Shown: positions 1 through 64,000 of the stretch, one piece after another | Numbering within the stretch: position 1 is the stretch's first letter | Layout: each line of letters starts with the position of its first letter | DNA from: Actinosynnema sp. ALI-1.44 | GTDB lineage: Bacteria > Actinomycetota > Actinomycetes > Mycobacteriales > Pseudonocardiaceae | NCBI RefSeq assembly: GCF_001984155.1 | Contig: NZ_MTQO01000035.1 | Span: 1 to 64,000, forward strand | Length of the DNA: 64,000 nucleotides | Direction: 5' to 3' | Made by a program: the position numbers and the translations under genes | Notes under the pieces: model-generated | The model's database searches: none | Told to the model about the DNA's origin: nothing | The model's input: only the letters and a program-made list of their open reading frames with translations

Positions 1-505
1 CCGGGCAAGGATGCCTGCCAGGACAGCGAATACGTGCGGTGCGGCACGTGCTCGATCTTCGTGTGGACAGAGCCCCTGCGCGGGTGGCGCCGTGTCCATG
101 CCCTGGCCCAGCGAACCAAGCTCGACTGGGCCGGGCAAGTGAAAGAGCTCCTGACCGTGGACTATCCCGACGCCGAGACCGTGGTGCTGGTCATGGACAA
201 CCTCAACACCCACGGCATCGCCTCGCTCTACGAAGCGTTCCCACCCGGCGAGGCCTTCGCCCTGGCCCAGCGCCTGGAGATCCACCCACACCCCCAAACA
301 CGGGTCGTGGCTCAACATCGCCGAAATCGAGTTATCCGCACTGTCACGGCAATGCCTCGACCGCCGCATCAGCGACCTCGACACCCTCAACACCGAACTC
401 GCCGCATGGCAACACGCCCTCAACACCGAACAACGCCACATCCGCTGGCAGTTCACCACCGACAACGCACGCGTCAAACTCCGCCACCTCTACCCCAAGA
501 GTTAG
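1..505 (+). pseudogene. IS630-family transposase, 3' part, frameshifted
   Basis: This is the C-terminal half of an IS630-family DDE transposase that enters the window already open. Frame 1 reads [20 protein letters not shown], then the catalytic aspartate region [10 protein letters not shown]. After EIHPHP near base 285 the family sequence continues one frame over ([17 protein letters not shown], containing the catalytic Glu, then [19 protein letters not shown]) to a TAG at 503-505. One extra base in the C/A-rich stretch around 280-290 (CACCCACACCCCC) explains the shift. IS630-family genes are sometimes expressed through programmed frameshifting, but a break this far downstream, inside the catalytic domain, looks like an inactivating mutation. 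Its stop lies 13 bases from the stop codon of the convergent LAL regulator. The 5' half and left end are outside the window. Confidence 0.85.
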
Positions 506-518
506 CCGCGACAATCTA
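1..518 (+). mobile_element. IS630-type insertion sequence, right end
   Basis: The transposase remnant must end before the regulator stop codon at 519-521. Elements of this family insert at TA dinucleotides. Two TA steps lie at the expected boundary (517-518 and 520-521, in CTACTAG), so the right end is probably here. The terminal inverted repeat cannot be confirmed because the left end is not in the window. The boundary is inferred. Confidence 0.45.
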
Positions 519-3500
519 CTAGTTCCGGGTGGCGAACTTGCTCAGCGCGATCCGGTTGGGCATGCCGGTCTTGAAGATCAGACTGGAGACGTGTTTCTCC
601 ACCGTCCGCAGCGACAGGTGCAGCCGGTCGGCGATCTCCCGGTTGCCCAGCCGCTCGGCCAGCAGCCGCAGCACCTCGTACTCCCGCACGGTCACGCCGG
701 CGGACCGCAGCGGCATCGGGACACGGTCGATCCCGGTACGGCGTTGGGCGACGCGGTGGCCGGTGCGGCGCAGCAACGCACGGCACGCGCCCGCCACGGC
801 CGTCATGCCCATCTTGTGGAAGTAGTCCTCCGCGGTCCGCAGCCACTCCACCGGCTTGCCCCAGCCCCCGGCCAGTGCGACCTCGCCGACCAGGCGCAAC
901 CCGAGGCACCTGCTCATCTCGAACAGCGAGCCGGCCCGGAGCGCCTCCTCGACCGCGGCCTCGGCTTCGACCGCGTCGCCTGCCCTGCCCGCGATCACGG
1001 CTCGGGCGAAGTGGGCGAACTGGCGGTCCCAGCGCAACCGGGCGGCCGGGGCGGCGGTGATCTCGTCGTACGCCGCGTGGTCCACCTCCCCGGCGAGCGC
1101 GCCGAGCAGCAGGTTCAGCCCGTAACGACCGGCGAGGTGGAACGTCGTCGGGCTCATGTCGTCCGCGTGCAGTGCCACCGCGAGTTCCTTGCGGGCGGTT
1201 TCCTGGTCCTCCTCGACCAGTGCGCAGAACGCGCGGCCCAGACCGTGCACCCTGGGCACGAACTGCACGACGTCACCGTTCCAGCGGTGCAGTTCGGCGA
1301 TCGACTCCTCCATGTCCTTGCGGCGACCGCGGTGGCCGTTCAGCACGACCCGCAGGACCAGCATGTACTGCGTGGTCTCCAGCAGTTTCAGCCTGGTCGT
1401 GTCGGCGGTCACCTGGTCGATCAGTGCCGCCGCCGCGTCGAACTCGCCGCGCAGGATCATGTGCAGCGCGATGTTGACCTCCGCCTGGTACCGAGCGGTG
1501 ACCGCGCCGATCTGGGTGGCCTGGTCGCGGGCCTGGTCGAGCCGGTCGGTCCCGCCGTCGCGCAGCGCGTCGTCGAGGCCGAGCCGGACCAGCGCGTGGA
1601 TCTCCCAGATCGGCAGGTCGTGCTCGACCGCGATCCCCCGGCTGCGTTCCAGGCACGCGGTCGCCTCGTCCGGGTCGCGGCCCCTGACCAGCGCCCCGAT
1701 CAACTGCCACGCCTGACACGCCACGATCGGCAGCGGCACCTCCTCGGCCACGGTCGCGGCGCGCCTGGCCATCGCCTCGACCTTCTCCAGTTGCCCCGGT
1801 CCGGGCACGTCGAGTTCCAGGTGCGCGGCGACCACGTCCAGCGGGGCGGTGTCCTCGGCGGCCGCGTCCGGGCCGAGCAGCACCCTGGCCGCCTCGACCT
1901 GGCTGAGCCCCTCGGAGATGCGCCCGGCGAGGTTGGCCACCCACGCCAGCCTGGTGCGCAGCTGGGCCCGTCGGCGCCGGTCGAGACCTGCGCCCACCTC
2001 GTCGAGCACGGTCGACGCGGCCAGCGCCCGGTCCACCAGACCGGCCTCGGCCAGCGCGTACAGCTGGGCCTCCAGGGCGTCCGCGCGAGCGGGCACGTCG
2101 TGCACGAGCAAGTCCCACGCCTTGCCCAGCAGCAGGACCGCCGAGTTCGCGGCGCCTTGGGCCAGCGCCCGCCGCCCCGCCTCGGCGAACAGCCGCCCGG
2201 CGACGGTCTGGCTGCCCGCGTCCAGCCGCAGCTGCGCGCTCACCTCACACCATTCGCCCGGCAGGCCGGGATAGGCGATGTCCAGCGCGTCCGCCACCTG
2301 CTGCGCCAGTGCCGCCCGCTGCGCCGGTGAGATCAGTTTCAGCAGCGCGTCCACGATCAGCGCGTGCTGGAAGCAGTACCAGTCGGGACGCTCGTCGTCC
2401 GGCCCGACCAGCTGCACGGCCGGGTCGCTGTGCAGGTGCCCCATCAGGTCCGGGTAGCTCAGGCCGGTCACCATCCGCACCACCGACAGCGGAAAGCCGC
2501 GGCCGAGCACGGCGGCCACCGACAGCACCTGGCGTGCCTCGGGTTCCAGCTGCTCCAGGCGCCAGGCCATGCCGCGCACGACCGTCGCGGGCAGGTTCGG
2601 GCCGAGCCGTTCGGTCACCTGCCAGCTGTCGCCGTCCCGCACCAGCATCCGGCCGTCGACCATGCTGGTGAGCATCTCCTTGACCAGGAACGGATTGCCC
2701 GCGCTGCCCGCCCAGAGCATGTCCGCGGCCTGCTGCGGGATGTCCCGCTCACCGAGGCAGGACGACGCCAGCCTGCGCATGTCCCGCGGGTCGAGCCGGT
2801 CGAGCTCGACGACCACGCCGCTGCCGCGCTGGGCAGCGGACTTCGCCAGCCGCATGGCCGGGCACGGCTGGTCACGGATCATGCCGAGCAACAGCACCGG
2901 CTGCCGGTCGATGTTGTCGATCATGTACTCGATGACCGCGAGGGTCTCGGCGTCGGTGTCCTGCATGTCGTCGAGCACCATCAGGCAGCCACGGCCCTGC
3001 CCGGCGAGCGAGGTCAGGCGCAGCACGGCCTCGGCGAGGATCACCAGTGACCCGGTGTCCTGCCCGGCGGCCGCGTCACCCCAGTCGGGGATCAGCCGCG
3101 CCAGCACCGGCCGGTACGAGCCGAGCGCGGCCACGTCGATCGGGTCGGCGTCGCGCGCCAACGACAGCAGTGCCTCGGTCAGCGACCGGTACGGGTCCAT
3201 CGGGCTGATGGCGCTTCCCCGGCCGCGCAGCAGCCGCATGTCCGCGGCGAGGCCGAGATCAGCCGCCGCCGCGGCCAGCCGCGACTTGCCGATCCCGCTC
3301 TCGCCGACGAGGAAAACCGCGCCGCCACGACCACCGCGCGCCGCGGTGAGCGCCTCCTGCACAGTTCGAAGCTCGTCGTCCCGACCCACGATGACCGGAG
3401 ATCGGTACCCCACGAGGAAGGACCGTACCGGCGTGTTCAGGGCGGGTCCATCCACCAACAGCGTCTTTTCCACCGTCTTAGGGGTGGAATTCGCGCGCAT
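519..3500 (-). CDS. LuxR-family LAL-type ATPase regulator
   Basis: This 993-residue protein has the layout of the large ATP-binding regulators of the LuxR family, which usually act as cytoplasmic activators of secondary-metabolite or catabolic genes. The N-terminal AAA-type ATPase has a Walker A GESGIGKS at about residues 66-73 and a Walker B LMVLDDMQ at about 173-180. A long helical, TPR-like middle follows. The last 65 residues hold a LuxR/NarL helix-turn-helix ([20 protein letters not shown], then [19 protein letters not shown]). Full length is typical of the family. The ATG at 3500 has a weak GGAAA upstream, and starts slightly downstream are possible because conserved sequence begins near residue 36 (VIVGRDDEL). 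The stop is a double TAG, and an IS630 end abuts it. No effector ligand can be read from sequence. Confidence 0.9.
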
Positions 3501-3809
3501 TTCCGGCGTTTTCGCATGCCAGCGACCCGCCGCGAAGCCCGTCTCATGTTCGTATCACAGCGGCCCGAAACCGGCCGATTACCGTCGGTCGCCGATCCGG
3601 CACCGACAAAGCGGTCCAATCAGCATCCTTTCGACCGATATCGCCGGGGACGCCCGGCCACCGAAATGAGCGGACGGCACGCACGCGCGGCATTTTCAGG
3701 CCGAATTCCGGTCCACGAAATCGCACCGAACAAGATCAACGAGCGCTTCTCGCGTCGATTCCGGAAACCGTCGGCCGCGGCCCGCACGTCGATCCACAGT
3801 GGACGACAC
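3501..3809. other. Gene-free upstream region of the LAL regulator
   Basis: No reading frame here has actinomycete-like codon use or a recognisable product. The part next to 3500 is somewhat richer in A/T than its surroundings and probably carries the promoter of the LAL gene. I see no convincing palindrome or terminator. Confidence 0.4.
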
Positions 3810-4415
3810 TCAGGGCAGCTCGCCGGTGAGGCAGTGCTGCACGAGCGCGCCGAACCGCGTCACCAGTTCGTCGGCCGAGGCCGAGGCGATCGGCTCGATC
3901 CGCAGGACGTAGCGCGCCACCGTGATGCCGAGCAGCTGCACGTTCACCATGGCGACGCGCATCGCGGCGTCCGGCGTGTCGAGCAGCGCCCGCAGCCTGC
4001 CGCTGATCTCGCGGTCGATGAACTCACGCAGCAGCGCCTCGGACTGGTCGTGCGTGGGGGCGAACCTGGTGATCGTCGCCAACGGCGCCCGGTCGGACTT
4101 GTCGACGAGTTCCACCAGCGTCCTGATGATCCGTTCACCGACGCCGTCCAGGCCGCCCGCGAACACCTCATCGACCGCGGGCGGGAAGTCGGCGGACATG
4201 TCGGCGACGGCGGCGAAGAGTCCCTGTTTGGTGCCGAAGAAGTAGAACACCATGGCCGGGTCGACGCCCGCCGCGGCAGCCACCGCGCGCACTGTCGTGC
4301 CGCCGTAGCCGTGTTGGCGGAACAGCGAACGGGCCGTGTCGAGGATCCGCTGCCTGCTCTGCTCGCCCGACCGCCAGCGACCGCGGCGGCCGCTCGGGGA
4401 ACCGTGTTCTGTCAT
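3810..4415 (-). CDS. TetR-family transcriptional regulator
   Basis: This 201-residue repressor-type protein has an N-terminal TetR helix-turn-helix (RQRILDTARSLFRQHGYGGT, then TVRAVAAAAGVDPAMVFYFF) and a divergent ligand-binding C-terminal half. I chose the ATG at 4415 (MTEHGSPS) because the family motif starts shortly after it. An upstream in-frame ATG at 4448 would run into the operator. The gene is divergent from the flavin monooxygenase at 4520, and the 100-base gap carries two related inverted-repeat sites. Autorepression and control of the monooxygenase operon by this protein is the natural inference. The inducer is unknown. Confidence 0.9.
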   Translation of the reverse strand: MTEHGSPSGRRGRWRSGEQSRQRILDTARSLFRQHGYGGTTVRAVAAAAGVDPAMVFYFFGTKQGLFAAVADMSADFPPAVDEVFAGGLDGVGERIIRTLVELVDKSDRAPLATITRFAPTHDQSEALLREFIDREISGRLRALLDTPDAAMRVAMVNVQLLGITVARYVLRIEPIASASADELVTRFGALVQHCLTGELP

Positions 4416-4437
4416 CGCGGACGAGTCTAACGGAGAT

Positions 4438-4505
4438 TTCTTCATCACTTGGTGGAGATTTCGGCCGGACCCGCGCTACCGTGAACTTCACCAGGCGATG
4501 AAGAA
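4438..4505. promoter_or_regulatory. Paired TetR operator, divergent promoter region
   Basis: Two 20-base arms form a large inverted repeat: TTCTTCATCACTTGGTGGAG at 4438-4457 and the reverse complement of TTCTTCATCGCCTGGTGAAG at 4486-4505, with 17 of 20 positions shared. Each arm is itself a rough palindrome of the form TTCAYC-N4-GRTGRA, as expected for a TetR dimer site. The sites sit between the divergent TetR gene and the monooxygenase, where binding would block both promoters. Binding is inferred. Confidence 0.7.
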
Positions 4506-4519
4506 AAGAGGGGGCCCGG

Positions 4520-5560
4520 ATGCGGGTGATGGTGATCGGCGCGGGACTCGGCGGGTTGACGCTGGCCCACGGGTTGCGCCAGGCGGGGGTCGACGTCGTG
4601 GTGTACGAGCGCGACCAGGCGGAAGGGCGGCCGCAGGGCGTCAGCCTGCACTTCGACGACCGGGCGGTGACGGCGCTGCGGGCGTGTCTGCCGCCTGGCC
4701 ACGCGGCGATGGTCGAGGCCACCGCCGGTGGACAGCGGGAGCACACGATGTGCCTGTCCGAAGTGGATGGTGAGCTGGTTGTGGAGGCCCAGCCGGAGAG
4801 CCGGGCGAGGAAGGGCAGACAGGTCCACCGGCCGTTGTTGCGAGCGGTGCTGCTGACCGGCCTGACCGACCGGGTCCGGTTCGGCACCGGATTCACCCGG
4901 TTCGAGCAACGCGGCGACGGCACAGTCCGGGCCTGGTTCGCCGACGGCAGCACGGACACCGCGGACGTCCTGGTCGGCGCCGACGGGATCGGGTCGGCGG
5001 TGCGGAGCCAGTACCTGCCGCACGTCCAGGTGGTCGACACCGGCAAACGCATGCTCATGGGCGCGACCGCCCTGCATGCCGTGGCCGACACTGGCCTGCC
5101 GGGGCTGATCGGCCACAACGCCACCAGCGTGAACGTGCGTGGCACGACCATGGCGTTGGGCGTGCTGCGCTTCAGCCAACATCCCACCGCCGCGCGGGAT
5201 CAGTGGCTGCCTGCGCTGCGCTCCCCCGTTGTCGACAACGCCGAGGACTACGTCATGTGGGCGCTGCCCGGTGCCGAACCCACGCACCCCGTTCTGCGGC
5301 GGGTGGTCGAGAAGGCGTGGCCGGATGCCACGGCCCAGCTGCGGATCGGGCTGATCCCGCCGATGCCACCGTGGCCTCCCGGCCCGGTCACGCTGATCGG
5401 CGACGCGATCCACCTGGCACCGGGGTTCGGCGGCAACCTGGCGATGCAGGACGCACACCGCCTGTGCGACGCGTTGGTGCACGGCGGTCCCGGGGCCATC
5501 GGCGTGTACGAGAAAGCGATGCGCCAGGACAACTTCCTGCACTCCGTCGGTGCCGTATGA
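4520..5560 (+). CDS. FAD-dependent monooxygenase (PHBH/TetX-like)
   Basis: This 346-residue flavoprotein belongs to the class A aromatic-hydroxylase fold that also contains TetX and rifampicin monooxygenases. It would use NAD(P)H and O2 to hydroxylate a small aromatic or antibiotic-like substrate in the cytoplasm. It has the Rossmann FAD motif GAGLGG at residues 7-12, and the second FAD motif LIGDAIHLAPGFGGNLAMQD near residue 293, slightly divergent from the usual GDAAHPMPP form. The ATG at 4520 follows an AAAAGAGGGGG ribosome-binding stretch. It is divergent from a TetR gene with a double operator, and its stop overlaps the start of the next gene (ATGA), so the two are translationally coupled. 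The substrate cannot be read from sequence; detoxification is a reasonable guess given the TetR partner. Confidence 0.85.
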   Translation: MRVMVIGAGLGGLTLAHGLRQAGVDVVVYERDQAEGRPQGVSLHFDDRAVTALRACLPPGHAAMVEATAGGQREHTMCLSEVDGELVVEAQPESRARKGRQVHRPLLRAVLLTGLTDRVRFGTGFTRFEQRGDGTVRAWFADGSTDTADVLVGADGIGSAVRSQYLPHVQVVDTGKRMLMGATALHAVADTGLPGLIGHNATSVNVRGTTMALGVLRFSQHPTAARDQWLPALRSPVVDNAEDYVMWALPGAEPTHPVLRRVVEKAWPDATAQLRIGLIPPMPPWPPGPVTLIGDAIHLAPGFGGNLAMQDAHRLCDALVHGGPGAIGVYEKAMRQDNFLHSVGAV

Positions 5561-6231
5561 AACTGGCCGCACTGACAAGCAGAACACTGTCGTTGTTCGA
5601 CGCGTTGGGCGGTTGGCGCACGGTCGCCGAGGGCGTCGCGTCACGGGCGCTGTTCGTCATCGCCTACCTGATCACCGAGCAGGTGTTGACCTCGGCACTG
5701 ATCGCGGTCGGCGGTGTCCTGGTCGTCGCGGTGATCAGGGTGTGCACGGACGGGAAGTTCTGGCAGGCGTTCGTCGGGCTCGTACTGGTCGGCCTGTCGG
5801 CGTTGCTGGCCGGGAGCACCGGACAGGGAGTGGACTTCTACCTGATCGGCATCGTGATGGGCGCGTGCGCGGGAACGGTCACCCTGCTGTCCATCCTGGT
5901 GCGCTGCCCCCTGATCGGCTTGGCCGTCGGGACTGTGCGCGGTGAACGCCTCGCCTGGCGGCGCGACCCGGAGCGTCGGCGGCGCTACCAGCTCTGCACG
6001 GCGGTGTTCCTGGCGAAGTTCGTCATCGCCACGGCCGTGCAACTGCCGCTGTACCTGTCCGGCCAGGTGATCGCGCTCGGCATCGCCAGCACACTGCTGA
6101 ACACGCCCGCACTGGGTCTTTGTGCCTATGTCTGCTGGCGGATCCTGCGCACCGAGGCGGGGCCCGACCACACGGGGTGCGAGTTCAGGTGTTCGGCAGA
6201 GTGCGGCCACTCGACGGCACCGGCCAGTTAA
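5557..6231 (+). CDS. DUF3159-family membrane protein
   Basis: This 224-residue integral membrane protein has about five hydrophobic segments (for example FVIAYLITEQVLTSALIAVG and AFVGLVLVGLSALLAG). It matches the pattern of DUF3159 proteins: an N-terminal LFDALGGWRTVAEGV motif followed by paired helices. The start ATG at 5557 overlaps the stop of the monooxygenase (ATGA), so both are in one operon under the same TetR-type operator. The family has no established function. The context suggests a membrane partner to the oxidation step, possibly transport, but this is inference. Confidence 0.75.
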   Translation: MKLAALTSRTLSLFDALGGWRTVAEGVASRALFVIAYLITEQVLTSALIAVGGVLVVAVIRVCTDGKFWQAFVGLVLVGLSALLAGSTGQGVDFYLIGIVMGACAGTVTLLSILVRCPLIGLAVGTVRGERLAWRRDPERRRRYQLCTAVFLAKFVIATAVQLPLYLSGQVIALGIASTLLNTPALGLCAYVCWRILRTEAGPDHTGCEFRCSAECGHSTAPAS

Positions 6232-6290
6232 AGGTAAATGGTTTCCCTTGGACCGCAGTTCACCGGTGAAGTCCACCCAAGGGAGAGACC

Positions 6291-7802
6291 ATGCGTGTGC
6301 GTCTCCAGGCGAGAACGTTCTCGCTCGCGTTGTCCGGCGTCGTCGCCGCCGCCGTCCTCAGCTCGCCGTTCACCGCCGCGGCGGCACCGGTGAAGAAAGT
6401 GCTCGTGGTCGGGATGGACGGGCTGAACTGGGCCAAGGTGGTGTCGGCGAACGCGCCGAACCTGGACGCGCTGGCAGCGGGCGGTTCGCTGGGCGAGAGC
6501 CTGCTGTACTGCCCGTCGGTGGCCGCGTCGTCCAGCGGGCCGGGGTGGTCGACGATCGCGACCGGTGTGTGGCCGGACAAGCACGGCGTCAAGGACAACT
6601 CGTTCGCGGGCAAGCAGTACGCCACCTACCCGGACTTCCTGACCCGGCTGGAGCGCGTGAACCCGGCGTACCGCACCTATTCGGCGGTCGACTGGGCCGT
6701 GCTGCACTCCCAGGGCACGTTCTCGTCGTCCATCGACACCCGTGTCACCTACGACGGCGACCGTGACGGGTACGTGGTGTCGGACGAGAAGATCACCGCT
6801 GACACGGTGCGCAACCTGCGTGATGGCAACCCGGACGCGTCGTTCGTGTATCTCGGCAACACCGACGTGGTCGCGCACGCCAGTGGGACGGGCGCGCCGT
6901 ACGCCGCCGCGATCGAGAAGCAGGACGCCCAACTCGGGCAGTTGCTCGGCGCGGTCAAGGCACGGCCGACGTACGCCAACGAGGACTGGCTCGTCGTGGT
7001 CGCCACCGATCACGGCCACAACAACCCGGGCGGCGGTCACGGTGGCTGTGGCGTGAGCGATGAGCGACGCACGTTCGTGCTCGCCAAGGGCTCCGGGATC
7101 GCGGCGGGCGCCCGGCCGGTCGACACGCGGCTGGCCGATGTGTCCGCGACGGTGTTCAACCACTTGGGCGTGGCCGCCGATCCGGCGTGGAAGCTCGACA
7201 GCAAGCCGGTTTCCGTGCGTTCCCGGGACGCGTTCGACTCGCTGTACGGTTCGCTGTCCGCCCGGGTCGACGAGACCGGGATTCCCGCGACGGTCAAGGG
7301 CTGGACGCACACCGCGCCCGCGGGCTGGTCCGTCGACCGCAGCCGGATGCCGTCCGGCGGCGTGACGGAGTGGCGGGGCTGGTCGTTCACGACCGACGAA
7401 TTCTGGACACGCGCCCAGGCGAGCCAGGAACGGGAGAACGCGATGCGCACGCGTGGTGTGTTCGCGGTCGCCGACTCCGACGAGTTCGCCGACAAGACCG
7501 GCGGTACCAGCTTCGACTCGACGCTGGTCTCCCCCGCGTACCCGGTCACGGCGGGTGGCGGCGTGACGCTCAACTACGTCACGCACTACCTGCAAGAAGG
7601 TTCGCAGACCGGTGACGTGTCGGTGTCCTTCAACGGCGGCGCCGACCAGTTGGTCAAACGCTACTCGGCGGACGCGCGTGCCAAGGCCGAGTCGCTGCCG
7701 GTGACCGTTCCGGCGGGCGCGACCTCGATGGTCGTGAAGTTCCGCTACCACAACGCGAACAACAACTGGTACTGGGCGATCGACGACCTGCGCGTCGGCT
7801 GA
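6291..7802 (+). CDS. Secreted alkaline-phosphatase-fold phosphodiesterase
   Basis: This 503-residue protein starts with a Sec signal peptide (about residues 1-31, ending AAA-AP). The catalytic domain has the type I phosphodiesterase/nucleotide pyrophosphatase layout: first metal-binding aspartate in VVGMDGLNW (D43), nucleophile region PGWSTIATGVWPDKHGV, and a second metal site in ATDHGHNNPGGGHGG. The last ~130 residues look like a beta-rich sandwich (SVSFNGGADQL, then MVVKFRYHNANNNWYWAIDD). It probably hydrolyses phosphodiester or phosphomonoester bonds outside the cell; the exact substrate is unknown. It is monocistronic, with a strong hairpin just after the stop. Confidence 0.8.
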   Translation: MRVRLQARTFSLALSGVVAAAVLSSPFTAAAAPVKKVLVVGMDGLNWAKVVSANAPNLDALAAGGSLGESLLYCPSVAASSSGPGWSTIATGVWPDKHGVKDNSFAGKQYATYPDFLTRLERVNPAYRTYSAVDWAVLHSQGTFSSSIDTRVTYDGDRDGYVVSDEKITADTVRNLRDGNPDASFVYLGNTDVVAHASGTGAPYAAAIEKQDAQLGQLLGAVKARPTYANEDWLVVVATDHGHNNPGGGHGGCGVSDERRTFVLAKGSGIAAGARPVDTRLADVSATVFNHLGVAADPAWKLDSKPVSVRSRDAFDSLYGSLSARVDETGIPATVKGWTHTAPAGWSVDRSRMPSGGVTEWRGWSFTTDEFWTRAQASQERENAMRTRGVFAVADSDEFADKTGGTSFDSTLVSPAYPVTAGGGVTLNYVTHYLQEGSQTGDVSVSFNGGADQLVKRYSADARAKAESLPVTVPAGATSMVVKFRYHNANNNWYWAIDDLRVG

Positions 7803-7814
7803 GCGGGACAGCGA

Positions 7815-7846
7815 CATGGGCACGGCCACCCTCAGCCGTGCCCATG
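7815..7846. terminator. Bidirectional hairpin terminator
   Basis: Perfect 12-base arms CATGGGCACGGC and GCCGTGCCCATG (7815-7826, 7835-7846) flank an 8-base loop. It lies between the convergent phosphodiesterase and the small membrane protein, so it can serve both. Confidence 0.75.
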
Positions 7847-7861
7847 CCTAGTCCTTGTACG

Positions 7862-8077
7862 TCAACGGGAATCGTCATCGGAAACATACGTGGCACCGCG
7901 TTTGGAGAACGCGGCCCACAAGTTGAAGCCGATGATTCCCACCCCGAACGCCACCCATAACCACAGGAAACCGCCGGTCGGCTTGTTCGCGAGCTGAACT
8001 ATGCCGAAGATCAGCATCGCGACACCGGCCACCGCCCCGAAGACGGCCATCGGCTTGGACGGCTTGATGCGAGCCAC
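7862..8077 (-). CDS. Small two-helix membrane protein
   Basis: This 71-residue hypothetical protein begins VARIKPSKPMAVFGAVAGVA and has two hydrophobic helices (MAVFGAVAGVAMLIFGIVQL and FLWLWVAFGVGIIGFNLWAA) with a charged tail ending SDDDSR. The GTG at 8077 is preceded at ideal spacing by GGAGG, so I prefer it over the in-frame TTG further upstream (8134), which would add 19 non-conserved residues. No function can be assigned. It is convergent with the phosphodiesterase and shares its terminator. Confidence 0.65.
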   Translation of the reverse strand: MARIKPSKPMAVFGAVAGVAMLIFGIVQLANKPTGGFLWLWVAFGVGIIGFNLWAAFSKRGATYVSDDDSR

Positions 8078-8212
8078 GGGAACCTCCACAGTCGTCGGAC
8101 TCTGAAGGGATTCCCCCGACAGGGTGACGGTCAAACGTCAGAAGACGTCGCCCGTTCTCGCCTGCCCGAGGTGAGCTCGCCCGCGGGGTTCATGTCCACC
8201 CGCAGTCGCTGC

Positions 8213-8503
8213 TCACCCCCCGACCCGCTGGGACCGCGCGCGGCCACGCACCCGTACCTTCACAGTGGACCCTGCCTCGCCGTCCGGCTCGACCGTGGTG
8301 AACGGCCGGGCCTGGTTCACGCCCAGCGCGAACCGCGCGTACACCGCGCTCGGGTGGTCGCCGTACTCCTGCGCCGCCGCGCGGAACCCGGCACGCCCGT
8401 AGTCGAACCTGGACGGTTCCGGCGGTTCGGCGACGGCGATGTCCGGCACGGTTCCGGCCGCGGCCGCGCCGAGCGGGATGGGCCACCCCACGTGCCATCG
8501 CAC
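8213..8503 (-). pseudogene. Probable gene remnant, unknown product
   Basis: The frame from 8503 to 8213 has typical high-GC third positions for this genome (for example PSRFDYGRAGFRAAAQEYGD), which argues it is or was coding. It is short (96 residues from GTG) and its coding character extends upstream of the GTG as WRGRWEAVRWHVGWP until an in-frame TAA near 8534. A second frame above it (from 8607, MLTTYDEQLKTLVSN) has poorer codon use. This pattern fits the 3' remainder of a larger gene whose 5' part is lost or frameshifted. I do not recognise the family. Confidence 0.35.
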
Positions 8504-8647
8504 TGCCTCCCAGCGGCCGCGCCACGGGCGAGATTACGCCGTTCCGCCCACAACTTCTGCGTGTTCGATACCAAAGTCTTCAGTTGTTCGTCATAAGTGG
8601 TTAGCATCCCGCTGTCCGCTCACGGAGGCCGAAAGGCGCTATCCGCC

Positions 8648-9760
8648 ATGGAAGACAACGCACAGCAGCACAGGCGGTTCACCCGCCGAGACGTGTTCAC
8701 CGCGTCCGCCTCAGCCGCCGCCGTGCTCGGCGCGGCGGGCTTACCGATCCTCGCCACCGCGACTCCCGCCCTCGCCGACACCGAGAGTGAGCGGAACCGG
8801 GGCCGTGGACTGCGCGCCGAACCGCTGATCCCGTCCCGCAACCGAGGCATCATCCTCTACAGCGTCCGCGACCGCATCACAGCGGCACCGGACAACACGG
8901 GCGTCCCGTATGGATTCGAACGGGTGCTGGCCCGACTGGCCGAGGTCGGCTACAAGGAGATCGAGTTCGCGGGCTACACGCAGCACACCTCGATCCTCGG
9001 CCGTCAGATCACGCCGAAGGAGATCCGCAAGATCCTGGACGACAACGGGCTGGTCGCCAACGGCACGCACACGCAGATCAACCCGGCCACGTTCGACAAG
9101 GAGATGGACATCGCCCAGGAACTGGGCATGCGCAACATCGGTACGGGCGGCGACCCGGCGAACACGGCGTACAAGTCCGACTGGGACGCGGCCGCCGACA
9201 CCTGGAACGAGCTGGGCCGCCGGGCGAAGGCCCGCGGCCTGCGCCTGTACACCCACAACCACGACGCCGCCTACGGCTTCATGCTCGACACCGGGCCGTC
9301 GGACGCGAACGGGAAGCCGACGCGCTCGTCCGGACAGCGCCGACTCGAGTACTTCTTCGACAAGACCGACCCCCGCTACGTCTTCTTCGAGATGGACATC
9401 TACTGGGCGTACGTGGCGCGGTACAAGCACAAGACGTACACCGACCGCTGGGGACGTCAGCAAACCGACCTGTTCGACCCGATTCTGACAGTCGCGCCCC
9501 GCACGACGCGGTTCCCGTTGTTCCACGCCAAGGACGGCAACCGCAACACGGCCGTACCCGACGGGCACGACATGGTGGTGTTCGGCGAAGGTGACCTCAA
9601 CTTCCAGCAGTTCTTCCAGACCATCGGCGAGCAGGACTTCCACCACGCCAACTGGGAGCACGACGGCGCACCCGGCGGGCCGAACGCACCAGGACAGTCG
9701 CTGGACTTCGCCACGCGGAGCTACGCCAACATGGCCGAGCTGACCATCTACCGCCGCTGA
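8648..9760 (+). CDS. Tat-exported sugar isomerase/epimerase-like protein
   Basis: This 370-residue protein carries a twin-arginine signal (RRFTRRDVFTASASAAAVLG, cleavage after ATPALA) and then a TIM-barrel domain of the sugar phosphate isomerase/epimerase superfamily: GIILYSVRDRIT, FERVLARLAEVGYKEIEFAG, LYTHNHDAAYGF, FEMDIYWAY, PLFHAKDGN. Proteins of this type bind a divalent metal and act on sugars or inositols. Secreted members are common in actinomycetes, but their substrates are mostly unknown. I chose the ATG at 8648, which starts immediately before the Tat motif; the upstream in-frame start at 8597 would add 17 unlikely residues. Monocistronic, with a strong hairpin downstream. Confidence 0.8.
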   Translation: MEDNAQQHRRFTRRDVFTASASAAAVLGAAGLPILATATPALADTESERNRGRGLRAEPLIPSRNRGIILYSVRDRITAAPDNTGVPYGFERVLARLAEVGYKEIEFAGYTQHTSILGRQITPKEIRKILDDNGLVANGTHTQINPATFDKEMDIAQELGMRNIGTGGDPANTAYKSDWDAAADTWNELGRRAKARGLRLYTHNHDAAYGFMLDTGPSDANGKPTRSSGQRRLEYFFDKTDPRYVFFEMDIYWAYVARYKHKTYTDRWGRQQTDLFDPILTVAPRTTRFPLFHAKDGNRNTAVPDGHDMVVFGEGDLNFQQFFQTIGEQDFHHANWEHDGAPGGPNAPGQSLDFATRSYANMAELTIYRR

Positions 9761-9819
9761 GGGCACCGGGCCGGGGTTTTTCTCCGCCATGAGGACCTCG
9801 GCCCGATCCCGTGCGCCTG

Positions 9820-9860
9820 CCGCGCGGGCTGTGGCGAACTGCCCGCCACAGCCCGCGCGG
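9820..9860. terminator. Bidirectional hairpin terminator
   Basis: Perfect 17-base arms CCGCGCGGGCTGTGGCG and CGCCACAGCCCGCGCGG (9820-9836, 9844-9860) with a 7-base loop lie between the Tat-exported protein and the convergent GNAT fragment. This is the longest GC-rich perfect stem in the window. Confidence 0.8.
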
Positions 9861-9871
9861 TGGGCCACCGG

Positions 9872-10111
9872 TCAGCCGAACTCCAGGCCGAGCGAGCCGA
9901 CCACCAGTCCGGTGTCCCGCTCGACGACCAGGCGGTGGCCGTACTCGCCGAGCCACGCCGGGTTCTTGCCGAACAGACCGGCGATCACGCCGTCGCCTTC
10001 GGCGGGGAAGTCGTCAGCCCACTCCGGCTGCCGGGTGCCGTCCACGACGGCGGTGATCTCTTCGGATGTCCACGAGCGCAGCTCGTGGCGCTCGGTCTTC
10101 AGCGATGACAC
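9872..10111 (-). pseudogene. Truncated GNAT acetyltransferase, N-terminal half
   Basis: The 79-residue product (SLKTERHELRSWTSEEITAV and, near the end, HRLVVERDTGLVVGSLGLEF) matches the first half of a GNAT-fold N-acetyltransferase. It stops just where the acetyl-CoA-binding motif A (R/Q-x-x-G-x-G/A) should follow, so it cannot be a working acetyltransferase. The GTG at 10111 follows an AGGAG at about 8 bases. A natural deletion is likely, with the long hairpin at 9820-9860 now sitting right behind the truncated end. It might instead be a small stand-alone protein, but the abrupt end favours a remnant. Confidence 0.55.
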
Positions 10112-10282
10112 TGGGTGAAACTCCTGGTCAGAGGGGAACGGGCATGCTGAGGATGGCTGTGGCGCAGCCATGCTCATCAACTCATCGTCATCCCCACCAC
10201 ACAGCCCTGACCTGGAAGTTCAGGGTCGGGCCGGGGTCTTCACCGATGTTTCGCGCAATCGGACACTGGCAACATAACTGAC

Positions 10283-10474
10283 ATGGCTACCGCAACGATA
10301 ACCAGGTCACGGCACAACAAGGTGATCGCGGGGGTGTGTGCCGGCCTGGCAGAGCGGGTCGGCTGGAAACCGAAGACCATGCGTCTGGCGTTCCTGCTCT
10401 CGTGCCTGCTCCCCGGGCCGCAGTTCATCGCCTACCTCGTGCTCTGGATGGTCATGCCGCAGCGCGACTACTGA
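10283..10474 (+). CDS. PspC-domain small membrane protein
   Basis: This 63-residue protein is essentially one PspC domain: KVIAGVCAGLAERVGWKPKT followed by a hydrophobic helix (LLPGPQFIAYLVLWMVMP) and a short QRDY tail. PspC domains belong to envelope-stress proteins and are membrane embedded; single-domain versions are frequent in actinomycetes. It is not next to pspA. The final codons and stop lie in a 14-base tandem repeat. Confidence 0.8.
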   Translation: MATATITRSRHNKVIAGVCAGLAERVGWKPKTMRLAFLLSCLLPGPQFIAYLVLWMVMPQRDY

Positions 10475-10504
10475 GGGGCGACTGCTGAGGGGCGCCTACT
10501 GACA
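10463..10504 (+). repeat. 14-base tandem repeat over the pspC-like stop codon
   Basis: Units GCGACTACTGAGGG (10463-10476), GCGACTGCTGAGGG (10477-10490) and the partial GCGCCTACTGACAA (10491-10504) lie head to tail. The first contains the stop codon of the PspC protein. It looks like replication slippage at the 3' end. Confidence 0.7.
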
Positions 10505-10556
10505 AGTACCGGAAGAGCGGTTCGCACGGCGTTCTCCGGGGTCCTAGCCTCGCGCC

Positions 10557-11711
10557 ATGCGAAAACTCTTGGCCATCGGTTTGTCCGTCTTGGTCACGGC
10601 AGTCGCCGTGGCTCCGGCCGCCCCCGCGCACGAGCCACGGCGGGCGACGCTGGTCCAGTTCGCCTCGTTACCCGCCGAGACGTACCTGCCCGCCAGCGAG
10701 CCGTCCGGCGCCGCGCTGGGCACCGCGCCGATCAACGGCATCACACCGCCGTTCGCCGACCAGCCGATCCAGGGCTTCAGCGGCATCGTGCGCAACCAGG
10801 ACGGCACGTTCGACACGATCAGCGACAACGGTTACGGCGTCAAGGCCACCAGCGCGGACTTCGCGCTGCGGATCAACCGCGTCGCCCCTGATTTCGCCAC
10901 GGGCCGGGTGGACGTGCTCGGCGGAATCACACTGACGGACCCGGACCGGCGTGTTCCGTTCCCGCTTGCCAGGCCGGACCGGGTCCTCACCGGCGCGGAC
11001 ATCGACCCGGAGTCGATCGTCCGCGCCGGTGACGGCACGTACTGGGTCGGCGACGAGTTCGGCCCGTACCTGCTGCACTTCGACCGCACCGGGCGGCTGC
11101 TCGCGGCGCCGTACCCGCTGCCCGGCGTGTTCGCGCCGGAGAACCCCGGTGGCACGGCGAACCTCCCCGGCAGCAAGGGCTTCGAGGGGGTGTCGATCTC
11201 GCCGGACGGCCGCACGCTCAACGCGCTGCTGGAGGGCACGGTCGCCGGGGACGAGCCGGGAACGTTGCGGCTCAACGAGTTCGACATCGCGTCCGGGCGG
11301 TTCACCGGCAAGCGGTGGATCTACCAGCTCGGCTCACCCAATCTGGCCATCGGCGACGCGATCGCCGTGGACCGCGACCGGCTGCTGGTGATCGAGCGGG
11401 ACAGCGGCCAGGGCGCGAACGCCAAGATCAAACGCGTCCACCTCGCCGACAAACGTGACCGGGACGGGGACGGCAAGCTCGACAAGACGCTCGTCGCCGA
11501 CCTGATGGACATCGCCAACCCGCGCGGGATCGGCGGTTTCGGCAAGACGTTCACGTTCCCGTTCCAGACCATCGAGGACCTGGTGCTGCTGGACGACCGG
11601 ACACTGGGCGTGCTCAACGACAACAACTTCCCGTTCTCGTCCGGTCGCACACCGGGCAAGCCCGACGACAACGAGTTCATTGTGCTGCGGCTGCCGGAGT
11701 CGCTGCGTTAG
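10557..11711 (+). CDS. Secreted phytase-like esterase (PF13449 type)
   Basis: This 384-residue exported protein has a signal peptide (MRKLLAIGLSVLVTAVAVAP, cleavage near APAHA). The rest has the six-bladed-propeller pattern of the 'esterase-like activity of phytase' family: GFSGIVRNQDGTFDTISDNG, DPESIVRAGDGTYWVGDEFG, GFEGVSISPDGRTLNALLEG, IERDSGQG and FPFQTIEDLVLLDDRTLGVL. Such proteins are found outside the cell and are thought to cleave phosphate or carboxyl esters; few have been tested. It ends 10 bases before the methyltransferase start, so the two may be co-transcribed. Confidence 0.8.
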   Translation: MRKLLAIGLSVLVTAVAVAPAAPAHEPRRATLVQFASLPAETYLPASEPSGAALGTAPINGITPPFADQPIQGFSGIVRNQDGTFDTISDNGYGVKATSADFALRINRVAPDFATGRVDVLGGITLTDPDRRVPFPLARPDRVLTGADIDPESIVRAGDGTYWVGDEFGPYLLHFDRTGRLLAAPYPLPGVFAPENPGGTANLPGSKGFEGVSISPDGRTLNALLEGTVAGDEPGTLRLNEFDIASGRFTGKRWIYQLGSPNLAIGDAIAVDRDRLLVIERDSGQGANAKIKRVHLADKRDRDGDGKLDKTLVADLMDIANPRGIGGFGKTFTFPFQTIEDLVLLDDRTLGVLNDNNFPFSSGRTPGKPDDNEFIVLRLPESLR

Positions 11712-11721
11712 TTTGACGACC

Positions 11722-12762
11722 ATGGACTCGGACGCGCTGGCCAAGCAGCTTTTCGGTGACGTCACCGGCGCACTGCGGATGTACGCCGTCTACCTGGGTG
11801 AGCGTCTCGGTTACTACCGGGCGCTCGCCGACGGCGGCCCGATGACACCGGCACGCCTCGCCGCCGCAACCGGGACGAACGAGCGCTACACCCGCGAATG
11901 GCTGGAACACCAGGCGTCCTGCGGTCTGCTCACAGTGGACGAGGAGCACGTGTTCACCTTGCCGCCGGAGCACGTGCCGGTGCTGGCCGACGCCGATCAC
12001 GTGCTGTACGGCACCCAGTCGCCCGTCAACCTGGTACGCGTCGGCCGCAGGTTGGGGGACCTGGTGGACGCCTACCGCACGGGCGACGCGCCGCCGCCGA
12101 TCCCGTGGGAGCCGGAGGGCAGGTCGGCCACGAACCGCGCGCAGTACCTCAACCTGTTGGGCAAGCAATGGGTGCCCGCGATCCCGGACGTGCACGCCCG
12201 GCTGTCGAGCGGTGGGGCGCGTGTCGCCGACATCGCCTGCGGCCTCGGCTGGACCAGCATCGCGTTGGCGAAGGCGTACCCGGCCATCACGGTGGACGGA
12301 CTGGACCTGGACGCGGAGGCGATCGAGGCGGCCACCCGCAACGCCGAGGAGTCCGGCGTCGCCGACCGGGTGACGTTCGCCGCGAAGAACGCCGCCGAAC
12401 TCACCTCCGCACAACCCTACGACGCGGTGTTCATCATCGAAGCCCTGCACGACATGACCAACCCGGTCGACGCGCTGCGCACAGCACGGGACCTGCTGGT
12501 CCCGGGCGGGTCGGTACTGGTGTTCGACACCAAACCGGGCGAGGAGTTCACCGCGCCCGGCCCGTTGGTCGAGCAGTACGAGTACGGCTGGAGCCTGGTC
12601 GCCTGCCTGCCCGCGACCATGGGCGTCCCCGGCTCGGCGATGACCGGGACCGTGATGCGCCCCGCCACCCTCCGCCGTTACGCGGAGGAGGCGGGGTTCA
12701 CCGACGTCACGATCGTGCCGATCGAGTCCGAAACGTGGCGCTTCTACCAGCTGCGGGGCTGA
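11722..12762 (+). CDS. SAM-dependent methyltransferase with winged-helix N-terminus
   Basis: This 346-residue protein has an N-terminal winged-helix-like dimerisation domain (YYRALADGGPMTPARLAAAT, YTREWLEHQASCGLLTVDEE) and a class I Rossmann methyltransferase domain with motif I VADIACGLGWTSIALAKAYP and acidic motif II DGLDLD. This is the layout of Rv2258c-like proteins and small-molecule O-/C-methyltransferases. I chose the ATG at 11722; upstream residues from 11680 lie in the previous gene and have no family character. Acceptor unknown. Confidence 0.8.
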   Translation: MDSDALAKQLFGDVTGALRMYAVYLGERLGYYRALADGGPMTPARLAAATGTNERYTREWLEHQASCGLLTVDEEHVFTLPPEHVPVLADADHVLYGTQSPVNLVRVGRRLGDLVDAYRTGDAPPPIPWEPEGRSATNRAQYLNLLGKQWVPAIPDVHARLSSGGARVADIACGLGWTSIALAKAYPAITVDGLDLDAEAIEAATRNAEESGVADRVTFAAKNAAELTSAQPYDAVFIIEALHDMTNPVDALRTARDLLVPGGSVLVFDTKPGEEFTAPGPLVEQYEYGWSLVACLPATMGVPGSAMTGTVMRPATLRRYAEEAGFTDVTIVPIESETWRFYQLRG

Positions 12763-13069
12763 CGGAGCTCAACGACGCCGCCGCCGGAAGCCCACCCGTG
12801 GCGGCCGGGTGCGCGGACCGTGGCGGCGCCGCTGGTGCCGCCACGACGTGATCGACGCCGTCGAAGGCCACGACCGCTCCACGGGTGCCAGGTTCGGGCC
12901 GCCGGTGGCGGGCATCCGGATGCCCGCTCCTTCCTCCCAAGGCGCCCAGCACAGCACCTGCTCCCATAAGGTCCGCTGATACGCAAGCCGTAACGTCAAC
13001 GCAGGCCCCCTTCCGTGTGCCATTGTCCCGTGGATCAGGCTGCGTACCAACGGAATAACCAGAAGCCTG
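12763..13069. other. Gene-free gap with one hairpin
   Basis: This 307-base interval between convergent genes holds no frame with convincing codon use. It contains a GC-rich hairpin at 12819-12845 and a perfect palindrome CCTGTTAACAGG at 13066-13077 that overlaps the TAA stop of the minus-strand dehydrogenase. Confidence 0.5.
12819..12845. terminator. Possible hairpin terminator
   Basis: Nine-base arms CGTGGCGGC and GCCGCCACG with a 9-base loop lie about 57 bases after the methyltransferase stop. There is no U tract. It could end transcription of the upstream gene. Confidence 0.4.
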
Positions 13070-15289
13070 TTAACAGGACAACAGGGCTGTCCGGTAGGTG
13101 GCGGTGAACGTGGTCGCCGTCGCCGGGGCCGTGATCGTGTGGCTCTGGGCGCCGCCGTCCGACCATGATCGGTAGCAGTACCTGAACAGGCCCGTGCCCT
13201 GCGGACTCGGTGCGCTGATGGTGTTCGCCGAGCCCACGATCACCGTACGGGTGAACGGTGCCGTGCCTGCCTGGTTGAAATGCGTCAGCGTTCGGCCCGA
13301 CGGGCTGCTGGCGAACGTCAACTGCACGGTCCGCGGGTCGAGGCGGACGGACGTGCTCGCCGTACGGCCACTGGAATCCTGTGCGGTCAGCACCAGTTCC
13401 AGATGTGACGGGTACTCGTGGTCCGGCGCGGAGAAACTGCCGGTCGCCGTGCCCGGGAAGGTCTGCACCGTGTGCGTGTGGCAGTTGCTGGGGCAGTGTT
13501 GCAGCAGCAGTTGCCACGACAGCGCGGTTGCCGGGAGTGCGCCGTCCTGGGCGTCGACCGCGTGGCCGGAGAACGTGATCGGGTCGCCCACCTTCCAGTT
13601 CACCGCCGGATCGGGGGTGGTGATCACCGGGACCGGATCGGGGTTGACGGGGTTGCCCGCGGTCACGACCACTGTCGAGGTGTCGCTGAGTCCGCCGGGG
13701 TCGGTGACTCTGAGTTTGACCGACACGATCGCGTCCGCTGTGTAGGTCCACGTGGGGTTCGCCGCGGTGGAGTCGTCGAACGCGCCGTCACCGTCCAGGT
13801 CCCACGCGTACGCCAGGGTTTGCGCGTCGGGGTCGCTCGAACCGGAACCGGAGAACTGCACGTTCAACGGCAGCGCACCGCTGGACGGTGTGGCGGTGGC
13901 GACGGAGGTCGGTGCCCGGTTGCCCGTGGGATAGCTGACTCGGCGCAACTGGCCGCCGTTGAGCGCCACGTAGAAGATGTCACCGCCAGGGCCGGACAGG
14001 ACGTGCACAGGCACGTTGGCTCCGGTCACGAATGGTGTGATCGTCGCGGGGTCCGGTGTGCCGGACGCGTTGCGGCGCATGGCCCAGATGCAGCCGCGGT
14101 TGGCGTCGGCGAAGAACAGCGCGCCACGGTACTCGGCCGGGTAGTTGCTGTCGTTCTCGAACGCGATTCCGGCGATCGACGAACTGCCGGTCGGGCACCC
14201 GTCCCCCGCGACCACGTTGTTGCTGTGGTTGTAGGCGAAGTGCGGGGCGTTCTGCCCTGTGCTGTAAAGGTTCTCGCACGTCGTGAGGTTGGCGTTGTCG
14301 TAGCCGGACTGCCGTGCGCCGCCTTCGTAGCACGGCCAACCGAAGTTCTCGGCGACGGCGTCACCGGTGGTGGTGATCCGGTTGACCTCCTCCCAGGTGC
14401 CCCAGCCGACATCACCGACCCACAGTTCGTTGGTTCCCGGGCGGACCGCCATGCGGAACGGGTTGCGCAGGCCGTAAGCGATCACGCGCTTGGCGTTGGC
14501 GTCGGCGCTGGCGGCGAACGGGTTGCCGGACAGGCCCGCGCCGGTGGCCGGGTCGATCCGGATGACCGTGCCGTCCAGTGTTCGCGGCTGACCGGCCGTG
14601 CGGCGCACGGACTGCGACCGCAACGCCCCACCGAGAGCCGTTGGCGGGCTGAGGTTCGTGCCCTCCGCGCCGGGCGGGTCCCCGCACGGGTTGCCCGTCT
14701 GTCCCCAGTCGGCGTAGTTGAAGCTCGCGCCATCACCACCGCTGACGTACAGCGCGCCGTCCGGGCCGAACGCCAGCGAGCCGATCGAGTGGCTCGGGAA
14801 CTGCTGGCACCAGTCAGTCAGCACAACCTGTTCGGCGGTCGCGGTGTTGCCGTTGGCGACCAGTCGCGACAGTCGCCCTTGGACCAGACAGCCCTGGTTG
14901 GTGGCACCGGGCGGGTCGGGGCAGACGTCGCCCCACCCCAGGTAGTCGTAGGTGTACAGCACGTACACATGAGGCGTGGCGGGGAACTGCGGGTCGAGCG
15001 CGAGACCGAGCAGACCCCGGTCCCAGAAGTCGTGCACCTGCGGGCGCAGGTCGGCGAAGACGGTCGGCGTGGTGTCACCGAGTCCGTCGTAGACCTTGAT
15101 GATCCCGCTCTTCTCCGCGATGAACACGCGCCCGTCGGGCGCGAACGCGGCCTGCGTCGGCGCGGTCAGCCCGGAAATGGCGACGGTGTCAGTGAAACCG
15201 GCGGGCACGGCCGCGGAAGCGACCAGCCCGCCGGGTAAGCCGACCAGTGCACCGGCCAGAACGGCCAGTACGGTGAGAAGTCTTGTCAT
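13070..15289 (-). CDS. Secreted PQQ-type sugar dehydrogenase with PKD domain
   Basis: This 739-residue exported protein starts MTRLLTVLAVLAGALVGLPG with a clear Sec signal. The N-terminal ~450 residues form a glucose/sorbosone dehydrogenase-type six-bladed propeller (FAPDGRVFIAEKSGIIKVYD, DRGLLGLALDPQFP, IAYGLRNPFRMAVRPGTNEL, WVGDVGWGTWEEVNRI). A PKD domain follows (APTSVATATPSSGALPLNVQ, FSGSGSSDPDAQTLAYAWDL), then a beta-rich C-terminal region. The family oxidises sugars at the cell surface using PQQ or a related cofactor; PQQ synthesis genes are not in the window. I moved the start to the ATG at 15289, which follows GAGGGA and opens the signal peptide. The longer frame from 15445 would add 52 Cys-rich residues overlapping the divergent iron-box promoter region. 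Confidence 0.85.
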   Translation of the reverse strand: MTRLLTVLAVLAGALVGLPGGLVASAAVPAGFTDTVAISGLTAPTQAAFAPDGRVFIAEKSGIIKVYDGLGDTTPTVFADLRPQVHDFWDRGLLGLALDPQFPATPHVYVLYTYDYLGWGDVCPDPPGATNQGCLVQGRLSRLVANGNTATAEQVVLTDWCQQFPSHSIGSLAFGPDGALYVSGGDGASFNYADWGQTGNPCGDPPGAEGTNLSPPTALGGALRSQSVRRTAGQPRTLDGTVIRIDPATGAGLSGNPFAASADANAKRVIAYGLRNPFRMAVRPGTNELWVGDVGWGTWEEVNRITTTGDAVAENFGWPCYEGGARQSGYDNANLTTCENLYSTGQNAPHFAYNHSNNVVAGDGCPTGSSSIAGIAFENDSNYPAEYRGALFFADANRGCIWAMRRNASGTPDPATITPFVTGANVPVHVLSGPGGDIFYVALNGGQLRRVSYPTGNRAPTSVATATPSSGALPLNVQFSGSGSSDPDAQTLAYAWDLDGDGAFDDSTAANPTWTYTADAIVSVKLRVTDPGGLSDTSTVVVTAGNPVNPDPVPVITTPDPAVNWKVGDPITFSGHAVDAQDGALPATALSWQLLLQHCPSNCHTHTVQTFPGTATGSFSAPDHEYPSHLELVLTAQDSSGRTASTSVRLDPRTVQLTFASSPSGRTLTHFNQAGTAPFTRTVIVGSANTISAPSPQGTGLFRYCYRSWSDGGAQSHTITAPATATTFTATYRTALLSC

Positions 15290-15479
15290 GGGCGGTCCCT
15301 CAGCGAATCGACACGGCGTGGGTTCGTGGCGGACATCGCAAACTGGACAGAAGGCGGTAGCACGATCTGACAAATGGTGCGCATCGCATGAAATGGGCGC
15401 GACCAATGGGCGCAAGCAGAGCGCCAACCGGACGAATGTCGTCACGCAGTGTCGCCCGAGGTGTGACGAACCCTACTCC

Positions 15480-15498
15480 ATTAGGTTAGCCTAACCTG
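15480..15498 (+). promoter_or_regulatory. IdeR/DmdR1-type iron box, siderophore operon 1
   Basis: TTAGGTTAGCCTAACCT is a near-perfect palindrome (core AGGTTAG-C-CTAACCT) matching the actinobacterial IdeR/DmdR1 consensus TTAGGTTAGGCTAACCTAA. It ends about 20 bases before the GTG of the ATPase gene, so iron-loaded repressor would sit on the promoter. The transcript leader must be very short. Confidence 0.9.
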
Positions 15499-15517
15499 TA
15501 TGGGTTAGTGTCGCCCG

Positions 15518-16303
15518 GTGCGGGGACAACTACGAGCAACCGGGCTGACGGTGGGGCACGCGAGCACACCGGTCCTGCGAGACGTCGACATCGCACTGAA
15601 GCCGAACAGCGTGACGGTTCTCGTCGGCCCCAACGGATGCGGCAAGTCGACCCTGCTGCGCACGCTCGCCGGTCTGCTCCCCGCGATCGACGGCACCGTT
15701 CAGGTCAACGACACGCCATTGGCAGGCCTGTCGCGACGCGCACTGGCGCAACACCTGGCGTTCCTGCCCCAGACTCCGATCGTCCCAGCGGGAGTGACGG
15801 TCAAGGAATTGGCTCGCCACGGCCGTTACGCCCATAGAGGCGCGTTCGCGCGGCACACGACCGAAGACGCCGAAGCCGTCGCGTGGGCACTGGACGTCAC
15901 CGACGCGACCTCATTGGCTGACCGCAGGTTGGACGAGTTGTCCGGCGGTGAGCGGCAACGCGCGTGGCTGGCGACAGTGCTGGCGCAGAAGACCGGGATC
16001 GTCCTGCTCGACGAACCGACCACGTACCTGGACCTGCGCCACCAGTACGAGGTGCTCGACGTGGTCCGCAGACTCGCCCGCGAGCACGGCATCGCGTGCG
16101 GCGTCGTCCTGCACGACCTCACGCAGGCCGCCGCGTACGGCGACGAGGTCGTTGTCGTCGCCGAGGGGAAGATCGTGGCCGCGGGGGCGGCCGGGCAGGT
16201 GCTGACCGCCGACATCATCCACCAGGCGTTCGGCCTGGAGGTGTCGGTGGTTCGTGACCCGGAAACCGGGTATCTGGCGTGCTTTCCACGCCGTGCCGCA
16301 TAG
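15518..16303 (+). CDS. Siderophore ABC transporter ATPase (FepC/FecE-like)
   Basis: This 261-residue ATPase powers iron-siderophore import. It has Walker A GPNGCGKST (residues 37-45), Q-loop PQTPIVPAGVTV, signature LSGGERQR, Walker B IVLLDEPT and H-loop VLHDLTQA. It is the first gene of an operon with a lipoprotein receptor (16 bases downstream) and a fused permease. The GTG at 15518 is the first start in frame after the iron box, so the operon should be induced by iron limitation. No siderophore synthesis genes are in the window, so the operon may import a siderophore made elsewhere or by other organisms. Confidence 0.92.
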   Translation: MRGQLRATGLTVGHASTPVLRDVDIALKPNSVTVLVGPNGCGKSTLLRTLAGLLPAIDGTVQVNDTPLAGLSRRALAQHLAFLPQTPIVPAGVTVKELARHGRYAHRGAFARHTTEDAEAVAWALDVTDATSLADRRLDELSGGERQRAWLATVLAQKTGIVLLDEPTTYLDLRHQYEVLDVVRRLAREHGIACGVVLHDLTQAAAYGDEVVVVAEGKIVAAGAAGQVLTADIIHQAFGLEVSVVRDPETGYLACFPRRAA

Positions 16304-16319
16304 ATCAAAGGGAGAAACG

Positions 16320-17306
16320 ATGGTTCGCGCGCAAGGGCGTGCTCTGGCTGCCGCGTGTGCTTTGGCCCTACTCGCGGGCTGCGGCACCGGCACGGTCGCA
16401 GGCAACACTGGCGGTGGCGACTCCGGGGCCAAGAACGCCGGTGGCCAGGCCGGTGGACCGATCACGGTCGAGACCGCACGAGGGCAGGTCAGCCTCCCCA
16501 AGCCCGCGACCAAGGTCGTCGTCCTGGAATGGGCCTACACCGAGGAACTGGTCGCGCTGGGCGTGACGCCTGTCGGCAACGCGGACAACGAGGGCTACAA
16601 GAAGTGGATCACCGCGCCCGGTTCGGCGCTGCCCGACGGTGTGGCCGACCTGGGCCAGCGCCAGGAGCCCAGCCTCGAACGGATCAAGACGCTGGCGCCG
16701 GACCTGATCGTCGGCGAGGAGAAGACCATCGCGGTCAACTACGACCAACTGAAGGCGATCGCGCCGGTGGTGTCGTTCGACTACCCGGTCAAGCCGCAGT
16801 TCGAGACGATGAAGAAGAACTTCGCCCAACTGGCCAAGGCCGTCGGCAAGGACGACAAGGGCAAGGAGGTCCTCGGCCGGATCGACGCCAAGGCCGCCGA
16901 GGTCAAGTCGAAGGTCAAGCCGGACACGGCGTACGCGTTCGCGCAGGCGTACAGCGTCAACGGCACGCCGACGATCCGGATGTTCACCGGTGACACGTTC
17001 GTCGTCCAGGTACTCGCACTCACCGGCCTGCGCAACACCTGGCAGGGCCAGCCGGACGCGTGGGGCCTGACCACCGTCGGCGTCGAAGGCCTGACACAGG
17101 TCCCGGCCGACGCGTCGCTGATCTACGTGGCGCAGAACGACGACAACCCGTTCACCGGCGCGCTGGCGGGCAATCCGGTGTGGCAGAACCTGGCCTTCGT
17201 CAAGCAGAAGAAGCTGTTCCCGATCGACCCCGGCACGTGGACCTTCGGCGGCCCCCTGTCGGCGGTGCAGGTCCTCGACGGCGTGGGCAAGGCACTGGGT
17301 GCCTGA
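16320..17306 (+). CDS. Siderophore-binding lipoprotein
   Basis: This 328-residue surface receptor has a lipobox ALLAGC (lipidated Cys21), then a low-complexity Gly/Asn linker (NTGGGDSGAKNAGGQAGG) and a FecB-type class III solute-binding fold (VVLEWAYTEELVALGVTPVG, EPSLERIKTLAPDLIVGEEK). It delivers ferric siderophore to the permease encoded next. The ATG at 16320 is preceded by AAAGGGAGAAACG. Its TGA overlaps the ATG of the permease (TGATG). Second gene of the iron-box operon. Confidence 0.9.
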   Translation: MVRAQGRALAAACALALLAGCGTGTVAGNTGGGDSGAKNAGGQAGGPITVETARGQVSLPKPATKVVVLEWAYTEELVALGVTPVGNADNEGYKKWITAPGSALPDGVADLGQRQEPSLERIKTLAPDLIVGEEKTIAVNYDQLKAIAPVVSFDYPVKPQFETMKKNFAQLAKAVGKDDKGKEVLGRIDAKAAEVKSKVKPDTAYAFAQAYSVNGTPTIRMFTGDTFVVQVLALTGLRNTWQGQPDAWGLTTVGVEGLTQVPADASLIYVAQNDDNPFTGALAGNPVWQNLAFVKQKKLFPIDPGTWTFGGPLSAVQVLDGVGKALGA

Positions 17307-19291
17307 TGTCGCGAATCGTGACCGGCGGTGCCCTGATCGTCCTCGGTGCGGTGATCGTCGTGCACCTGGGGCTGGGCGCCGCCGGTGTCGGCATCGCCGA
17401 CGTGGTGTCCGCTGTGTTCGGTCACGCGGACGAGAACACCAAGGCGGTGCTGTGGGGCAGCCGGCTCCCGCGCACGCTCGCCGGGCTTGTCGCCGGAATC
17501 GCGCTGGGTGTGTCGGGTGCGTTGATCCAGGGCGCGACCCGCAACCCCCTGGCGGCACCGGACACGTTGGGGGTGAACGCGGGCGCGTACGTCGCCGTGG
17601 GCGTGGTCGCGTTCGCGGGTCTCAACGTGGGCGTGCTCGGCGGCGGCGCTGTCGCGTTCCTCGGTGGGCTCCTGGCCGTCGCGTTGGTGTACCTGCTGAC
17701 CGCGTCCGGCGTGCTGACGCCCGGTCGCGTGCTGCTGGCCGGGGCCACCGTGTCGCTGGCTGGATACGCCGCCGCGGAGTTCCTGCAGATCCTGGATCAG
17801 CACGCCACGCAGGGACTGTTCTTCTGGGGCAACGGATCGCTGCTGCAGACCGGGCTCGAACGGCCGCTGGTCACCGGCGCGATCGTGCTTGTCGGCGCAC
17901 TGGTCACCCCTTTGTTGTCCCGTCCGTTGGATCTGCTGTCGCTCGGTGACGAGACCGCGCAGGCGATGGGCGTACGCGTGAGCCGGATCCGTCCCGCCGC
18001 CTTGTTGCTGGCGGTGCTGCTCGCCGCCGCGGCCGTGACGGTCGCCGGCCCCATCGGGTTTGTCGGCCTGATCGCGCCGGTCGCCGTGCGGCTGCTGGGA
18101 ATTCACGGTCACTCGCTGCTGGTTCCGTTGTCCGGCTTGGTAGCCGCCACGCTCGTCCTGGTGGCGGACGCCGCCGCGCAGATCGTGTCGCCCGTGTCGG
18201 CTGGTTACAGCGAACTGCCCGTCGGCGTGGTCACCGCGCTCGTCGGCGGTCCGATCTTCATCTTCCTCGCTCGACGTGTGACAACCGGCGACGATGATCG
18301 CGGTGCCGCTGTCGCCGTGGCACAGCCGCGCAAGAACCGTTTCGTCATGGCGTTGTCGGTGGGCGTCGTGGTGCTTGTGGTGGCGTTGGTCGTCGGGCTG
18401 CGAGTCGGCGACGTTGGCATCAGCTGGAGCCAGCTCGCGTCCGCGCTCACCGGCTCCGGGCAGGAGATGGCGAACGCGATCGTGTCGTTCCGGCTGCCTC
18501 GGTTGCTCGTCGCGGCCGCGGCGGGCGCGTGTTTGGCTGTCGCGGGTGTCGCGGTGCAGTCGGTGGTACGCAATCCGCTCGCCGAACCCGGGCTCATGGG
18601 TATCACCGGCGGGGCCTCGGCCGGTGCGATGTTGATGATCCTGGTCGTCCCCACCGCGCCGGTCGCCGCTCTGCCGGTCGCCGCCACGGTCGGAGGCGTG
18701 CTCGCGTTGGGGTTGGTCATCTTGATCGCCCGCCAGCTCGACCCGACCAGAGTGGTACTCATCGGACTCGGCGTCGCGGCGACGACAACGGCGTTGGTCA
18801 ACATCATGGTCGTGAGCTCCCAGATGAACATCACCGCCGCGCTCACCTGGCTCGCCGGAAGCACGTACGCACGGGACATCAGCGCCTTGGGTTGGTTGCT
18901 GCTGCCCGCAGTGGTCGCGGTCCTCCTGGTCATCGGCGCTCGTGCGGTAAACATGCTCGCGCTCGGTGAGGACCTGCCGCGCAGCCTTGGCCTGGCCGTC
19001 GGACGGACACGGATGCTTGTGCTGGGCGGCGGTGCGGTCCTCGCGGCGGGGACGGCCGCGGCCGTCGGCACGGTCGGGTTCGTCGGGCTCGTCGCACCGC
19101 ACCTGGCGAGGCGCATCGTCGGCACGAGCATCACCCGGCTGGTGCCGATGGCCGCGGTGCTGGGCGCGGTGCTCGTCGTCGCGGCGGACACCGTGGGCCG
19201 GTCGCTGCTCGCGCCGACAGAGGTTCCCGTCGGCGTGGTCACCGCGTTGATCGGCACCCCGTACTTGGTGTGGCTGCTGCGTGCCAAGTGA
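17306..19291 (+). CDS. Fused siderophore permease (FhuB-like, two FecCD domains)
   Basis: This 661-residue membrane protein contains two complete FecCD permease halves in one chain: half 1 at about residues 1-325 (RLPRTLAGLVAGIALGVSGA, QGATRNPLAAPDTLGVNAGA) and half 2 at about 345-661 (RLPRLLVAAAAGACLAVAGV, VVRNPLAEPGLMGITGG). Each half has about ten helices, and each shows the cytoplasmic G-x-G motif for ATPase coupling (GFVGLIAPVAVR; GFVGLVAPHLARR). The start ATG overlaps the lipoprotein stop by one base. The fused form parallels FhuB, whereas the second siderophore locus in this window uses two separate permeases. Confidence 0.92.
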   Translation: MSRIVTGGALIVLGAVIVVHLGLGAAGVGIADVVSAVFGHADENTKAVLWGSRLPRTLAGLVAGIALGVSGALIQGATRNPLAAPDTLGVNAGAYVAVGVVAFAGLNVGVLGGGAVAFLGGLLAVALVYLLTASGVLTPGRVLLAGATVSLAGYAAAEFLQILDQHATQGLFFWGNGSLLQTGLERPLVTGAIVLVGALVTPLLSRPLDLLSLGDETAQAMGVRVSRIRPAALLLAVLLAAAAVTVAGPIGFVGLIAPVAVRLLGIHGHSLLVPLSGLVAATLVLVADAAAQIVSPVSAGYSELPVGVVTALVGGPIFIFLARRVTTGDDDRGAAVAVAQPRKNRFVMALSVGVVVLVVALVVGLRVGDVGISWSQLASALTGSGQEMANAIVSFRLPRLLVAAAAGACLAVAGVAVQSVVRNPLAEPGLMGITGGASAGAMLMILVVPTAPVAALPVAATVGGVLALGLVILIARQLDPTRVVLIGLGVAATTTALVNIMVVSSQMNITAALTWLAGSTYARDISALGWLLLPAVVAVLLVIGARAVNMLALGEDLPRSLGLAVGRTRMLVLGGGAVLAAGTAAAVGTVGFVGLVAPHLARRIVGTSITRLVPMAAVLGAVLVVAADTVGRSLLAPTEVPVGVVTALIGTPYLVWLLRAK

Positions 19292-19330
19292 CACATTCGG
19301 GTGACGCGCCCGGCGGTACTGTACTGAGCT

Positions 19331-20011
19331 GTGCCGGATGTCGACTATTACGCCATTCTCGGCGTACGCGAGTCGGTTTCGGACGTCGAACTGAGGTCGG
19401 CGTACCGGAAGCTGGTGCGGCGCGCGCACCCGGACAACGGCGGCAACGCCGACACCTTCCAACGGATCCAGTACGCGTACCGGAAAATCCGCGCGACCCG
19501 CACGGAGACGAAACCGGCGACGCACCCCACGACCACGGCGACCCGGCGCAGACCGGACCGCTGGAAGCGGATGATCTGCTGGTCGTGCGGGACGCGGCCC
19601 GCACGAAGACCCATGGTGGTCGTGCTGACCAAGCTCGACGAACCCGACCAGCAGATCGGTCTGCCGTACTGCGACTGGTGCTGGTCGCAACGGGTCAACG
19701 TGCGCGACCGGCGGCTGGTGTCCGCGCTGCAGACCGCCGGAGCGATGTCCAAGATCGGTTTCGCGTTGGTGGTCCTGGCGTTGCTCGGGCTGCTCACCAT
19801 GATCGGCTATCTGCGTTTCCTGTTCTCCCCGTCCGATCCGTTGGCCCCGGTGGTGCTGATGTGGGTGGTCATCGTCGTGGTGCTGGCGGCGGGGATGTGG
19901 CCGATCGTCAAACGGGCCTTGGCGATCCGGCGCACCGCGCGGGACTTCCACCAGCGGCTGGTCGACCACCCGCCGGTGAACGAGCTGCTGGACCTCGGCT
20001 ACCGGTTCTAG
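19331..20011 (+). CDS. J-domain membrane protein with zinc-ribbon-like motif
   Basis: This 226-residue protein begins with a J-domain (DYYAILGVRESVSDVELRSA, HPD in RRAHPDNGG near residue 37) that would stimulate DnaK ATPase. A linker leads to two Cys pairs (WSCG... and CDWCW, separated by ~30 residues), suggesting a zinc ribbon, then two transmembrane helices (IGFALVVLALLGLLTMIGYL and VVLMWVVIVVVLAAGMWPIV). A membrane-bound J-protein that recruits DnaK to the membrane is the likely role. The GTG at 19331 starts just before the J-domain. It stands alone on the plus strand. Confidence 0.75.
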   Translation: MPDVDYYAILGVRESVSDVELRSAYRKLVRRAHPDNGGNADTFQRIQYAYRKIRATRTETKPATHPTTTATRRRPDRWKRMICWSCGTRPARRPMVVVLTKLDEPDQQIGLPYCDWCWSQRVNVRDRRLVSALQTAGAMSKIGFALVVLALLGLLTMIGYLRFLFSPSDPLAPVVLMWVVIVVVLAAGMWPIVKRALAIRRTARDFHQRLVDHPPVNELLDLGYRF

Positions 20012-20052
20012 AGTGCGCCAGGTGTCCGTCGCAGCCCCGTGCGCGCTTTGGA

Positions 20053-20403
20053 TCAGGTGGACGTCGCCAGCGCGCGCAGGTCGGCCGCGAACTGCGCCGA
20101 GTCGTGATCGGGCCCGCAGCCCTCGGTCAGGACCAGGTCGCCGACCAGGTGGTCGGCCCGCAACGGCAGGATCTCCTGGTAGGCCGGTGACCGGTACCAC
20201 TGCCGGGCCACGTCCATGCTGGGGAACTCGATCATCACGACCGCGCCGGGCCAGACACCTTCCAGCACTTCCATCGCACCGCCGTGCACCAGGAACCGGC
20301 CACCGAACGGGTCCATTGTGGCCTGGATGCGCTCCAGGTACTCGTACACCTCGTCGTGCAGCGGGCCGGCCTGGCGGAGGTGGGCGATGCCGTAGGCGGT
20401 CAT
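20053..20403 (-). CDS. DUF1330 (ferredoxin-like fold) protein
   Basis: This 116-residue cytoplasmic protein has the DUF1330 pattern: YEYLERIQATMDPFGGRFLV, HGGAMEVLEGVWPGAVVMIE, FPSMDVARQWYRSPAYQEIL. These small dimeric alpha/beta-barrel proteins have no firm function. The start ATG at 20403 is preceded by AAGGAG, so the 11 upstream residues of the longer frame are not needed. Confidence 0.8.
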   Translation of the reverse strand: MTAYGIAHLRQAGPLHDEVYEYLERIQATMDPFGGRFLVHGGAMEVLEGVWPGAVVMIEFPSMDVARQWYRSPAYQEILPLRADHLVGDLVLTEGCGPDHDSAQFAADLRALATST

Positions 20404-20486
20404 GATCTTCTCCTTGCTCGAACCGGATGTGCTCATCCTGATCGAGCCAGGGAATGCCGTCGATTACCCGCGACGTAAAACCCCTG

Positions 20487-20771
20487 CTACTCGCCGCGCA
20501 TCTGCCTGCGGATCTCCTCGAGCTTGTCGCGGCCCGCCTGGTCGCGGTCGGCCATCTGCTGCTCGACCGTCTTGCCCTCCGGCGTGGCCTCGGCGAGTTC
20601 GTTGGCACCGATCGACGTGGAGAACTTGTTCTCGATCTTGTCGCGCACGTAGTCGAAGGTGGGCACGCCACCGTCGGTGTAGTCGAACTGCGGCTGGGTC
20701 ACCGGCGGCACCGGCTGCACCGGCTCCTCGACGATCTCCGCGTCGACGATCCTGGGGTCCGGCTCGGTCAT
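20487..20771 (-). CDS. Hypothetical acidic protein
   Basis: This 94-residue protein starts MTEPDPRIVDAEIVEEPVQP and ends with a charged helix (EQQMADRDQAGRDKLEEIRR). The N-terminal half is Pro/Glu/Val-rich and probably disordered. I do not recognise the family. The ATG at 20771 has GGAGTGAG upstream. Codon use is typical of the genome, so I take it as a real gene. Confidence 0.55.
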   Translation of the reverse strand: MTEPDPRIVDAEIVEEPVQPVPPVTQPQFDYTDGGVPTFDYVRDKIENKFSTSIGANELAEATPEGKTVEQQMADRDQAGRDKLEEIRRQMRGE

Positions 20772-20877
20772 CCCACTCACTCCGTTCACTGGCTCTTTCC
20801 CTCATTGTGCCCGAGCGCGGTGATTCCGATGGGCGAACTGTTCATTGACCGCTGAGTACCCCTCGGAAGGTGCGGTC

Positions 20878-21774
20878 TTAGGTGGTCTCCACGAGGCGTT
20901 CTGCCTCTCCGGGGAACTTCCCGACGAGGGCCCTGCGGTACTTGCCCGGCGGCATGCCGAACTGCCGCTTGAACGCCGCGCCCAGAGCGAATTCGGAGAG
21001 ATATCCGACTTCGCCCGCGATCACGGCGAGCGGTTGTGAGGTCTCCCGCAGCAGCCGGGACGCGACGGTCAGCCGCCACCACGTCAGGTACGTCAACGGC
21101 GGCTGACCGACGGCGGCGGTGAACCGCCGCGCGAAGGGCGCGCGGGACAGCCCGGCCTCGGCGGCGAGCTTCGCCACCGTCCATGGGTGTGCGGGGTGCT
21201 CGTGCATGGCGTGCAAGGCGTCCGCGACAACGGGGTCGCGCAAGGCAGCCGTCCACCCGGCCGTGGAGTCGTCCGTGTCGAACCACGTGCGCAGGATGTA
21301 CACGAACAACGACTCCAGCAAAGCCGGGACCAGCGCGGCCGATCCCAGTCCCGGATCGGTGAGTTCGGCGCTGAGCAGGTCCACGGCCAGCCGCAGGTCG
21401 ATGCCCAGCCGGGCGGGCAGGTGGATGGTGTCGGGCAGGGTCAGCAACAGCGGGTGGGCGCGGGCCGGGTCGAGTTCGTACGCGCCGCACAGCGACACGG
21501 TCTGGCTGCCGGTGGGCTGCGGCTCGCCGCCGGGTGGGTGGTCGGTCAGGGTGTGGCGCTGGGCGCGTGAGAGCAGCAGAACGTCGCCTTGGCGCAGCTC
21601 AAGGGCTGGTCGGCCGGGCCGGGCGAGCCAGCATGTGCCTTGCAGGATGACGTGGAAACCAGCGGCACCGGGCACCTCGTCGAACTGTTGGCGCCACGGC
21701 GCCCGCCACGTGTGCTTGTAGGACACCGGCTGCCCGGTCCGCGTCACGGCGATCACGTCGCTCAGGATGTCCAC
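20878..21774 (-). CDS. AraC-family regulator with cupin sensor
   Basis: This 298-residue regulator has an N-terminal cupin-type sensor domain (GFHVILQGTCWLARPGRPAL, ELRQGDVLLLSRAQRHTLTD) and a C-terminal AraC/XylS double helix-turn-helix (PWTVAKLAAEAGLSRAPFAR, LAVIAGEVGYLSEFALGAAF, GMPPGKYRRALVGKF). It is divergent from the alcohol dehydrogenase at 21851. AraC proteins with this layout usually regulate the divergent oxidoreductase gene; here a 7-base inverted repeat and longer imperfect symmetry lie in the gap. GTG start. Confidence 0.88.
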   Translation of the reverse strand: MDILSDVIAVTRTGQPVSYKHTWRAPWRQQFDEVPGAAGFHVILQGTCWLARPGRPALELRQGDVLLLSRAQRHTLTDHPPGGEPQPTGSQTVSLCGAYELDPARAHPLLLTLPDTIHLPARLGIDLRLAVDLLSAELTDPGLGSAALVPALLESLFVYILRTWFDTDDSTAGWTAALRDPVVADALHAMHEHPAHPWTVAKLAAEAGLSRAPFARRFTAAVGQPPLTYLTWWRLTVASRLLRETSQPLAVIAGEVGYLSEFALGAAFKRQFGMPPGKYRRALVGKFPGEAERLVETT

Positions 21775-21778
21775 GGCC

Positions 21779-21824
21779 GAGACGATCTCACATGAAACGA
21801 AGACACCAACCCATGGTTCGTCTC
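21779..21824. promoter_or_regulatory. Inverted repeat in the AraC/dehydrogenase divergent promoter
   Basis: GAGACGA (21779-21785) and TCGTCTC (21818-21824) are perfect inverted copies. Between them GAAACGAAGAC and GTCTCATTTC add further imperfect symmetry. Position between two divergent starts suggests an operator, but the arms are short. Confidence 0.35.
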
Positions 21825-21850
21825 ATTTCGCGGACCTAGGGTCCACTTTT

Positions 21851-22705
21851 GTGAAAGCCGCACGAATCCACCGGTACGGCGAGCCGTCCGTGATCCGGAT
21901 CGACGAGATCGACGTCCCCGTCCCCGCCCCCACCGACGACGGCGACGGCGAAGCCCTGGTCAAGGTCGCCGCGACCTCGTTCAACCCGACGGAGGTCGCG
22001 GTCCGGCGAGGCGTCTTCGACCTCGCACTGCCGCACACCCTCGGCTGGGACCTGGCGGGCGAAGTGGACGGTGAGCCGGTGATCGGGTTCGTCGACAGCG
22101 GCGCCGCGGCGGAGTACGCCATCGCGCCACGTGACCGTCTGGTGCCCGCACCGAAAACCGTTCCCCTCCAGCACGCCGCCGCCATCCCGGTCGCCGGGCT
22201 CACCGCATGGCAGACCGTGTCACACGTCCGGCGCGGTCAGACAGTGCTGATCAACGGCGCAGGCGGCGGTATCGGGGGGTTCGCCGTCCAACTGGCCAAG
22301 CACCGGGGCGCGTACGTCATCGCCACCGCGAGCCCGCGCAGTACCGAAGCTGTCCTGCGGTACGGCGCCGACGAGGTTGTCGACTACACCACGACCGTGC
22401 CGGACAAGCCGGTGGACGTGATGATCCACCTGGTCGGCACGCCGCCGCCGTGGCCGGTTCCGGCCAGGGAACGGGTGATCTCCGCGGCGGCGCCGGTGCG
22501 GGCCGACGTGCCTTCGTCTCATGTCGTGATGCGCTATGACCGCGATCAATTGTCCGCTTTGGTCGGACTTGTCGACGCCGGTGCGGTCACACTGGACGTC
22601 ACCGGGCTTTATCCGCTTACGGCTATGGCGGATGTGCACCGGCGTGGTGAGGCGGGCGAGTTCCGCGGCAAGGTCGTCCTTTCAGCGCAGGGGGAATCCC
22701 AGTAG
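21851..22705 (+). CDS. Zinc-less quinone-oxidoreductase-type dehydrogenase (MDR)
   Basis: This 284-residue protein belongs to the medium-chain dehydrogenase/reductase superfamily, quinone oxidoreductase branch. It has the GroES-like start KAARIHRYGEPSVIRIDEID, the central NAAAIPVAGLTAWQT-type segment (HAAAIPVAGLTAWQTVSHVR), and the NADPH motif GAGGGIGGFAVQLAKHRGAY. The catalytic-zinc cysteine pattern of alcohol dehydrogenases is absent. I chose the GTG at 21851; a TAGGGT box about 12 bases upstream suggests a leaderless or nearly leaderless transcript. Divergent from an AraC regulator. Its 3' end overlaps the convergent CoA-transferase gene by 24 bases. Confidence 0.85.
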   Translation: MKAARIHRYGEPSVIRIDEIDVPVPAPTDDGDGEALVKVAATSFNPTEVAVRRGVFDLALPHTLGWDLAGEVDGEPVIGFVDSGAAAEYAIAPRDRLVPAPKTVPLQHAAAIPVAGLTAWQTVSHVRRGQTVLINGAGGGIGGFAVQLAKHRGAYVIATASPRSTEAVLRYGADEVVDYTTTVPDKPVDVMIHLVGTPPPWPVPARERVISAAAPVRADVPSSHVVMRYDRDQLSALVGLVDAGAVTLDVTGLYPLTAMADVHRRGEAGEFRGKVVLSAQGESQ

Positions 22706-23914
22706 GCGGCCTGCGTCGCGCAGTTCGTCGCGGGCGTCCGGGTGTGCGACGTGGTCGATGATCTGCTGGGCCTGGTCCGTGGCGTCGTGGCCCCAGATGG
22801 TGGCGGTGCCCTGTTCGCTGACGATGTAGCTGTGCTGGAACGAGGTCACCGGCCCGGCCAGACTGGGCACCACTGTGGACACGTCCGCCTTGGGGTGCCA
22901 CGACGGCAGGGCGATGACAGCTCGTCCGCCGGGCGAGTGCAGCGCTCCGACCACGAAGTCGGTCTGCCCGCCGAATCCGGAGTGGATGCTGCCTCGCACC
23001 CGGCTGGCGTTGGCCTGCGCGTACAGGTCGACCTGCAGTGCGCTGTTGATGGACACCAGCGACCGCTGCCGTGCGATCAGGCCGGGGTCGTTGGTCTTCT
23101 CTGTGCGCAGCAACCGAACCCGCGGATTGCGGTCGACGAAGGCGTACAACTCGGCGGTCCCGAACACGAAGGACGCGGTCAGCGGGGTGTCGGTGTCGAG
23201 TGCACCCGCCTGTTCCAGTGTGAGCACACCGTCGCTGAACATCTCGGACCACACCTTCAGGCCGCGCCGGGCGGTCAACGCGGCGAGCACGGCGTCGGGC
23301 ACCGCGCCGATCCCCAGTTGCAGGGTGGCCGCATCGTCGACCAGTGCGGCGACCCGGGCGCCGATCTCCCGTGACACGTCACTGATCGTGCGGGGCGCGG
23401 GTGACGCGAGCGGCTCGTCGGCCTCGACGGCGTAGTCCACTTCGTCCAACGTCAGGACCGCGTCGCCGTAGGTGTACGGCATGTTCGGGTTGATCTGGGC
23501 GATCACCAGACCGCCCCGGGCGCGGACCGCTTCGATCGCCGCGGGCAGGATGTTGACCTCCGTCCCGAGTGACACCGTCCCGTCGACCGGGGTGGACGTG
23601 TGCACGAGCGCGATGTCCGGCGGCAACGTCTGCTTGAGCAGGTGCGGCACCAGGGACAGGCGGGACGGGAAGTAGCGCAACCCGGCCCGGCCGCGCATGC
23701 CCGGCCCGACGAACGGCGTCTCCAGCGCCACGCCGTCCCGGTCCGGCACCCCGGGCTGGGCGTTGAGCGCGAACAACCGGTACTCCGGCAGCGCCTTGTC
23801 CAGCACGCCGAGCGCCCGGCCCGGTGTGGCGAAGTTCCCGCTGACCACGACACGGGGGACTCCGCCGACACCGGCAAGGACCGTCGTCAACTGCTCTTCC
23901 GACAGAATCCGCAT
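22682..23914 (-). CDS. Acetyl-CoA hydrolase/CoA-transferase family enzyme
   Basis: This 410-residue enzyme fits the acetyl-CoA hydrolase/4-hydroxybutyrate CoA-transferase family, which moves CoA between carboxylic acids. Recognisable segments are VHTSTPVDGTVSLGTEVNIL, AQINPNMPYTYGDAVLTLDE, LQLGIGAVPDAVLAALTARR, VWSEMFSDGV and IHSGFGGQTDFVVGALHSPG. The ATG at 23914 opens the family domain. Convergent with the dehydrogenase, with a 24-base overlap of the coding ends. The acid substrate is unknown. Confidence 0.85.
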   Translation of the reverse strand: MRILSEEQLTTVLAGVGGVPRVVVSGNFATPGRALGVLDKALPEYRLFALNAQPGVPDRDGVALETPFVGPGMRGRAGLRYFPSRLSLVPHLLKQTLPPDIALVHTSTPVDGTVSLGTEVNILPAAIEAVRARGGLVIAQINPNMPYTYGDAVLTLDEVDYAVEADEPLASPAPRTISDVSREIGARVAALVDDAATLQLGIGAVPDAVLAALTARRGLKVWSEMFSDGVLTLEQAGALDTDTPLTASFVFGTAELYAFVDRNPRVRLLRTEKTNDPGLIARQRSLVSINSALQVDLYAQANASRVRGSIHSGFGGQTDFVVGALHSPGGRAVIALPSWHPKADVSTVVPSLAGPVTSFQHSYIVSEQGTATIWGHDATDQAQQIIDHVAHPDARDELRDAGRLLGFPLR

Positions 23915-23966
23915 GGGTCCTGTCTACCTGTTCACCCCGTGTCGGCACCCGTGGGGTCAGGCAAGG

Positions 23967-24692
23967 TCACAGTCGTACCGCGCTGACCGCCACCCGCCGC
24001 ATGTCGTCGCGGTACGGCAACTGCTTGCGTGCTTCGGCGGCCAGGTCGGCGATCGCGGCGTCGCTGCCGTCGTCACCCTCGATCGCCTGCTCGTAGATGG
24101 CGATCTGCCTCGAGAGCCACCCCGGCCGGTCGTGCATCTCCACATCGGACAGTCCGTCGAACAGGCCGCGGACGTCGCGTGGGAACCGCTTGTCCATCGC
24201 TCCGGACGCCTCCCATGTGGTCACGACGACCCGGCCGCCCGGCTTGAGCACCCTGGCGATCTCCCTGGTCATCGCGGCGGGATCCGGCACGAGTTGCAGT
24301 ACGTCGATGGACACGACCGCGTCCGCCGAGTGGTCGGGCAGCCCGGTGTCGGCGACGTCGGCGACTACGAACTTCCCGGACACCAGGCCAGGGAAGTCGT
24401 GCTGGCGCGCGTTGGCGTCGTCGATCGCGACTCGCGAGCTGTCGACACCGATGACCGACGCGCCCGCTCGCGCCGCCAGCCACATCCCCGGTCCGCCCCG
24501 GCCGCACCCGAAGTCCACCAGAGTCCCGCCCGCGGGCAACTCCAGCAGGGAGGACACGAACTCCATGCCGTCAAAGGGGACGAAGGAGAACGGCTGGATC
24601 TCGGCAGGCATGTCGGCACCGAACAGCGCGCAGTGTTTCGTGCTTGCCCGCCACCGCCGGTAGCCTTCGTCGTAGATCTGAACCCCAGTCAT
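23967..24692 (-). CDS. Class I SAM-dependent methyltransferase
   Basis: This 241-residue protein has motif I LVDFGCGRGGPGMWLAARAG, motif II VIGVDSS, and the post-motif segment VSIDVLQLVPDPAAMTREIA, RVLKPGGRVVVTTWEASG. The layout is that of small-molecule methyltransferases. It lies 30 bases downstream of a TetR gene on the same strand, so the two are probably co-transcribed from the operator region at 25330-25355. Substrate unknown. Confidence 0.8.
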   Translation of the reverse strand: MTGVQIYDEGYRRWRASTKHCALFGADMPAEIQPFSFVPFDGMEFVSSLLELPAGGTLVDFGCGRGGPGMWLAARAGASVIGVDSSRVAIDDANARQHDFPGLVSGKFVVADVADTGLPDHSADAVVSIDVLQLVPDPAAMTREIARVLKPGGRVVVTTWEASGAMDKRFPRDVRGLFDGLSDVEMHDRPGWLSRQIAIYEQAIEGDDGSDAAIADLAAEARKQLPYRDDMRRVAVSAVRL

Positions 24693-24722
24693 CTGACCCC
24701 CAGTCAGTTGTCGAACAGTCAG

Positions 24723-25310
24723 TCATCGAACCCCGAGTGCTTTGGCGAGTACGTCGAGCGTCAGCTTCCGCAAGCCGTCCACGTCGTAGTACTTGTGCTT
24801 GAGCACCTGTGGCAGCATCAACCCGTCGGTGATGCCGACCACCAGCGTCACCATATTGCCGACGTCGCCGATCTTGAAGTCACCGGTCTCGGCTCCCCTG
24901 GTGATCGCGTCGGCGAACGGCCTGCTCCAGTCGCGTTGCAGCTTCTCGCTGTGCGCCCGCAGTTCCTCGTCATGCATCGAGGCGTACCAGAACTCGTGCA
25001 GCACCCGCCAGAAGCCCTCGTCCCTCGGGTCCAGCGAGTGCTCGACCAGCGCGACCAGCCGTTCCCACGGCGGCGCGTCCGGTTCGATCGCGGCGAGCCG
25101 CTCCACCTCCCGCGCGCACGAGAAGTGCAACGCTTCGACGAGCATGTCGTCGCGGGAGCCGAAGTAGAACTGCAGTGTGCTGACCGCGACACCGGCGACC
25201 TTGGCGACATCGGTGAACCGCGTCCGGTCGTAGCCGCGCTCCGTCAGCACCTCGACCACGTGGTTGAGGACTTCCGCCCGCTTGTCGCCGCCGGCTCGTC
25301 GTGGGCTCAT
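24723..25310 (-). CDS. TetR-family regulator of the adjacent MFS gene
   Basis: This 195-residue protein has a TetR helix-turn-helix (EVLNHVVEVLTERGYDRTRF, TDVAKVAGVAVSTLQFYFGS) and a BetI-like C-terminal domain. I chose the ATG at 25310 (MSPRRAGGDK), because longer forms would run through the operator. It is divergent from the MFS transporter, with two adjacent perfect 13-base palindromes in the 41-base gap. Autoregulated efflux control is the standard inference. Confidence 0.9.
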   Translation of the reverse strand: MSPRRAGGDKRAEVLNHVVEVLTERGYDRTRFTDVAKVAGVAVSTLQFYFGSRDDMLVEALHFSCAREVERLAAIEPDAPPWERLVALVEHSLDPRDEGFWRVLHEFWYASMHDEELRAHSEKLQRDWSRPFADAITRGAETGDFKIGDVGNMVTLVVGITDGLMLPQVLKHKYYDVDGLRKLTLDVLAKALGVR

Positions 25311-25329
25311 GGGGTTACTGTACTCACGG

Positions 25330-25355
25330 CCGTACTGTACGGTCATACGGTATGA
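25330..25355. promoter_or_regulatory. Two abutting palindromic operators over the MFS start
   Basis: CCGTACTGTACGG (25330-25342) and TCATACGGTATGA (25343-25355) are each perfect odd-centred palindromes and touch end to end. The second includes the MFS start codon ATG (25352-25354). Repressor bound here would block transcription, and possibly occupies the 5' end of a leaderless message. A half-related TACTGTACT lies just upstream. Confidence 0.75.
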
Positions 25356-26743
25356 ACATACGAGAGAATCGGTGGCTCGTTCTCGCACTGATGTGCACCG
25401 GGCTGCTCCTCGTGGCGATGGACAACACGATCCTGACCGTGGCCTTACCCGCGATCGCAGCGGCGCTGCGACCGACCGCGACCGGCATGCTGTGGATCGT
25501 CGACCTCTACTCGCTGGTCGTGGCCGGACTGCTGGTCACGGCGGGTACCGCGAGCGACCGGCTGGGGCGCAAACGGTTCTTCGTCGCCGGCATGGTGCTG
25601 TTCGGCGCCGCGTCGGTGGTCGCGGCGTTCGCGGGTTCGACGGAAGTGCTGCTCGCGTCCCGGGTCCTGCGTGGCGTCGGCGGGGCGATGATCATGCCTG
25701 CCACGTTGTCGATCATCCGGACGGTGTTCACCGACGAACGGGAACGCTCGTTCGCGATCGGCATCTGGACGGCCACCGCGGCGGCGGGCGCGGCGATCGG
25801 CCCGATCATCGCCGGTGCGATGCTGGAACACTTCTGGTGGGGATCGGTGTTCCTGACCAGCCTGCCGATCATCGTGGTGGCCGTGGCGCTGACGATCACG
25901 CACGTGCCGGAGTCGCGTGACCCCAGTCCGGGCAGGTTCGACCCGTTGAGCGTGTTGCTGTCGATGGCGGCCGTCGTCGGCGTGGTGTACGGCATCAAGG
26001 AACTGGCCACTCACGGATCGGCGAGCGCGGTGGCGGTCCTCGTCGCGGGGGTGGCGCTGGGCGTGGTGTTCGTGCGCAGGCAGCGCGGGCTGGCCAGCCC
26101 GCTGCTGGACCTGTCGTTGTTCAAGGCGAAGCGGTTCACCGCGGCGACGTTGTCGGTGTTGTTGTCGTTCTTCGGTTTCTTCGGCGTGGTGTTCTTCCTG
26201 ACGCAGTACTTCCAGGTCTTCGAGGGCTTCGGGCCGCTGGCCACCGGGCTGTGGCTGCTGCCGTTGGCGCTGGCCAGCCTGGTCGCCTCGCCGCTGACCG
26301 GCTCGATCGTGCGGCGGTTGGGCACGAGGATGGCGTTGTCCGGCGCCTTCGGCCTGATCGCGGTGTCCCTCAGCCTGTTCACCCTGCTCGGCGGGAGCGC
26401 CGACCGGGTGGTCATCGTCATCGGGTTCATCGGTATGGGGGTGGGGGCCAGCATCGCGGCGACCGCGGGCTCGCAAGCGATCATGACAAGCGTCGCGCCG
26501 CAGCGAGCCGGTGGTGCGGCCGCGATCCAGGAAACGTCCTTCGAACTCGGTGCGGGACTGGGGGTCGCGATCCTCGGCAGCGTGATGGCCGCTCGGCTGG
26601 GCGGCCGGACGATCGCCGAGGCGGGCAAGTCCGCGTTCTTCGACGGTCTGGCGACCGCGGCAGGGGTGAGCGCCGCCGTGATGCTTGTGACGGCGGTGCT
26701 CGCCGCGCTCTGGTTGCCGGCGCGTGACGCCGAACACGTGTAG
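25352..26743 (+). CDS. MFS drug-efflux transporter (DHA2/EmrB-QacA type)
   Basis: This 463-residue membrane protein has about fourteen helices, as in the DHA2 family of proton-driven multidrug exporters. Motifs include MDNTILTVALPAIAAALRPT (motif D1), LVTAGTASDRLGRKRFFVAG (motif A) and LRGVGGAMIMPATLSIIRTV (motif B). It starts at the ATG at 25352, which lies inside a palindromic operator, so its leader is extremely short. Controlled by the divergent TetR. Substrate unknown; small lipophilic drugs or antibiotics are typical. Confidence 0.9.
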   Translation: MNIRENRWLVLALMCTGLLLVAMDNTILTVALPAIAAALRPTATGMLWIVDLYSLVVAGLLVTAGTASDRLGRKRFFVAGMVLFGAASVVAAFAGSTEVLLASRVLRGVGGAMIMPATLSIIRTVFTDERERSFAIGIWTATAAAGAAIGPIIAGAMLEHFWWGSVFLTSLPIIVVAVALTITHVPESRDPSPGRFDPLSVLLSMAAVVGVVYGIKELATHGSASAVAVLVAGVALGVVFVRRQRGLASPLLDLSLFKAKRFTAATLSVLLSFFGFFGVVFFLTQYFQVFEGFGPLATGLWLLPLALASLVASPLTGSIVRRLGTRMALSGAFGLIAVSLSLFTLLGGSADRVVIVIGFIGMGVGASIAATAGSQAIMTSVAPQRAGGAAAIQETSFELGAGLGVAILGSVMAARLGGRTIAEAGKSAFFDGLATAAGVSAAVMLVTAVLAALWLPARDAEHV

Positions 26744-26815
26744 TTGTCACACGGCTGGGTGTATCTGCGTCCGAACGGGATGTTCCGAGTGGATGATCAC
26801 TTATGGTGTGGCCGC

Positions 26816-27838
26816 ATGAGGTCCTGGGTCGCCGGTGCGGTGGCGTTGCTGGCAGCGGTCGTGATCATCCCCCCGGCCAGTGCGGGCGAACAACTCCTGA
26901 TGCCGGATCTGCGGCAGGCCCCACCGGGGTGCCACGGCGGTTACACGGGTGATCCCGCGGAGTGCGAGGACTGGGACGTCTGCATGGTCGCCGACGCGGA
27001 CGCGCCGAACGGGGACTGCATCGGGGCGGGGATCGTTCTCCGCAAACCGGTCAAGGCCGTCCGGCTGCGGTTCACCACCGCGGAGGAGAACGTCGGGCAA
27101 GGCCCGCTGTTGTTGTTCGGCCGCAGGGCGGTCAACTCCCCCACCATGGAGGTCCGGCAAGGTTTCCAGGCGGGCAGGCACGGCCAGATCCCGGTGTCCT
27201 ACACCGAGGCCCGCCAGCAGACGAACAATTCGATGTACTACGAACCCGCGCCGATGCACCGGCACTGGCACCTGATGGGCTTCGAGCAGATGCAACTGCG
27301 CACGCCGGACGGCCGGACCGTGGTGCGCGACCGCAAGAACGGCTTCTGCCTCGGCGACCGCTACGCCAACGACGCGAACGAGACGTTGCCGAACGCGCCG
27401 CGCGTCGCCGACACCCCGGAGTACCGGCTGTCGGAGTACTTGCGGGACAACAGGTGCGCGTTCGACACCCCGGGGGCGACGGACGTGAAGGTCGGCATCT
27501 CGGTCGGTCAGGGCGACGACTACCGCTACGACGTGGACTTCCAGTGGCTGGACATCACGAGCATGCCGTCCGGCACGTACGACCTGGTCAACACGGTGAA
27601 CTCGACTCGCACCCTGCTGGAGAGCGACTACACCAACAACTCCTCGTCGATGGCGTTGTCGATCCAGTGGCCCCAGGGCGCGAAACAGGCGCCGCAGAAG
27701 ATCGTCGCGCCGCCGACCGTGAAACTCCTCGCGGGCTGCCCCGGCCAGGAGCGGTGCGCCGCCACTCAGCACCTGCGCCCCAGGGTGTCGAGCGACCGGA
27801 TCGTCCACCCGAAGGGCGAGCCCCGGCGCCACCACTGA
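26816..27838 (+). CDS. Secreted lysyl-oxidase-like protein
   Basis: This 340-residue exported protein has a signal peptide (MRSWVAGAVALLAAVVIIPP, cleavage near ASAG). The middle has the lysyl oxidase copper site: PMHRHWHLMGFEQMQLRTPD with the His-x-His pattern at residues 148-152, and GFCLGDRY downstream. The WLDITSMPSGTYDLVNTVNS segment is also typical of the family. Animal lysyl oxidases oxidise peptidyl lysine to aldehyde using copper and a lysine-tyrosyl quinone; several bacterial members are known. ATG at 26816. Monocistronic. Confidence 0.8.
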   Translation: MRSWVAGAVALLAAVVIIPPASAGEQLLMPDLRQAPPGCHGGYTGDPAECEDWDVCMVADADAPNGDCIGAGIVLRKPVKAVRLRFTTAEENVGQGPLLLFGRRAVNSPTMEVRQGFQAGRHGQIPVSYTEARQQTNNSMYYEPAPMHRHWHLMGFEQMQLRTPDGRTVVRDRKNGFCLGDRYANDANETLPNAPRVADTPEYRLSEYLRDNRCAFDTPGATDVKVGISVGQGDDYRYDVDFQWLDITSMPSGTYDLVNTVNSTRTLLESDYTNNSSSMALSIQWPQGAKQAPQKIVAPPTVKLLAGCPGQERCAATQHLRPRVSSDRIVHPKGEPRRHH

Positions 27839-27972
27839 GCCACCGCCCCGATGTCACCGGAGGGACGTTTCGTTAGTCCTGCTGAGTGATTGTCGGCCGG
27901 ATACCGCAGAACGCGGGACACCTCCCCGGCGGAGACCATAGGGTGTCTGGCCGGGGAGGTGACTCTGTCACG

Positions 27973-29826
27973 ATGAACGGTCAAGTTCCGAAGAAGGAAC
28001 CAGGCCGCACCAAGATGATCAACGGCGTGCTCATCGCCGTCGGGACGATCATCGTCGCCGTCGTGACCGATCCACCGGAAGGCGTCGTCAGCTGGATCAT
28101 CTTCGTCGTCGGGGCGCTGCTCCTCGCCGTCGTCGGTGCCGGGCTGGTCGAGGTGATCACGGCGTTTCTGCTCGACCTGCCCCACGAGCGGATCATCGCG
28201 GTCGCCATCGTCGTCACGCTCGCCTGCGGCGCTGCGTTCGTTCTGGTACCCGGGATCCCGAGGATCAGGCTCGGGGGGTGTGACCCGCCGGCCCAGGTCC
28301 GTGTCCTGACCACGCCCGAACTGCTGGCACCGTACCGGGCACTCGCGGGTCGGTTCGAGGACGCCGAGGCCGAGCGCGACGGTTCGTGCCGCCCGGCGGA
28401 TGTGCACGTCTTCGCGTTGCCCGCGAAGCGTGCGATGGCGGGCCTCGGCGCCGAGTGGAGCGCGGAGTACCTGGAGGACGGACCACGACCGGACATCTGG
28501 CTGCCCGAGAACGGGATGCATGTCGAAACGGTCAAGAACTCCAAGGAGATGACCGGGTTCGGTCCGGTCATGGACGTGACGCCGTCGCTCGGGTCGTCGC
28601 CGATCGTGCTCGCCGTGCCCGCGCACACCGGGATCAAGCTGACCGACGAGGCGTGGCAGGGCCAGACGTGGCGAACCCTGGTCGACAAACTGCGGGCGGC
28701 CGGAGTCGGCCTGGCGCGACCGGTCACGTCCACCGTCGGCGAACTGGCAACGGTGGCGATCTACGGCAGTGAGGACGGCCGGGTCCAGCTGCGTCAGAAC
28801 CCGGCGTGGGCACAGGGATTCGAAGCCTGGGTGGACAGTTCGACCAAGTCCGGCCAGTACCCGTCCGGGGCGGACGTGGACGCGTTGCTGCGCAAGCAAC
28901 GTGAGCTCGGCACGGCGGGCGCGGCGCTCGTGCTCGCGGAGCCGGACCTGATCCGGTACAACCAGTCGGTGCGGGACCGAAGCGGCAGGGGCTGCGATGT
29001 CCCGAATGGACCGCCGGCGTGCATGCGGGCGCTGTACCCGTCGGACACGTACAGCTTCGACCGGCCGTTGGCGCTGCTGACGTGGTCGGAAGCGCCGCGG
29101 AGCGCCAGTCAACGCGACGCCGCCGTCGCGTTCCGGACCTGGCTGACCAGCGCGGCGGGTGCCGAGGCGGCTGTGCTGCAACGGCTTCGCCCGCCGCCCG
29201 GCACCCCGTTGCAGGAGCCGGTGTCGATGGCCAACGGCGTGGTCCCCGGCGGGCCGCCGAACTACGTCTCCGGGCAGGCCAGTCCCGGGCCCGGCGTGGC
29301 CGAGGAGATGACCGGGATCAAGGACACGGTCCGCAGGACCGGCCGGGTGGTCGTCTCCTTGGACGCCTCGGGGTCCATGCGGCAACGCGTCGGCGGTGAG
29401 ACCCGGTACAGCCTGGCGGTGAAGGCGATCCTCGCCGAGCAGGACAACCTGGCCAAACGGGCTCAGGTGTCGTTGCACGTCTTCTCGGCGACGCTGGGCG
29501 TGCTGCCGGTCGACAAGGACTCGATCGGCCGGGTGCGGCCCGTGGGCAACACCCCGCAGCACCGGGCGATCCTGGACGGTGCGCGGGCGGCCGGGCAAGA
29601 CGGCGTCCTGGTCCTGTTGACCGACGGCAGCAACAACGTCGACGACGTGTCGCCGCAGCAGTTGGCCGACCTGGCCGGTGCGCGGGTGCTGGTGCTGGCG
29701 TTCGGCGAGGCCAGTTGCGGCACCCAGGTGCTGATCGACGTGACCGGGCACAGCGGCGGTTCCTGCCGCCAGGTGGGCGTGACCACGCTGCAGGCGGACC
29801 TGGCCGAACTGCTGCGTTCGGTCTGA
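27973..29826 (+). CDS. Membrane-anchored solute-binding/VWA fusion protein
   Basis: This 617-residue protein has three transmembrane helices at the N-terminus (MINGVLIAVGTIIVAVVTDP, WIIFVVGALLLAVVGAGLVE, IIAVAIVVTLACGAAFVLVP). A type 2 periplasmic-binding fold follows (about residues 110-440, for example RPDIWLPENGMHVETVKNSK and SSPIVLAVPAHTGI), and then a C-terminal von Willebrand A domain with a MIDAS motif (VVSLDASGSMRQR, LVLLTDGSNN). The solute-binding and VWA domains should lie outside the membrane. ATG at 27973 is chosen over earlier GTGs; the best GGGGAGG is 12 bases upstream, which is long. It is followed by a 15-base repeat array and a second orphan solute-binding protein. No permease or ATPase is near. 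Confidence 0.75.
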   Translation: MNGQVPKKEPGRTKMINGVLIAVGTIIVAVVTDPPEGVVSWIIFVVGALLLAVVGAGLVEVITAFLLDLPHERIIAVAIVVTLACGAAFVLVPGIPRIRLGGCDPPAQVRVLTTPELLAPYRALAGRFEDAEAERDGSCRPADVHVFALPAKRAMAGLGAEWSAEYLEDGPRPDIWLPENGMHVETVKNSKEMTGFGPVMDVTPSLGSSPIVLAVPAHTGIKLTDEAWQGQTWRTLVDKLRAAGVGLARPVTSTVGELATVAIYGSEDGRVQLRQNPAWAQGFEAWVDSSTKSGQYPSGADVDALLRKQRELGTAGAALVLAEPDLIRYNQSVRDRSGRGCDVPNGPPACMRALYPSDTYSFDRPLALLTWSEAPRSASQRDAAVAFRTWLTSAAGAEAAVLQRLRPPPGTPLQEPVSMANGVVPGGPPNYVSGQASPGPGVAEEMTGIKDTVRRTGRVVVSLDASGSMRQRVGGETRYSLAVKAILAEQDNLAKRAQVSLHVFSATLGVLPVDKDSIGRVRPVGNTPQHRAILDGARAAGQDGVLVLLTDGSNNVDDVSPQQLADLAGARVLVLAFGEASCGTQVLIDVTGHSGGSCRQVGVTTLQADLAELLRSV

Positions 29827-29834
29827 CCGGGCGC

Positions 29835-29894
29835 GATGTGAGTGGGCTGGATGTGACTGGGCTGGATGTGACTGGGCGCGATGGGACTGGGGAG
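29835..29894 (+). repeat. 15-base tandem repeat, four units
   Basis: Units GATGTGAGTGGGCTG (29835-29849), GATGTGACTGGGCTG (29850-29864), GATGTGACTGGGCGC (29865-29879) and GATGGGACTGGGGAG (29880-29894) are head to tail. The array fills the gap between two genes, and its last unit carries the GGGGAGGG that is the ribosome-binding site of the next gene. Unit number could vary between strains and change spacing. Confidence 0.85.
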
Positions 29895-29902
29895 GGTCAT
29901 CG

Positions 29903-31177
29903 ATGAAGGTGAAGTGGTCGTCGTTCGGGTTGGGCGCGGTGGCGACCTTGGTGGTCGGCGCGCTGGTCGCGGCCGGGGTGGTCCGGCCGTGGGAGTCCGG
30001 GGCGCCAGGGCTGGAGAAGGGCCCGTTGGTCATCATCTCCGGCAAGGACCAGAGCAACGGCGGGCAGCGCCAGGAACTGGTCAACCAGTGGAACAAGACG
30101 CACCCGGACCACCCCGCCCGGATCGAGGAACTCGCGCTCGGCGCCGACGACCAGTACAGCGAGATGGTCGCACGCGCGCAGGGCCCCGCCCGCAAACCTG
30201 ACATCTACAACCTGGACGCGGCGTGGACCGCGGAGTTCGCCGAGCGCGACTACATCGCCGAACTGGACGAGCCCGCAGCCGACACATCGGGCTTCATGGC
30301 CAACCCGCTGCGCACCTGTTGGCACGAAGGCAAACTGTGGGCGTTGCCGTTCAACACCGACGCGGGCCTGCTGTACCACCGGCACCCTGACGTGAAGGCG
30401 CCGTCCACGTGGAAGGACATCGTCAACGAGACCCGGCGGCTGATGGGCGGTCCGCACGACAGCCGGTTGGTGGCGGGGTACACCGCGCAACTGGCGGACT
30501 ACGAGGGGCTGGTCGTCAACGGCTTCGAGGCGATCTGGGACGAGGGCGGCGAGGTGGTCGACGAGAACGGGAAGGTCGTGATCGACTCGCCCCAGGCGCG
30601 GGCCGGATTGCTCAGGCTCGCCGACGGGCTGCGGTCCGACGCCAACCCGCGCGTGATTATGCAGGAGGCACGGGATCAGGACGAGACGGCCAGCATGAAC
30701 GCCTTCGCCGAAGGCAAAGTCGCGTTCATGCGCAACTGGCCGGTGGCCTACCGCAACCTGGACAGCCTGACCTCGGACGACGCCAACCAGACGGCGTTCT
30801 TCAAAGTCGTGCCGCTGCCGGGGCCCAGTGTGCTCGGCGGGCAGAACCTGGCCGTGTCCAGCAAGTCCGAACGGCCGCGGGCGGCTCGCGCGTTGATCGA
30901 GTTCCTGACCGGCCCGCGCAGCCAACAGATCCTCTTCGAACGCGGCGGGTTCGCCGCCACGCGTGACGTCGTCTACGAGGACGCCGAGGTGCGTCATCGG
31001 CGCCCGTACGCGGAAGCCCTGCGTGACACCATCAACCGCGCGAAGCTCCGGCCGGTCTCCCCCTGTTACGTCCGGTTCGCCGAGGCGTTCCGCGCCGTGG
31101 TGAACGAGACGCTGAACGCCGGTGGGAAACTGCCGTCCAACGCCACCGAACGCCTCACCGCGGCGCTGAACTGCTAG
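29903..31177 (+). CDS. Anchored extracellular solute-binding protein (family 1 type)
   Basis: This 424-residue protein has an N-terminal hydrophobic anchor (LGAVATLVVGALVAAGVVRP) without a lipobox Cys. The rest is a MalE-like binding fold: QRQELVNQWNKTHPDHPARI, RKPDIYNLDAAWTAEFAERD, EGKLWALPFNTDAGLLYHRH, TWKDIVNETRRLM, EGKVAFMRNWPVAYRNLDSL. It resembles sugar-binding subunits of ABC importers, but no ABC permease or ATPase is next to it. It follows the solute-binding/VWA fusion after 76 bases, and the pair may act together as a binding or sensing unit at the surface. RBS GGGGAGGG. Confidence 0.8.
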   Translation: MKVKWSSFGLGAVATLVVGALVAAGVVRPWESGAPGLEKGPLVIISGKDQSNGGQRQELVNQWNKTHPDHPARIEELALGADDQYSEMVARAQGPARKPDIYNLDAAWTAEFAERDYIAELDEPAADTSGFMANPLRTCWHEGKLWALPFNTDAGLLYHRHPDVKAPSTWKDIVNETRRLMGGPHDSRLVAGYTAQLADYEGLVVNGFEAIWDEGGEVVDENGKVVIDSPQARAGLLRLADGLRSDANPRVIMQEARDQDETASMNAFAEGKVAFMRNWPVAYRNLDSLTSDDANQTAFFKVVPLPGPSVLGGQNLAVSSKSERPRAARALIEFLTGPRSQQILFERGGFAATRDVVYEDAEVRHRRPYAEALRDTINRAKLRPVSPCYVRFAEAFRAVVNETLNAGGKLPSNATERLTAALNC

Positions 31178-31200
31178 GCGTACGACCAGCGAACAGTTTC

Positions 31201-31476
31201 CTGAGTCACTGGCCCATCACCAGCAGTGACAATTCAGAACAGCCTGTCCCGGTGGTCCTGCTCGGCAGGCCGCAGGTGGCAGGCACGGACGTGATCAACA
31301 CCGAGAACGAGCAGAGCGCGTACCTGCTGACCCGGCACCTGCTCGACCACGGCCACCGCCGGGTGGTCTACCGTCGCTGGTCGAGCTCGTTCCGGCTGAA
31401 CAGGCCAGATCCACGGCTGCGCTCACTGCGCAGGTCCGGTGAAGTCCCGCTGGCTCAGCTGGTCACCTGGTCGTAG
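31201..31476 (+). pseudogene. LacI-family regulator remnant
   Basis: The frame reads SEQPVPVVLLGRPQVAGTDV then INTENEQSAYLLTRHLLDHG then HRRVVY, which is the middle of a LacI/GalR sensor domain (the P-V-V-L-x-G-R ... N-E-x-x-A ... H-L-L-x-x-G-H-R-R pattern). Neither the DNA-binding N-terminus nor the C-terminal half is present; after about 31370 the similarity stops and the frame runs into the antisense of the deacetylase gene. A sugar-binding protein is immediately upstream, so this may be what remains of a sugar-uptake regulator. Confidence 0.65.
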
Positions 31477-32336
31477 TACTCGCGGTAGTACCAGTCGGCG
31501 ATCTCGTCGCTGGTGGTGAGCCAGACGTCGTCGTGACCGGTGATGTACCGCAGCGCCTTGGCCAGGTATTTGTGCCGGAAGGGCTGGTTGACCAGGAACG
31601 GGTGCAGCGCGAGGCCCATCACCCGGCCGGTTCGTTCCCCTTCCGCGTAGAGCTGGTCGAACTGGTCGATCACGGCCTGGTAGAACTGTTCGCCGGTGTA
31701 TCCCCTGCCGAGGAACAGCGGGATGTCGTTGACCTCGATGGAGTACGGCACGCTGATCATCCGGCCGCCGGTGACCTTCATCGGGTACGGCTGGTCGTCG
31801 TTGCACCAGTCCAGCACGTAGTCCACGCCGAGTTCGGCCAGGATGTCCGGTGTCGCGAAGGTTTCGGTCAGCGCGGGCCCGAGCCAGCCCCTCGGTCGCC
31901 GTCCGGTGCTGCCCTCGATGGTCGTGATCACGTCGGTCAGGTAGGCGCGTTCGTCCTCCGGTGACATGCCGGTCTGGAAGATCGAGTTGTTCCTGCCGTG
32001 CGCGATCCAGGTCCAGTCGAGCTTGGTGCCTTCCTCGACGATCCGCGGGTAGTGGGCGCACACGTCGGAGTTGAGGGTCACGCTGGCCCGGATGCCGTAC
32101 TCGCTCAGCAACTCCATCATGCGCCACACGCCGACGCGCACGCCGTATTCGCGCCACCCGTGGTTCAGCGGATCCGGCCGGAGCATCGCGGTGCCGTCGA
32201 AGATGCTGGTCGACGGTTTGCCCATCTCGAAGTGCTCGACGTTGTACCCGATCCAGAACGCCAGCCGGGCACCGTGGGGCAGGTCCAGTCTCGGGCGGTC
32301 GATCAACGGCCAGTACTCGTACCGGGTGTTGTCCAT
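31455..32336 (-). CDS. Polysaccharide deacetylase family (PuuE/allantoinase-like)
   Basis: This 293-residue cytoplasmic protein (no signal peptide) has the NodB-like fold in the variant seen in PuuE-type allantoinases: RLDLPHGARLAFWIGYNVEH, WREYGVRVGVWRMMELLSEY, GIRASVTLNSDVCAHYPRIV, DWTWIAHGRNNSIFQTGMSP, ALHPFLVNQPFRHKYLAKAL. The family acts on amide or N-acetyl bonds. ATG at 32336 follows GGAAGGA. No purine-degradation genes are in the window, so the substrate is open. It is divergent from another deacetylase (32439). Confidence 0.8.
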   Translation of the reverse strand: MDNTRYEYWPLIDRPRLDLPHGARLAFWIGYNVEHFEMGKPSTSIFDGTAMLRPDPLNHGWREYGVRVGVWRMMELLSEYGIRASVTLNSDVCAHYPRIVEEGTKLDWTWIAHGRNNSIFQTGMSPEDERAYLTDVITTIEGSTGRRPRGWLGPALTETFATPDILAELGVDYVLDWCNDDQPYPMKVTGGRMISVPYSIEVNDIPLFLGRGYTGEQFYQAVIDQFDQLYAEGERTGRVMGLALHPFLVNQPFRHKYLAKALRYITGHDDVWLTTSDEIADWYYREYYDQVTS

Positions 32337-32438
32337 CGAAGGCGTTCCTTCCGTGTCCGGGCGCAAGCTCGAACATAGCCCGGCCACCGGTGCCCAACCC
32401 GTGTCACACAGTTGGACCCGGCCTGCCAGAGTGTCCGC

Positions 32439-33185
32439 GTGCGAGTTCTTCCCTCGTCCCGCCGCGCCCGCCGTTGGGTGATCGCCGGACTGGTCACGGT
32501 GTTGGTCCTGGTCGGTGGCGTGGTCGGGTTGCAGGCGGTGACCAGTGCGAGGTCGTTCCAGTTCTTCGGCGAGCTCACCGACCGGGTCGACACGTCGGCC
32601 AAGGTGGTGGCGTTGACGTTCGACGACGGGCCCGACCCGGCAGGCACGCGGCCGCTGCTCGACGACCTGGCCCGCGCCCGGGTTCCCGCCACGTTCTACC
32701 TGATCGGCCGGGACATGGCGGCACACCCGGACCTGGCGAAGGCGATCGTGGCGGCGGGGCACGAGATCGGCAACCACACGTACTCGCACGAGCGGATGGT
32801 GTTCGTGTCACCGGGTTTCGTCGCCGACGAGGTCGAGCGGACCGACAAGCTGATCAGGAACGCCGGTTACCGGGGTGAGATCACCTTCCGGCCGCCGAAC
32901 GGCAAGAAGCTGTTGGCGTTGCCGCATTACCTGGCCGAGCACCACCGCAGGACGATCATGTGGGACGTCGAGCCGAACACCGACCCGGACGTGGACGCCA
33001 GCACCGCGCGGATCGTCGACCGCACCGTGGCCGACACCCGCCCCGGCTCGATCATCCTGTTGCACGGCATGTACGCGGGCCGGGAGCAGACCCGGCGCGC
33101 GGTCGGACCGATCGTCGACCGGTTGACGGCGGACGGGTACCGGTTCGTCACTGTCCGGGAACTGCTGACGTATCAAGGAAAGTAG
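32439..33185 (+). CDS. Membrane-anchored polysaccharide (peptidoglycan) deacetylase
   Basis: This 248-residue protein has an N-terminal anchor (WVIAGLVTVLVLVGGVVGLQ) and a NodB deacetylase domain outside the membrane. The classic motifs are present: VVALTFDDGPDP (metal-binding Asp, residues 58-67), HEIGNHTYSH (zinc His pair), RPPNGKK (motif 3) and IILLHG (motif 5). It probably removes N-acetyl groups from cell-wall glycans. I chose the GTG at 32439, the closest start to the anchor; the TTG at 32412 is in frame but poorer. Divergent from the PuuE-like gene. Confidence 0.85.
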   Translation: MRVLPSSRRARRWVIAGLVTVLVLVGGVVGLQAVTSARSFQFFGELTDRVDTSAKVVALTFDDGPDPAGTRPLLDDLARARVPATFYLIGRDMAAHPDLAKAIVAAGHEIGNHTYSHERMVFVSPGFVADEVERTDKLIRNAGYRGEITFRPPNGKKLLALPHYLAEHHRRTIMWDVEPNTDPDVDASTARIVDRTVADTRPGSIILLHGMYAGREQTRRAVGPIVDRLTADGYRFVTVRELLTYQGK

Positions 33186-33311
33186 GATCCAACAAACTTG
33201 GTACCCGGCCGTCACTGGAAAAATGGTCAGCCCATTGGCCCAAACACAACCGCCCCATGCCAATCGCGCGGCAACGCACACCCATCGCCGATCGTGGGCT
33301 AAGGTGTTGCG

Positions 33312-33698
33312 ATGATCCGGGTGGCGATCGTCGACGACAAAGCTGTTGTCCGGGATGGACTGGCGTTCGTCCTGAATGCCCAGTCGGACATCTCCGTTGT
33401 CGCGAAGTGCGCGTCCGGCGACGAGGTGTTCGGGCTGGATCTGAGCGCGATCGACGTCATGCTGCTCGACCTGTACATGCCGGGGACGGACGGTCTCGCG
33501 GTGTTGCGCGGGATCAACTCGGCGACCCGGGCGCTGGTGATGACCGGTGTCGGCCGGGACAGGGACATCCTCGCCGCGCTGGGCCTCGGCGCGTCGGGGT
33601 TCGTGCTCAAGGACTCGACTGGTTCGGAACTGGCGTCGGCCGTCCGCGCGGTCCACTCCGGAATGACCGTCATCAGCCCCGTCGCGTCGACGAACTGA
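33312..33698 (+). CDS. Receiver-only response regulator (NarL-type, no HTH)
   Basis: This 128-residue protein is one receiver domain: acidic pair D8/D9 in VAIVDDKAVVRDGLAFVL, phosphoacceptor D53 in VMLLDLYMPGTDGLAVL, then ALVMTGVG and the conserved lysine in GFVLKDSTG. The sequence ends at SPVASTN, just where NarL/LuxR-type regulators continue into their DNA-binding domain. The bases after the stop (33699-33760) do not encode a LuxR helix-turn-helix in any frame I could read. Either a 3' deletion removed the output domain or this is a genuine single-domain regulator. No histidine kinase is adjacent. Confidence 0.75.
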   Translation: MIRVAIVDDKAVVRDGLAFVLNAQSDISVVAKCASGDEVFGLDLSAIDVMLLDLYMPGTDGLAVLRGINSATRALVMTGVGRDRDILAALGLGASGFVLKDSTGSELASAVRAVHSGMTVISPVASTN

Positions 33699-33885
33699 CC
33701 CCAGGGGACCGCGCGAGCCACGGGGCACGATGGTGCCTGCCTGGTGCTACCGGATTATCGCGCAACTATCGGCGGGTTACGCACACACCGAACAGCCTCA
33801 TAACATCGAGCTATGGCGTCGGCATGAACCCCCGGCGCCACGGTTGCTCTCAACCCCTGCAAACATGCAACCAGAGGAGTAGATC

Positions 33886-34449
33886 GTGCTTCGACGCACA
33901 CTCATCGGTGTTGTGGCTGGTACCGCGCTGGTCCTGCCGCTCACGGCCACCACAGCCACTGCCGCCCCGGCGGCGGCACCGGCGGTGCTGGCCACCACCC
34001 TCACCTATGACGACAGCCAGGCCGCGGAGTTCAAGCAGGCGGTCGCGGACGGCGCCAACGTGTGGAACACCAATGTGCAGAACGTCCGGATCGTGAAGGC
34101 CCAGCCCGGCCAGCGCGCGAACATCCGGATCGTCGCGGACAACGGTTGGCCGCGCGCCACCCTCGGCCCGGTCCGCCCGAGCGGCCAGGTCACCATCTGG
34201 ATGGGTCGCCAGGCCGTCCAGCAGGGCTATCACACGGTCCGGATCGCGGCGCACGAGATGGGCCACAGCCTCGGCCTGCCGGACGTCAAGCCCGGCCCGT
34301 GCTCGTCGCTGATGTCCGGCTCGACCGGCGGTGTGAACTGCACCAGCGTCAACCCGAACGCCAGCGAGAAGTCCAGGGTTGAGCGGAACTACGCGGGCAC
34401 TGCCCAGCAGCAGAGCAGCGACGTGGTCCTGATCGACGCCGCCTTCTAG
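33886..34449 (+). CDS. Snapalysin-family secreted metalloprotease (M7)
   Basis: This 187-residue exported zinc protease has a signal peptide (MLRRTLIGVVAGTALVLPLT, cleavage near TATA). The active site is AAHEMGHSLGLPD, the HExxHxxGxxD form of snapalysins (residues 123-133), whose third ligand is Asp. The typical downstream segment GPCSSLMSGSTGGVNCTS has two Cys that can pair. Length equals that of the family. GTG start with GAGGAG upstream. A hairpin terminator follows. Snapalysins are milk-protein-hydrolysing proteases of streptomycetes and relatives. Confidence 0.9.
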   Translation: MLRRTLIGVVAGTALVLPLTATTATAAPAAAPAVLATTLTYDDSQAAEFKQAVADGANVWNTNVQNVRIVKAQPGQRANIRIVADNGWPRATLGPVRPSGQVTIWMGRQAVQQGYHTVRIAAHEMGHSLGLPDVKPGPCSSLMSGSTGGVNCTSVNPNASEKSRVERNYAGTAQQQSSDVVLIDAAF

Positions 34450-34478
34450 GTCAGCACGGCCTGAAGACGGCACAGCGA

Positions 34479-34509
34479 GAGGGGCCGCGCCACCGGGGTG
34501 CGGCCCCTT
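34479..34509. terminator. Bidirectional hairpin terminator
   Basis: Arms GGGGCCGC (34481-34488) and GCGGCCCC (34500-34507), extendable by one or two pairs, flank an 11-base loop. They lie between the snapalysin stop and the convergent siderophore lipoprotein stop. Confidence 0.7.
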
Positions 34510-34518
34510 CGTCTGCTG

Positions 34519-35442
34519 TCAGGCCAGGTGTTTCTGCAGGTCGTCGAGGATCTTGCCGGCGGCGGTGACGCCGATGCCGAGCATCCACACCTCGTCGTCG
34601 ACCACGTACGAGCGGCCCGCGGCCACCGCGGACAACTTGCCCCACAACGGCCCCGCGGTCACCTCCGCCTGGCGCTGCGCGGCTTTCTCGCCGTACGCGG
34701 ACACGAAGATGACGTCGCCGTCGACTTCCTGGACGCGCTCCGGCGACACCTTGTCGAACCGCTTGTCCGATTTGTCCGCCAATTCCTGGCGTGCGGTGCG
34801 CGGCACGCCCGCGTCCTTCAGCACGATCCCGGAGAACGACTCGGGGCCGTAAACGCGGATCTCGTCGGGCATGAACCGGACGATCGAGACCTTCTGCGTG
34901 GTCTTCTTCAAGCTCGACGCCCGCTGCGTGTACTCGTCCAGCAGGCCCTGCGCCTCGGTCTTCTTGCCCAACGCGTCCGCGTCGAGCAGGAAGTTCTCCT
35001 TCCAGGTGATCCCGACCTTGTCGGTGTACACGGTCGGCGCGATCGAGGTCAGCTCGTCGTAGAACTTCTCCTGGCGGAACTTCGAGCCGAGGATCAGGTC
35101 CGGCCGCAGCGCCCTGATCGCGTCGAGATCCGGCTCCTGCGTCGTGCCGACCGCCTTGACCGAGGCGAATCCCTGGCCGAGGTAGGTCGGGATCTTGGTG
35201 TTCTGCGAGGCCTGCGCGGCGCCGACGGGCGTCATGCCGAGGCTGAACATGGTGTCCAGTTTGTCTGTGTCCAGGACGACGACCCGCTTCGGCGACGCGG
35301 GCACCTTGGTCTCACCCATCGCGTGTTCGACCGCGCGGATCTCACCGGTCGCGGGCGCCTGGTCGCCGCCAGGTGGGGTCGTGCCCGTCCCGCACGCGCT
35401 CAGCACGAGCGCGGCGGCGAGCAGCGTCGCGATCCTCCGCAT
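34519..35442 (-). CDS. Siderophore-binding lipoprotein, locus 2
   Basis: This 307-residue receptor has the lipobox LVLSAC (lipidated Cys17), a Thr/Pro/Gly linker and a FecB-type binding fold (RVVVLDTDKLDTMFSLGMTP, EPDLDAIRALRPDLILGSKF, VSIVRFMPDEIRVYGPES). It is the last gene of a three-gene operon with two permeases upstream (16 bases away) and an iron box before the first gene. No ATPase gene is in this locus. An ATPase encoded elsewhere, possibly the one at 15518, would be required for transport. Confidence 0.9.
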   Translation of the reverse strand: MRRIATLLAAALVLSACGTGTTPPGGDQAPATGEIRAVEHAMGETKVPASPKRVVVLDTDKLDTMFSLGMTPVGAAQASQNTKIPTYLGQGFASVKAVGTTQEPDLDAIRALRPDLILGSKFRQEKFYDELTSIAPTVYTDKVGITWKENFLLDADALGKKTEAQGLLDEYTQRASSLKKTTQKVSIVRFMPDEIRVYGPESFSGIVLKDAGVPRTARQELADKSDKRFDKVSPERVQEVDGDVIFVSAYGEKAAQRQAEVTAGPLWGKLSAVAAGRSYVVDDEVWMLGIGVTAAGKILDDLQKHLA

Positions 35443-35457
35443 GGATGTTCCTTTCCG

Positions 35458-36462
35458 TCAGCGCTTTCGGCGCACCAGCAACCAGATCAGGTACACGCCG
35501 CCGAACGCGGCGGTCATCACGCCGACGGGCAGTTGATTGGGGGCGAACAGGGTTCGCGCGGCGGTGTCGGCGGCGACGGTCAACAACGCACCGGTCAGCG
35601 CGGCACAGAACAGCGGTGGCCGCTCGGCCCTGGCCAGCCGCCGGGCGATCTGCGGTGCGGCCAGCGCGACGAAGTCCACCGCGCCCACCTGAGACGTCGC
35701 GAACGCCGCGAGGACCACCCCGGACAACGCCATCACCAGCCGCCGCGGCCCGACACGCACACCGATCGCCACGGCGACGTCGTCGGACAAGGCCGAGGTG
35801 TCCAACGCGCGCCCAGCCCAGAACAGCACGGGCGTCAGCACCGCGATCACAACCGCGATGACCAGCGCCTCGTCGTAACCCCAGCCCGCGAGCGTCCCCA
35901 CGATCCAGATCTGCGCCCGCTGCCCGTCGATCGGCGCGGCGCCGACGATCACGATCTCGGTCAACGCCCGCAACGCCACCGCCACCGCGATCCCGGCGAG
36001 CACGAACCGGTTGCCCCGCACCGAGCCGAACAGCAGGACCACCGCGGCGGCACCGAGCCCACCGAGCAACGCCAACGGAGGCAGCACGGCGATCGGCGCA
36101 CCGGACACGATCACGATGCTGGCGGCGAGCCCAGCGCCTTGGGAAACACCGATGACATCCGGGCTCGCCAGCGGATTGCGGCTGACACCTTGCAGCAACG
36201 CGCCCGCAAGGCCCAACGCGGCACCGACCACCATGGCCAGCACGATCCGGGGAACCCTCGACTCGACGAGCCTGTCAGCCCAGGTCGGAACGTCGAACAG
36301 GGCCCGAAGGACATCACCGGGCTCCACGAACGTCGACCCGATGCCCAAGGAGGCAACCACCGCGAGCACCAACGCGACCAGCAACCCGGCGCCCGTGACA
36401 ACACCGCGCTTGTGCAGCGTGAACGACACCTTCGCGGCGGGCCGCACCACCAGCCGGGTCAT
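35458..36462 (-). CDS. Siderophore permease 2 (FecCD family)
   Basis: This 334-residue permease has about ten helices and the family motifs RVPRIVLAMVVGAALGLAGA, LLQGVSRNPLASPDVIGVSQ and, for ATPase coupling, GAVDFVALAAPQIARRL. The ATG at 36462 overlaps the stop of the preceding permease gene (ATGA), so expression is coupled. Together with the 36459-37463 product it forms the heterodimeric channel. The usual G-F-V/I-G-L before the coupling helix is here AVDFVAL. Confidence 0.9.
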   Translation of the reverse strand: MTRLVVRPAAKVSFTLHKRGVVTGAGLLVALVLAVVASLGIGSTFVEPGDVLRALFDVPTWADRLVESRVPRIVLAMVVGAALGLAGALLQGVSRNPLASPDVIGVSQGAGLAASIVIVSGAPIAVLPPLALLGGLGAAAVVLLFGSVRGNRFVLAGIAVAVALRALTEIVIVGAAPIDGQRAQIWIVGTLAGWGYDEALVIAVVIAVLTPVLFWAGRALDTSALSDDVAVAIGVRVGPRRLVMALSGVVLAAFATSQVGAVDFVALAAPQIARRLARAERPPLFCAALTGALLTVAADTAARTLFAPNQLPVGVMTAAFGGVYLIWLLVRRKR

Positions 36463-37463
36463 GCCGTCACCAGCCTCGGTCGGCGGACCAGGAACAGCAG
36501 GATCGGTGCGCCGAACACGGCGGTGATCACCCCGGCCCGCACCTCGTCCGGCAGCAGGATCACCCGTCCGACCACGTCGGCGCCGAGCAGGAACGCGATC
36601 CCCAGCGGCACGCTCACCGCGAGCAGCCACCGGTGGTCGCTGCCGACCAGTGCCCGCGCGAAGTGCGGCACGGCCAAGCCGACGAAGCCGATCGGCCCGG
36701 CGGCGGCCACCGCCGCACCGGTGAGCAGCACGGATCCGGCGGCCGCGGTGAACCTCGTCACCGCGATCCGGTTGCCGAGTCCGACCGCGACGTCCTCGCC
36801 GAGCGCCAACGCGTCCAACCCGCGCGCCGAGATCACGGCCAGCACCACTCCCGCGAGGATGAACGGCAGCACGGTGAACGTGACGTCGGCGGGCCGTCCG
36901 GCCAAGGAGCCGATCACCCAGAACCGGTACTGCTCGAACGTCTGGGCGTCCAGCGTCAGCACCGCGACCACGATCGCCCCGAACGACGCGTCCAGTGCCG
37001 CGCCGACCAGCGCCAGTGTCACCGGGCTCGAGCCGCTGCGGGTCCGCGCGGCCAGTGTGTACACGAGCATGCCGGTCGCGAACGCACCCAGGATGCCGAA
37101 CCAGACATAGCCGGGCAGTGTGTCGATGCCGAACAGCGTGATCGCGATGACCACACCCAGTGAGGCCCCCGAGCTCACGCCCATGATCCGTGGGTCGGCG
37201 AGTGGATTGCGGGTCAGTGACTGCATCAGCACACCCGCGACCGCGAGCGCCGCTCCGGCCGCGACACCGAGGACCGTCCGCGGTATCCGCTGCGACTGGA
37301 CTATGAGGCTGTTGGCTGTGTCGTCCGGACTGATCAGGGCCCGCCACACATCACCGATCGGGATGCCGAGATTGCCGACCGCGAGACTGGCCCCGACCGC
37401 GAGGATCGCCAGTACAGCCGCGCCGACGAGCACCAGCACACGCCGTCGTCCGCCCACCGCCAC
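36459..37463 (-). CDS. Siderophore permease 1 (FecCD family)
   Basis: This 334-residue permease has the motifs RIPRTVLGVAAGAALAVAGV, MQSLTRNPLADPRIMGVSSG and GPIGFVGLAVPHFARALVGS. First gene of the iron-regulated operon; an IdeR-type box lies 8 bases upstream of the start. The GTG at 37463 is preferred; a second GTG six bases further in (37457) is also possible. Coupled to the next permease by an ATGA overlap. Confidence 0.9.
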   Translation of the reverse strand: MAVGGRRRVLVLVGAAVLAILAVGASLAVGNLGIPIGDVWRALISPDDTANSLIVQSQRIPRTVLGVAAGAALAVAGVLMQSLTRNPLADPRIMGVSSGASLGVVIAITLFGIDTLPGYVWFGILGAFATGMLVYTLAARTRSGSSPVTLALVGAALDASFGAIVVAVLTLDAQTFEQYRFWVIGSLAGRPADVTFTVLPFILAGVVLAVISARGLDALALGEDVAVGLGNRIAVTRFTAAAGSVLLTGAAVAAAGPIGFVGLAVPHFARALVGSDHRWLLAVSVPLGIAFLLGADVVGRVILLPDEVRAGVITAVFGAPILLFLVRRPRLVTA

Positions 37464-37470
37464 CTCGCTA

Positions 37471-37489
37471 TTAGGAAAGCCAAGCCTAA
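37471..37489 (-). promoter_or_regulatory. IdeR/DmdR1-type iron box, siderophore operon 2
   Basis: TTAGGAAAGCCAAGCCTAA matches the 19-base IdeR/DmdR1 consensus at most positions and keeps the outer TTAGG...CCTAA arms. It starts 8 bases upstream of the first permease codon, close to the same relation seen in operon 1 (15480-15498). Iron-dependent repression is expected. The core is less symmetric than in operon 1, which predicts weaker binding. Confidence 0.8.
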
Positions 37490-37663
37490 ATCAGAGGGAG
37501 TGTAAGCGTGCGACGTGCGCCATCCACATCGGACCCGCCACCGGATCGACCGGGCACCACGCCAAGCGACGACCCCGACCGCGAGCGTGATCCCGCGACG
37601 GGCAACGGCAGCCGGATCTCCAACGGTGCCGGGGTCATACGCGAACAACCCGGAACAGACGAA

Positions 37664-37700
37664 GGCCTCGTCCGTGCTCGAACGGGCCACGGACGAGGCC
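37664..37700 (-). terminator. Hairpin terminator after the L,D-transpeptidase gene
   Basis: Perfect 13-base arms GGCCTCGTCCGTG (37664-37676) and CACGGACGAGGCC (37688-37700) with an 11-base loop lie 37 bases beyond the transpeptidase stop. It separates that gene from the iron operon on the same strand. Confidence 0.75.
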
Positions 37701-37737
37701 ATCACGATGATCGACAGGAGAGGTCAAGGCTCCTCGG

Positions 37738-38187
37738 TTACGGAACCACCTGCACCTGATCGCCGATCCTCAAGGTGTGGAAGAACGTCGAGGCGGCTTC
37801 CTTGGACAGGTGCACGCAACCATGCGACTTCTGCGTCAGGCTTCCTTGGTGGAAGGCTATGCCACCGTTGAAGAACACCGAGTACGGCATCGGCGCGTTG
37901 AACTGCTTGCTGCGGTAATGACGATACTTCCGCTGCACCTTGAACGTTCCGGGCGGCGTCAGCCAACCCGGTTTGCCGTGCGTGACGGGCACCGGGCCGT
38001 AGATGACGTTCCCGTTGTCCATCAGCCACGCCTGATTGTCCGACAGGTCAAGACATGCCCGCGCGGTCGCCGCGCACGGCGCGGTCGCGGCGTGAGCTTG
38101 CTGTGGCATCACGACAGCCGCACCGACCATGAGCGCCAGTCCAAGTGGGACACTCGCGGCAGCCGTCGCCAACCGACGTGCTCGCAT
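37738..38187 (-). CDS. Secreted L,D-transpeptidase (YkuD domain)
   Basis: This 149-residue exported enzyme has a signal peptide (about residues 1-33, ending AHA-AT). It consists almost only of a YkuD domain, with the catalytic motif HQGSLTQKSHGCVHLS (His113, Cys124). It would form 3-3 cross-links in peptidoglycan or a related transpeptidation. Its small size is at the low end for the family. I chose ATG 38187, preceded by AGGGGTG at good spacing; a GTG three codons up (38196) is possible. Own terminator downstream. Confidence 0.88.
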   Translation of the reverse strand: MRARRLATAAASVPLGLALMVGAAVVMPQQAHAATAPCAATARACLDLSDNQAWLMDNGNVIYGPVPVTHGKPGWLTPPGTFKVQRKYRHYRSKQFNAPMPYSVFFNGGIAFHQGSLTQKSHGCVHLSKEAASTFFHTLRIGDQVQVVP

Positions 38188-38435
38188 CGTTATCACCCCT
38201 AGTAGGTCGCGTTAGCCAGTACCATTCAGGTACCCACTGTCCGCATTGGCACACATCCGGTGACCGGTTTTCGTCGATCCCGGTGTCTCTTCTCGCGCAT
38301 TTTCGTCACTTGTCAATCCACAGCGGACGTAGTCCCGGATTGAGTGGACGTGGCCGCGTAGCCAGGTGTGCGGAACCGGCGGAAACTCCCGGCCCACCGC
38401 GACTACTCCGTCCACATCGGACTCAGCTGGCCGGG

Positions 38436-39278
38436 CTATGTGAACGCCGTCTCCGGCGGAGTCGGTCCGGCCACCTGATCGGCGTCGGTGAGCGGCTTGG
38501 CACCGCGGTGGAACTCGCGCAGACTGTCCCCTGCGGTCAACCGGGACGGGAACACCGCGGACGCGGCACGGGACGCCAGTTCCTCCGTCGGCAAGCCCGA
38601 CGTGGCGGCGGCCACAACCAGATTGCCGAACCGGCGGCCACGCAACACCCCGGGTTCGCCGAGCATCAGGACATCCTCGAACACGTCGGTCACGGCCGCG
38701 ACCACCCGGCGCACGAACCGCAGTCCCGGCCCGTCCGAGACGTTCATGATGTACGTCCCACCGGAACGCAGGACTCGCCTGATCTCACGCGCGAACTCGA
38801 CAGTCGCCAGCCCGCCCGGCATCGACGCGGACACGAACGCGTCCAGCACGATCAGATCGGCCGAGTCGTCGCCACGGGTGGTGATGCCTTCCCGGCCCTC
38901 GGCGATCCGCACGCGCAACGCGGGAACGGCTCGCAGGTCCAGCCGGTCCCTGACGAACTCGATCAGCTGCTCGTCCGGGTCGAACACGAGCTGCCGCGAC
39001 CCCGGCCTGGTCGCCGCGATGTAGCGGGGCAGCGTGCACGCGCCGCCGCCGATGTGCACTGTCGTCAGCGGCCCGGCGGGTAGCAGGTCGATCACGTCGC
39101 CGATCTGGCGGACGTAGTCGAACTCCAGGTGGGTCGGGTCGTCCAGGTCGACGTACGACTGGGCGACCCCGTCGACGCTCAGCAGCCAGCCGTCCGGCCG
39201 GTCGAGGTCCCTGATCAGCTCGGCCATGCCGAAGCGCACGTCACAGCGCCCACCGCGCACCTTGTGGCTCTTCGACAT
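38436..39278 (-). CDS. Spermidine-synthase-like methyltransferase-fold protein
   Basis: This 280-residue cytoplasmic protein has the spermidine/spermine synthase pattern: AQSYVDLDDPTHLEFDYVRQ, the motif I TVHIGGGACTLPRYIAATRP, LVFDPDEQLIEFVRDRLDL and DLIVLDAFVSASMPGGLATV. The catalytic Asp region (D-A-F here) resembles that of true synthases (D-S/C-T/S-D-P) only loosely, so it may not make spermidine. Such 'fused MFS/spermidine synthase-like' proteins are common in actinobacteria with unknown substrate. Monocistronic. Confidence 0.75.
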   Translation of the reverse strand: MSKSHKVRGGRCDVRFGMAELIRDLDRPDGWLLSVDGVAQSYVDLDDPTHLEFDYVRQIGDVIDLLPAGPLTTVHIGGGACTLPRYIAATRPGSRQLVFDPDEQLIEFVRDRLDLRAVPALRVRIAEGREGITTRGDDSADLIVLDAFVSASMPGGLATVEFAREIRRVLRSGGTYIMNVSDGPGLRFVRRVVAAVTDVFEDVLMLGEPGVLRGRRFGNLVVAAATSGLPTEELASRAASAVFPSRLTAGDSLREFHRGAKPLTDADQVAGPTPPETAFT

Positions 39279-39336
39279 GGCGCCACCCTATGTCCGCCGC
39301 TCATCGGGCGTCCCCAAGGGGCTCTCTACAGGCAAC

Positions 39337-39382
39337 CTCGTGAGTGGTTACCAGGGCTGGAACCCCGCTAACCACTCACGAG
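39337..39382. terminator. Bidirectional hairpin terminator
   Basis: Perfect 14-base arms CTCGTGAGTGGTTA (39337-39350) and TAACCACTCACGAG (39369-39382) flank an 18-base loop and are followed on the plus strand by CTTTTG. The site lies 22 bases beyond the stop of the minus-strand hydrolase, which is the gene it terminates. Confidence 0.8.
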
Positions 39383-39403
39383 CTTTTGCTGGCCGGGCCG
39401 GAC

Positions 39404-40822
39404 CTAGTGACAGCTCGTGCCGGGCGCCGGTAGTTCCAGGTCGACGAAATACCGGTCCGTGGCCTGGTCGGCGCACGCGTTGCGGGCGCTGACATACACG
39501 CCGTGCCCGCCGCTTTCGCGCGTGAGCAGGACGCTGCGCGGGATCGTCCTGTTCACGTGTGCCGCTCCGGCCCATGGCGTCGCCGGGTCGTATCGGTTGT
39601 TGAGCAGCAACGCGGGCACCCACACACGCGGCTCGGCCTGCGGGTTGGTCACTGGAAGCGGCCAGCCCGAGCAGATCGACGCGACCTGCCACACCAGGTG
39701 GGTGCGCATGTGGGGCGCCACGGTCTTGAGCTTCGCCCACTGCCGTTGCCAGTCGTGCTCGTCGCGGAAGGTGAACCGGTGGTCCGCGCAGAACGCCGCC
39801 ATCGGGAACGACGCCGTGGCAGGCAGTTGGGGTGGCGCGGTGCCTGCCGGGAGGAACCTGGCGAGCCTGGCCAGCCGGTCCGCGAGCCCTGGCCAGTCCG
39901 GGCGGTACAACCAGCCCCGCATGGTCTGCCAGGACAGGTCGGTCGGGCTGATGCGCCGATCCGGGTCGCTCGGCTCGGTCAGGTCACCCCGCTCGGCCCG
40001 CAGGTAGAGGCCGTCGAACACGGCGCCGACGTCGTGGCTGTGCAGCGCGCACTCCGTGGCACCCACGCACCAAGCGGCGAACGCGTTGAACGAGTCCTCC
40101 ACGCCGCGTGTGGTCGTCTCCAGGAACTTCACACCGGACAGGCTGTGGTCGAACACGCTGTCCAGCACCATCGCCCTGACCCGGTGCGGGTACATCCGGG
40201 CATACGTCTGTGCCACCAATGTGCCGTAGGAACGGCTGTACAGCGACACTTGCCGCGCCCCTATCGCGGCCCGGACCGCTTCGACGTCCCGTGCCACGTC
40301 CGAGCTGTCGATGTGGTCGAGCACGTCACCGGTGCCCGCACGACAGCTCGCCGCGAGTTTCCGGCTGTACTCGACGACCTGCGTCAACCGCCCGCCGGTG
40401 TCCGGGTTGACGTTCGGCGGCGCGGACACCAGCGCCGGGTCGCAGCGCACCGGACTGCTGCCCGTGGTACCCCGGGGATCCAAGGTCACCACGTCGAACC
40501 GGGCAGCGACTGCGGGGGAAACCTTGGTGCCGCCGCGCAACTGGTCGACGCCGGAGTCACCCGGGCCGCCGGGCAGGTAGACGACCGTGCCGATCCGCTG
40601 GCCAGCCGGTGCCTGGCGGCGGGCGAGAGCCAGTTCGAAGCCGCCACGGCCGGTCGCCCAGTCGACCGGCACCCGCAACCGCGCGCACTGCACACCCGCA
40701 GTGGCCGGTTGCCGGCACTCGCCCCATTCCAGAGTCGCCGCCTGTGCGCTCGACGGCACGACGAGCGCACAGGCCACCGCGACGGTAAAGACCACTGTGG
40801 ACACTTGGCCGCGAAGGCGCAT
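39404..40822 (-). CDS. Secreted alpha/beta-hydrolase (tripeptidyl aminopeptidase type)
   Basis: This 472-residue exported hydrolase starts MRLRGQVSTVVFTVAVACAL with a signal peptide ending SAQA-AT. It has an alpha/beta-hydrolase fold of the Streptomyces SlpD/SlpE/TAP type: VVYLPGGPGDSGVDQL (oxyanion region), FDVVTLDPRGTTGSSPVRC, nucleophile elbow LYSRSYGTLVAQTYA (G-x-S-Y-G type: S-R-S-Y-G), the C-terminal TAP-like part LLLNNRYDPATPWAGAAHVN (acid) and SGGHGVY (His). It probably removes peptides from the N-terminus of proteins outside the cell. I chose the ATG at 40822 with GGGGGAACGG before it. Confidence 0.88.
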   Translation of the reverse strand: MRLRGQVSTVVFTVAVACALVVPSSAQAATLEWGECRQPATAGVQCARLRVPVDWATGRGGFELALARRQAPAGQRIGTVVYLPGGPGDSGVDQLRGGTKVSPAVAARFDVVTLDPRGTTGSSPVRCDPALVSAPPNVNPDTGGRLTQVVEYSRKLAASCRAGTGDVLDHIDSSDVARDVEAVRAAIGARQVSLYSRSYGTLVAQTYARMYPHRVRAMVLDSVFDHSLSGVKFLETTTRGVEDSFNAFAAWCVGATECALHSHDVGAVFDGLYLRAERGDLTEPSDPDRRISPTDLSWQTMRGWLYRPDWPGLADRLARLARFLPAGTAPPQLPATASFPMAAFCADHRFTFRDEHDWQRQWAKLKTVAPHMRTHLVWQVASICSGWPLPVTNPQAEPRVWVPALLLNNRYDPATPWAGAAHVNRTIPRSVLLTRESGGHGVYVSARNACADQATDRYFVDLELPAPGTSCH

Positions 40823-41021
40823 CCGTTCCCCCAAGAGTGTCGTGAACGGCACCATCGGACCATGATCACCGGCCCTGGCACCTCCGGCGGATCCCCCGGT
40901 CGACCCTGAACTCCGCCGAGGGACGATTCGGGGTCATCCCTTGGTACGACAAACGGCTTTCCGGCCGTTCGCCGGTGTTAGCGTCGGCTCATCGGCAAGA
41001 TCCAACCGGGGAGGAATCCAC

Positions 41022-41240
41022 ATGGGACTGTTCATCGCCTTCGAGGTCGTCGGCATCATCGGGATGGTGCAGGGCTTCGGCTCCGCCCTGGTCACCCAGG
41101 TCTGGGGCGGCAACTGGGCGCTGATGCGGTGGGCGCTGGAATGGCAGCCGGTCGCGGGCATCGCGATCGGTGTGCTCGGCCTCGTGATCGCGTCGATCGG
41201 CTGGAGCGGCCAGAAGCGGATCAAGTCGTCCCGGCGCTAG
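41022..41240 (+). CDS. Small two-helix membrane protein
   Basis: This 72-residue protein has two hydrophobic helices (MGLFIAFEVVGIIGMVQGFG and GIAIGVLGLVIASIGWSG) and a basic tail (QKRIKSSRR). It starts at the ATG at 41022 after GGGGAGG. I do not recognise the family. A hairpin about 100 bases downstream may end its message. Confidence 0.6.
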   Translation: MGLFIAFEVVGIIGMVQGFGSALVTQVWGGNWALMRWALEWQPVAGIAIGVLGLVIASIGWSGQKRIKSSRR

Positions 41241-41338
41241 GCATGTCGACCGGCGTTGCCACAGAGCCAGGGTGCACGCACCCGCGTGCCTGATGAGCAG
41301 GTCGAGTCCGGGGTTTCCCGCTGAGTGTCGCGGTGAGG

Positions 41339-41371
41339 AGGTCCAAGCACCACGGGGGTGTGCTTGGACCT
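41339..41371 (+). terminator. Rho-independent terminator
   Basis: Perfect 11-base arms AGGTCCAAGCA (41339-41349) and TGCTTGGACCT (41361-41371) with an 11-base loop are followed by TCTTTCC. Orientation and U-rich tail fit termination of plus-strand transcription from 41022. Confidence 0.75.
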
Positions 41372-41507
41372 TCTTTCCGTGTGGTCAGCGGGAACCCAGG
41401 CCACCGACGGTCACGGCGCAAGACGGCGCACACCCGCGATGAACCGATCATGACCCCAGGCGTCCAGAGAAAGGGGGAGACGCGTCCGGTCGGGAGGGAA
41501 CCACGGC

Positions 41508-42584
41508 GTGATCAGCATCCTTGTCGCGGCGAGCACCGCGTTGCTGGTGTCGATCCTGCTGACGCCTTACCTGGTCAAGGTGTTCGGCAGTCTGGGGTTC
41601 GGCCAGGAGATCCGGGAGGAAGGCCCCCAGGGGCACCAGCGGAAACGGGGCACGCCGACCATGGGCGGCGTGGCGATCCTGGCCGCCACGTGGACAGGCT
41701 ACGGTGCCGTACACCTCGCGGTCAGCAGCGACGGCCCTTCGGCCTCCGCGGTTCTCGTGCTCCTGCTGACCAGTGCGCTCGGTGTCGTTGGTTTCGCCGA
41801 CGACTTCATCAAGATCCGCAGGCGGCGCAACCTCGGCCTGACCAAGACCGCCAAGCTGGTCGGCCAGTTCGCCGCCACGATCTCGTTCGCTGTGCTGGTA
41901 CTGGGTTTCCCGGACAGGCGCGGCCTGACGCCGGCGTCGGTCAACCTGTCCTTCATCAGGGACATCACCGAGGTGTCGTTCGGTGTCATCGGGTTCGTGG
42001 TGGTCTGCTACATCGTGGTCGCGTGCTGGTCCAACGCGGTCAACTTCACCGATGGACTCGACGGTCTCGCGGGCGGCACCGCGGGCATGGTGCTGGCCAG
42101 TTACGTGTTGATCTGCTTCTGGCAGTTCCGCTACACCTGCGCGTCCCCGACAGCCACTGCCGGGTGCTACGACGTGCGTGACCCGCTGGATCTCGCGGTG
42201 GTGGCCGCCGCCGCGACGGGCGCGTGTGTCGGTTTCCTCTGGTGGAACGCGGCACCGGCGAGGATCATCATGGGTGACACCGGGTCGTTGGCGCTCGGTG
42301 GGCTGGTCGCGGGCCTGTCCATCACCACGCACACCGAACTGCTGATGGTGGTCCTCGGTGGGCTGTTCGTGGTGGAGATGCTGTCGGTCGTGCTGCAGAT
42401 CGCCGTGTTCCGCACCTCGCGGCGCCGTCTGTTCCGCATGGCGCCGTTCCACCACCACTTCGAACTCGGCGGGTGGGCCGAGACCAGCGTGAGCATCCGG
42501 CTCTGGATCCTCGGCGGCGTCAGCTGCCTGATCGGGCTCGGCTTGTTCTACGCCGAATGGCTCGCGGTGACGGGCGGCCGATAG
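41508..42584 (+). CDS. mraY: Stand-alone MraY-type phospho-MurNAc-pentapeptide transferase
   Basis: This 358-residue membrane enzyme has ten-helix MraY topology and the family motifs: [72 protein letters not shown] and [17 protein letters not shown]. The catalytic Asp residues of DDFIK and NFTDGLDGL and the HHHFE metal/nucleotide motif are intact, so it should transfer phospho-MurNAc-pentapeptide to undecaprenyl phosphate (lipid I). Nothing around it belongs to the dcw division/cell-wall cluster, where mraY normally resides. It may be a second copy, and such copies can protect against MraY-targeting nucleoside antibiotics. GTG start with GGGAGGGAACC. Confidence 0.88.
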
Positions 42585-42602
42585 GCATTGAACTGGAAGC
42601 CT

Positions 42603-42649
42603 ATGGAGGATCCTCCATCGATCGCCGCGTTCACTGGAGGATTCTCCAG
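42603..42649. repeat. Two related palindromes behind mraY
   Basis: ATGGAGGATCCTCCAT (42603-42618) is a perfect 16-base palindrome and CTGGAGGATTCTCCAG (42634-42649) is a near-perfect related one. Their centres are 31 bases apart, three helical turns. They lie between the mraY stop and the convergent TetR stop, so they may be terminator-like elements or a protein-binding pair. Confidence 0.7.
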
Positions 42650-42726
42650 GGGCATCCCCATCGGTACAGGTTGATCCGGCGCGAGGCGCCATGGACGTGC
42701 CATACGGCCCCTCGCGGACACTGTGA

Positions 42727-43314
42727 TCACGCGATTCCGCTCAGTACCGTTGCCACGATCGCGTCCACTGACGGGGGAAGCGTCGTGGGCGTGTAGGGCA
42801 GGAGGCTCGACAGCACAGTCTCGTGGCAGATGCCGACTATCAACGCGGTCGCGGCGTCGGTGTCCGCGTCCGGCCGCAACCGCCCGCGGTCCCGTTCGGC
42901 GTCGAGGTACCTGGTCAGCCGGTCGCGCCAACTGTCGTCTTCGGTCCGCGAAAGCCGTTCGACGACAGCGGGCTGGCCGATCAGCCCGGCGAAGGCCGGG
43001 AGGATCGCCTTGTGCAGGGCGAGGCCGTAGGTCAACTGCGCCGCCAGGTTGTGCTCGATCGTGCCGGTTCCCGGCTCGGGCAACGGCCCCAGGCCGCTCT
43101 CGACCGTACGCACATGCGCACGCAACGCTTCCGCGAGCAACTCCTCCTTGTCGGCGAAGTGGTTGTACAGCAGGCCATCGGCGACACCGGCTTGTTTGGC
43201 GATCGCCCGCACGGTCAGCCCGGCGGTGCCCTGTTCGGCGATCAGCGCGGCCGCGGTGGCGATCAGGTGTTCACGGAGGTTTCGGCCGTCCGCGAAGGTT
43301 TTCCGCGGCGGCAT
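42727..43314 (-). CDS. TetR-family regulator
   Basis: This 195-residue protein has a TetR helix-turn-helix (HLIATAAALIAEQGTAGLTV, RAIAKQAGVADGLLYNHFAD). Its ATG at 43314 overlaps the stop of the methyltransferase upstream (TGATG), so it is the second gene of a two-gene operon. The operon promoter carries a 30-base nested palindrome (44137-44166), the probable site for autorepression. Confidence 0.9.
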   Translation of the reverse strand: MPPRKTFADGRNLREHLIATAAALIAEQGTAGLTVRAIAKQAGVADGLLYNHFADKEELLAEALRAHVRTVESGLGPLPEPGTGTIEHNLAAQLTYGLALHKAILPAFAGLIGQPAVVERLSRTEDDSWRDRLTRYLDAERDRGRLRPDADTDAATALIVGICHETVLSSLLPYTPTTLPPSVDAIVATVLSGIA

Positions 43315-44126
43315 CAGGCGTTCGCCTGAACCAGCCACGCCTGGCCGCGGAGTGTCACCGCACCCGGTGCCGCGAACCGCGCCAGCACTTCGACCAGCGC
43401 CTGCCGGGCCTTCGCGGCGTTGTCCGGACCGGCGAGACCCATGTGGTACCGCACCGGCCCCCAGTCAGCGATGAACTCGGCCGCGTCGGCGACGTCACTG
43501 CCCCACACCTGGTCGGCCGCCACCCTGGTGCACGCGAAATCCGTGAACCCGGCGGCGGTCAGCACGGACTCGGTCCGCTCGGGATCGGCGAAGGCCGTCG
43601 GCCCGGTGCCGTCCGCACCCGTCGGCCACGGCAGGTACTCGGCCATCGCGTCGAACACCGTGCCGAGATCGGTCCCCTGCAATGCCGTCATGCACAGGAA
43701 AGCCAACCTCCCGCCAGGTGCGAGGGCCCGGCGGACGTTGCCGAACGCGGCGACCGGATCGGCGAAGAACATCACTCCGAACCGGCTGATCGCGATGTCG
43801 TAAGCACCGGCGTCGAACGGATGCACCTGTGCGTCACCCTGGACGAACTCCGCACCCGGAACGTCGGACGCCCGCAGCCGGGCCGTCGCCAGCATCGGCC
43901 CGGACAGGTCGACCCCGGTTGCCGACCTGCCCGCCCGCGCTGCCAGCCGAGTCAGCTGACCATTGCCGCACCCGATGTCCAGCACCCGATCCGCCGGCGT
44001 GATCAGCCGCAGCACGAACTCGTTGAAGCCGCCGTTCATGGCGTCGTAGCGACCGTCGTTCGTTGCCCAGTGCCTGCCTTCGTACCCGTTCCACGCTTCC
44101 GACTGCGCGGTGTTGACGACTGTCAT
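43314..44126 (-). CDS. Class I SAM-dependent methyltransferase
   Basis: This 270-residue protein shows the ubiquinone/menaquinone-type methyltransferase pattern: WNGYEGRHWATNDGRYDAMN, motif I RVLDIGCGNGQLTRLAARAG, TGVDLSGPMLATARLRASDV, ISRFGVMFFADPVAAFGNVR and RALAPGGRLAFLCM. Translationally coupled to the TetR gene that follows. ATG at 44126 or the GTG one codon up at 44129 could start it. Substrate unknown. Confidence 0.82.
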   Translation of the reverse strand: MTVVNTAQSEAWNGYEGRHWATNDGRYDAMNGGFNEFVLRLITPADRVLDIGCGNGQLTRLAARAGRSATGVDLSGPMLATARLRASDVPGAEFVQGDAQVHPFDAGAYDIAISRFGVMFFADPVAAFGNVRRALAPGGRLAFLCMTALQGTDLGTVFDAMAEYLPWPTGADGTGPTAFADPERTESVLTAAGFTDFACTRVAADQVWGSDVADAAEFIADWGPVRYHMGLAGPDNAAKARQALVEVLARFAAPGAVTLRGQAWLVQANA

Positions 44127-44136
44127 CACACCCCCT

Positions 44137-44166
44137 GTGAACGCCTGTTCATGAACATACGTTCAC
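44137..44166. promoter_or_regulatory. Nested palindromic TetR operator
   Basis: GTGAACG-cc-TGTTCATGAACA-ta-CGTTCAC is a 30-base nested palindrome. Inner 12 bases TGTTCATGAACA (44146-44157) are a perfect palindrome, and outer arms GTGAACG/CGTTCAC share the same centre (44151.5). It lies 11 bases upstream of the methyltransferase-TetR operon start. Confidence 0.8.
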
Positions 44167-44179
44167 CGACCGGTGTGTG

Positions 44180-44479
44180 TCAACGGACGAGATCGATGTG
44201 GCGGGGGACGCAATACCGGGTGGCGATGCGTCGATCGCGTCCTTCGAAGAACTGCACCTGCTCGATTCCGGCAAGGCGCGCCCGCAGCACGACGGTGTTC
44301 CCCTCGCCGACAAGTCCGAGTATTTCCACGATGGCTCCCATGAAACCCTGCCGCAGCGCGGGGATTCCCGCGTCGACGAAGTCCGGTGTCAGGAACTTGT
44401 CGAGCGCCGGGCCGCGCCTGTCGTTGCACGCGTGGCACAGTTCGAGCACAAGGCGTTTGTAGTACCCGGTCGGGATCAT
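44180..44479 (-). CDS. SnoaL-like (NTF2-fold) small protein
   Basis: This 99-residue protein looks like an NTF2/SnoaL-like domain (YYKRLVLELCHACNDRRGPA, LDKFLTPDFVDAGIPALRQG, VLRARLAGIEQVQFFEGRDR). It is shorter than usual SnoaL proteins (about 130), mainly at the C-terminus. The ATG at 44479 overlaps the stop of the preceding NTF2-fold gene (ATGA), so the two are coupled and may form a heterodimer. Catalytic residues cannot be assigned. Confidence 0.65.
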   Translation of the reverse strand: MIPTGYYKRLVLELCHACNDRRGPALDKFLTPDFVDAGIPALRQGFMGAIVEILGLVGEGNTVVLRARLAGIEQVQFFEGRDRRIATRYCVPRHIDLVR

Positions 44480-44862
44480 GACAGTGCCTTGAGCATGCGC
44501 GGGACATCGAGGTGGACTTCGTACGAGGTGACGAGGCCGCCCCTGAATCTCCAGACGTGCACCTCCCGCACGTGGAACTCCTTGCCGTTGCTCAGCACCC
44601 GGCCGTTGGTGTGTCCGATCTGGACGATGTGATCGCCCGCGGTGATGAGCTCTCCGACGTCCAGCCGCAGTTCGACATGCGACAGCAGCCTGCCGAGGAA
44701 CTCCGCCAGACCGGCGTGCCCGGTGTAGCGGCCTGCCCACGGCAGTGGCGCGTCCTGCACGATGACGACCGAGTGGTCCATCGCCGCCATGATGGTGTCC
44801 ATGTCCCGGCGAGCGAACGCGTCGTAGATTCGTTCCACAGTGGTGAGGTTGTCCGTGGTCAT
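44476..44862 (-). CDS. SnoaL-like (ketosteroid-isomerase-fold) protein
   Basis: This 128-residue protein has the SnoaL-like/NTF2 pattern: VERIYDAFARRDMDTIMAAM, WAGRYTGHAGLAEFLGRLLS, DHIVQIGHTNGRVLSNGKEF, HVREVHVWRFRGGLVTSYEV. Members are small isomerases, cyclases, or stress proteins. Transcription diverges from the MalT-type regulator at 44939. Coupled with a second SnoaL-like gene. Confidence 0.8.
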   Translation of the reverse strand: MTTDNLTTVERIYDAFARRDMDTIMAAMDHSVVIVQDAPLPWAGRYTGHAGLAEFLGRLLSHVELRLDVGELITAGDHIVQIGHTNGRVLSNGKEFHVREVHVWRFRGGLVTSYEVHLDVPRMLKALS

Positions 44863-44938
44863 GATCCGAGCATCTGGCTCCGGTGCCGTGCGTGGCGTCC
44901 CCGATCCGGGGGATCGGCGGGGGATCTAGGCTCGGGAG

Positions 44939-47494
44939 ATGGCCTTCCCCGCCACGAAGTTCGTGGTCCCGCGGCTGCGGGCCGGTGCTGTCGATCGTGC
45001 GGGCCTGGTCACGGCGTTGGTCCACGACGTCCTGTCGGTACCCCTGACAGTGGTGAGCGCACCTGCCGGATACGGCAAGACGACGTTGGCGGCCATGGTG
45101 GCCATGAGCCCGCGGATCGTCACCTGCCGGTGGCTGGCGATGGACGCGGATGACAACGATCCGCGGCGGTTCCTCACCGGACTCGGCACGGCTCTCGGCC
45201 CGGACCTCGCCGCCACGTCCACGGCTGTCCTGGCCGACAACGGCGGCCAGGACGTTGTGCGACGTGCGGCCACCGCGTTGCTGAACGCCGTCACGGAATC
45301 ACCGACGAGCATCGTTGTGGTGCTCGACGAATGGGAGGTCATCACCGACCCCGCAGTGCAGGCGCAGCTCGAGTTCCTGGTCGAATGGGCGCCGGAGCCC
45401 CTGCATTTCGTGATCACCACACGGCAGGATCCACCGCTCGGGCTGGCTCGCCTGCGAGCACGGGGATTGCTGGCCGAACGCGGCCCGCACGATCTGCGCT
45501 TCACCGAATCCGAGGCGGACGCCCTGCTCAACGGCTCCTTCCGGCTCGGTCTCCCGGCCGAAACGGTCGCACAGGTGCACAACCGAACCGACGGCTGGGC
45601 TGCGGGCCTGCGGCTGCTGGGCGCGTCGTGGGGAGCCGACCGGGCCGCGCTACCGCCCCGAGCCGGTGACGCCCACGTCTTCGCGTTCCTCGCCGAGGAG
45701 GTATTCGACCGGCAACCGCCCGAGATCCGGCGATTCCTCGTCGAAACGTCCGTGCTGTCCACCGTGTCCGCCGCGGCGTGTGCGACGGTGACCGGCCGGG
45801 ACGACGCAGTCGACGTGCTTGCGGGACTCGCCGAGCGCGGGCTGTTCCTGACTGAGCAGGGCGGGCCCGATGTCTACCGCTACCACGACCTGTTCGTGGA
45901 GTTCCTGCACCGCCAACTCGCCAGGTGGCCGTCCACCGAACGGTTCGCGCTGCACCGGCGGGCCGCGCTCGCCGAAGAGGACCCCGTGGCCGCCACACGC
46001 CACCTGCTGGCTTCGGGCGATCCGCGAGCCGCCGCCGAACTGCTGGAGTCGGCCGGTGCCGAACTGCTGCGGCTCGGCCGCGTCGCCTCCGTCCGCGAAC
46101 TGCTCGACTCGCTGCCCGAACAACAGCGCGACCGGCCAGGACTGCTCGTGCTCTCCGGTGACCTCGCCTTCGCAGCCGGTGACCTCGGCGCCGCCCGGTG
46201 CGCGTTCGAACGCGCCGGGCCCGTCGGGGCGGTGGCCGCCCGCCTGGCGGACTGCCTGGTCCTGCAGGGTGAGGTGGCGGCCAGCGACGACCTCATCGAG
46301 CAGGCGTTGACCGGCTCGCTGGACACGACGTTGCACGTGCGACTGTTGCTCATGCGGGCGCGGCTGGCGCAGATCCGAGGCCGGTTCGAGGTCGCCGAAC
46401 AAGCGCTGGGCGCCGCCGTGGACGCGGCCGTCGACAAGTCGGCCATCATGACCGCCGCCGCACACATGTCGCCGACTCTCGCCCTCATCCGTGGCGGGAT
46501 CGACAACCTCGAGCGCTTCGCAGAACTGGCACGCCCGGTGTTGCCGACCGGCCTGCCGGGTTTGCAGGTCGACGGGATAGCCGCCACCGTGGACCTGCTC
46601 CGGGGCCGATTGGACCAGGCAACGAACAGCGCGCAACGAGTGCTCCGCGGCTACGAACGCTTCGGTGACGCGCCGCCGCTTCTCGGATACTCACTGGTCG
46701 CGATCCGCCTTCTCGGGTCGGGAGCGTCGATGACCAGCCTGGAACCCACCGTCGACGACCTGCTGCACTACGCCGGCCTGCTGACGCGAGCGTCCTTCAT
46801 GTACCCCAACGCGTGGTTCATGATCGGTCGCGCGCGGTGGTTGCGCGGCCAACTCGCTGAAGCACGCCAGGCCCTGGCTCGGATGGGAACACAGGACGAC
46901 GCACCACCAGGTTCGGCGACGGTGATCACGGTCAACACGCTGTCCCTCGACGGCCTGATCGCGGCCGCCGAAGGCAACCATCGCCATGCCGAAGACCTGC
47001 TCCGTGCGGCCGTCGAAGCAGAGGACAGGCTCCGCTTGGTCAACATCTACGGGAGTGCCCGCATCCGTCTGGCGTATCTGCATGTCGAACGCGGACGCCA
47101 GGACGAAGCGCTGCGCGTCGCCGCGCCCGCCCTCGCCGACTGCGAACGCAGTGGGCTCGCCGGCCGGATCCTCGTCGAGGGCAAGGCCGCCATACCCGTG
47201 CTCCACCTCGCCGCGCGACGCTCCCCCTTCGCGGCCACATTGCTGCGCCGGCTCCAGGACATCGACGTACCAAGGCCGGTCGCAGTGCCGGGAGCGACGG
47301 AGAAGCTCACTGCCCGCGAAGTCGAAGTGCTGCGCCTGCTCACCAGCGGCGCGACGAACCGCGAGATCGCCGGTCAGCTGGTGCTCGGCGAGGAGACCGT
47401 GAAAACCCACGTCAGCCGCATACTGCGCAAACTCGGTGTCCGCACCCGCGCCGCCGCTGCGGCCCAAGCGCGAAAGCTGGGCCTCACACCGTGA
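44939..47494 (+). CDS. MalT-type LuxR-family ATPase regulator
   Basis: This 851-residue activator has a MalT-like STAND ATPase (Walker [10 protein letters not shown] at residues 41-49, Walker [10 protein letters not shown]), then a winged-helix and TPR-like superhelix. It ends with a LuxR helix-turn-helix ([40 protein letters not shown]). Proteins of this class bind an inducer and ATP, oligomerise and activate nearby promoters. The downstream GNAT-cyclase-ThDP enzyme operon is on the same strand 70 bases on and is a likely target, by position only. Confidence 0.9.
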
Positions 47495-47563
47495 CCAACG
47501 GCAACGGCAGGTCGCTTGCGCACGTTCAGGGTCACCGCCCCGGCTGTCATGCGATCATGAAGA

Positions 47564-48163
47564 ATGCCCGTCCTCTTCACGGCGGTCCTGGCCGCAGGCA
47601 CGCTGAACGCGTTGCGCCAACCGGTGCTGGCGATCGACGACCGCTTCACCCTGCGGCCGTGGCGGGCGCAGGACGCACCCGTCGTACGGGAGGCGTTCGA
47701 CTGCCCGCGGATCCAGCGCTGGCATCCCCGCCGGATGGACTCCGACGAGGAGGCCGGGGAGTGGATTTCCCGGTGGGACCGGGAATGGCGGGACGAAACC
47801 GGGACGAGCTGGGCGATCGCCGACAACGACCGGGCCGTCGGGCAGATCGGTCTGCGGGACGTCAGCCTGGTGTCGGCCGTGGCGGAGCTGTCCTACTGGG
47901 TGCTGCCTGAGGCGCGCGGAGCCGGGTTGGCCGCCCGTGCCGTGCGGCCGATGACGAGGTGGTGCTTCGACACCGTCGGTTTTCACCGGTTGTTCTTGAA
48001 GCACTCGACCGAGAACATGGCTTCGTGCCGCGTCGCGACCACCGCCGGGTACGTGCCCGAAGGCACGTTGCGCGCCGCGATGCTGCACACGGACGGCCTG
48101 CATGACGCGCATGTGCACTCCAGGCTGCGCACCGACGAAGGGAACGACGATGGGTCTGCTTGA
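47564..48163 (+). CDS. GNAT-family N-acetyltransferase (RimJ-like)
   Basis: This 199-residue protein has the RimJ/RimL-type GNAT pattern: FTLRPWRAQDAPVVREAFDC, WAIADNDRAVGQIGLRDVSL, AELSYWVLPEARGAGLAARA (acetyl-CoA binding loop R-G-A-G-L-A), VGFHRLFLKHSTENMASCRV. The first ~25 residues are an N-terminal addition of unclear value. First gene of a coupled operon: its last 14 bases overlap the cyclase gene. Confidence 0.8.
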   Translation: MPVLFTAVLAAGTLNALRQPVLAIDDRFTLRPWRAQDAPVVREAFDCPRIQRWHPRRMDSDEEAGEWISRWDREWRDETGTSWAIADNDRAVGQIGLRDVSLVSAVAELSYWVLPEARGAGLAARAVRPMTRWCFDTVGFHRLFLKHSTENMASCRVATTAGYVPEGTLRAAMLHTDGLHDAHVHSRLRTDEGNDDGSA

Positions 48164-48911
48164 CCAGCTACGCGCCGCGATCACGACCGGTGGCATCGAG
48201 ATCATCGACCTCACCGCCCCGCTGACCTCCGGCACGCCCATCCTCCAGCTGCCCGAACCGTTCTCGAACACGATCCCGTTCCGGCTGGAGGAGATCAGCC
48301 GGTACGACGACCGGGGGCCCGCCTGGTACTGGAACAACATCCACACCGGCGAGCACACCGGCACCCACCTGGACGTGCCCGTGCACTGGGTGTCGGGCAA
48401 GGACGGCCATGACGTGTCCCAGGTTCCGCTGAGGACACTCGTCGCTCCCGCCGCGGTGATCGACGTGTCGGCGCGGGTCGCGGGCGATCCCGACTTCCTG
48501 CTCCAGATCGACGACGTCAGGAGCTGGGAGGCCGAGCACGGACAGCTCCCCGACGGCGGCTGGCTGCTCGTGCGCACCGGGTGGTCGGTACGCTCCGACG
48601 ACGCGGCGAGCTTCCTCAACGAGTCGCACAGCCCCGGTATGTCCGCCGAGTGCGCGCGGTGGCTCGCGGAGGAAACCGTCCTGACGGGCGTCGGCGTCGA
48701 GACGGTCGGCACCGATGCCGGGGCGGCGCACGGCTTCGATCCGCCCTTCCCTTGTCACAACTACATGCTCGGCGCGGGCAAGCACGGGTTGACGCAGTTG
48801 CGCAACCTGGAGGCGCTGCCGCCGGTCGGGACGGTCCTGGTGGTGTCGCCGTTGCCGATCGTCGGCGGTTCGGGCAGCCCGGCCCGGGTCCTCGCGCTGG
48901 TGGAGCGGTGA
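48150..48911 (+). CDS. Cyclase-family metallohydrolase (kynurenine formamidase type)
   Basis: This 253-residue protein has the cyclase-family signature HTGTHLDVPVH (H-x-G-T-H-x-D-x-P-x-H, residues 69-79), and later GVGVETVGTDAGAAH and FPCHNYMLG. The family comprises bacterial kynurenine formamidases and related manganese/zinc hydrolases. The ATG at 48150 lies within the preceding GNAT gene. The stop overlaps the GTG of the ThDP enzyme gene (GTGA). Substrate open. Confidence 0.85.
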   Translation: MGLLDQLRAAITTGGIEIIDLTAPLTSGTPILQLPEPFSNTIPFRLEEISRYDDRGPAWYWNNIHTGEHTGTHLDVPVHWVSGKDGHDVSQVPLRTLVAPAAVIDVSARVAGDPDFLLQIDDVRSWEAEHGQLPDGGWLLVRTGWSVRSDDAASFLNESHSPGMSAECARWLAEETVLTGVGVETVGTDAGAAHGFDPPFPCHNYMLGAGKHGLTQLRNLEALPPVGTVLVVSPLPIVGGSGSPARVLALVER

Positions 48912-50503
48912 AGGTCTTCGAGGCCGTCGGCCGGACCCTGGCCGAACTCGGTGTGGCGCAGGCGTTCGGAGTCATCGGCAGTGGCAACTTCACGGTGACG
49001 AACGCGTTGCGGGCGTACGGGGTGCCGTTCGTCGCGACCCGGCACGAAGCGGGCGCGGCGACCATGGCGGACGCGTACGGCAGGATGAGCGGCCGGGTCG
49101 CGCTGGTGTCCGTGCACCAGGGCTGCGGTCTGACGAACGCGCTGACCGGGATCGCCGAAGCCGCCAAGAGCCGCACGCCGATGATCGTGCTCACCGCGGA
49201 CACGCCGGGCTCGGCGGTGCTGGCCAACTTCCGGATCGACCAGGACGCGGCCGTCACCGCGCTCGGCGCGACCCCGGAACGCGTGCACAGCGCCGAAACG
49301 GCCGTCGCCGACACCGTCAGGGCGTACCGGACCGCAGTGCACGAGCGCCGGACTGTCGTGCTCAACCTGCCGTTGGACGTCCAGAACCTCGAAGCCGCGC
49401 AGACCCCGGTCCCCGCCGTCCGGCCACCGCTGCCGGTGCGGCCGAACCACGAGTCGGCCGAGTCGCTCGCCGCCATGATCGACCAGGCGGCCCGGCCGGT
49501 CTTCATCGCCGGACGGGGTGCCCGCGGTGCCGCGCCGCGGATCCGGGAGCTGGCCGCGCGGACAGGCGCGCTGCTGGCCACGACGGCGGTGGCCAACGGC
49601 CTGTTCCACGACGATCCGTGGGCGTTGGGAATCTCCGGCGGGTTCGCCTCTCCCCTGGCCGTCGACCTCATCGCGGACGCGGACCTCGTGGTGGGCTGGG
49701 GTTGCGCGTTCACCAAGTGGACGACCCAACGCGGCAAGCTGCTCACCGGCAAGGTCGCCCACGTCGACATCGGCGGCACGCCACACCAGCCCGTCGACCT
49801 GTCCGTGCACGGCGACGCGGGTCAGACGGCAGCGGACGTCACCGCACTGGTCACCAAACGCGAGGGCTACCGGACGCCAGCTGTCGATGCCAGGATCGCC
49901 GCCGGTCCGGGCTGGCCGACGCCCGACCTGTCCACCGACGAGCACATCGACCCCCGGGAGCTGACCACCCGGCTGGACGCCCTGCTGCCGCGTGACCGGG
50001 TCGTGGCGGTGGACTCCGGCAACTTCATGGGCTACCCCAGCGGGTACCTGTCCGTGCCGGACGAGTTCGGGTTCTGCTTCACCCAGGCGTTCCAGTCCAT
50101 CGGGCTCGGACTGTTCACCGCGATCGGCGCCGCACTGGCCCAACCGGGCAGGCTACCAGTCGCGGCGGTCGGCGACGGTGGCTTCATGATGGGCATCGCC
50201 GACCTGGAAACGGCTGTCCGGCTACGGCTGCCGCTGGTGGTCGTCGTCTACAACGACAGCGCGTACGGCGCCGAGATCCACCACTTCGGGCCGGACGCCG
50301 ATCTGTCCACTGTGACCTTCCCCGACCCCGGAATCGCCCGGATCGCGACGGGTTTCGGCTGCTCGGCGGTGACCGTGCGGACCGGCGAGGACCTCGACGG
50401 TGTCGCGGACTGGCTGGCCGGGCCGAGAGACCGGCCGCTGGTGGTCGACGCGCGGATCGCGTCGGACGGCGGATCCTGGTGGCTGGCCGAGGCCTTCGGC
50501 TGA
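48908..50503 (+). CDS. Thiamine-diphosphate-dependent enzyme (ALS/decarboxylase type)
   Basis: This 531-residue enzyme has the three-domain ThDP fold of acetolactate synthase and benzoylformate decarboxylase. It has the catalytic Glu in TRHEAGAATMADAYGRMSGR (near residue 40), the middle domain (ARPVFIAGRGARGAAPRI), and the ThDP/metal motif GDGGFMMGIADLE...NDS (G-D-G-x(~27)-N). It probably decarboxylates or ligates 2-oxo acids. GTG start at 48908 overlaps the cyclase stop, so the two enzymes are made together. The cyclase plus ThDP enzyme pair suggests a catabolic route for an N-formyl or lactone-type substrate (inference). Confidence 0.87.
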   Translation: MKVFEAVGRTLAELGVAQAFGVIGSGNFTVTNALRAYGVPFVATRHEAGAATMADAYGRMSGRVALVSVHQGCGLTNALTGIAEAAKSRTPMIVLTADTPGSAVLANFRIDQDAAVTALGATPERVHSAETAVADTVRAYRTAVHERRTVVLNLPLDVQNLEAAQTPVPAVRPPLPVRPNHESAESLAAMIDQAARPVFIAGRGARGAAPRIRELAARTGALLATTAVANGLFHDDPWALGISGGFASPLAVDLIADADLVVGWGCAFTKWTTQRGKLLTGKVAHVDIGGTPHQPVDLSVHGDAGQTAADVTALVTKREGYRTPAVDARIAAGPGWPTPDLSTDEHIDPRELTTRLDALLPRDRVVAVDSGNFMGYPSGYLSVPDEFGFCFTQAFQSIGLGLFTAIGAALAQPGRLPVAAVGDGGFMMGIADLETAVRLRLPLVVVVYNDSAYGAEIHHFGPDADLSTVTFPDPGIARIATGFGCSAVTVRTGEDLDGVADWLAGPRDRPLVVDARIASDGGSWWLAEAFG

Positions 50504-50511
50504 ATGGCAGA

Positions 50512-50549
50512 AAGTTGACGCATCAACGGCAAGTTGACGTCACTAAAAT
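50512..50549 (+). promoter_or_regulatory. Repeat operator and leaderless-type promoter of the SDR gene
   Basis: AAGTTGACG occurs twice (50512-50520, 50531-50539), 19 bases apart. The first copy is part of the palindrome GTTGA-CGCA-TCAAC (50514-50527). A TAAAAT -10-like box (50544-50549) ends 7 bases before the ATG at 50557, so transcription may start at or very near the start codon. Confidence 0.5.
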
Positions 50550-50556
50550 CACCCTC

Positions 50557-51351
50557 ATGGAGTTCGGCGGCAGACATGTCCTGATCACCGGTGCCGCCAG
50601 CGGGATCGGCGCCGCGCTGGCGGAGCGGTTCGCCAAGGAGGGCCCCCGCGGCATCACCGTCGCGGACAGGGACCTCGACGGCGCGCGGGCGACGGCGTCG
50701 CGAGTGGACGGTCTGGCGGTGCACGCCGACGTGAGCAGCGAGCCCGCGATCCACCGGCTCATCGCCGAGGCGGAGCGCGAGTTCGGACCGGTCGACGTGT
50801 ACTTCTCCAACGCGGGGATCCCGCTGCCCACAGGCGGTGTCGAAGTCGCCGACGACGGCTGGCAGCAGCAGTGGCACGTGCACGTGATGTCCCACGTCTG
50901 GGCGATGCGCGCACTGCTGCCAGCCATGATCGACCGCGGCGAGGGGTACCTGGTCAACACCGCGTCCGCGTCCGGGCTGATCATGACGCCGGGCGCGGTG
51001 CCGTACACCGTGACCACACACGCCGCCTTGGCGCTCGCGGAGTCGTATGCAGTGATGTACAGCCACACCGGGGTGCGTTTCTCGTGCCTGTGCCCAGGCC
51101 TGGTCGAGACGCCGCTGATGGGGCAGGTGGACGACGGTCCCGTCGGCCGCGCGGTCCGCATCGGCCTGGCCGATCACGCGCTCGACCCGAGCGAGGTCGC
51201 GGACATCGCGCTCCTCGGGATGGCCGAGGAGCGGTTCCTGATCCACACCCATCCGGTGGAGATCACCATGGCCGCCCGGCTGCGTGCCCTCGATCCCGAG
51301 GTCTACCTGGAGACGATGCAGGAACTCTGGATCGCGGCCAAGCACTGTTGA
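50557..51351 (+). CDS. Short-chain dehydrogenase/reductase lacking the catalytic lysine
   Basis: This 264-residue protein is an SDR by fold: NAD(P) motif TGAASGIG (residues 11-18), NAG (85-87), catalytic-Ser region VNTASASG and Tyr150. The usual Y-x-x-x-K is here YTVTT: Thr154 (ACA) stands where the catalytic Lys should be, in a family context (PYTVTTHAALALAESYAV) that normally reads P-Y-x-V-T-K-H. Either a point mutation has crippled the enzyme or it uses a different mechanism. ATG at 50557, probably leaderless, with tandem AAGTTGACG repeats upstream. Confidence 0.85.
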   Translation: MEFGGRHVLITGAASGIGAALAERFAKEGPRGITVADRDLDGARATASRVDGLAVHADVSSEPAIHRLIAEAEREFGPVDVYFSNAGIPLPTGGVEVADDGWQQQWHVHVMSHVWAMRALLPAMIDRGEGYLVNTASASGLIMTPGAVPYTVTTHAALALAESYAVMYSHTGVRFSCLCPGLVETPLMGQVDDGPVGRAVRIGLADHALDPSEVADIALLGMAEERFLIHTHPVEITMAARLRALDPEVYLETMQELWIAAKHC

Positions 51352-51366
51352 CACGACCGGCACAGT

Positions 51367-51561
51367 TCACCAGGAAAGTATGACCCGGCTGCGGAAGCGC
51401 TCGTAGGCCTGGTCCGCGGTCAACGGTGACTTGGTACCCAGCCGCCAGCCCACCACCGAGGCCACCTCGCGGAACACGAACGCGGCGACCAGGTCGACGT
51501 CCTCGGGCGACAAGTGCGGCCGGAGGTGCTCGGCGAGGTCGTTCGTCAGGGTGCGACGCAC
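51367..51561 (-). pseudogene. C-terminal remnant, probably of a TetR-type regulator
   Basis: The minus-strand frame 51561-51367 has genome-like codon use and reads LTNDLAEHLRPHLSPEDVDL, VAAFVFREVASVVGWRLGTK, SPLTADQAYERFRSRVILSW and stop. It resembles the last helices of a TetR-family ligand domain, but the N-terminal DNA-binding half is missing. Its 5' side joins directly to the 3' piece of a P450 gene on the other strand. Family assignment is tentative. Confidence 0.4.
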
Positions 51562-51563
51562 CG

Positions 51564-51953
51564 CGAAAGGCGGTCGAGGAGTTGCTCAGGCACGACGGCC
51601 CGCTGCAGGTCTCGTTGCCCCGGATCACCGTGGCGGACGTGGAGGTGGCGAACACCACCATTCCCGCCGGGAGCATGGTGCACGTTGTCGTCGCGGCGGC
51701 CAACCGTGACGCGTCGAGGTTCGTGGACCCGGAGCGGCTGGGCATCACACGCACCGACAACCAGCACTTGGGTTTCGGGCACGGCGTGCACTTCTGCGTC
51801 GGCGCGGCGCTGGCCCGGATGGAAACGCGGGTCGCGATCGGCAGCCTGGTGACGTGGTTCGCCGGCCTGCGCCTGGCCGTGCCGGTCGAGGAGTTGCAGT
51901 GGGAGGTGAACCCGATTCTGCGGTCCCTGGTGTCGCTACCCGTGCTAACTTAG
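51564..51953 (+). pseudogene. Cytochrome P450 3' remnant
   Basis: The plus-strand frame from about 51564 reads AVEELLRHDGPLQ (K-helix E-x-x-R), then VANTTIPAGSMVHVVVAAAN, DPERLGITR, and the heme motif FGHGVHFCVGAALARMETR with the axial Cys, to a stop at 51953. The N-terminal two-thirds of a P450 are absent. The break is abrupt at about 51560, where the sequence changes to the antisense of the 51367-51561 remnant, so a deletion removed everything between them. Confidence 0.85.
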
Positions 51954-51974
51954 GAATCGCCGTGGTTGCACGGC

Positions 51975-52014
51975 CCGGACGAGCGCGTCGTACCCGGTTA
52001 CGCGAAGACGGCGC
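51975..52014 (+). ncRNA. Guanidine-III riboswitch (mini-ykkC-III class)
   Basis: The segment carries the conserved blocks of the guanidine-III class in order: CCGGACGAG (51975-51983), GTACCCGGT (51990-51998) and AAGACGGCGC (52005-52014). The pairing scheme of the class is kept: GCGTCGT with ACGGCGC (seven pairs, one G-U), and CCGG with CCGG for the pseudoknot. Loop bases ACGA and AAGACG that line the ligand pocket are unchanged. It lies 35 bases upstream of a guanidinium exporter of the Gdx/SugE type, the classical target. A 9-pair hairpin (52013-52039) abuts the GGAGG at 52040-52044, suggesting translational control. Confidence 0.88.
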
Positions 52015-52039
52015 AGTGATGGAGACGTTGCATTACTGC
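52013..52039 (+). promoter_or_regulatory. Expression-platform hairpin next to the gdx ribosome-binding site
   Basis: GCAGTGATG (52013-52021) and CATTACTGC (52031-52039) can form nine pairs with one G-U. The stem shares bases 52013-52014 with the 3' strand of the riboswitch helix, and is immediately followed by GGAGG. Competition between the two helices could gate access to the ribosome-binding site. Mechanism inferred. Confidence 0.5.
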
Positions 52040-52049
52040 GGAGGTAGTC

Positions 52050-52364
52050 ATGGCGTGGTTGGCGCTTGTCATATCAGGACTGTTCGAGACAGTGTGGGCC
52101 GCGGCGCTGAGCGCGTCGCGCGGACTGTCGAAACCCTTGCCCAGCATCGTGTTCGTGATCGCGCTCGTGGTCAGCATGGCCGGTCTGGGCTACGCGTTGC
52201 GGACCGTGCCAGTTGGTACGGGCTATGCCGTGTGGGTCGGTATCGGCGCCACCGGCACGGCCGTGTACGGCATGCTCGCGATGGGCGATCCCGTGTCGGT
52301 GAGCCGAATCACGTGTCTCGTGCTGATCGTGGCCGGAGTCGCGGGCCTCAAGTTCCTCCACTGA
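52050..52364 (+). CDS. gdx: Guanidinium exporter of the SMR family
   Basis: This 104-residue protein has four transmembrane helices and the Gdx (SugE) variant of the small multidrug resistance family: Glu13 in ISGLFETVWAAAL, and YALRTVPVGTGYAVWVGIGA and TAVYGMLAMGDPVSVSRITC. Gdx proteins export guanidinium in exchange for protons. The guanidine-III riboswitch in its leader and the family signature agree. The GGAGG at 52040 is 5 bases from the ATG. Confidence 0.92.
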   Translation: MAWLALVISGLFETVWAAALSASRGLSKPLPSIVFVIALVVSMAGLGYALRTVPVGTGYAVWVGIGATGTAVYGMLAMGDPVSVSRITCLVLIVAGVAGLKFLH

Positions 52365-52370
52365 GGACGG

Positions 52371-52787
52371 TTACTTGCGGAACACGACCCACCGCATGGC
52401 CGCGTACATGTACACCGCCTCGCACGCCCCGGCGGCCAGCCGCGCGATCCGGTAGTCGACACCGAGCGCGGCGAGGCCGCTGCCCACACCGAGGATCCAG
52501 GCGAGGTAGTTGACGATCACCACGACGACGTAGACGCCGAACTGGGAGCCGACGGGAGCGTGTGAGCGGAAGTTGAACGCCCGGTTGAGCACGAAGCTGA
52601 GGGCGAACGCGCACGCGTAGGCGATCGTGATGCTCAGCCACAGCACGACGTCGAGCACACCGTGCAGGATGCTGAGCAGCGCGAGGTCGACGCCGAAGGT
52701 GAAGCTGTTGATGACAGCGAAGCCGAGCAGGCTCGGCGGCACGATGCGGTTGAGCCCGAACGGCAGCCTGGACGCGATCGTGGCCAT
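52371..52787 (-). CDS. GtrA-family membrane protein
   Basis: This 138-residue protein with four helices matches the GtrA/DPMS pattern (PPSLLGFAVINSFTFGVDLA, LSFVLNRAFNFRSHAPVGSQ, FGVYVVVVIVNYLAWILGVG). GtrA proteins assist transfer of lipid-linked sugars. The start is uncertain: the ATG at 52787 has a weak ribosome-binding site, and longer frames begin with GTG at 52835 or TTG at 52883. Convergent with gdx, 6 bases apart. Confidence 0.75.
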   Translation of the reverse strand: MATIASRLPFGLNRIVPPSLLGFAVINSFTFGVDLALLSILHGVLDVVLWLSITIAYACAFALSFVLNRAFNFRSHAPVGSQFGVYVVVVIVNYLAWILGVGSGLAALGVDYRIARLAAGACEAVYMYAAMRWVVFRK

Positions 52788-53363
52788 GACGGAGTTGAAT
52801 CTGCGGCCCCGCTCCTGCGCCGCGGTGGTGTGCACGGCCGCAGCCTGGCAAGTCCAGATGTCGGGAAAGCGACGGTGGATCAACGTGTCGCGGAACTCGG
52901 CGGGATCGACGCCGCCTGCGTGGGGGTAGCCTCCGGGCCCCGATGCCCAGCCTGGCGGGGGTCGCCGACAGAACAGCGGTGCGAAGTTCAGGAACGCTCA
53001 GTTGCCCACAGAAGCTCTGCCAGGTCGTGCCGGGGGAGGTAAGCATGCCTGATGCCGGATTCTTGGAGTCACGGACCGCGAATCCGGTTCCTGATGGGCC
53101 ACTTCAACCCAGTTGTCGTTGTTCTCGCCACCGCTGAAGCTGCATGTCTTTCACGTCGTAGGTCCGGTACCACGGCTTCTTGGCCGCCGCCTCTCCCAAG
53201 GTCAGCCCCGATCCTTCGCGCATCCGTCGTGGTTTGGCGCCGAGTCTCCCGACGCAGGAACGGCAGGCGTGTCGATACCGTCACAGCGCGTCACAATCGC
53301 AGGTCGCGGTCCCGAAACCAGGAATCCCGGCACACCCGTGAACAATGGTGTACAGTTCTGAAC
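52788..53363. other. Gap with short unexplained reading frames
   Basis: No recognisable gene lies here. On the minus strand a 39-codon frame (about 53218 to 53099) reads MREGSGLTLGEAAAKKPWYR and ends with the charged tail QRWREQRQLG and stop; it may be a remnant. On the plus strand a 30-codon frame opens at an ATG at 53045 behind GGGGGAGG (MPDAGFLESRTANPVPDGPL). Neither is supported beyond this. The right edge carries the TetR operator. Confidence 0.35.
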
Positions 53364-53375
53364 ATGAGTGTTCAG
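53339..53375. promoter_or_regulatory. Double TetR operator over the start codon
   Basis: TGAACA-ATGG-TGTACA (53339-53354, one mismatch) and the perfect CTGAACA-TGAG-TGTTCAG (53358-53375) are two sites with centres 20 bases apart, two helical turns. The second includes the ATG (53364) of the TetR gene itself. Autorepression at the start codon is expected. Confidence 0.75.
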
Positions 53376-53903
53376 TCGATCTTGGATGTCGCGACCGAGG
53401 TGCTCCTGGCCAAGCCGAGCGCCTCGCTGGGGGACGTGGCCAAGGCCGCCGGGGTCAGCCGCACTACCCTGCACAAACGGTACGCCACGCGGCACGACCT
53501 GCTCGTCGCTCTCTCGCATGACGCGTACGACCGCGTCGAGAAGGCGATGACCGACGCGCAGCTCGATGTTCCCGGCTCGGAGGTCGAGGCCGCCCTGGAA
53601 CGGGCCATCGCCGGGCTCATCCCGATCGGGCCGCGGATCGAGTTCATGTACCGGCAGATCGGGCTGGACGACGTGCCCGACCTCGTCGCCCGCTACGAGC
53701 AGACCGGCGAGCCGCTGCTGCGGCTCGTCCGCCGGGGCCAGGAGGCCGGGATCATCCGGTCGGACATGCCGGACTGGTGGATCGTGTCCACCTTGGACGC
53801 TTCCTTCTACTCCGCGTGGGAGGCCATCTCCGTCGGCCGACTCGCCCCGCTCGACGCGCCCGCGCTCGTCATGAAGACCGTGATGCGAGGCATCGGGACA
53901 TGA
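53364..53903 (+). CDS. TetR-family regulator of the following MFS gene
   Basis: This 179-residue regulator has a TetR helix-turn-helix (SILDVATEVLLAKPSASLGD, VAKAAGVSRTTLHKRYATRH). The ATG at 53364 lies inside a perfect operator palindrome. Its stop overlaps the MFS start (ATGA), so regulator and transporter are co-transcribed and coupled. Longer in-frame extensions upstream have no family character. Confidence 0.9.
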   Translation: MSVQSILDVATEVLLAKPSASLGDVAKAAGVSRTTLHKRYATRHDLLVALSHDAYDRVEKAMTDAQLDVPGSEVEAALERAIAGLIPIGPRIEFMYRQIGLDDVPDLVARYEQTGEPLLRLVRRGQEAGIIRSDMPDWWIVSTLDASFYSAWEAISVGRLAPLDAPALVMKTVMRGIGT

Positions 53904-55141
53904 TCGCCGTCATCGGGTTGCTCGGGGCGACCGGACTGTCCGTCGCGGGCAACGCCATCACGGGTATCGCCGTCCCGTGGCTGGTGCTCGAACGCACCGG
54001 CAGCCCCGGTCTCGCCGGGTTGATGGCCGCCGCGGCGCTCGGCCCGCTCGCACTGTCCACTTTGTTCGGTGGTGCGCTGATCGACCGGTGGGGCCGCCGC
54101 AGGCTCAGCATCATCGCCGACATCCTCAGCGCGCTCGCCGTCGCCGCGCTGCCGGTTCTGGACAGCACACTCGGGCTCAACACGGCGCTGATCGCCGTCC
54201 TGGTGGCCTTGGGGGCGTTGTTCGACGGGCCCGGCATGGCCGCCCGCGAGGCCCTGCGGCCCGACGTGGCACAGCACGCGAAGGTGCCGCTGGAACGGGT
54301 GAACGCCTGGGGTGAGGCGTTGGAAGGGCTCGGCAACCTCGTCGCGCCGGGTCTGGCGGCGTTGCTCATCGCCACCACGGGCGCAACGAACACGCTGTGG
54401 GTCACCGTCGGCATGTTCTTCGGCGCCGTAGTGCTGACCTGGGTGACGATCCCACGTGACGTGCGCCGTACCGCAGCCCCGGACCACTACCTCCGATCCG
54501 TGGCCGAGGGTTTGACCTACGTCTGGCGCCAGCCGATGCTGCGTGGCGCCGGACTGACCGCGATGCTGCTCGTCCTGTTCGTCGCACCGATCACCATCGT
54601 GCTCACCGCGCAGGCGCAGAGCATCGGCAACCCCGGGCTGCTCGGCCTGGTCATGTCCGCGTTCGCGATCGGCGGCATCGTCGGGGCGATCGTGTACGGC
54701 GCCGTCGCACAGAAGCTGCGTCGCAGGCCGGTCCTGGTGTGGGGCCTGGTGATCACCGGTGTCGGGATCATGCTGTTCCCGTCCGGGATCCCCATGGCCG
54801 TGCTCGCGGGCCTCGTCGGTGTGGCCGCCGCGCCCATCAACCCGATCACGGCCGTCCTCATCCAGGAACGCACGCCGGAACGCCTGCGTGGCAGGGTGAT
54901 CGGCAGCGTCTCGTCGCTCGCCCTCGTCGCGGGTCCGATCGGCGTCGCGGTGGTCGGTGCCCTGCTCGAGAGCAGCAGCGCCGGGCTGGTGCTGGTGATC
55001 ATGGGCGGCGGATGTCTGCTGGCCGCGCTCTACGCGTTCGGCGCGCTGCGCGACATCGAGCCGCGCACCGGCCTGCCCGGCAACGAGTCCAACACCAGTG
55101 CCGAGTCGCGTACCACGAAGGAGCCGTTAACCAACAAGTGA
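53900..55141 (+). CDS. MFS transporter (12 helices)
   Basis: This 413-residue major facilitator protein has twelve helices and typical motifs (GGALIDRWGRRRLSIIADIL is motif A; LGALFDGPGMAAREALRPDV; INPITAVLIQERTPERLRGR). It belongs to the group of putative drug or macrolide exporters (MefA-like). Coupled to a TetR regulator by an ATGA overlap. Its last 112 bases overlap the 3' end of the convergent amidohydrolase gene. Confidence 0.88.
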   Translation: MIAVIGLLGATGLSVAGNAITGIAVPWLVLERTGSPGLAGLMAAAALGPLALSTLFGGALIDRWGRRRLSIIADILSALAVAALPVLDSTLGLNTALIAVLVALGALFDGPGMAAREALRPDVAQHAKVPLERVNAWGEALEGLGNLVAPGLAALLIATTGATNTLWVTVGMFFGAVVLTWVTIPRDVRRTAAPDHYLRSVAEGLTYVWRQPMLRGAGLTAMLLVLFVAPITIVLTAQAQSIGNPGLLGLVMSAFAIGGIVGAIVYGAVAQKLRRRPVLVWGLVITGVGIMLFPSGIPMAVLAGLVGVAAAPINPITAVLIQERTPERLRGRVIGSVSSLALVAGPIGVAVVGALLESSSAGLVLVIMGGGCLLAALYAFGALRDIEPRTGLPGNESNTSAESRTTKEPLTNK

Positions 55142-56526
55142 ACCACACCGATCGACGGCCGGACACCGTCCACATAGGTGGCCTGGTCGGTGATCCGGTT
55201 CGGGTCGAACACGAGCACGTCCGCGTCGCCGCCCGCCTTCAGCCGTCCCTTGCGGCACATGGCGGGCGCCGCGTCCTCCAGGATCCGCGCGGGGATCAAG
55301 GAACAACGAGCGATGACCTCGGGCAACGTCTGTACACCGCGCTCACGCCACAACGTCCGCAGAGACCTGGCGTACGTCCCGGCGCTGCGTGGATGTGTGA
55401 GAGTCCCAGGCGGCAACGGCCAGGTCATCGGGGGCGGCGGCGGACCCGGCCAGGTCATCGGCATCGCGTCGCTGGCGATCGCCCCACCGGGGTACAGCAG
55501 CGCACGGTCGAGGTGCTTGCGGTCGGCAGGATCGGTCTCGTCGAGGAAGTGCACGATCACCAACGCGCCCGGGTCCGATGCCCGCAACTCCAGCAGGCGT
55601 TGCTCGTCCTTGACCCGTTCACCGGTCGCCACGACCACGATGTCACTCGGCTTGAGGTCGGCCAGCTTCAACGCCTCCGGGGCGAGGAAGGCCGCACCGA
55701 TCGCGGTGGACGCGGCGCCGTAGGGGTACGCCTCGACCGACACCGGCGAGCCCTCGGCGATCGCCTTGTCCAGCAGGGCCCGCACGGTGTCGATCCGCCG
55801 CGCCGACGTGCTGTTGACGTGGCAGTAGTGCATGTGCGCGCCGGTCTGCCCGGCCGCGCGGATGATCTCCTTGGCGCCGTCGACCGGCACGTTCGGGTTG
55901 GCGTCGATCAACGCCCGCGCGTGGGTGTACGTGGGGACGCCCGCCTGTGCCGCGAGCCCGGCGATCAGCGTGAACTCGTCCGGGTCGACCAGCGGCGCGT
56001 ACCCGACCAGGATCCCGATCCCCAGGGCGCCGTCGGCCAGGTCCTGGTAGAGCCGCTGGTAGATCCGCGCCCGCTGGGCCTTGGACGCGGGCGCCTGCCA
56101 CCCGGGGTTGCCGAGGTTGCGCAGGATCGCGTGCACGGACGGATCCGGTTTCACGCCGATCAGCTCGATCATCCTGGCCAGCGCCCAGGATGTGGCGTAG
56201 CCGTAGTTCAACGGCCTGCCTTCGGACGCCGCGTAGGCGTACGCGGCGGCGACCGTCGTCGTACCCGCTTCGAGTTCCAACGCCGTAGTCACGCCGTCCA
56301 ACGCCTGCAGCCGTTGCTCGGGAATCGCCTGGCCGTGGCTGTGCAGGTCGATGAAACCGGGACACACCACCAGACCTGACACGTCGATGCGTCTCGCCGC
56401 ACGCAACGGCACCGTGGACACCGCGACGACCCGGTCACCGGTGATGCCGACATCGGCGATCTGGTCGAATCCGCTTTCCGGGTCGATCACCCGGCCGCCA
56501 TGCAGAACAGTCTCGATCAATGCCAC
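55030..56526 (-). CDS. D-aminoacylase / N-acyl-D-amino-acid deacylase type amidohydrolase
   Basis: This 498-residue amidohydrolase has the first metal motif VVCPGFIDLHSHGQ (His62-x-His64), further metal ligands in VPTYTHARA and HMHYCHVNS, IVHFLDETD and the late acid IASDAMPM. The N-terminal beta domain shows HGGRVIDPESGFDQIADVGI, as in N-acyl-D-amino-acid deacylases and related enzymes. I chose the GTG at 56526, followed by ALIETVLHGG; an in-frame GTG at 56553 is less likely. Convergent 112-base overlap with the MFS gene is unusually long for convergent genes but both reading frames are well conserved. Confidence 0.85.
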   Translation of the reverse strand: MALIETVLHGGRVIDPESGFDQIADVGITGDRVVAVSTVPLRAARRIDVSGLVVCPGFIDLHSHGQAIPEQRLQALDGVTTALELEAGTTTVAAAYAYAASEGRPLNYGYATSWALARMIELIGVKPDPSVHAILRNLGNPGWQAPASKAQRARIYQRLYQDLADGALGIGILVGYAPLVDPDEFTLIAGLAAQAGVPTYTHARALIDANPNVPVDGAKEIIRAAGQTGAHMHYCHVNSTSARRIDTVRALLDKAIAEGSPVSVEAYPYGAASTAIGAAFLAPEALKLADLKPSDIVVVATGERVKDEQRLLELRASDPGALVIVHFLDETDPADRKHLDRALLYPGGAIASDAMPMTWPGPPPPPMTWPLPPGTLTHPRSAGTYARSLRTLWRERGVQTLPEVIARCSLIPARILEDAAPAMCRKGRLKAGGDADVLVFDPNRITDQATYVDGVRPSIGVVHLLVNGSFVVRDSALVLDSLPGRPVRGSMSRSAPNA

Positions 56527-56753
56527 ACAGCCATCATGGCCGATCCTGACCACCGCCGCCGATGCCTTGCCCGGATGGCCTACCAGGTCGGCCCTTTGGG
56601 TACGCCTACCGACGTTGGCACCAGCGTCACGGCCGATGGTGCTCCACCGGTCGTGCAGTCCTTCTGGGCTTTGGGCGCGTGCGTCCAGCGGGAAGCTGGT
56701 CCGTCGAGAACCCCGATGAACCTTCCAAGACGCCAGCAGTCGCAGTCCCGCAG

Positions 56754-57827
56754 TTACTTGGCGAACTGCAACAGCTCAGCGGGCACGGCCGGTGGTTGCG
56801 CGCCCCAATCCGCCTTGATCTTGTCCAGTTGTGCGGCGAGTTTGTTGTTCAAGTCGCCCACCGCCATGAAGACGTCGTCGCCGATGCTGTCCATCTTGTC
56901 GAAGAACGACTTCGAGAGTTCTGCCCAGTCCGAACCTTCGATCTCCGTGGCACCATCGACCTTGGTCACCGCGTCGGCGGCCAACGCGATGGCTCCAGCG
57001 AGCACAGCGTTCTGCCCTCCGGTGGCCACGGTGATGACGGCGTTGACGATGCCCGTGAACACCAGGCCGTACCAGTTGATGGAAACCGGCGTGGGCGCTG
57101 TCGATTCCTTGAGCATCTGGTCGAACCGTTCGGTGAGCTCATTCATGAGGTCGCGGACGTGGTTGCGTGCCTCAAGGAAGATCGCCCGGTACTTCGCGAG
57201 CGCCTCGGCGAGCACGTACATGCAGGCCTCGTGCCCGATCGCGAAATCGACGATGTCCTTTTCATAGACGTAAGCCTTTTCCTCATGTGGACGCAACCAC
57301 GGCTTACGCATGAAGGCAAGATCATCGCGAATCGTTTCTCTACCTTCAGGCACCGGTACCTCCTGGAGGAAGTAGGTGTCCTGTTCCTTGTCCTTGGTCG
57401 CCCCGTTCAACAAGAACTTCACGCACAGCAGTTCGTAGACCGCGGCTATCCCGCCAGGTGCCTCCTGCCACATGCCGGACAACGCGCTCGCGGCATAGAA
57501 GAAGTGGTGCGGGTCCAGACCGCGCAGCACAGATTCGGCCTGGAAACCTTCGAGGTGGTTCGCTCCAACGGTGTGCGTGTACAACGGGCCGCTCGGGTTG
57601 TTCTCGATCGTCGGGTCGCGTTTGTGCCATCGGAAGACGTAGTCACAGCCAGGGTGCTGACAGGCGTGGATCCGCGGACCGTCGTGACTGTCCGGGGTCA
57701 GCAGGTAGTCGACCCAGGCAGCGAGGTCACCAACGGCGTCCTTCATGTGGTCGTCGACAGGCGGGACGACCGACCAGTGACTGACGTCAGGATCACGGCC
57801 GGGCGGAGAAACCATGGTCAGCGTCAC
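56754..57827 (-). CDS. Hypothetical protein, ESX-partner candidate
   Basis: This 357-residue protein has no recognisable family. It contains a Cys/His cluster (HACQHPGCDYVFRWH, residues 54-68) that could bind zinc, a long helical middle (EEKAYVYEKDIVDFAIGHEA, CMYVLAEALAKYRAIFLEAR, NHVRDLMNELTERFDQMLKE), one hydrophobic stretch (about 251-286) and a helical C-terminus. The start overlaps the stop of the ESX-like gene (GTGA at 57824-57827), so they are coupled. An ATG at 57815 is an alternative start. Third-position GC is visibly lower than in the neighbours, a sign of transfer. Confidence 0.6.
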   Translation of the reverse strand: MTLTMVSPPGRDPDVSHWSVVPPVDDHMKDAVGDLAAWVDYLLTPDSHDGPRIHACQHPGCDYVFRWHKRDPTIENNPSGPLYTHTVGANHLEGFQAESVLRGLDPHHFFYAASALSGMWQEAPGGIAAVYELLCVKFLLNGATKDKEQDTYFLQEVPVPEGRETIRDDLAFMRKPWLRPHEEKAYVYEKDIVDFAIGHEACMYVLAEALAKYRAIFLEARNHVRDLMNELTERFDQMLKESTAPTPVSINWYGLVFTGIVNAVITVATGGQNAVLAGAIALAADAVTKVDGATEIEGSDWAELSKSFFDKMDSIGDDVFMAVGDLNNKLAAQLDKIKADWGAQPPAVPAELLQFAK

Positions 57828-58201
57828 ACCCCTTCGTCGAAACCGCGGTTGATGTTGGTGAACCGGTCAGCGATCAAGTTGTCTGTTTGGCGATACGCGT
57901 CGGCAAGGCCGTGCAGTGACGCCGCGTACTGTTGCAGCGAGGTGGTCAACGCGACTTGCGTATCGGCAAGCTCGCACAGCCTGGTGGTGAGGTTCTGCAG
58001 GAAGATGTCGCTGACATTCTGCAACCTCCCCGTAGCACCTTTCCCGCCGTACCAGTACTCGTTGCGCGCCTTGATGGTCGCCTCAGCGCTTTCATAGGCA
58101 GTTCGCTGAGCGGCGAAAGCCACAATGATCTTTTCTTCGAGCCATTCTGTGACCCGTTTGTCCAGCTCGTCGGAGTCGACGTCGACATCTGATGCGGACA
58201 T
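57824..58201 (-). CDS. ESX/WXG100-like secreted small protein
   Basis: This 125-residue all-helical protein has a turn motif NEYWYGGKGATG (W50-Y-G-G) in place of the W-x-G of WXG100 proteins, between two long helices. Near its C-terminus it carries YRQTD (residues 103-107), which fits the Y-x-x-x-D/E type VII export signal. It has no signal peptide. ATG at 58201 follows GGGGAGA. It is coupled to the 357-residue protein downstream. ESX substrates are usually exported as heterodimers, so the two products may form one complex. No EccC or other secretion gene is in the window. Confidence 0.65.
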   Translation of the reverse strand: MSASDVDVDSDELDKRVTEWLEEKIIVAFAAQRTAYESAEATIKARNEYWYGGKGATGRLQNVSDIFLQNLTTRLCELADTQVALTTSLQQYAASLHGLADAYRQTDNLIADRFTNINRGFDEGV

Positions 58202-58332
58202 TCACCAGTCTCCCCCCGGGGTTGTGTCGCATGTTCCAGCGCGAACACTCTAACCCGGCATGGGCAGCCGTGTGTCACTAATGGGTAACCGCATCATGAT
58301 CTTTCCCAAGCCGACATCAGTCTGTCCTTTAC

Positions 58333-58785
58333 CTAAACGACGTCCCAGGTCAGAACCCCGTCGTCATCGGTGGTCGCCAACCGGGAACTCGCCAGTTTCT
58401 CCAGGTACGCGACCAGACCGCCCGCGTGCACGTGGCCTGTTTCCATGTCCACGATCTCGCCGGTGGCGGCAATGGCGAGACTGCCGCCGTCGGCGTCCAC
58501 TGTGAACGGAACACGCGGCTCCTGCCATTCCTGCCACAGCTCGAGCGCTTCGGCGACGGGCACGAAACGGGCGCAGGGGAACAGTTCCGTCGCACCGGGT
58601 TCGTCCGTGCGCCACGGCGGCAGCTGGCCGTCGCTGATCCGGTAGAGGTCGAGCAGGTCCCCGGGCACCCCGGTTTTCGCGCTCAGCGCTTCGAGGTCCT
58701 GTTCGGACGCGGGTGGCCGCGTCATCGCGCGGGGCGCGAAGCCGCGGGACTCGAGGACCGCCAGCCAGTTCTGCCACGCCTGCAT
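58333..58785 (-). CDS. SMI1/KNR4 (SUKH) family protein
   Basis: This 150-residue protein has the SUKH pattern: WQNWLAVLESRGFAPRAMTR, PPASEQDLEALSAKTGVPGD, LLDLYRISDGQLPPW, ELFPCARFVPVAEALELWQE. In bacteria this superfamily contains immunity proteins of polymorphic toxins. It lies upstream of the ESX-like pair on the same strand (131 bases). A toxin-immunity relation with the 357-residue protein is possible but unproven. ATG at 58785; 25 bases from the divergent sigma factor. Confidence 0.75.
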   Translation of the reverse strand: MQAWQNWLAVLESRGFAPRAMTRPPASEQDLEALSAKTGVPGDLLDLYRISDGQLPPWRTDEPGATELFPCARFVPVAEALELWQEWQEPRVPFTVDADGGSLAIAATGEIVDMETGHVHAGGLVAYLEKLASSRLATTDDDGVLTWDVV

Positions 58786-58809
58786 GGCGGCACTGTATAG
58801 CCTGACCTG

Positions 58810-59700
58810 GTGCGACTTCGCGAGGGTGACTTCGAGCAGCTGGTCGATCCGCTGCGGGGCGAGCTGCGGGCCCACTGCTACCGGATGCTCGGGTCGGTGC
58901 ACGACGCCGAGGACGCGTTGCAGGAGACGCTGGTTCGCGCGTGGCGGGCGATCGACCGGTTCGAAGGCGACACGATCCGGCCGTGGCTGTACAAGATCGC
59001 CACGAACCGCTGCCTGACGCTGCTGGAGAACCGGGCGAAACGCGAGCTGCCGACGGACCTCACGACCGCCGACGACCCGGTCTGGCTGGAGCCGTACCCG
59101 GACGACCCCGAGGCCGGTTACCTGGCGCGTGAAGGCATCGAGCTCGCGTTCGTCGCGGCGCTGCAACACCTCTCCGCGACGCAACGGGCCGTGCTGGTGC
59201 TGCGGGAAGTCCTGGGGTTCACGGCGCAGGAGGTCGCCGAGCAGCTGGGCACGACGGTCGCCGCGGTGAACAGCGCCTTGCAGCGTGCCCGCAAGGTCGC
59301 CACGCCGCGTGCTTACGTCGAGCCGGGTCCTGAGCTGCGTAAAGCGGCTGACCAGTACGCGAAGGCGTGGGAGCTCGGCGATGTCGACGGGATCGTGGCG
59401 ATGCTGACCGAGGACGCGAAGTACGCCATGCCGCCGCTGCCGCAGTGGTACCAGGGGCGTGCGGCCATCCTCGGCTTCCTGGTGGCGGCCCCGATGCGCT
59501 ACCGCTGGAAGTTCGTGCCCGTGGTGGCCAACGGCCAGTTGGCGTTCGGCACGTACTCCCGCAAGGACGACTGCTACCTGCCCACCGGCCTGGATCTGCT
59601 GCGCTTCGACGGCACCCGGATCGCCGAGGTGATGTCGTTCCTGCAAGCCGACTTCCCCGCGCACGGACTGCCGGAGAAAATTCCCGCGGCCGGGCGATGA
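58810..59700 (+). CDS. ECF sigma factor with SnoaL-like C-terminal domain
   Basis: This 296-residue sigma-70-family factor has region 2 ([53 protein letters not shown]) and region 4 ([40 protein letters not shown]). A SnoaL/NTF2-like tail follows (about residues 180-296). This is the layout of the ECF group described as SigX5/TIGR02960 and of related SigJ/SigG factors, in which the tail replaces an anti-sigma factor. GTG start at 58810. The SDR gene 52 bases downstream may be in the same operon. Confidence 0.85.
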
Positions 59701-59752
59701 GTTCGGCGTGCGACCCGGGTTGTAGGGGCAGGACCAACCAGGGAGGCACACC

Positions 59753-60505
59753 ATGTTGCTCGAGGGCAAGAACGCGATCATCTACGGCGCCGGAACCGTC
59801 GGCAAAGCGGTGGCCAGCGCTTTCGTCCGGGAAGGGGCACGGGTCTTCCTGGCGTGCCGCACCATGGCCACGCTGGAGGACGCCAAGGCGCGGATCGGCG
59901 GGCAGGTCGAAGTGGCCCCCGTGGACGCGACGGACGAGCAGCAGGTCACCGAGCACGCGGACGCCGTGGCCGACCTGGCGGGCAGCATCGACATCACGAT
60001 GAACGTCATCGCCGACACGGACATCCAGGGCACCCCCATGCTCGAGATGGCGCTGGACGACTACATCCGGCCGGTGATCACCGCGGTGAGCTCGAAGTTC
60101 CTCACGTCACGCGCGGCCGCGCGGCACATGATCAAGCAGAGGTCCGGCGTGATCCTGGCTCTCGGCGGCTCGGTCGAACGGAACCCGTCGATGCACGACT
60201 ACAACTTCGGCGGCATCCAGGTCACGTTCGACGCGGTCGAGTCCATGCGCCGCCAGCTGTCGGTCGAACTCGGCAGGTACGGGATCCGAGTGGTGACGTT
60301 GCGCACCAGCGGCCTGGTCGAGTCGATCCCGGTGGACTACGCGAACAGGGACATGATCCTCGACAGCGTCATCGGCCAGACTCTCACCGGCTTCCCGGCG
60401 AGCCCGAGCGACGTGGGCAACGTGGCGGCGTTCGCGGCATCGGACTGGGCCCGCACGATCACCGGCACGGAGATCAACATGACCTGCGGAACAGCGATCG
60501 ACTGA
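59753..60505 (+). CDS. Atypical SDR oxidoreductase
   Basis: This 250-residue protein has the SDR fold but atypical motifs: the nucleotide loop is YGAGTVGKAVASAFVREGAR (Y-G-A-G instead of T-G-x-x-x-G-x-G) and the active-site region is SMHDYNFGGIQVTFDAVESM, in which no Lys follows the Tyr at +4 (Y-N-F-G-G). The end RTITGTEINMTCGTAID is typical of FabG-like proteins. A group of actinobacterial SDRs shares these features and probably catalyses a different step or has lost dehydrogenase activity. It follows the sigma factor gene by 52 bases. Confidence 0.8.
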   Translation: MLLEGKNAIIYGAGTVGKAVASAFVREGARVFLACRTMATLEDAKARIGGQVEVAPVDATDEQQVTEHADAVADLAGSIDITMNVIADTDIQGTPMLEMALDDYIRPVITAVSSKFLTSRAAARHMIKQRSGVILALGGSVERNPSMHDYNFGGIQVTFDAVESMRRQLSVELGRYGIRVVTLRTSGLVESIPVDYANRDMILDSVIGQTLTGFPASPSDVGNVAAFAASDWARTITGTEINMTCGTAID

Positions 60506-60662
60506 CAGCCGGGGAGGGAGGGCACAACGGCCATGACGCGCGCCGAATTCGTGCGGGAAGGTGGGGCATGGCCGCTTGAGCCCAGCCTTCGACCGGGACA
60601 CGCAGGTGCTGATCTGTCGGCCGACCCGGCACGGCTGACCGGCGACGCGTACTGTTGCCGGG

Positions 60663-61619
60663 ATGAGCGCGGAGCGACCGATGCCGACGCAGGACGAAGT
60701 GCTCGGGTACTTCGACACGCTGTCGAACTGGGGCCGGTGGGGCGACGACGACGAACTCGGCACTCTCAACCACATCACCGACGAGGTCCGGCTGGCGGCG
60801 GCGCGGGCCGTACGTCACGGCAGGAGCGTGTCGTGCGCATGGGAAATCGCCGTACCGGAGGACATGGAGCGGTCGACGACGACGTGCCCGTGCGCCGCCG
60901 ACATGCCGGGCGCCGAGAACATGCCGATCGCCACGTTCCGCAACGACCGGCGCTGGGGTTTCTCGCTCGAGCGGCTCGGCATCACGTTCCACGGCAACAC
61001 CCTCACCCACGTCGACTCGCCGTGCCACATCTACTGGGACGGCACGATGTACAACGGGCGGTCGCACACGTTGGTCGACGCCGCAACGGGATCGGCGTGG
61101 GCGGCCGTCACGGCGGCGGCGAACGGGATCATCACGCGTGGGGTCCTGCTGGACATCGCGAGGGTCCGCGACGTGCCGTGGCTGGAACCGGGGCAGGGCG
61201 TGTTCCCCGACGATCTCGAGGAGGCCGAGCGTCGTCAGGGTGTGCGGGTGCGCCCCGGCGACGCGGTACTGCTGCGGACCGGCTACGGCCGCGTCCGGCA
61301 CGAAGCCGGCGCCACCGGCGGCGCCACGCAGGCCGGCTGGCACGCGTCCTGCCTGCCGTGGCTCCATGAGCGGCAGGTCTCGCTGATCGCCGCCGACACC
61401 CCGCAGGACGTTCAGCCGTCGGGGTACGACGACGTGTTGATGCCGGTTCACGCCGTGGGTCTCGTCGCGATGGGTCTGTGGCTGCTCGACAACTGCGACC
61501 TGGAGGCGTGCGCGACGACGGCTGCCGAGCTCGGCCAGTGGGACTTCCACCTCACGGTCGCGCCGGTCCGCTTCGCCGGTACGTCCGGCAGCCCGGTCAA
61601 CCCGATCGCCACGTTCTGA
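60663..61619 (+). CDS. Cyclase-family metallohydrolase
   Basis: This 318-residue protein belongs to the same superfamily as the gene at 48150 but to a longer branch: LSNWGRWGDDDELGTLNHIT at the N-terminus, the metal motif HGNTLTHVDSPCHIYWDG (H-x-x-T-x-T-H-x-D-x-P-x-H), GVLLDIARVRDVPWLEPGQG, RPGDAVLLRTGYGRVRHEAG and PVHAVGLVAMGLWLLDNCDL. It probably hydrolyses an amide or lactone. ATG at 60663. Convergent with the LAL regulator, 16 bases apart. Confidence 0.85.
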   Translation: MSAERPMPTQDEVLGYFDTLSNWGRWGDDDELGTLNHITDEVRLAAARAVRHGRSVSCAWEIAVPEDMERSTTTCPCAADMPGAENMPIATFRNDRRWGFSLERLGITFHGNTLTHVDSPCHIYWDGTMYNGRSHTLVDAATGSAWAAVTAAANGIITRGVLLDIARVRDVPWLEPGQGVFPDDLEEAERRQGVRVRPGDAVLLRTGYGRVRHEAGATGGATQAGWHASCLPWLHERQVSLIAADTPQDVQPSGYDDVLMPVHAVGLVAMGLWLLDNCDLEACATTAAELGQWDFHLTVAPVRFAGTSGSPVNPIATF

Positions 61620-61635
61620 CCGCTCAACCGCTCTT

Positions 61636-64000
61636 TCAGAGCAGGCGGGCTCTGATTTCCGCCCTGCTCGCCACGCCCAGCTTTCCCAGGATCTTCTGGA
61701 CGTGTGTTTCCACCGTGCGCACGGAGATGTGCACTGCTGCCGCTATCTGCCTGTTCGTCAGCCCCTGTGCCACCAGGCGGGCTATCTCGCCTTCCCGTGG
61801 GGAGAGGTTCTTTGCTCCGGTCAGGGTTTCGGCTGCCGTGGCCAGCCTTCGCATCCCCAGTTCTTCCGCCGTCGCACGTGCTGACAGTGCTTGTGCGACC
61901 GACTCTTCCGCGTCGCCCCGTCTGTCACGGCGGGCCAGCACCCGGGCCAGTTCGAGGCGTGCCGCTGCCGTGTACGGGGGCAGGCCCGCGCGGTCGTTGT
62001 GCTCGATGGCTTGTCGTAGGTGGCGTACTGCGTCGTCCAGCCTGTCGCACACCGCGGCTGCGATGCCCAGCGAGCCCGCCACCGAGCCTTCGATGGTGAC
62101 TACTCCCGCGCCTCCGCACTGGATCAGGTGCTCGAACGGCAGCAGCCTCCGGTACGCCACGGCGGCGGTTTCCCTGTCTCCGAACTCCGCCGCGAGCACC
62201 ACCAGTCCACAGAGGACGGACAGGCGCCGCATCCCCCCGATGAGTTCGTGGACCTGTCCTGGTACGAAACACCTCCTGGCTGTCTCTGGCCGGCCGCACT
62301 GGGCGTGCCATGCCCCCACCATCGCCAAGATCATCTCCGGCGGGTGGCAGAGGTACTCCTCGTACCGCTCCAGGATCGGGCCTTCGTCGCCGGTCATCCC
62401 GTGCACCAGTGCCGACGTCGACACCGAGATCGCCATCACCACCGGGCCGCCGGTGTCCTTGACCAGGTCGATCGCCTGGGTGGCCAGTTCCCGTGCCCTG
62501 GCGAACCGGCCGCGCACGTGCTCGATCGCGATCTCGCTGCGCAGGGAGTGCCATTTGGCGATCTTGGTCCGCACCCGGATCACGGCGTCGTTGATCGGGA
62601 GGAGTTCGTGTTCGGCTTCGTCGAGCCTGCCGAGCTGGCAGAACGCGTCGAACCGCCACAACCGGCCCCACATCACGGCTTCCGGGTCGTTGTCCGCCAC
62701 ACCGATCGCCAGCATCCGGTCGCCCAGCGCCAGCCGTTCCCGTACGCCCTCCGGTCCCGCCATCGCGAGCTGACGAGCCCTGAGCGCGGCGCGGACGGCA
62801 CGCGGATCCTGGGTGCGGTCGGCGATCGCCAGCGCCTCCGCGGAGACGCCGTCCAGGTCCGGTGAGCCGTGGAAAGCCAGTTCCGCGGCTCGCTGAGCGA
62901 GCAAGCGGGCACGCAACGGACCGTCGGGCAGGCCCGCCAGCGCCTCGTCGCACAGCGACTTGCCCAATGTCGCCCAGTCGGAACTGCTCACCGTCTCCAT
63001 CGCCAGCGACACCTCGGCGATCACGTCGCGGTCGCCGGACGCTCTCGCCGCCGCGGCGGCCTGCCGCAACGTCTCCTCACCGCTGACGATGTCCATCTGC
63101 CGCAGCTGTGCGATCCCTTGGCAGGTCAGCAGTCTGGCCCGGTCGACGGCTCCGGGTGGCGCGGCGCGCAACGCGCGGGCGTACAGATCCGCGGCGTTCT
63201 CCCACGCGAGCTGCGCCATGGCGATGTCGGCCGCGCGACGGGCCCACACGGCGGCTTTCACCGCGTTCCCCGCGGGCAACGCCTCCAGCCAGTGGTGCGC
63301 GATCTCCGCGACCCGCTGCGACGCGTCGGCGCGCTGTTCGATCACGGTCGCCGCCCGCGCGTGCAACGCCAGGCGGCGCGCGGTCGGCATCAGCAACCTC
63401 GCCGCCTCCCGGATCAGGTCGTGCGTGAACCGCCACCCCTCCGAACCGGACAGCACACCGGACCGGACCGCCTCGTCCGCCGCGGACAAGACCGCTTCCA
63501 GCGGGCTGTCGAGCACCTCGGCCACGATCGACGCGTCCACCTCGGTGCCCAGGACCGACGCGGCGGCCAGCATCCCACGGCATTCCGGCGACAGGCTGTC
63601 CATGCGCACACGGACCGCGTCGAGGACCGCGTCCGGTAGCCGGGCGCCCTGGTGGTCGAGGATCCGGCCGAGTTCGGCGACGAAGAACGGGTTGCCGCCG
63701 GTCCGCGTGCTGACGGCGGTCACGACATCCGCGTCGACCGGTGTCTCGGTCAGCCCCGCGAGCTGGTCGGCGACCTCGGCCTCGGTCAGGCCGCCCAGCC
63801 GGATCCGGGCGACGGTGTCCTCGCGGACCAGCGACGCCAAGGCGGTCGACAGCGCCGGGCGTACCTCGGTGTCCCGGTAGGTGACCACGATCATCACCGG
63901 CGCCGTGCCGATCGCCATCGCCAGGTGGACGAGCAACTGCATGGTCGGTGGATCGGCCCACTGCAGGTCGTCCAGCACCATCAGCACCTTGCCGAGACCG
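61636..64000 (-). CDS. LuxR-family LAL-type ATPase regulator, partial
   Basis: The gene continues beyond the right edge of the window; the 5' part with Walker A is missing. What is seen begins at Walker B (GKVLMVLDDLQWADPPTMQL), passes through a sensor region (TEAEVADQLAGLTETPVDAD, RTGGNPFFVAELGRIL, GWRFTHDLIREAA) and a long TPR-like superhelix, and ends with a LuxR helix-turn-helix (NLSPREGEIARLVAQGLTNR, QIAAAVHISVRTVETHVQKI). This is the third regulator of this general class in the window. Confidence 0.9.
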   Translation of the reverse strand, partial: GLGKVLMVLDDLQWADPPTMQLLVHLAMAIGTAPVMIVVTYRDTEVRPALSTALASLVREDTVARIRLGGLTEAEVADQLAGLTETPVDADVVTAVSTRTGGNPFFVAELGRILDHQGARLPDAVLDAVRVRMDSLSPECRGMLAAASVLGTEVDASIVAEVLDSPLEAVLSAADEAVRSGVLSGSEGWRFTHDLIREAARLLMPTARRLALHARAATVIEQRADASQRVAEIAHHWLEALPAGNAVKAAVWARRAADIAMAQLAWENAADLYARALRAAPPGAVDRARLLTCQGIAQLRQMDIVSGEETLRQAAAAARASGDRDVIAEVSLAMETVSSSDWATLGKSLCDEALAGLPDGPLRARLLAQRAAELAFHGSPDLDGVSAEALAIADRTQDPRAVRAALRARQLAMAGPEGVRERLALGDRMLAIGVADNDPEAVMWGRLWRFDAFCQLGRLDEAEHELLPINDAVIRVRTKIAKWHSLRSEIAIEHVRGRFARARELATQAIDLVKDTGGPVVMAISVSTSALVHGMTGDEGPILERYEEYLCHPPEMILAMVGAWHAQCGRPETARRCFVPGQVHELIGGMRRLSVLCGLVVLAAEFGDRETAAVAYRRLLPFEHLIQCGGAGVVTIEGSVAGSLGIAAAVCDRLDDAVRHLRQAIEHNDRAGLPPYTAAARLELARVLARRDRRGDAEESVAQALSARATAEELGMRRLATAAETLTGAKNLSPREGEIARLVAQGLTNRQIAAAVHISVRTVETHVQKILGKLGVASRAEIRARLL

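Follow-up and report, generated by a model that had tools for sequence, protein, structure and literature searches.

In the crystal structure of the guanidine-III riboswitch from Thermobifida fusca, the ligand contacts are C6, G7, and G17 (PMC5696562). Activation of the downstream gene through a freed ribosome-binding site has been proposed in general terms for this class (PMC5696562; PMC12186494), and the available sections of the former paper describe the functional mechanism as less well established and competing structures near the ribosome-binding site as probable. The window analyzed here is a 64,000-nucleotide stretch from Actinosynnema sp. ALI-1.44 (contig NZ_MTQO01000035.1, positions 1 to 64,000, forward strand), in which an initial annotation had placed a guanidine-III riboswitch in front of a small multidrug resistance (SMR) exporter gene, gdx. 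Judged by the available sections of PMC5696562, the window shares with the T. fusca riboswitch the full model, the pseudoknot pairings, the putative contact bases, and a nearby downstream ribosome-binding site, and no difference was found in the aptamer part. The competing downstream structure is drawn here by comparison, whereas the same text only proposes that such structures exist. The features of the locus are listed in Table 1.

Table 1 Features of the guanidine-III/gdx locus and its 5' surroundings, in window coordinates.
Feature	Position	Strand	Basis or remark
TetR-like C-terminal remnant	51367..51561	-	75.9% identity over 58 aa to L119 11545-11718, inside a 190-aa ORF
Cytochrome P450 C-terminal remnant	51564..51953	+	PF00067, 1e-16; matches the C-terminal end of L119 ORF 9983-11260 (425 aa), 86.7% identical over 128 aa
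-10-like box TAACTT in GTGCTAACTT	51946..51951	+	Candidate riboswitch-gdx promoter; overlaps the P450 remnant stop codon (51951-51953)
Guanidine-III aptamer	51954..52017	+	cmscan, RF01763 full model
5' hairpin of the Rfam model, GCCGTG/CACGGC	51959..51974	+	cmscan alignment, sequence
P1 5' strand CCGG, partner 51994-51997	51975..51978	+	Paired in 44/44 leaders
Putative ligand-contact C and G (C6 and G7 equivalents)	51980..51981	+	Inferred from T. fusca mapping; G17 equivalent at 51990
P2 5' strand GCGTCGT	51985..51991	+	Partner 52008-52014 in 44/44 leaders
Shared strand GACGGCGC: P2 3' strand and start of the competing platform stem	52007..52014	+	Pairing counts, folds
Platform hairpin, arms 52012-52021 and 52031-52040	52012..52040	+	Fold; pairing and covariation in 44 leaders
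Shine-Dalgarno GGAGG	52040..52044	+	Hairpin closed by its first G; remaining four bases in the internal loop separating the two platform-stem segments
GTC directly 5' of the start codon, predicted partner of GAC 52007-52009	52047..52049	+	Leader counts
gdx, SMR-family exporter, 104 aa	52050..52364	+	PF00893, 6wk5_B, key residues

Aptamer and exporter gene

The covariance-model search that the initial annotation had named as its check clearly confirmed the riboswitch class. The guanidine-III family (RF01763) matched over its full model (positions 1-67 of 67) with 52.6 bits (E 4.8e-8) against a gathering cut-off of 36 bits, and it was the sole Rfam match above cut-off anywhere in the window. The annotation had begun the element at 51975; because the match covers 51954-52017, the start was moved 21 bases upstream, taking in a 5' hairpin. 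The three conserved blocks were found in the order described, CCGGACGAG at 51975-51983, GTACCCGGT at 51990-51998, and AAGACGGCGC at 52005-52014.

The class-specific pairings, said to be kept with a compensating G-U pair, are indeed kept, with U-G at 51988/52011. In an alignment of 44 related leaders (A1), all 11 pseudoknot pairs of P1 and P2 (helix names following Huang et al.) were standard in every leader, that of the window included, and most of them hardly vary. P1, which joins CCGG to CCGG, showed no variation, and in P2 (GCGTCGT with ACGGCGC), four of the seven pairs were invariant, two had changed on one side, and one on both sides. Positions 51980, 51981, and 51990, the likely equivalents of C6, G7, and G17 in the T. 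fusca structure, were invariant over the 44 leaders.

The protein encoded by gdx matched the Small multidrug resistance family (PF00893) with 72.8 bits (cut-off 23.7). Its best solved relatives were 6wk5 chain B (E 3.5e-24) and 8vxu (E 1.3e-23), whose chains are very similar, and the other six of the eight PDB matches were EmrE-type, with E values of 7.5e-5 or weaker. We take 6wk5 and 8vxu to be Gdx-Clo; the search itself labels both as SMR family only. Compared with these two chains, the window protein has S for K after the AAL stretch and GDP for KEP late in the chain. All five Gdx-subtype residues are present (E13, W16, S42, Y59, and W62), so that family, length, and key residues are common to the window protein and to Gdx-Clo and other Gdx-subtype SMR proteins as presented in the available part of PMC7695847; there, position 16 of the Qac subtype is G or A instead of W. 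Among the 109 relatives parsed, S42 was found in all and Y59 and W62 in 108, and the counts for E13 and W16 are uninformative because the parser required both. The SugE equivalog model NF008512 was still the best NCBIfam match, with a score of 105.9 bits, below its cut-off of 126. Family and key residues thus bear out the earlier description of a Gdx-type exporter with Glu13, and guanidinium transport is predicted for it.

Two more SMR genes are located elsewhere in the genome, neither of them at a guanidine-III match; one retains E13 and W16 and has A42 and F62, and the other is Qac-like by eye. The same genome also has a gene that matches urea carboxylase over its full length (TIGR02712, 1769 bits, C27:9018-12554), and enzymes annotated as urea carboxylase can favour guanidine as substrate, according to the part of PMC12186494 available.

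A search of the 11.7-Mb genome returned one further RF01763 match (L002, C38:193485-193549), with 37.1 bits against the cut-off of 36. It was rejected as a second riboswitch and attributed to chance: it sits on the opposite strand within an open frame at least 1,021 codons long, which by eye resembles a polyketide synthase gene, and it is likely a false positive in GC-rich DNA. Because this low-scoring antisense hit is the only other one in the genome, the window match stands beyond chance. No guanidine-I match was found in the same genome at E 0.001. RF01763 matched in one of 14 control genomes, in 192 of 390 family genomes at E 0.001 (186 above cut-off), and in 4 of 8 genomes of the same genus, its own counted. 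The motif CCGGACGA occurs within 300 bases upstream of 75 of 80 related genes, these being the best 80 of at least 368 confirmed relatives. One family member (L171; genome G375, contig C61) carries a variant core, GCGGACGAG with GTACCCGC, in which the ends of P1 look by eye to be changed on both sides, a change that would preserve P1 pairing.

Expression platform in the window and in related leaders

We consider it probable that this guanidine-III riboswitch is a translational ON switch that acts by strand exchange on a Gdx-type guanidinium exporter gene; within this model we infer ligand binding, the ON direction, control at the level of translation, and the promoter. In the absence of ligand, GACGGCGC followed by AGTGATG would pair downstream with CATTACTGCG and with the GTC before the start codon, leaving most of GGAGG in a small loop flanked by a stem on either side. 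Guanidine, a toxic compound, would hold the GACGGCGC strand in pseudoknot P2, and the base of the downstream hairpin would open and leave the Shine-Dalgarno sequence free.

In the window, the hairpin and P2 both use 52012-52014, and the hairpin ends on the first G of GGAGG, as the initial annotation had noted in describing a hairpin that shares riboswitch-helix bases and adjoins this motif. Its predicted fold was moderately better than that of shuffled sequences (z -2.03, 7 of 200 shuffles as good), as was that of the whole leader (z -1.92, 6 of 200). Fold energy alone was rejected as evidence for the window, given that equally stable folds were obtained for 41 of 157 unrelated ribosome-binding regions; conservation of the hairpin is the stronger evidence.

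The inner hairpin of the window platform is complete. The outer stem is broken by A52046 opposite G52010 and is therefore reduced to the three GAC/GTC pairs, which makes it weaker than in close relatives. In the predicted free state, four of the five Shine-Dalgarno bases were looped out rather than paired (P(unpaired) of at least 0.94). When the aptamer strand was held, P(unpaired) rose from 0.05 to 0.89 at G52040 and fell from 0.94 to 0.09 at G52044, so that the computed net gain in accessibility is small, in an energy model whose scope excludes pseudoknots. Given the weak outer stem, the looped Shine-Dalgarno sequence, and the small change in accessibility, strand exchange has better support in the group of relatives than it has as a strong feature of this copy.

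Leaders were parsed from 109 of 114 related loci (L081, L085, L087, L111, and L117 were missed) by demanding an E..W motif near the N-terminus of the encoded protein, and 93 of them were distinct. By length and motif, these were divided into 44 hairpin, 33 compact, 11 Micromonospora-type, and 5 other leaders. Only the 44 hairpin leaders entered the covariation count, and since the motif that defines them spans the foot of the 3' arm, pairs at the hairpin foot are conserved partly by choice. In alignment A1, the ends of five of the 44 rows (L052, L054, L059, L065, and L098) were set at base 5006 of their loci; the other leader counts and the GACG fold test used script-picked starts. A second alignment (A2, 28 compact leaders) was left out of the counts because its columns after the aptamer were out of register.

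Both alternative pairings are conserved over the one shared strand, and the downstream one covaries. Across the 44 hairpin leaders, platform pairs were kept in 85.8% of cells, compared with 25-49% when the strands were slid against each other, and covariation was 0.248 against 0.142 in shuffles, none of 500 reaching the observed value, and against 0.079 or less in slid alignments. Cells changed on both sides numbered 45, against 21.8 in shuffles that do not preserve relatedness among the leaders. Counted by pair, two-sided changes did not exceed the control in these leaders (6 pairs against 4.8 in shuffles, 75 of 500; sliding by -3 likewise gave 6). Of the 45 two-sided changes, 43 fall in columns 44-48 (paired with 77-81), above the hairpin foot, and the same columns hold 51 unpaired cells. 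For the hairpin base alone, 96.4% of cells were paired, with a covariation of 0.276 against 0.149 shuffled.

A test less dependent on the choice of motif asked whether the predicted fold joins at least three bases of the aptamer's GACG to the 10 bases preceding the start codon. A later set consisted of 40 regions taken from the family RF01763 match list, spread over genera and chosen before the downstream sequence was known; 39 gave a leader (the exception being L171 with its variant core), and 8 of these repeated leaders of the first set, leaving 31 new ones, a sample that is neither random nor phylogenetically independent. The pairing was predicted for 36 of 44 hairpin leaders, for 21 of 33 compact ones, and for 19 of the 31 later ones; Micromonospora-type (2 of 11) and other leaders (1 of 5) seldom showed it. 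With the ribosome-binding regions of other genes grafted on (157 distinct regions served as background for folds), the corresponding values were 0.061 for hairpin, 0.100 for compact, 0.089 for later, 0.098 for Micromonospora-type, and 0.070 for other leaders; the grafts keep the first four bases of each leader's own downstream part.

GTC stands directly before the start codon in 58 of the 93 leaders (32/44 hairpin, 21/33 compact, 2/11 Micromonospora-type, and 3/5 other). The hairpin and compact leaders together account for 53 of 77, compared with 14 of 31 later leaders and 9 of 207 background sites. As the GAC of the aptamer is nearly invariant, this conservation represents complementarity, not covariation. 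A swap test gave median percentiles of 0.12 (hairpin), 0.18 (compact), 0.86 (Micromonospora-type), and 0.76 (other), and it is weak because the 5' arms hardly vary. Five leaders, three of them from the same genus (L003, L004, and L005, with L042 and L066), are predicted to fold into a single long stem bearing a four-base bulge, and they carry GTCGTC or GTTGTC at or immediately before the start codon.

Two mutually exclusive conserved partners for one strand, the second of them next to the ribosome-binding site, are seen in the hairpin-type and compact leaders, more weakly in the window, and not in most Micromonospora-type leaders. Six leaders from Micromonospora and one other member of the Micromonosporaceae (L045, L078, L088, L090, L105, and L110) contain CTCGTCC, and L112 has CTCGTCCG. 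CTCGTCC is complementary to the aptamer 5' block GGACGAG; at least seven such complementary bases were found in 6 of the 11 Micromonospora-type leaders, against 3.3% of mononucleotide shuffles in a comparison that ignores kinship. This is possibly a second, different expression platform. With somewhat less assurance than for the switch itself, we favour the generalization that in many actinobacteria GACGRCGC, the P2 strand, would swap to a split second copy of its aptamer partner (CTGCG, followed by the Shine-Dalgarno sequence and then by CGTC ahead of the start codon), and that Micromonospora-type leaders would use CTCGTCC against GGACGAG. An explicit competing pairing was not found in the accessible portions of the guanidine-III literature, and it may already be in print.

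Alternative mechanisms and the neighbouring rearrangement

The main action of the riboswitch could instead be on mRNA stability, a ligand-bound pseudoknot near the 5' end stopping RNase E scanning, with the hairpin secondary or passive. Such a mechanism has been reported for guanidine-III (Richards and Belasco 2021, as cited in the available text of the review PMC12186494), and the candidate promoter at TAACTT would place the 5' end near the first hairpin of the aptamer. Among the 93 distinct leaders, 66 of 82 TANNNT boxes within 75 bases before CCGGACGA fall 26-38 bases upstream of it, in a count made without a shuffled control; a consensus sigma-70 scan identified no promoter at the TAACTT box. 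A stability mechanism does not account for the covariation between the ribosome-binding region and the shared strand, or for the GTC that precedes the start codon in so many leaders. We therefore regard it as unlikely to be the main action, although the two mechanisms are compatible with each other.

Regulation of transcription, by a terminator or Rho, is the mode of action of guanidine-I and guanidine-IV riboswitches (available sections of PMC12186494). For the translational switch favoured here and against a transcriptional one, just 32 bases separate the aptamer match from the gdx start codon, the Shine-Dalgarno sequence lies within the platform, and no terminator-like site was found in 51850-52100 by a scan that excludes Rho; we consider a transcriptional switch very improbable.

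The initial annotation had also placed the unit right behind a recombination scar, and this scar is real. Compared with a genome of the same genus (G005, locus L119), the segment 51387-52908 is inverted relative to its flanks, which are themselves collinear at 88% (47535-51353 and 53186-56570), and 1,176 bases (L119 10369-11544) are missing from the window, a stretch that in L119 encodes the N-terminal portions of a P450 and a TetR-like protein whose genes lie head to head; with two genomes compared, either orientation may be the older. The corresponding C-terminal remnants remain in the window. The TetR-like remnant gave no family match, and the longer L119 frame was assigned as TetR-like by eye. 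The RF01763 match starts immediately after the stop codon of the P450 remnant. Aptamer and gdx are intact and present in both genomes, and the scar is without visible bearing on the switch. Further downstream, a TetR-like regulator followed by an MFS transporter (53361-55141) is collinear in G005; the transporter is closest to Tap, at 228.2 bits, below the cut-off of 625.

That the aptamer is a post-rearrangement relic without switching, with gdx expressed constitutively, is scarcely credible. In its favour, the breakpoint lies about 390 bases 5' of the aptamer and the outer-stem mismatch is missing from the same-genus leader L004, but the aptamer blocks, P1, P2, and the putative contact bases are intact, the inner hairpin is complete, and the promoter-like box is untouched by the breakpoint.

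Significance

The anatomy of the complete, compact guanidine sensing and export unit that had been proposed is complete in the window. The outer stem of its platform is weakened, a qualification that the proposal did not carry, and guanidine binding and export are predicted from sequence. To judge from the available portions of the papers, the riboswitch class, the ligand pocket, the gene partner, and the freeing of the ribosome-binding site are already in print, and the system in the window is a known kind of guanidine sensor-exporter pair, mostly ordinary. The useful addition is comparative, in that a covarying platform names the strands that would swap and opens the switch to a direct test with paired mutations. 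If the generalization to other actinobacteria is true, guanidine-III riboswitches would combine a single, nearly invariant aptamer with two or more platforms of separate evolutionary origin.
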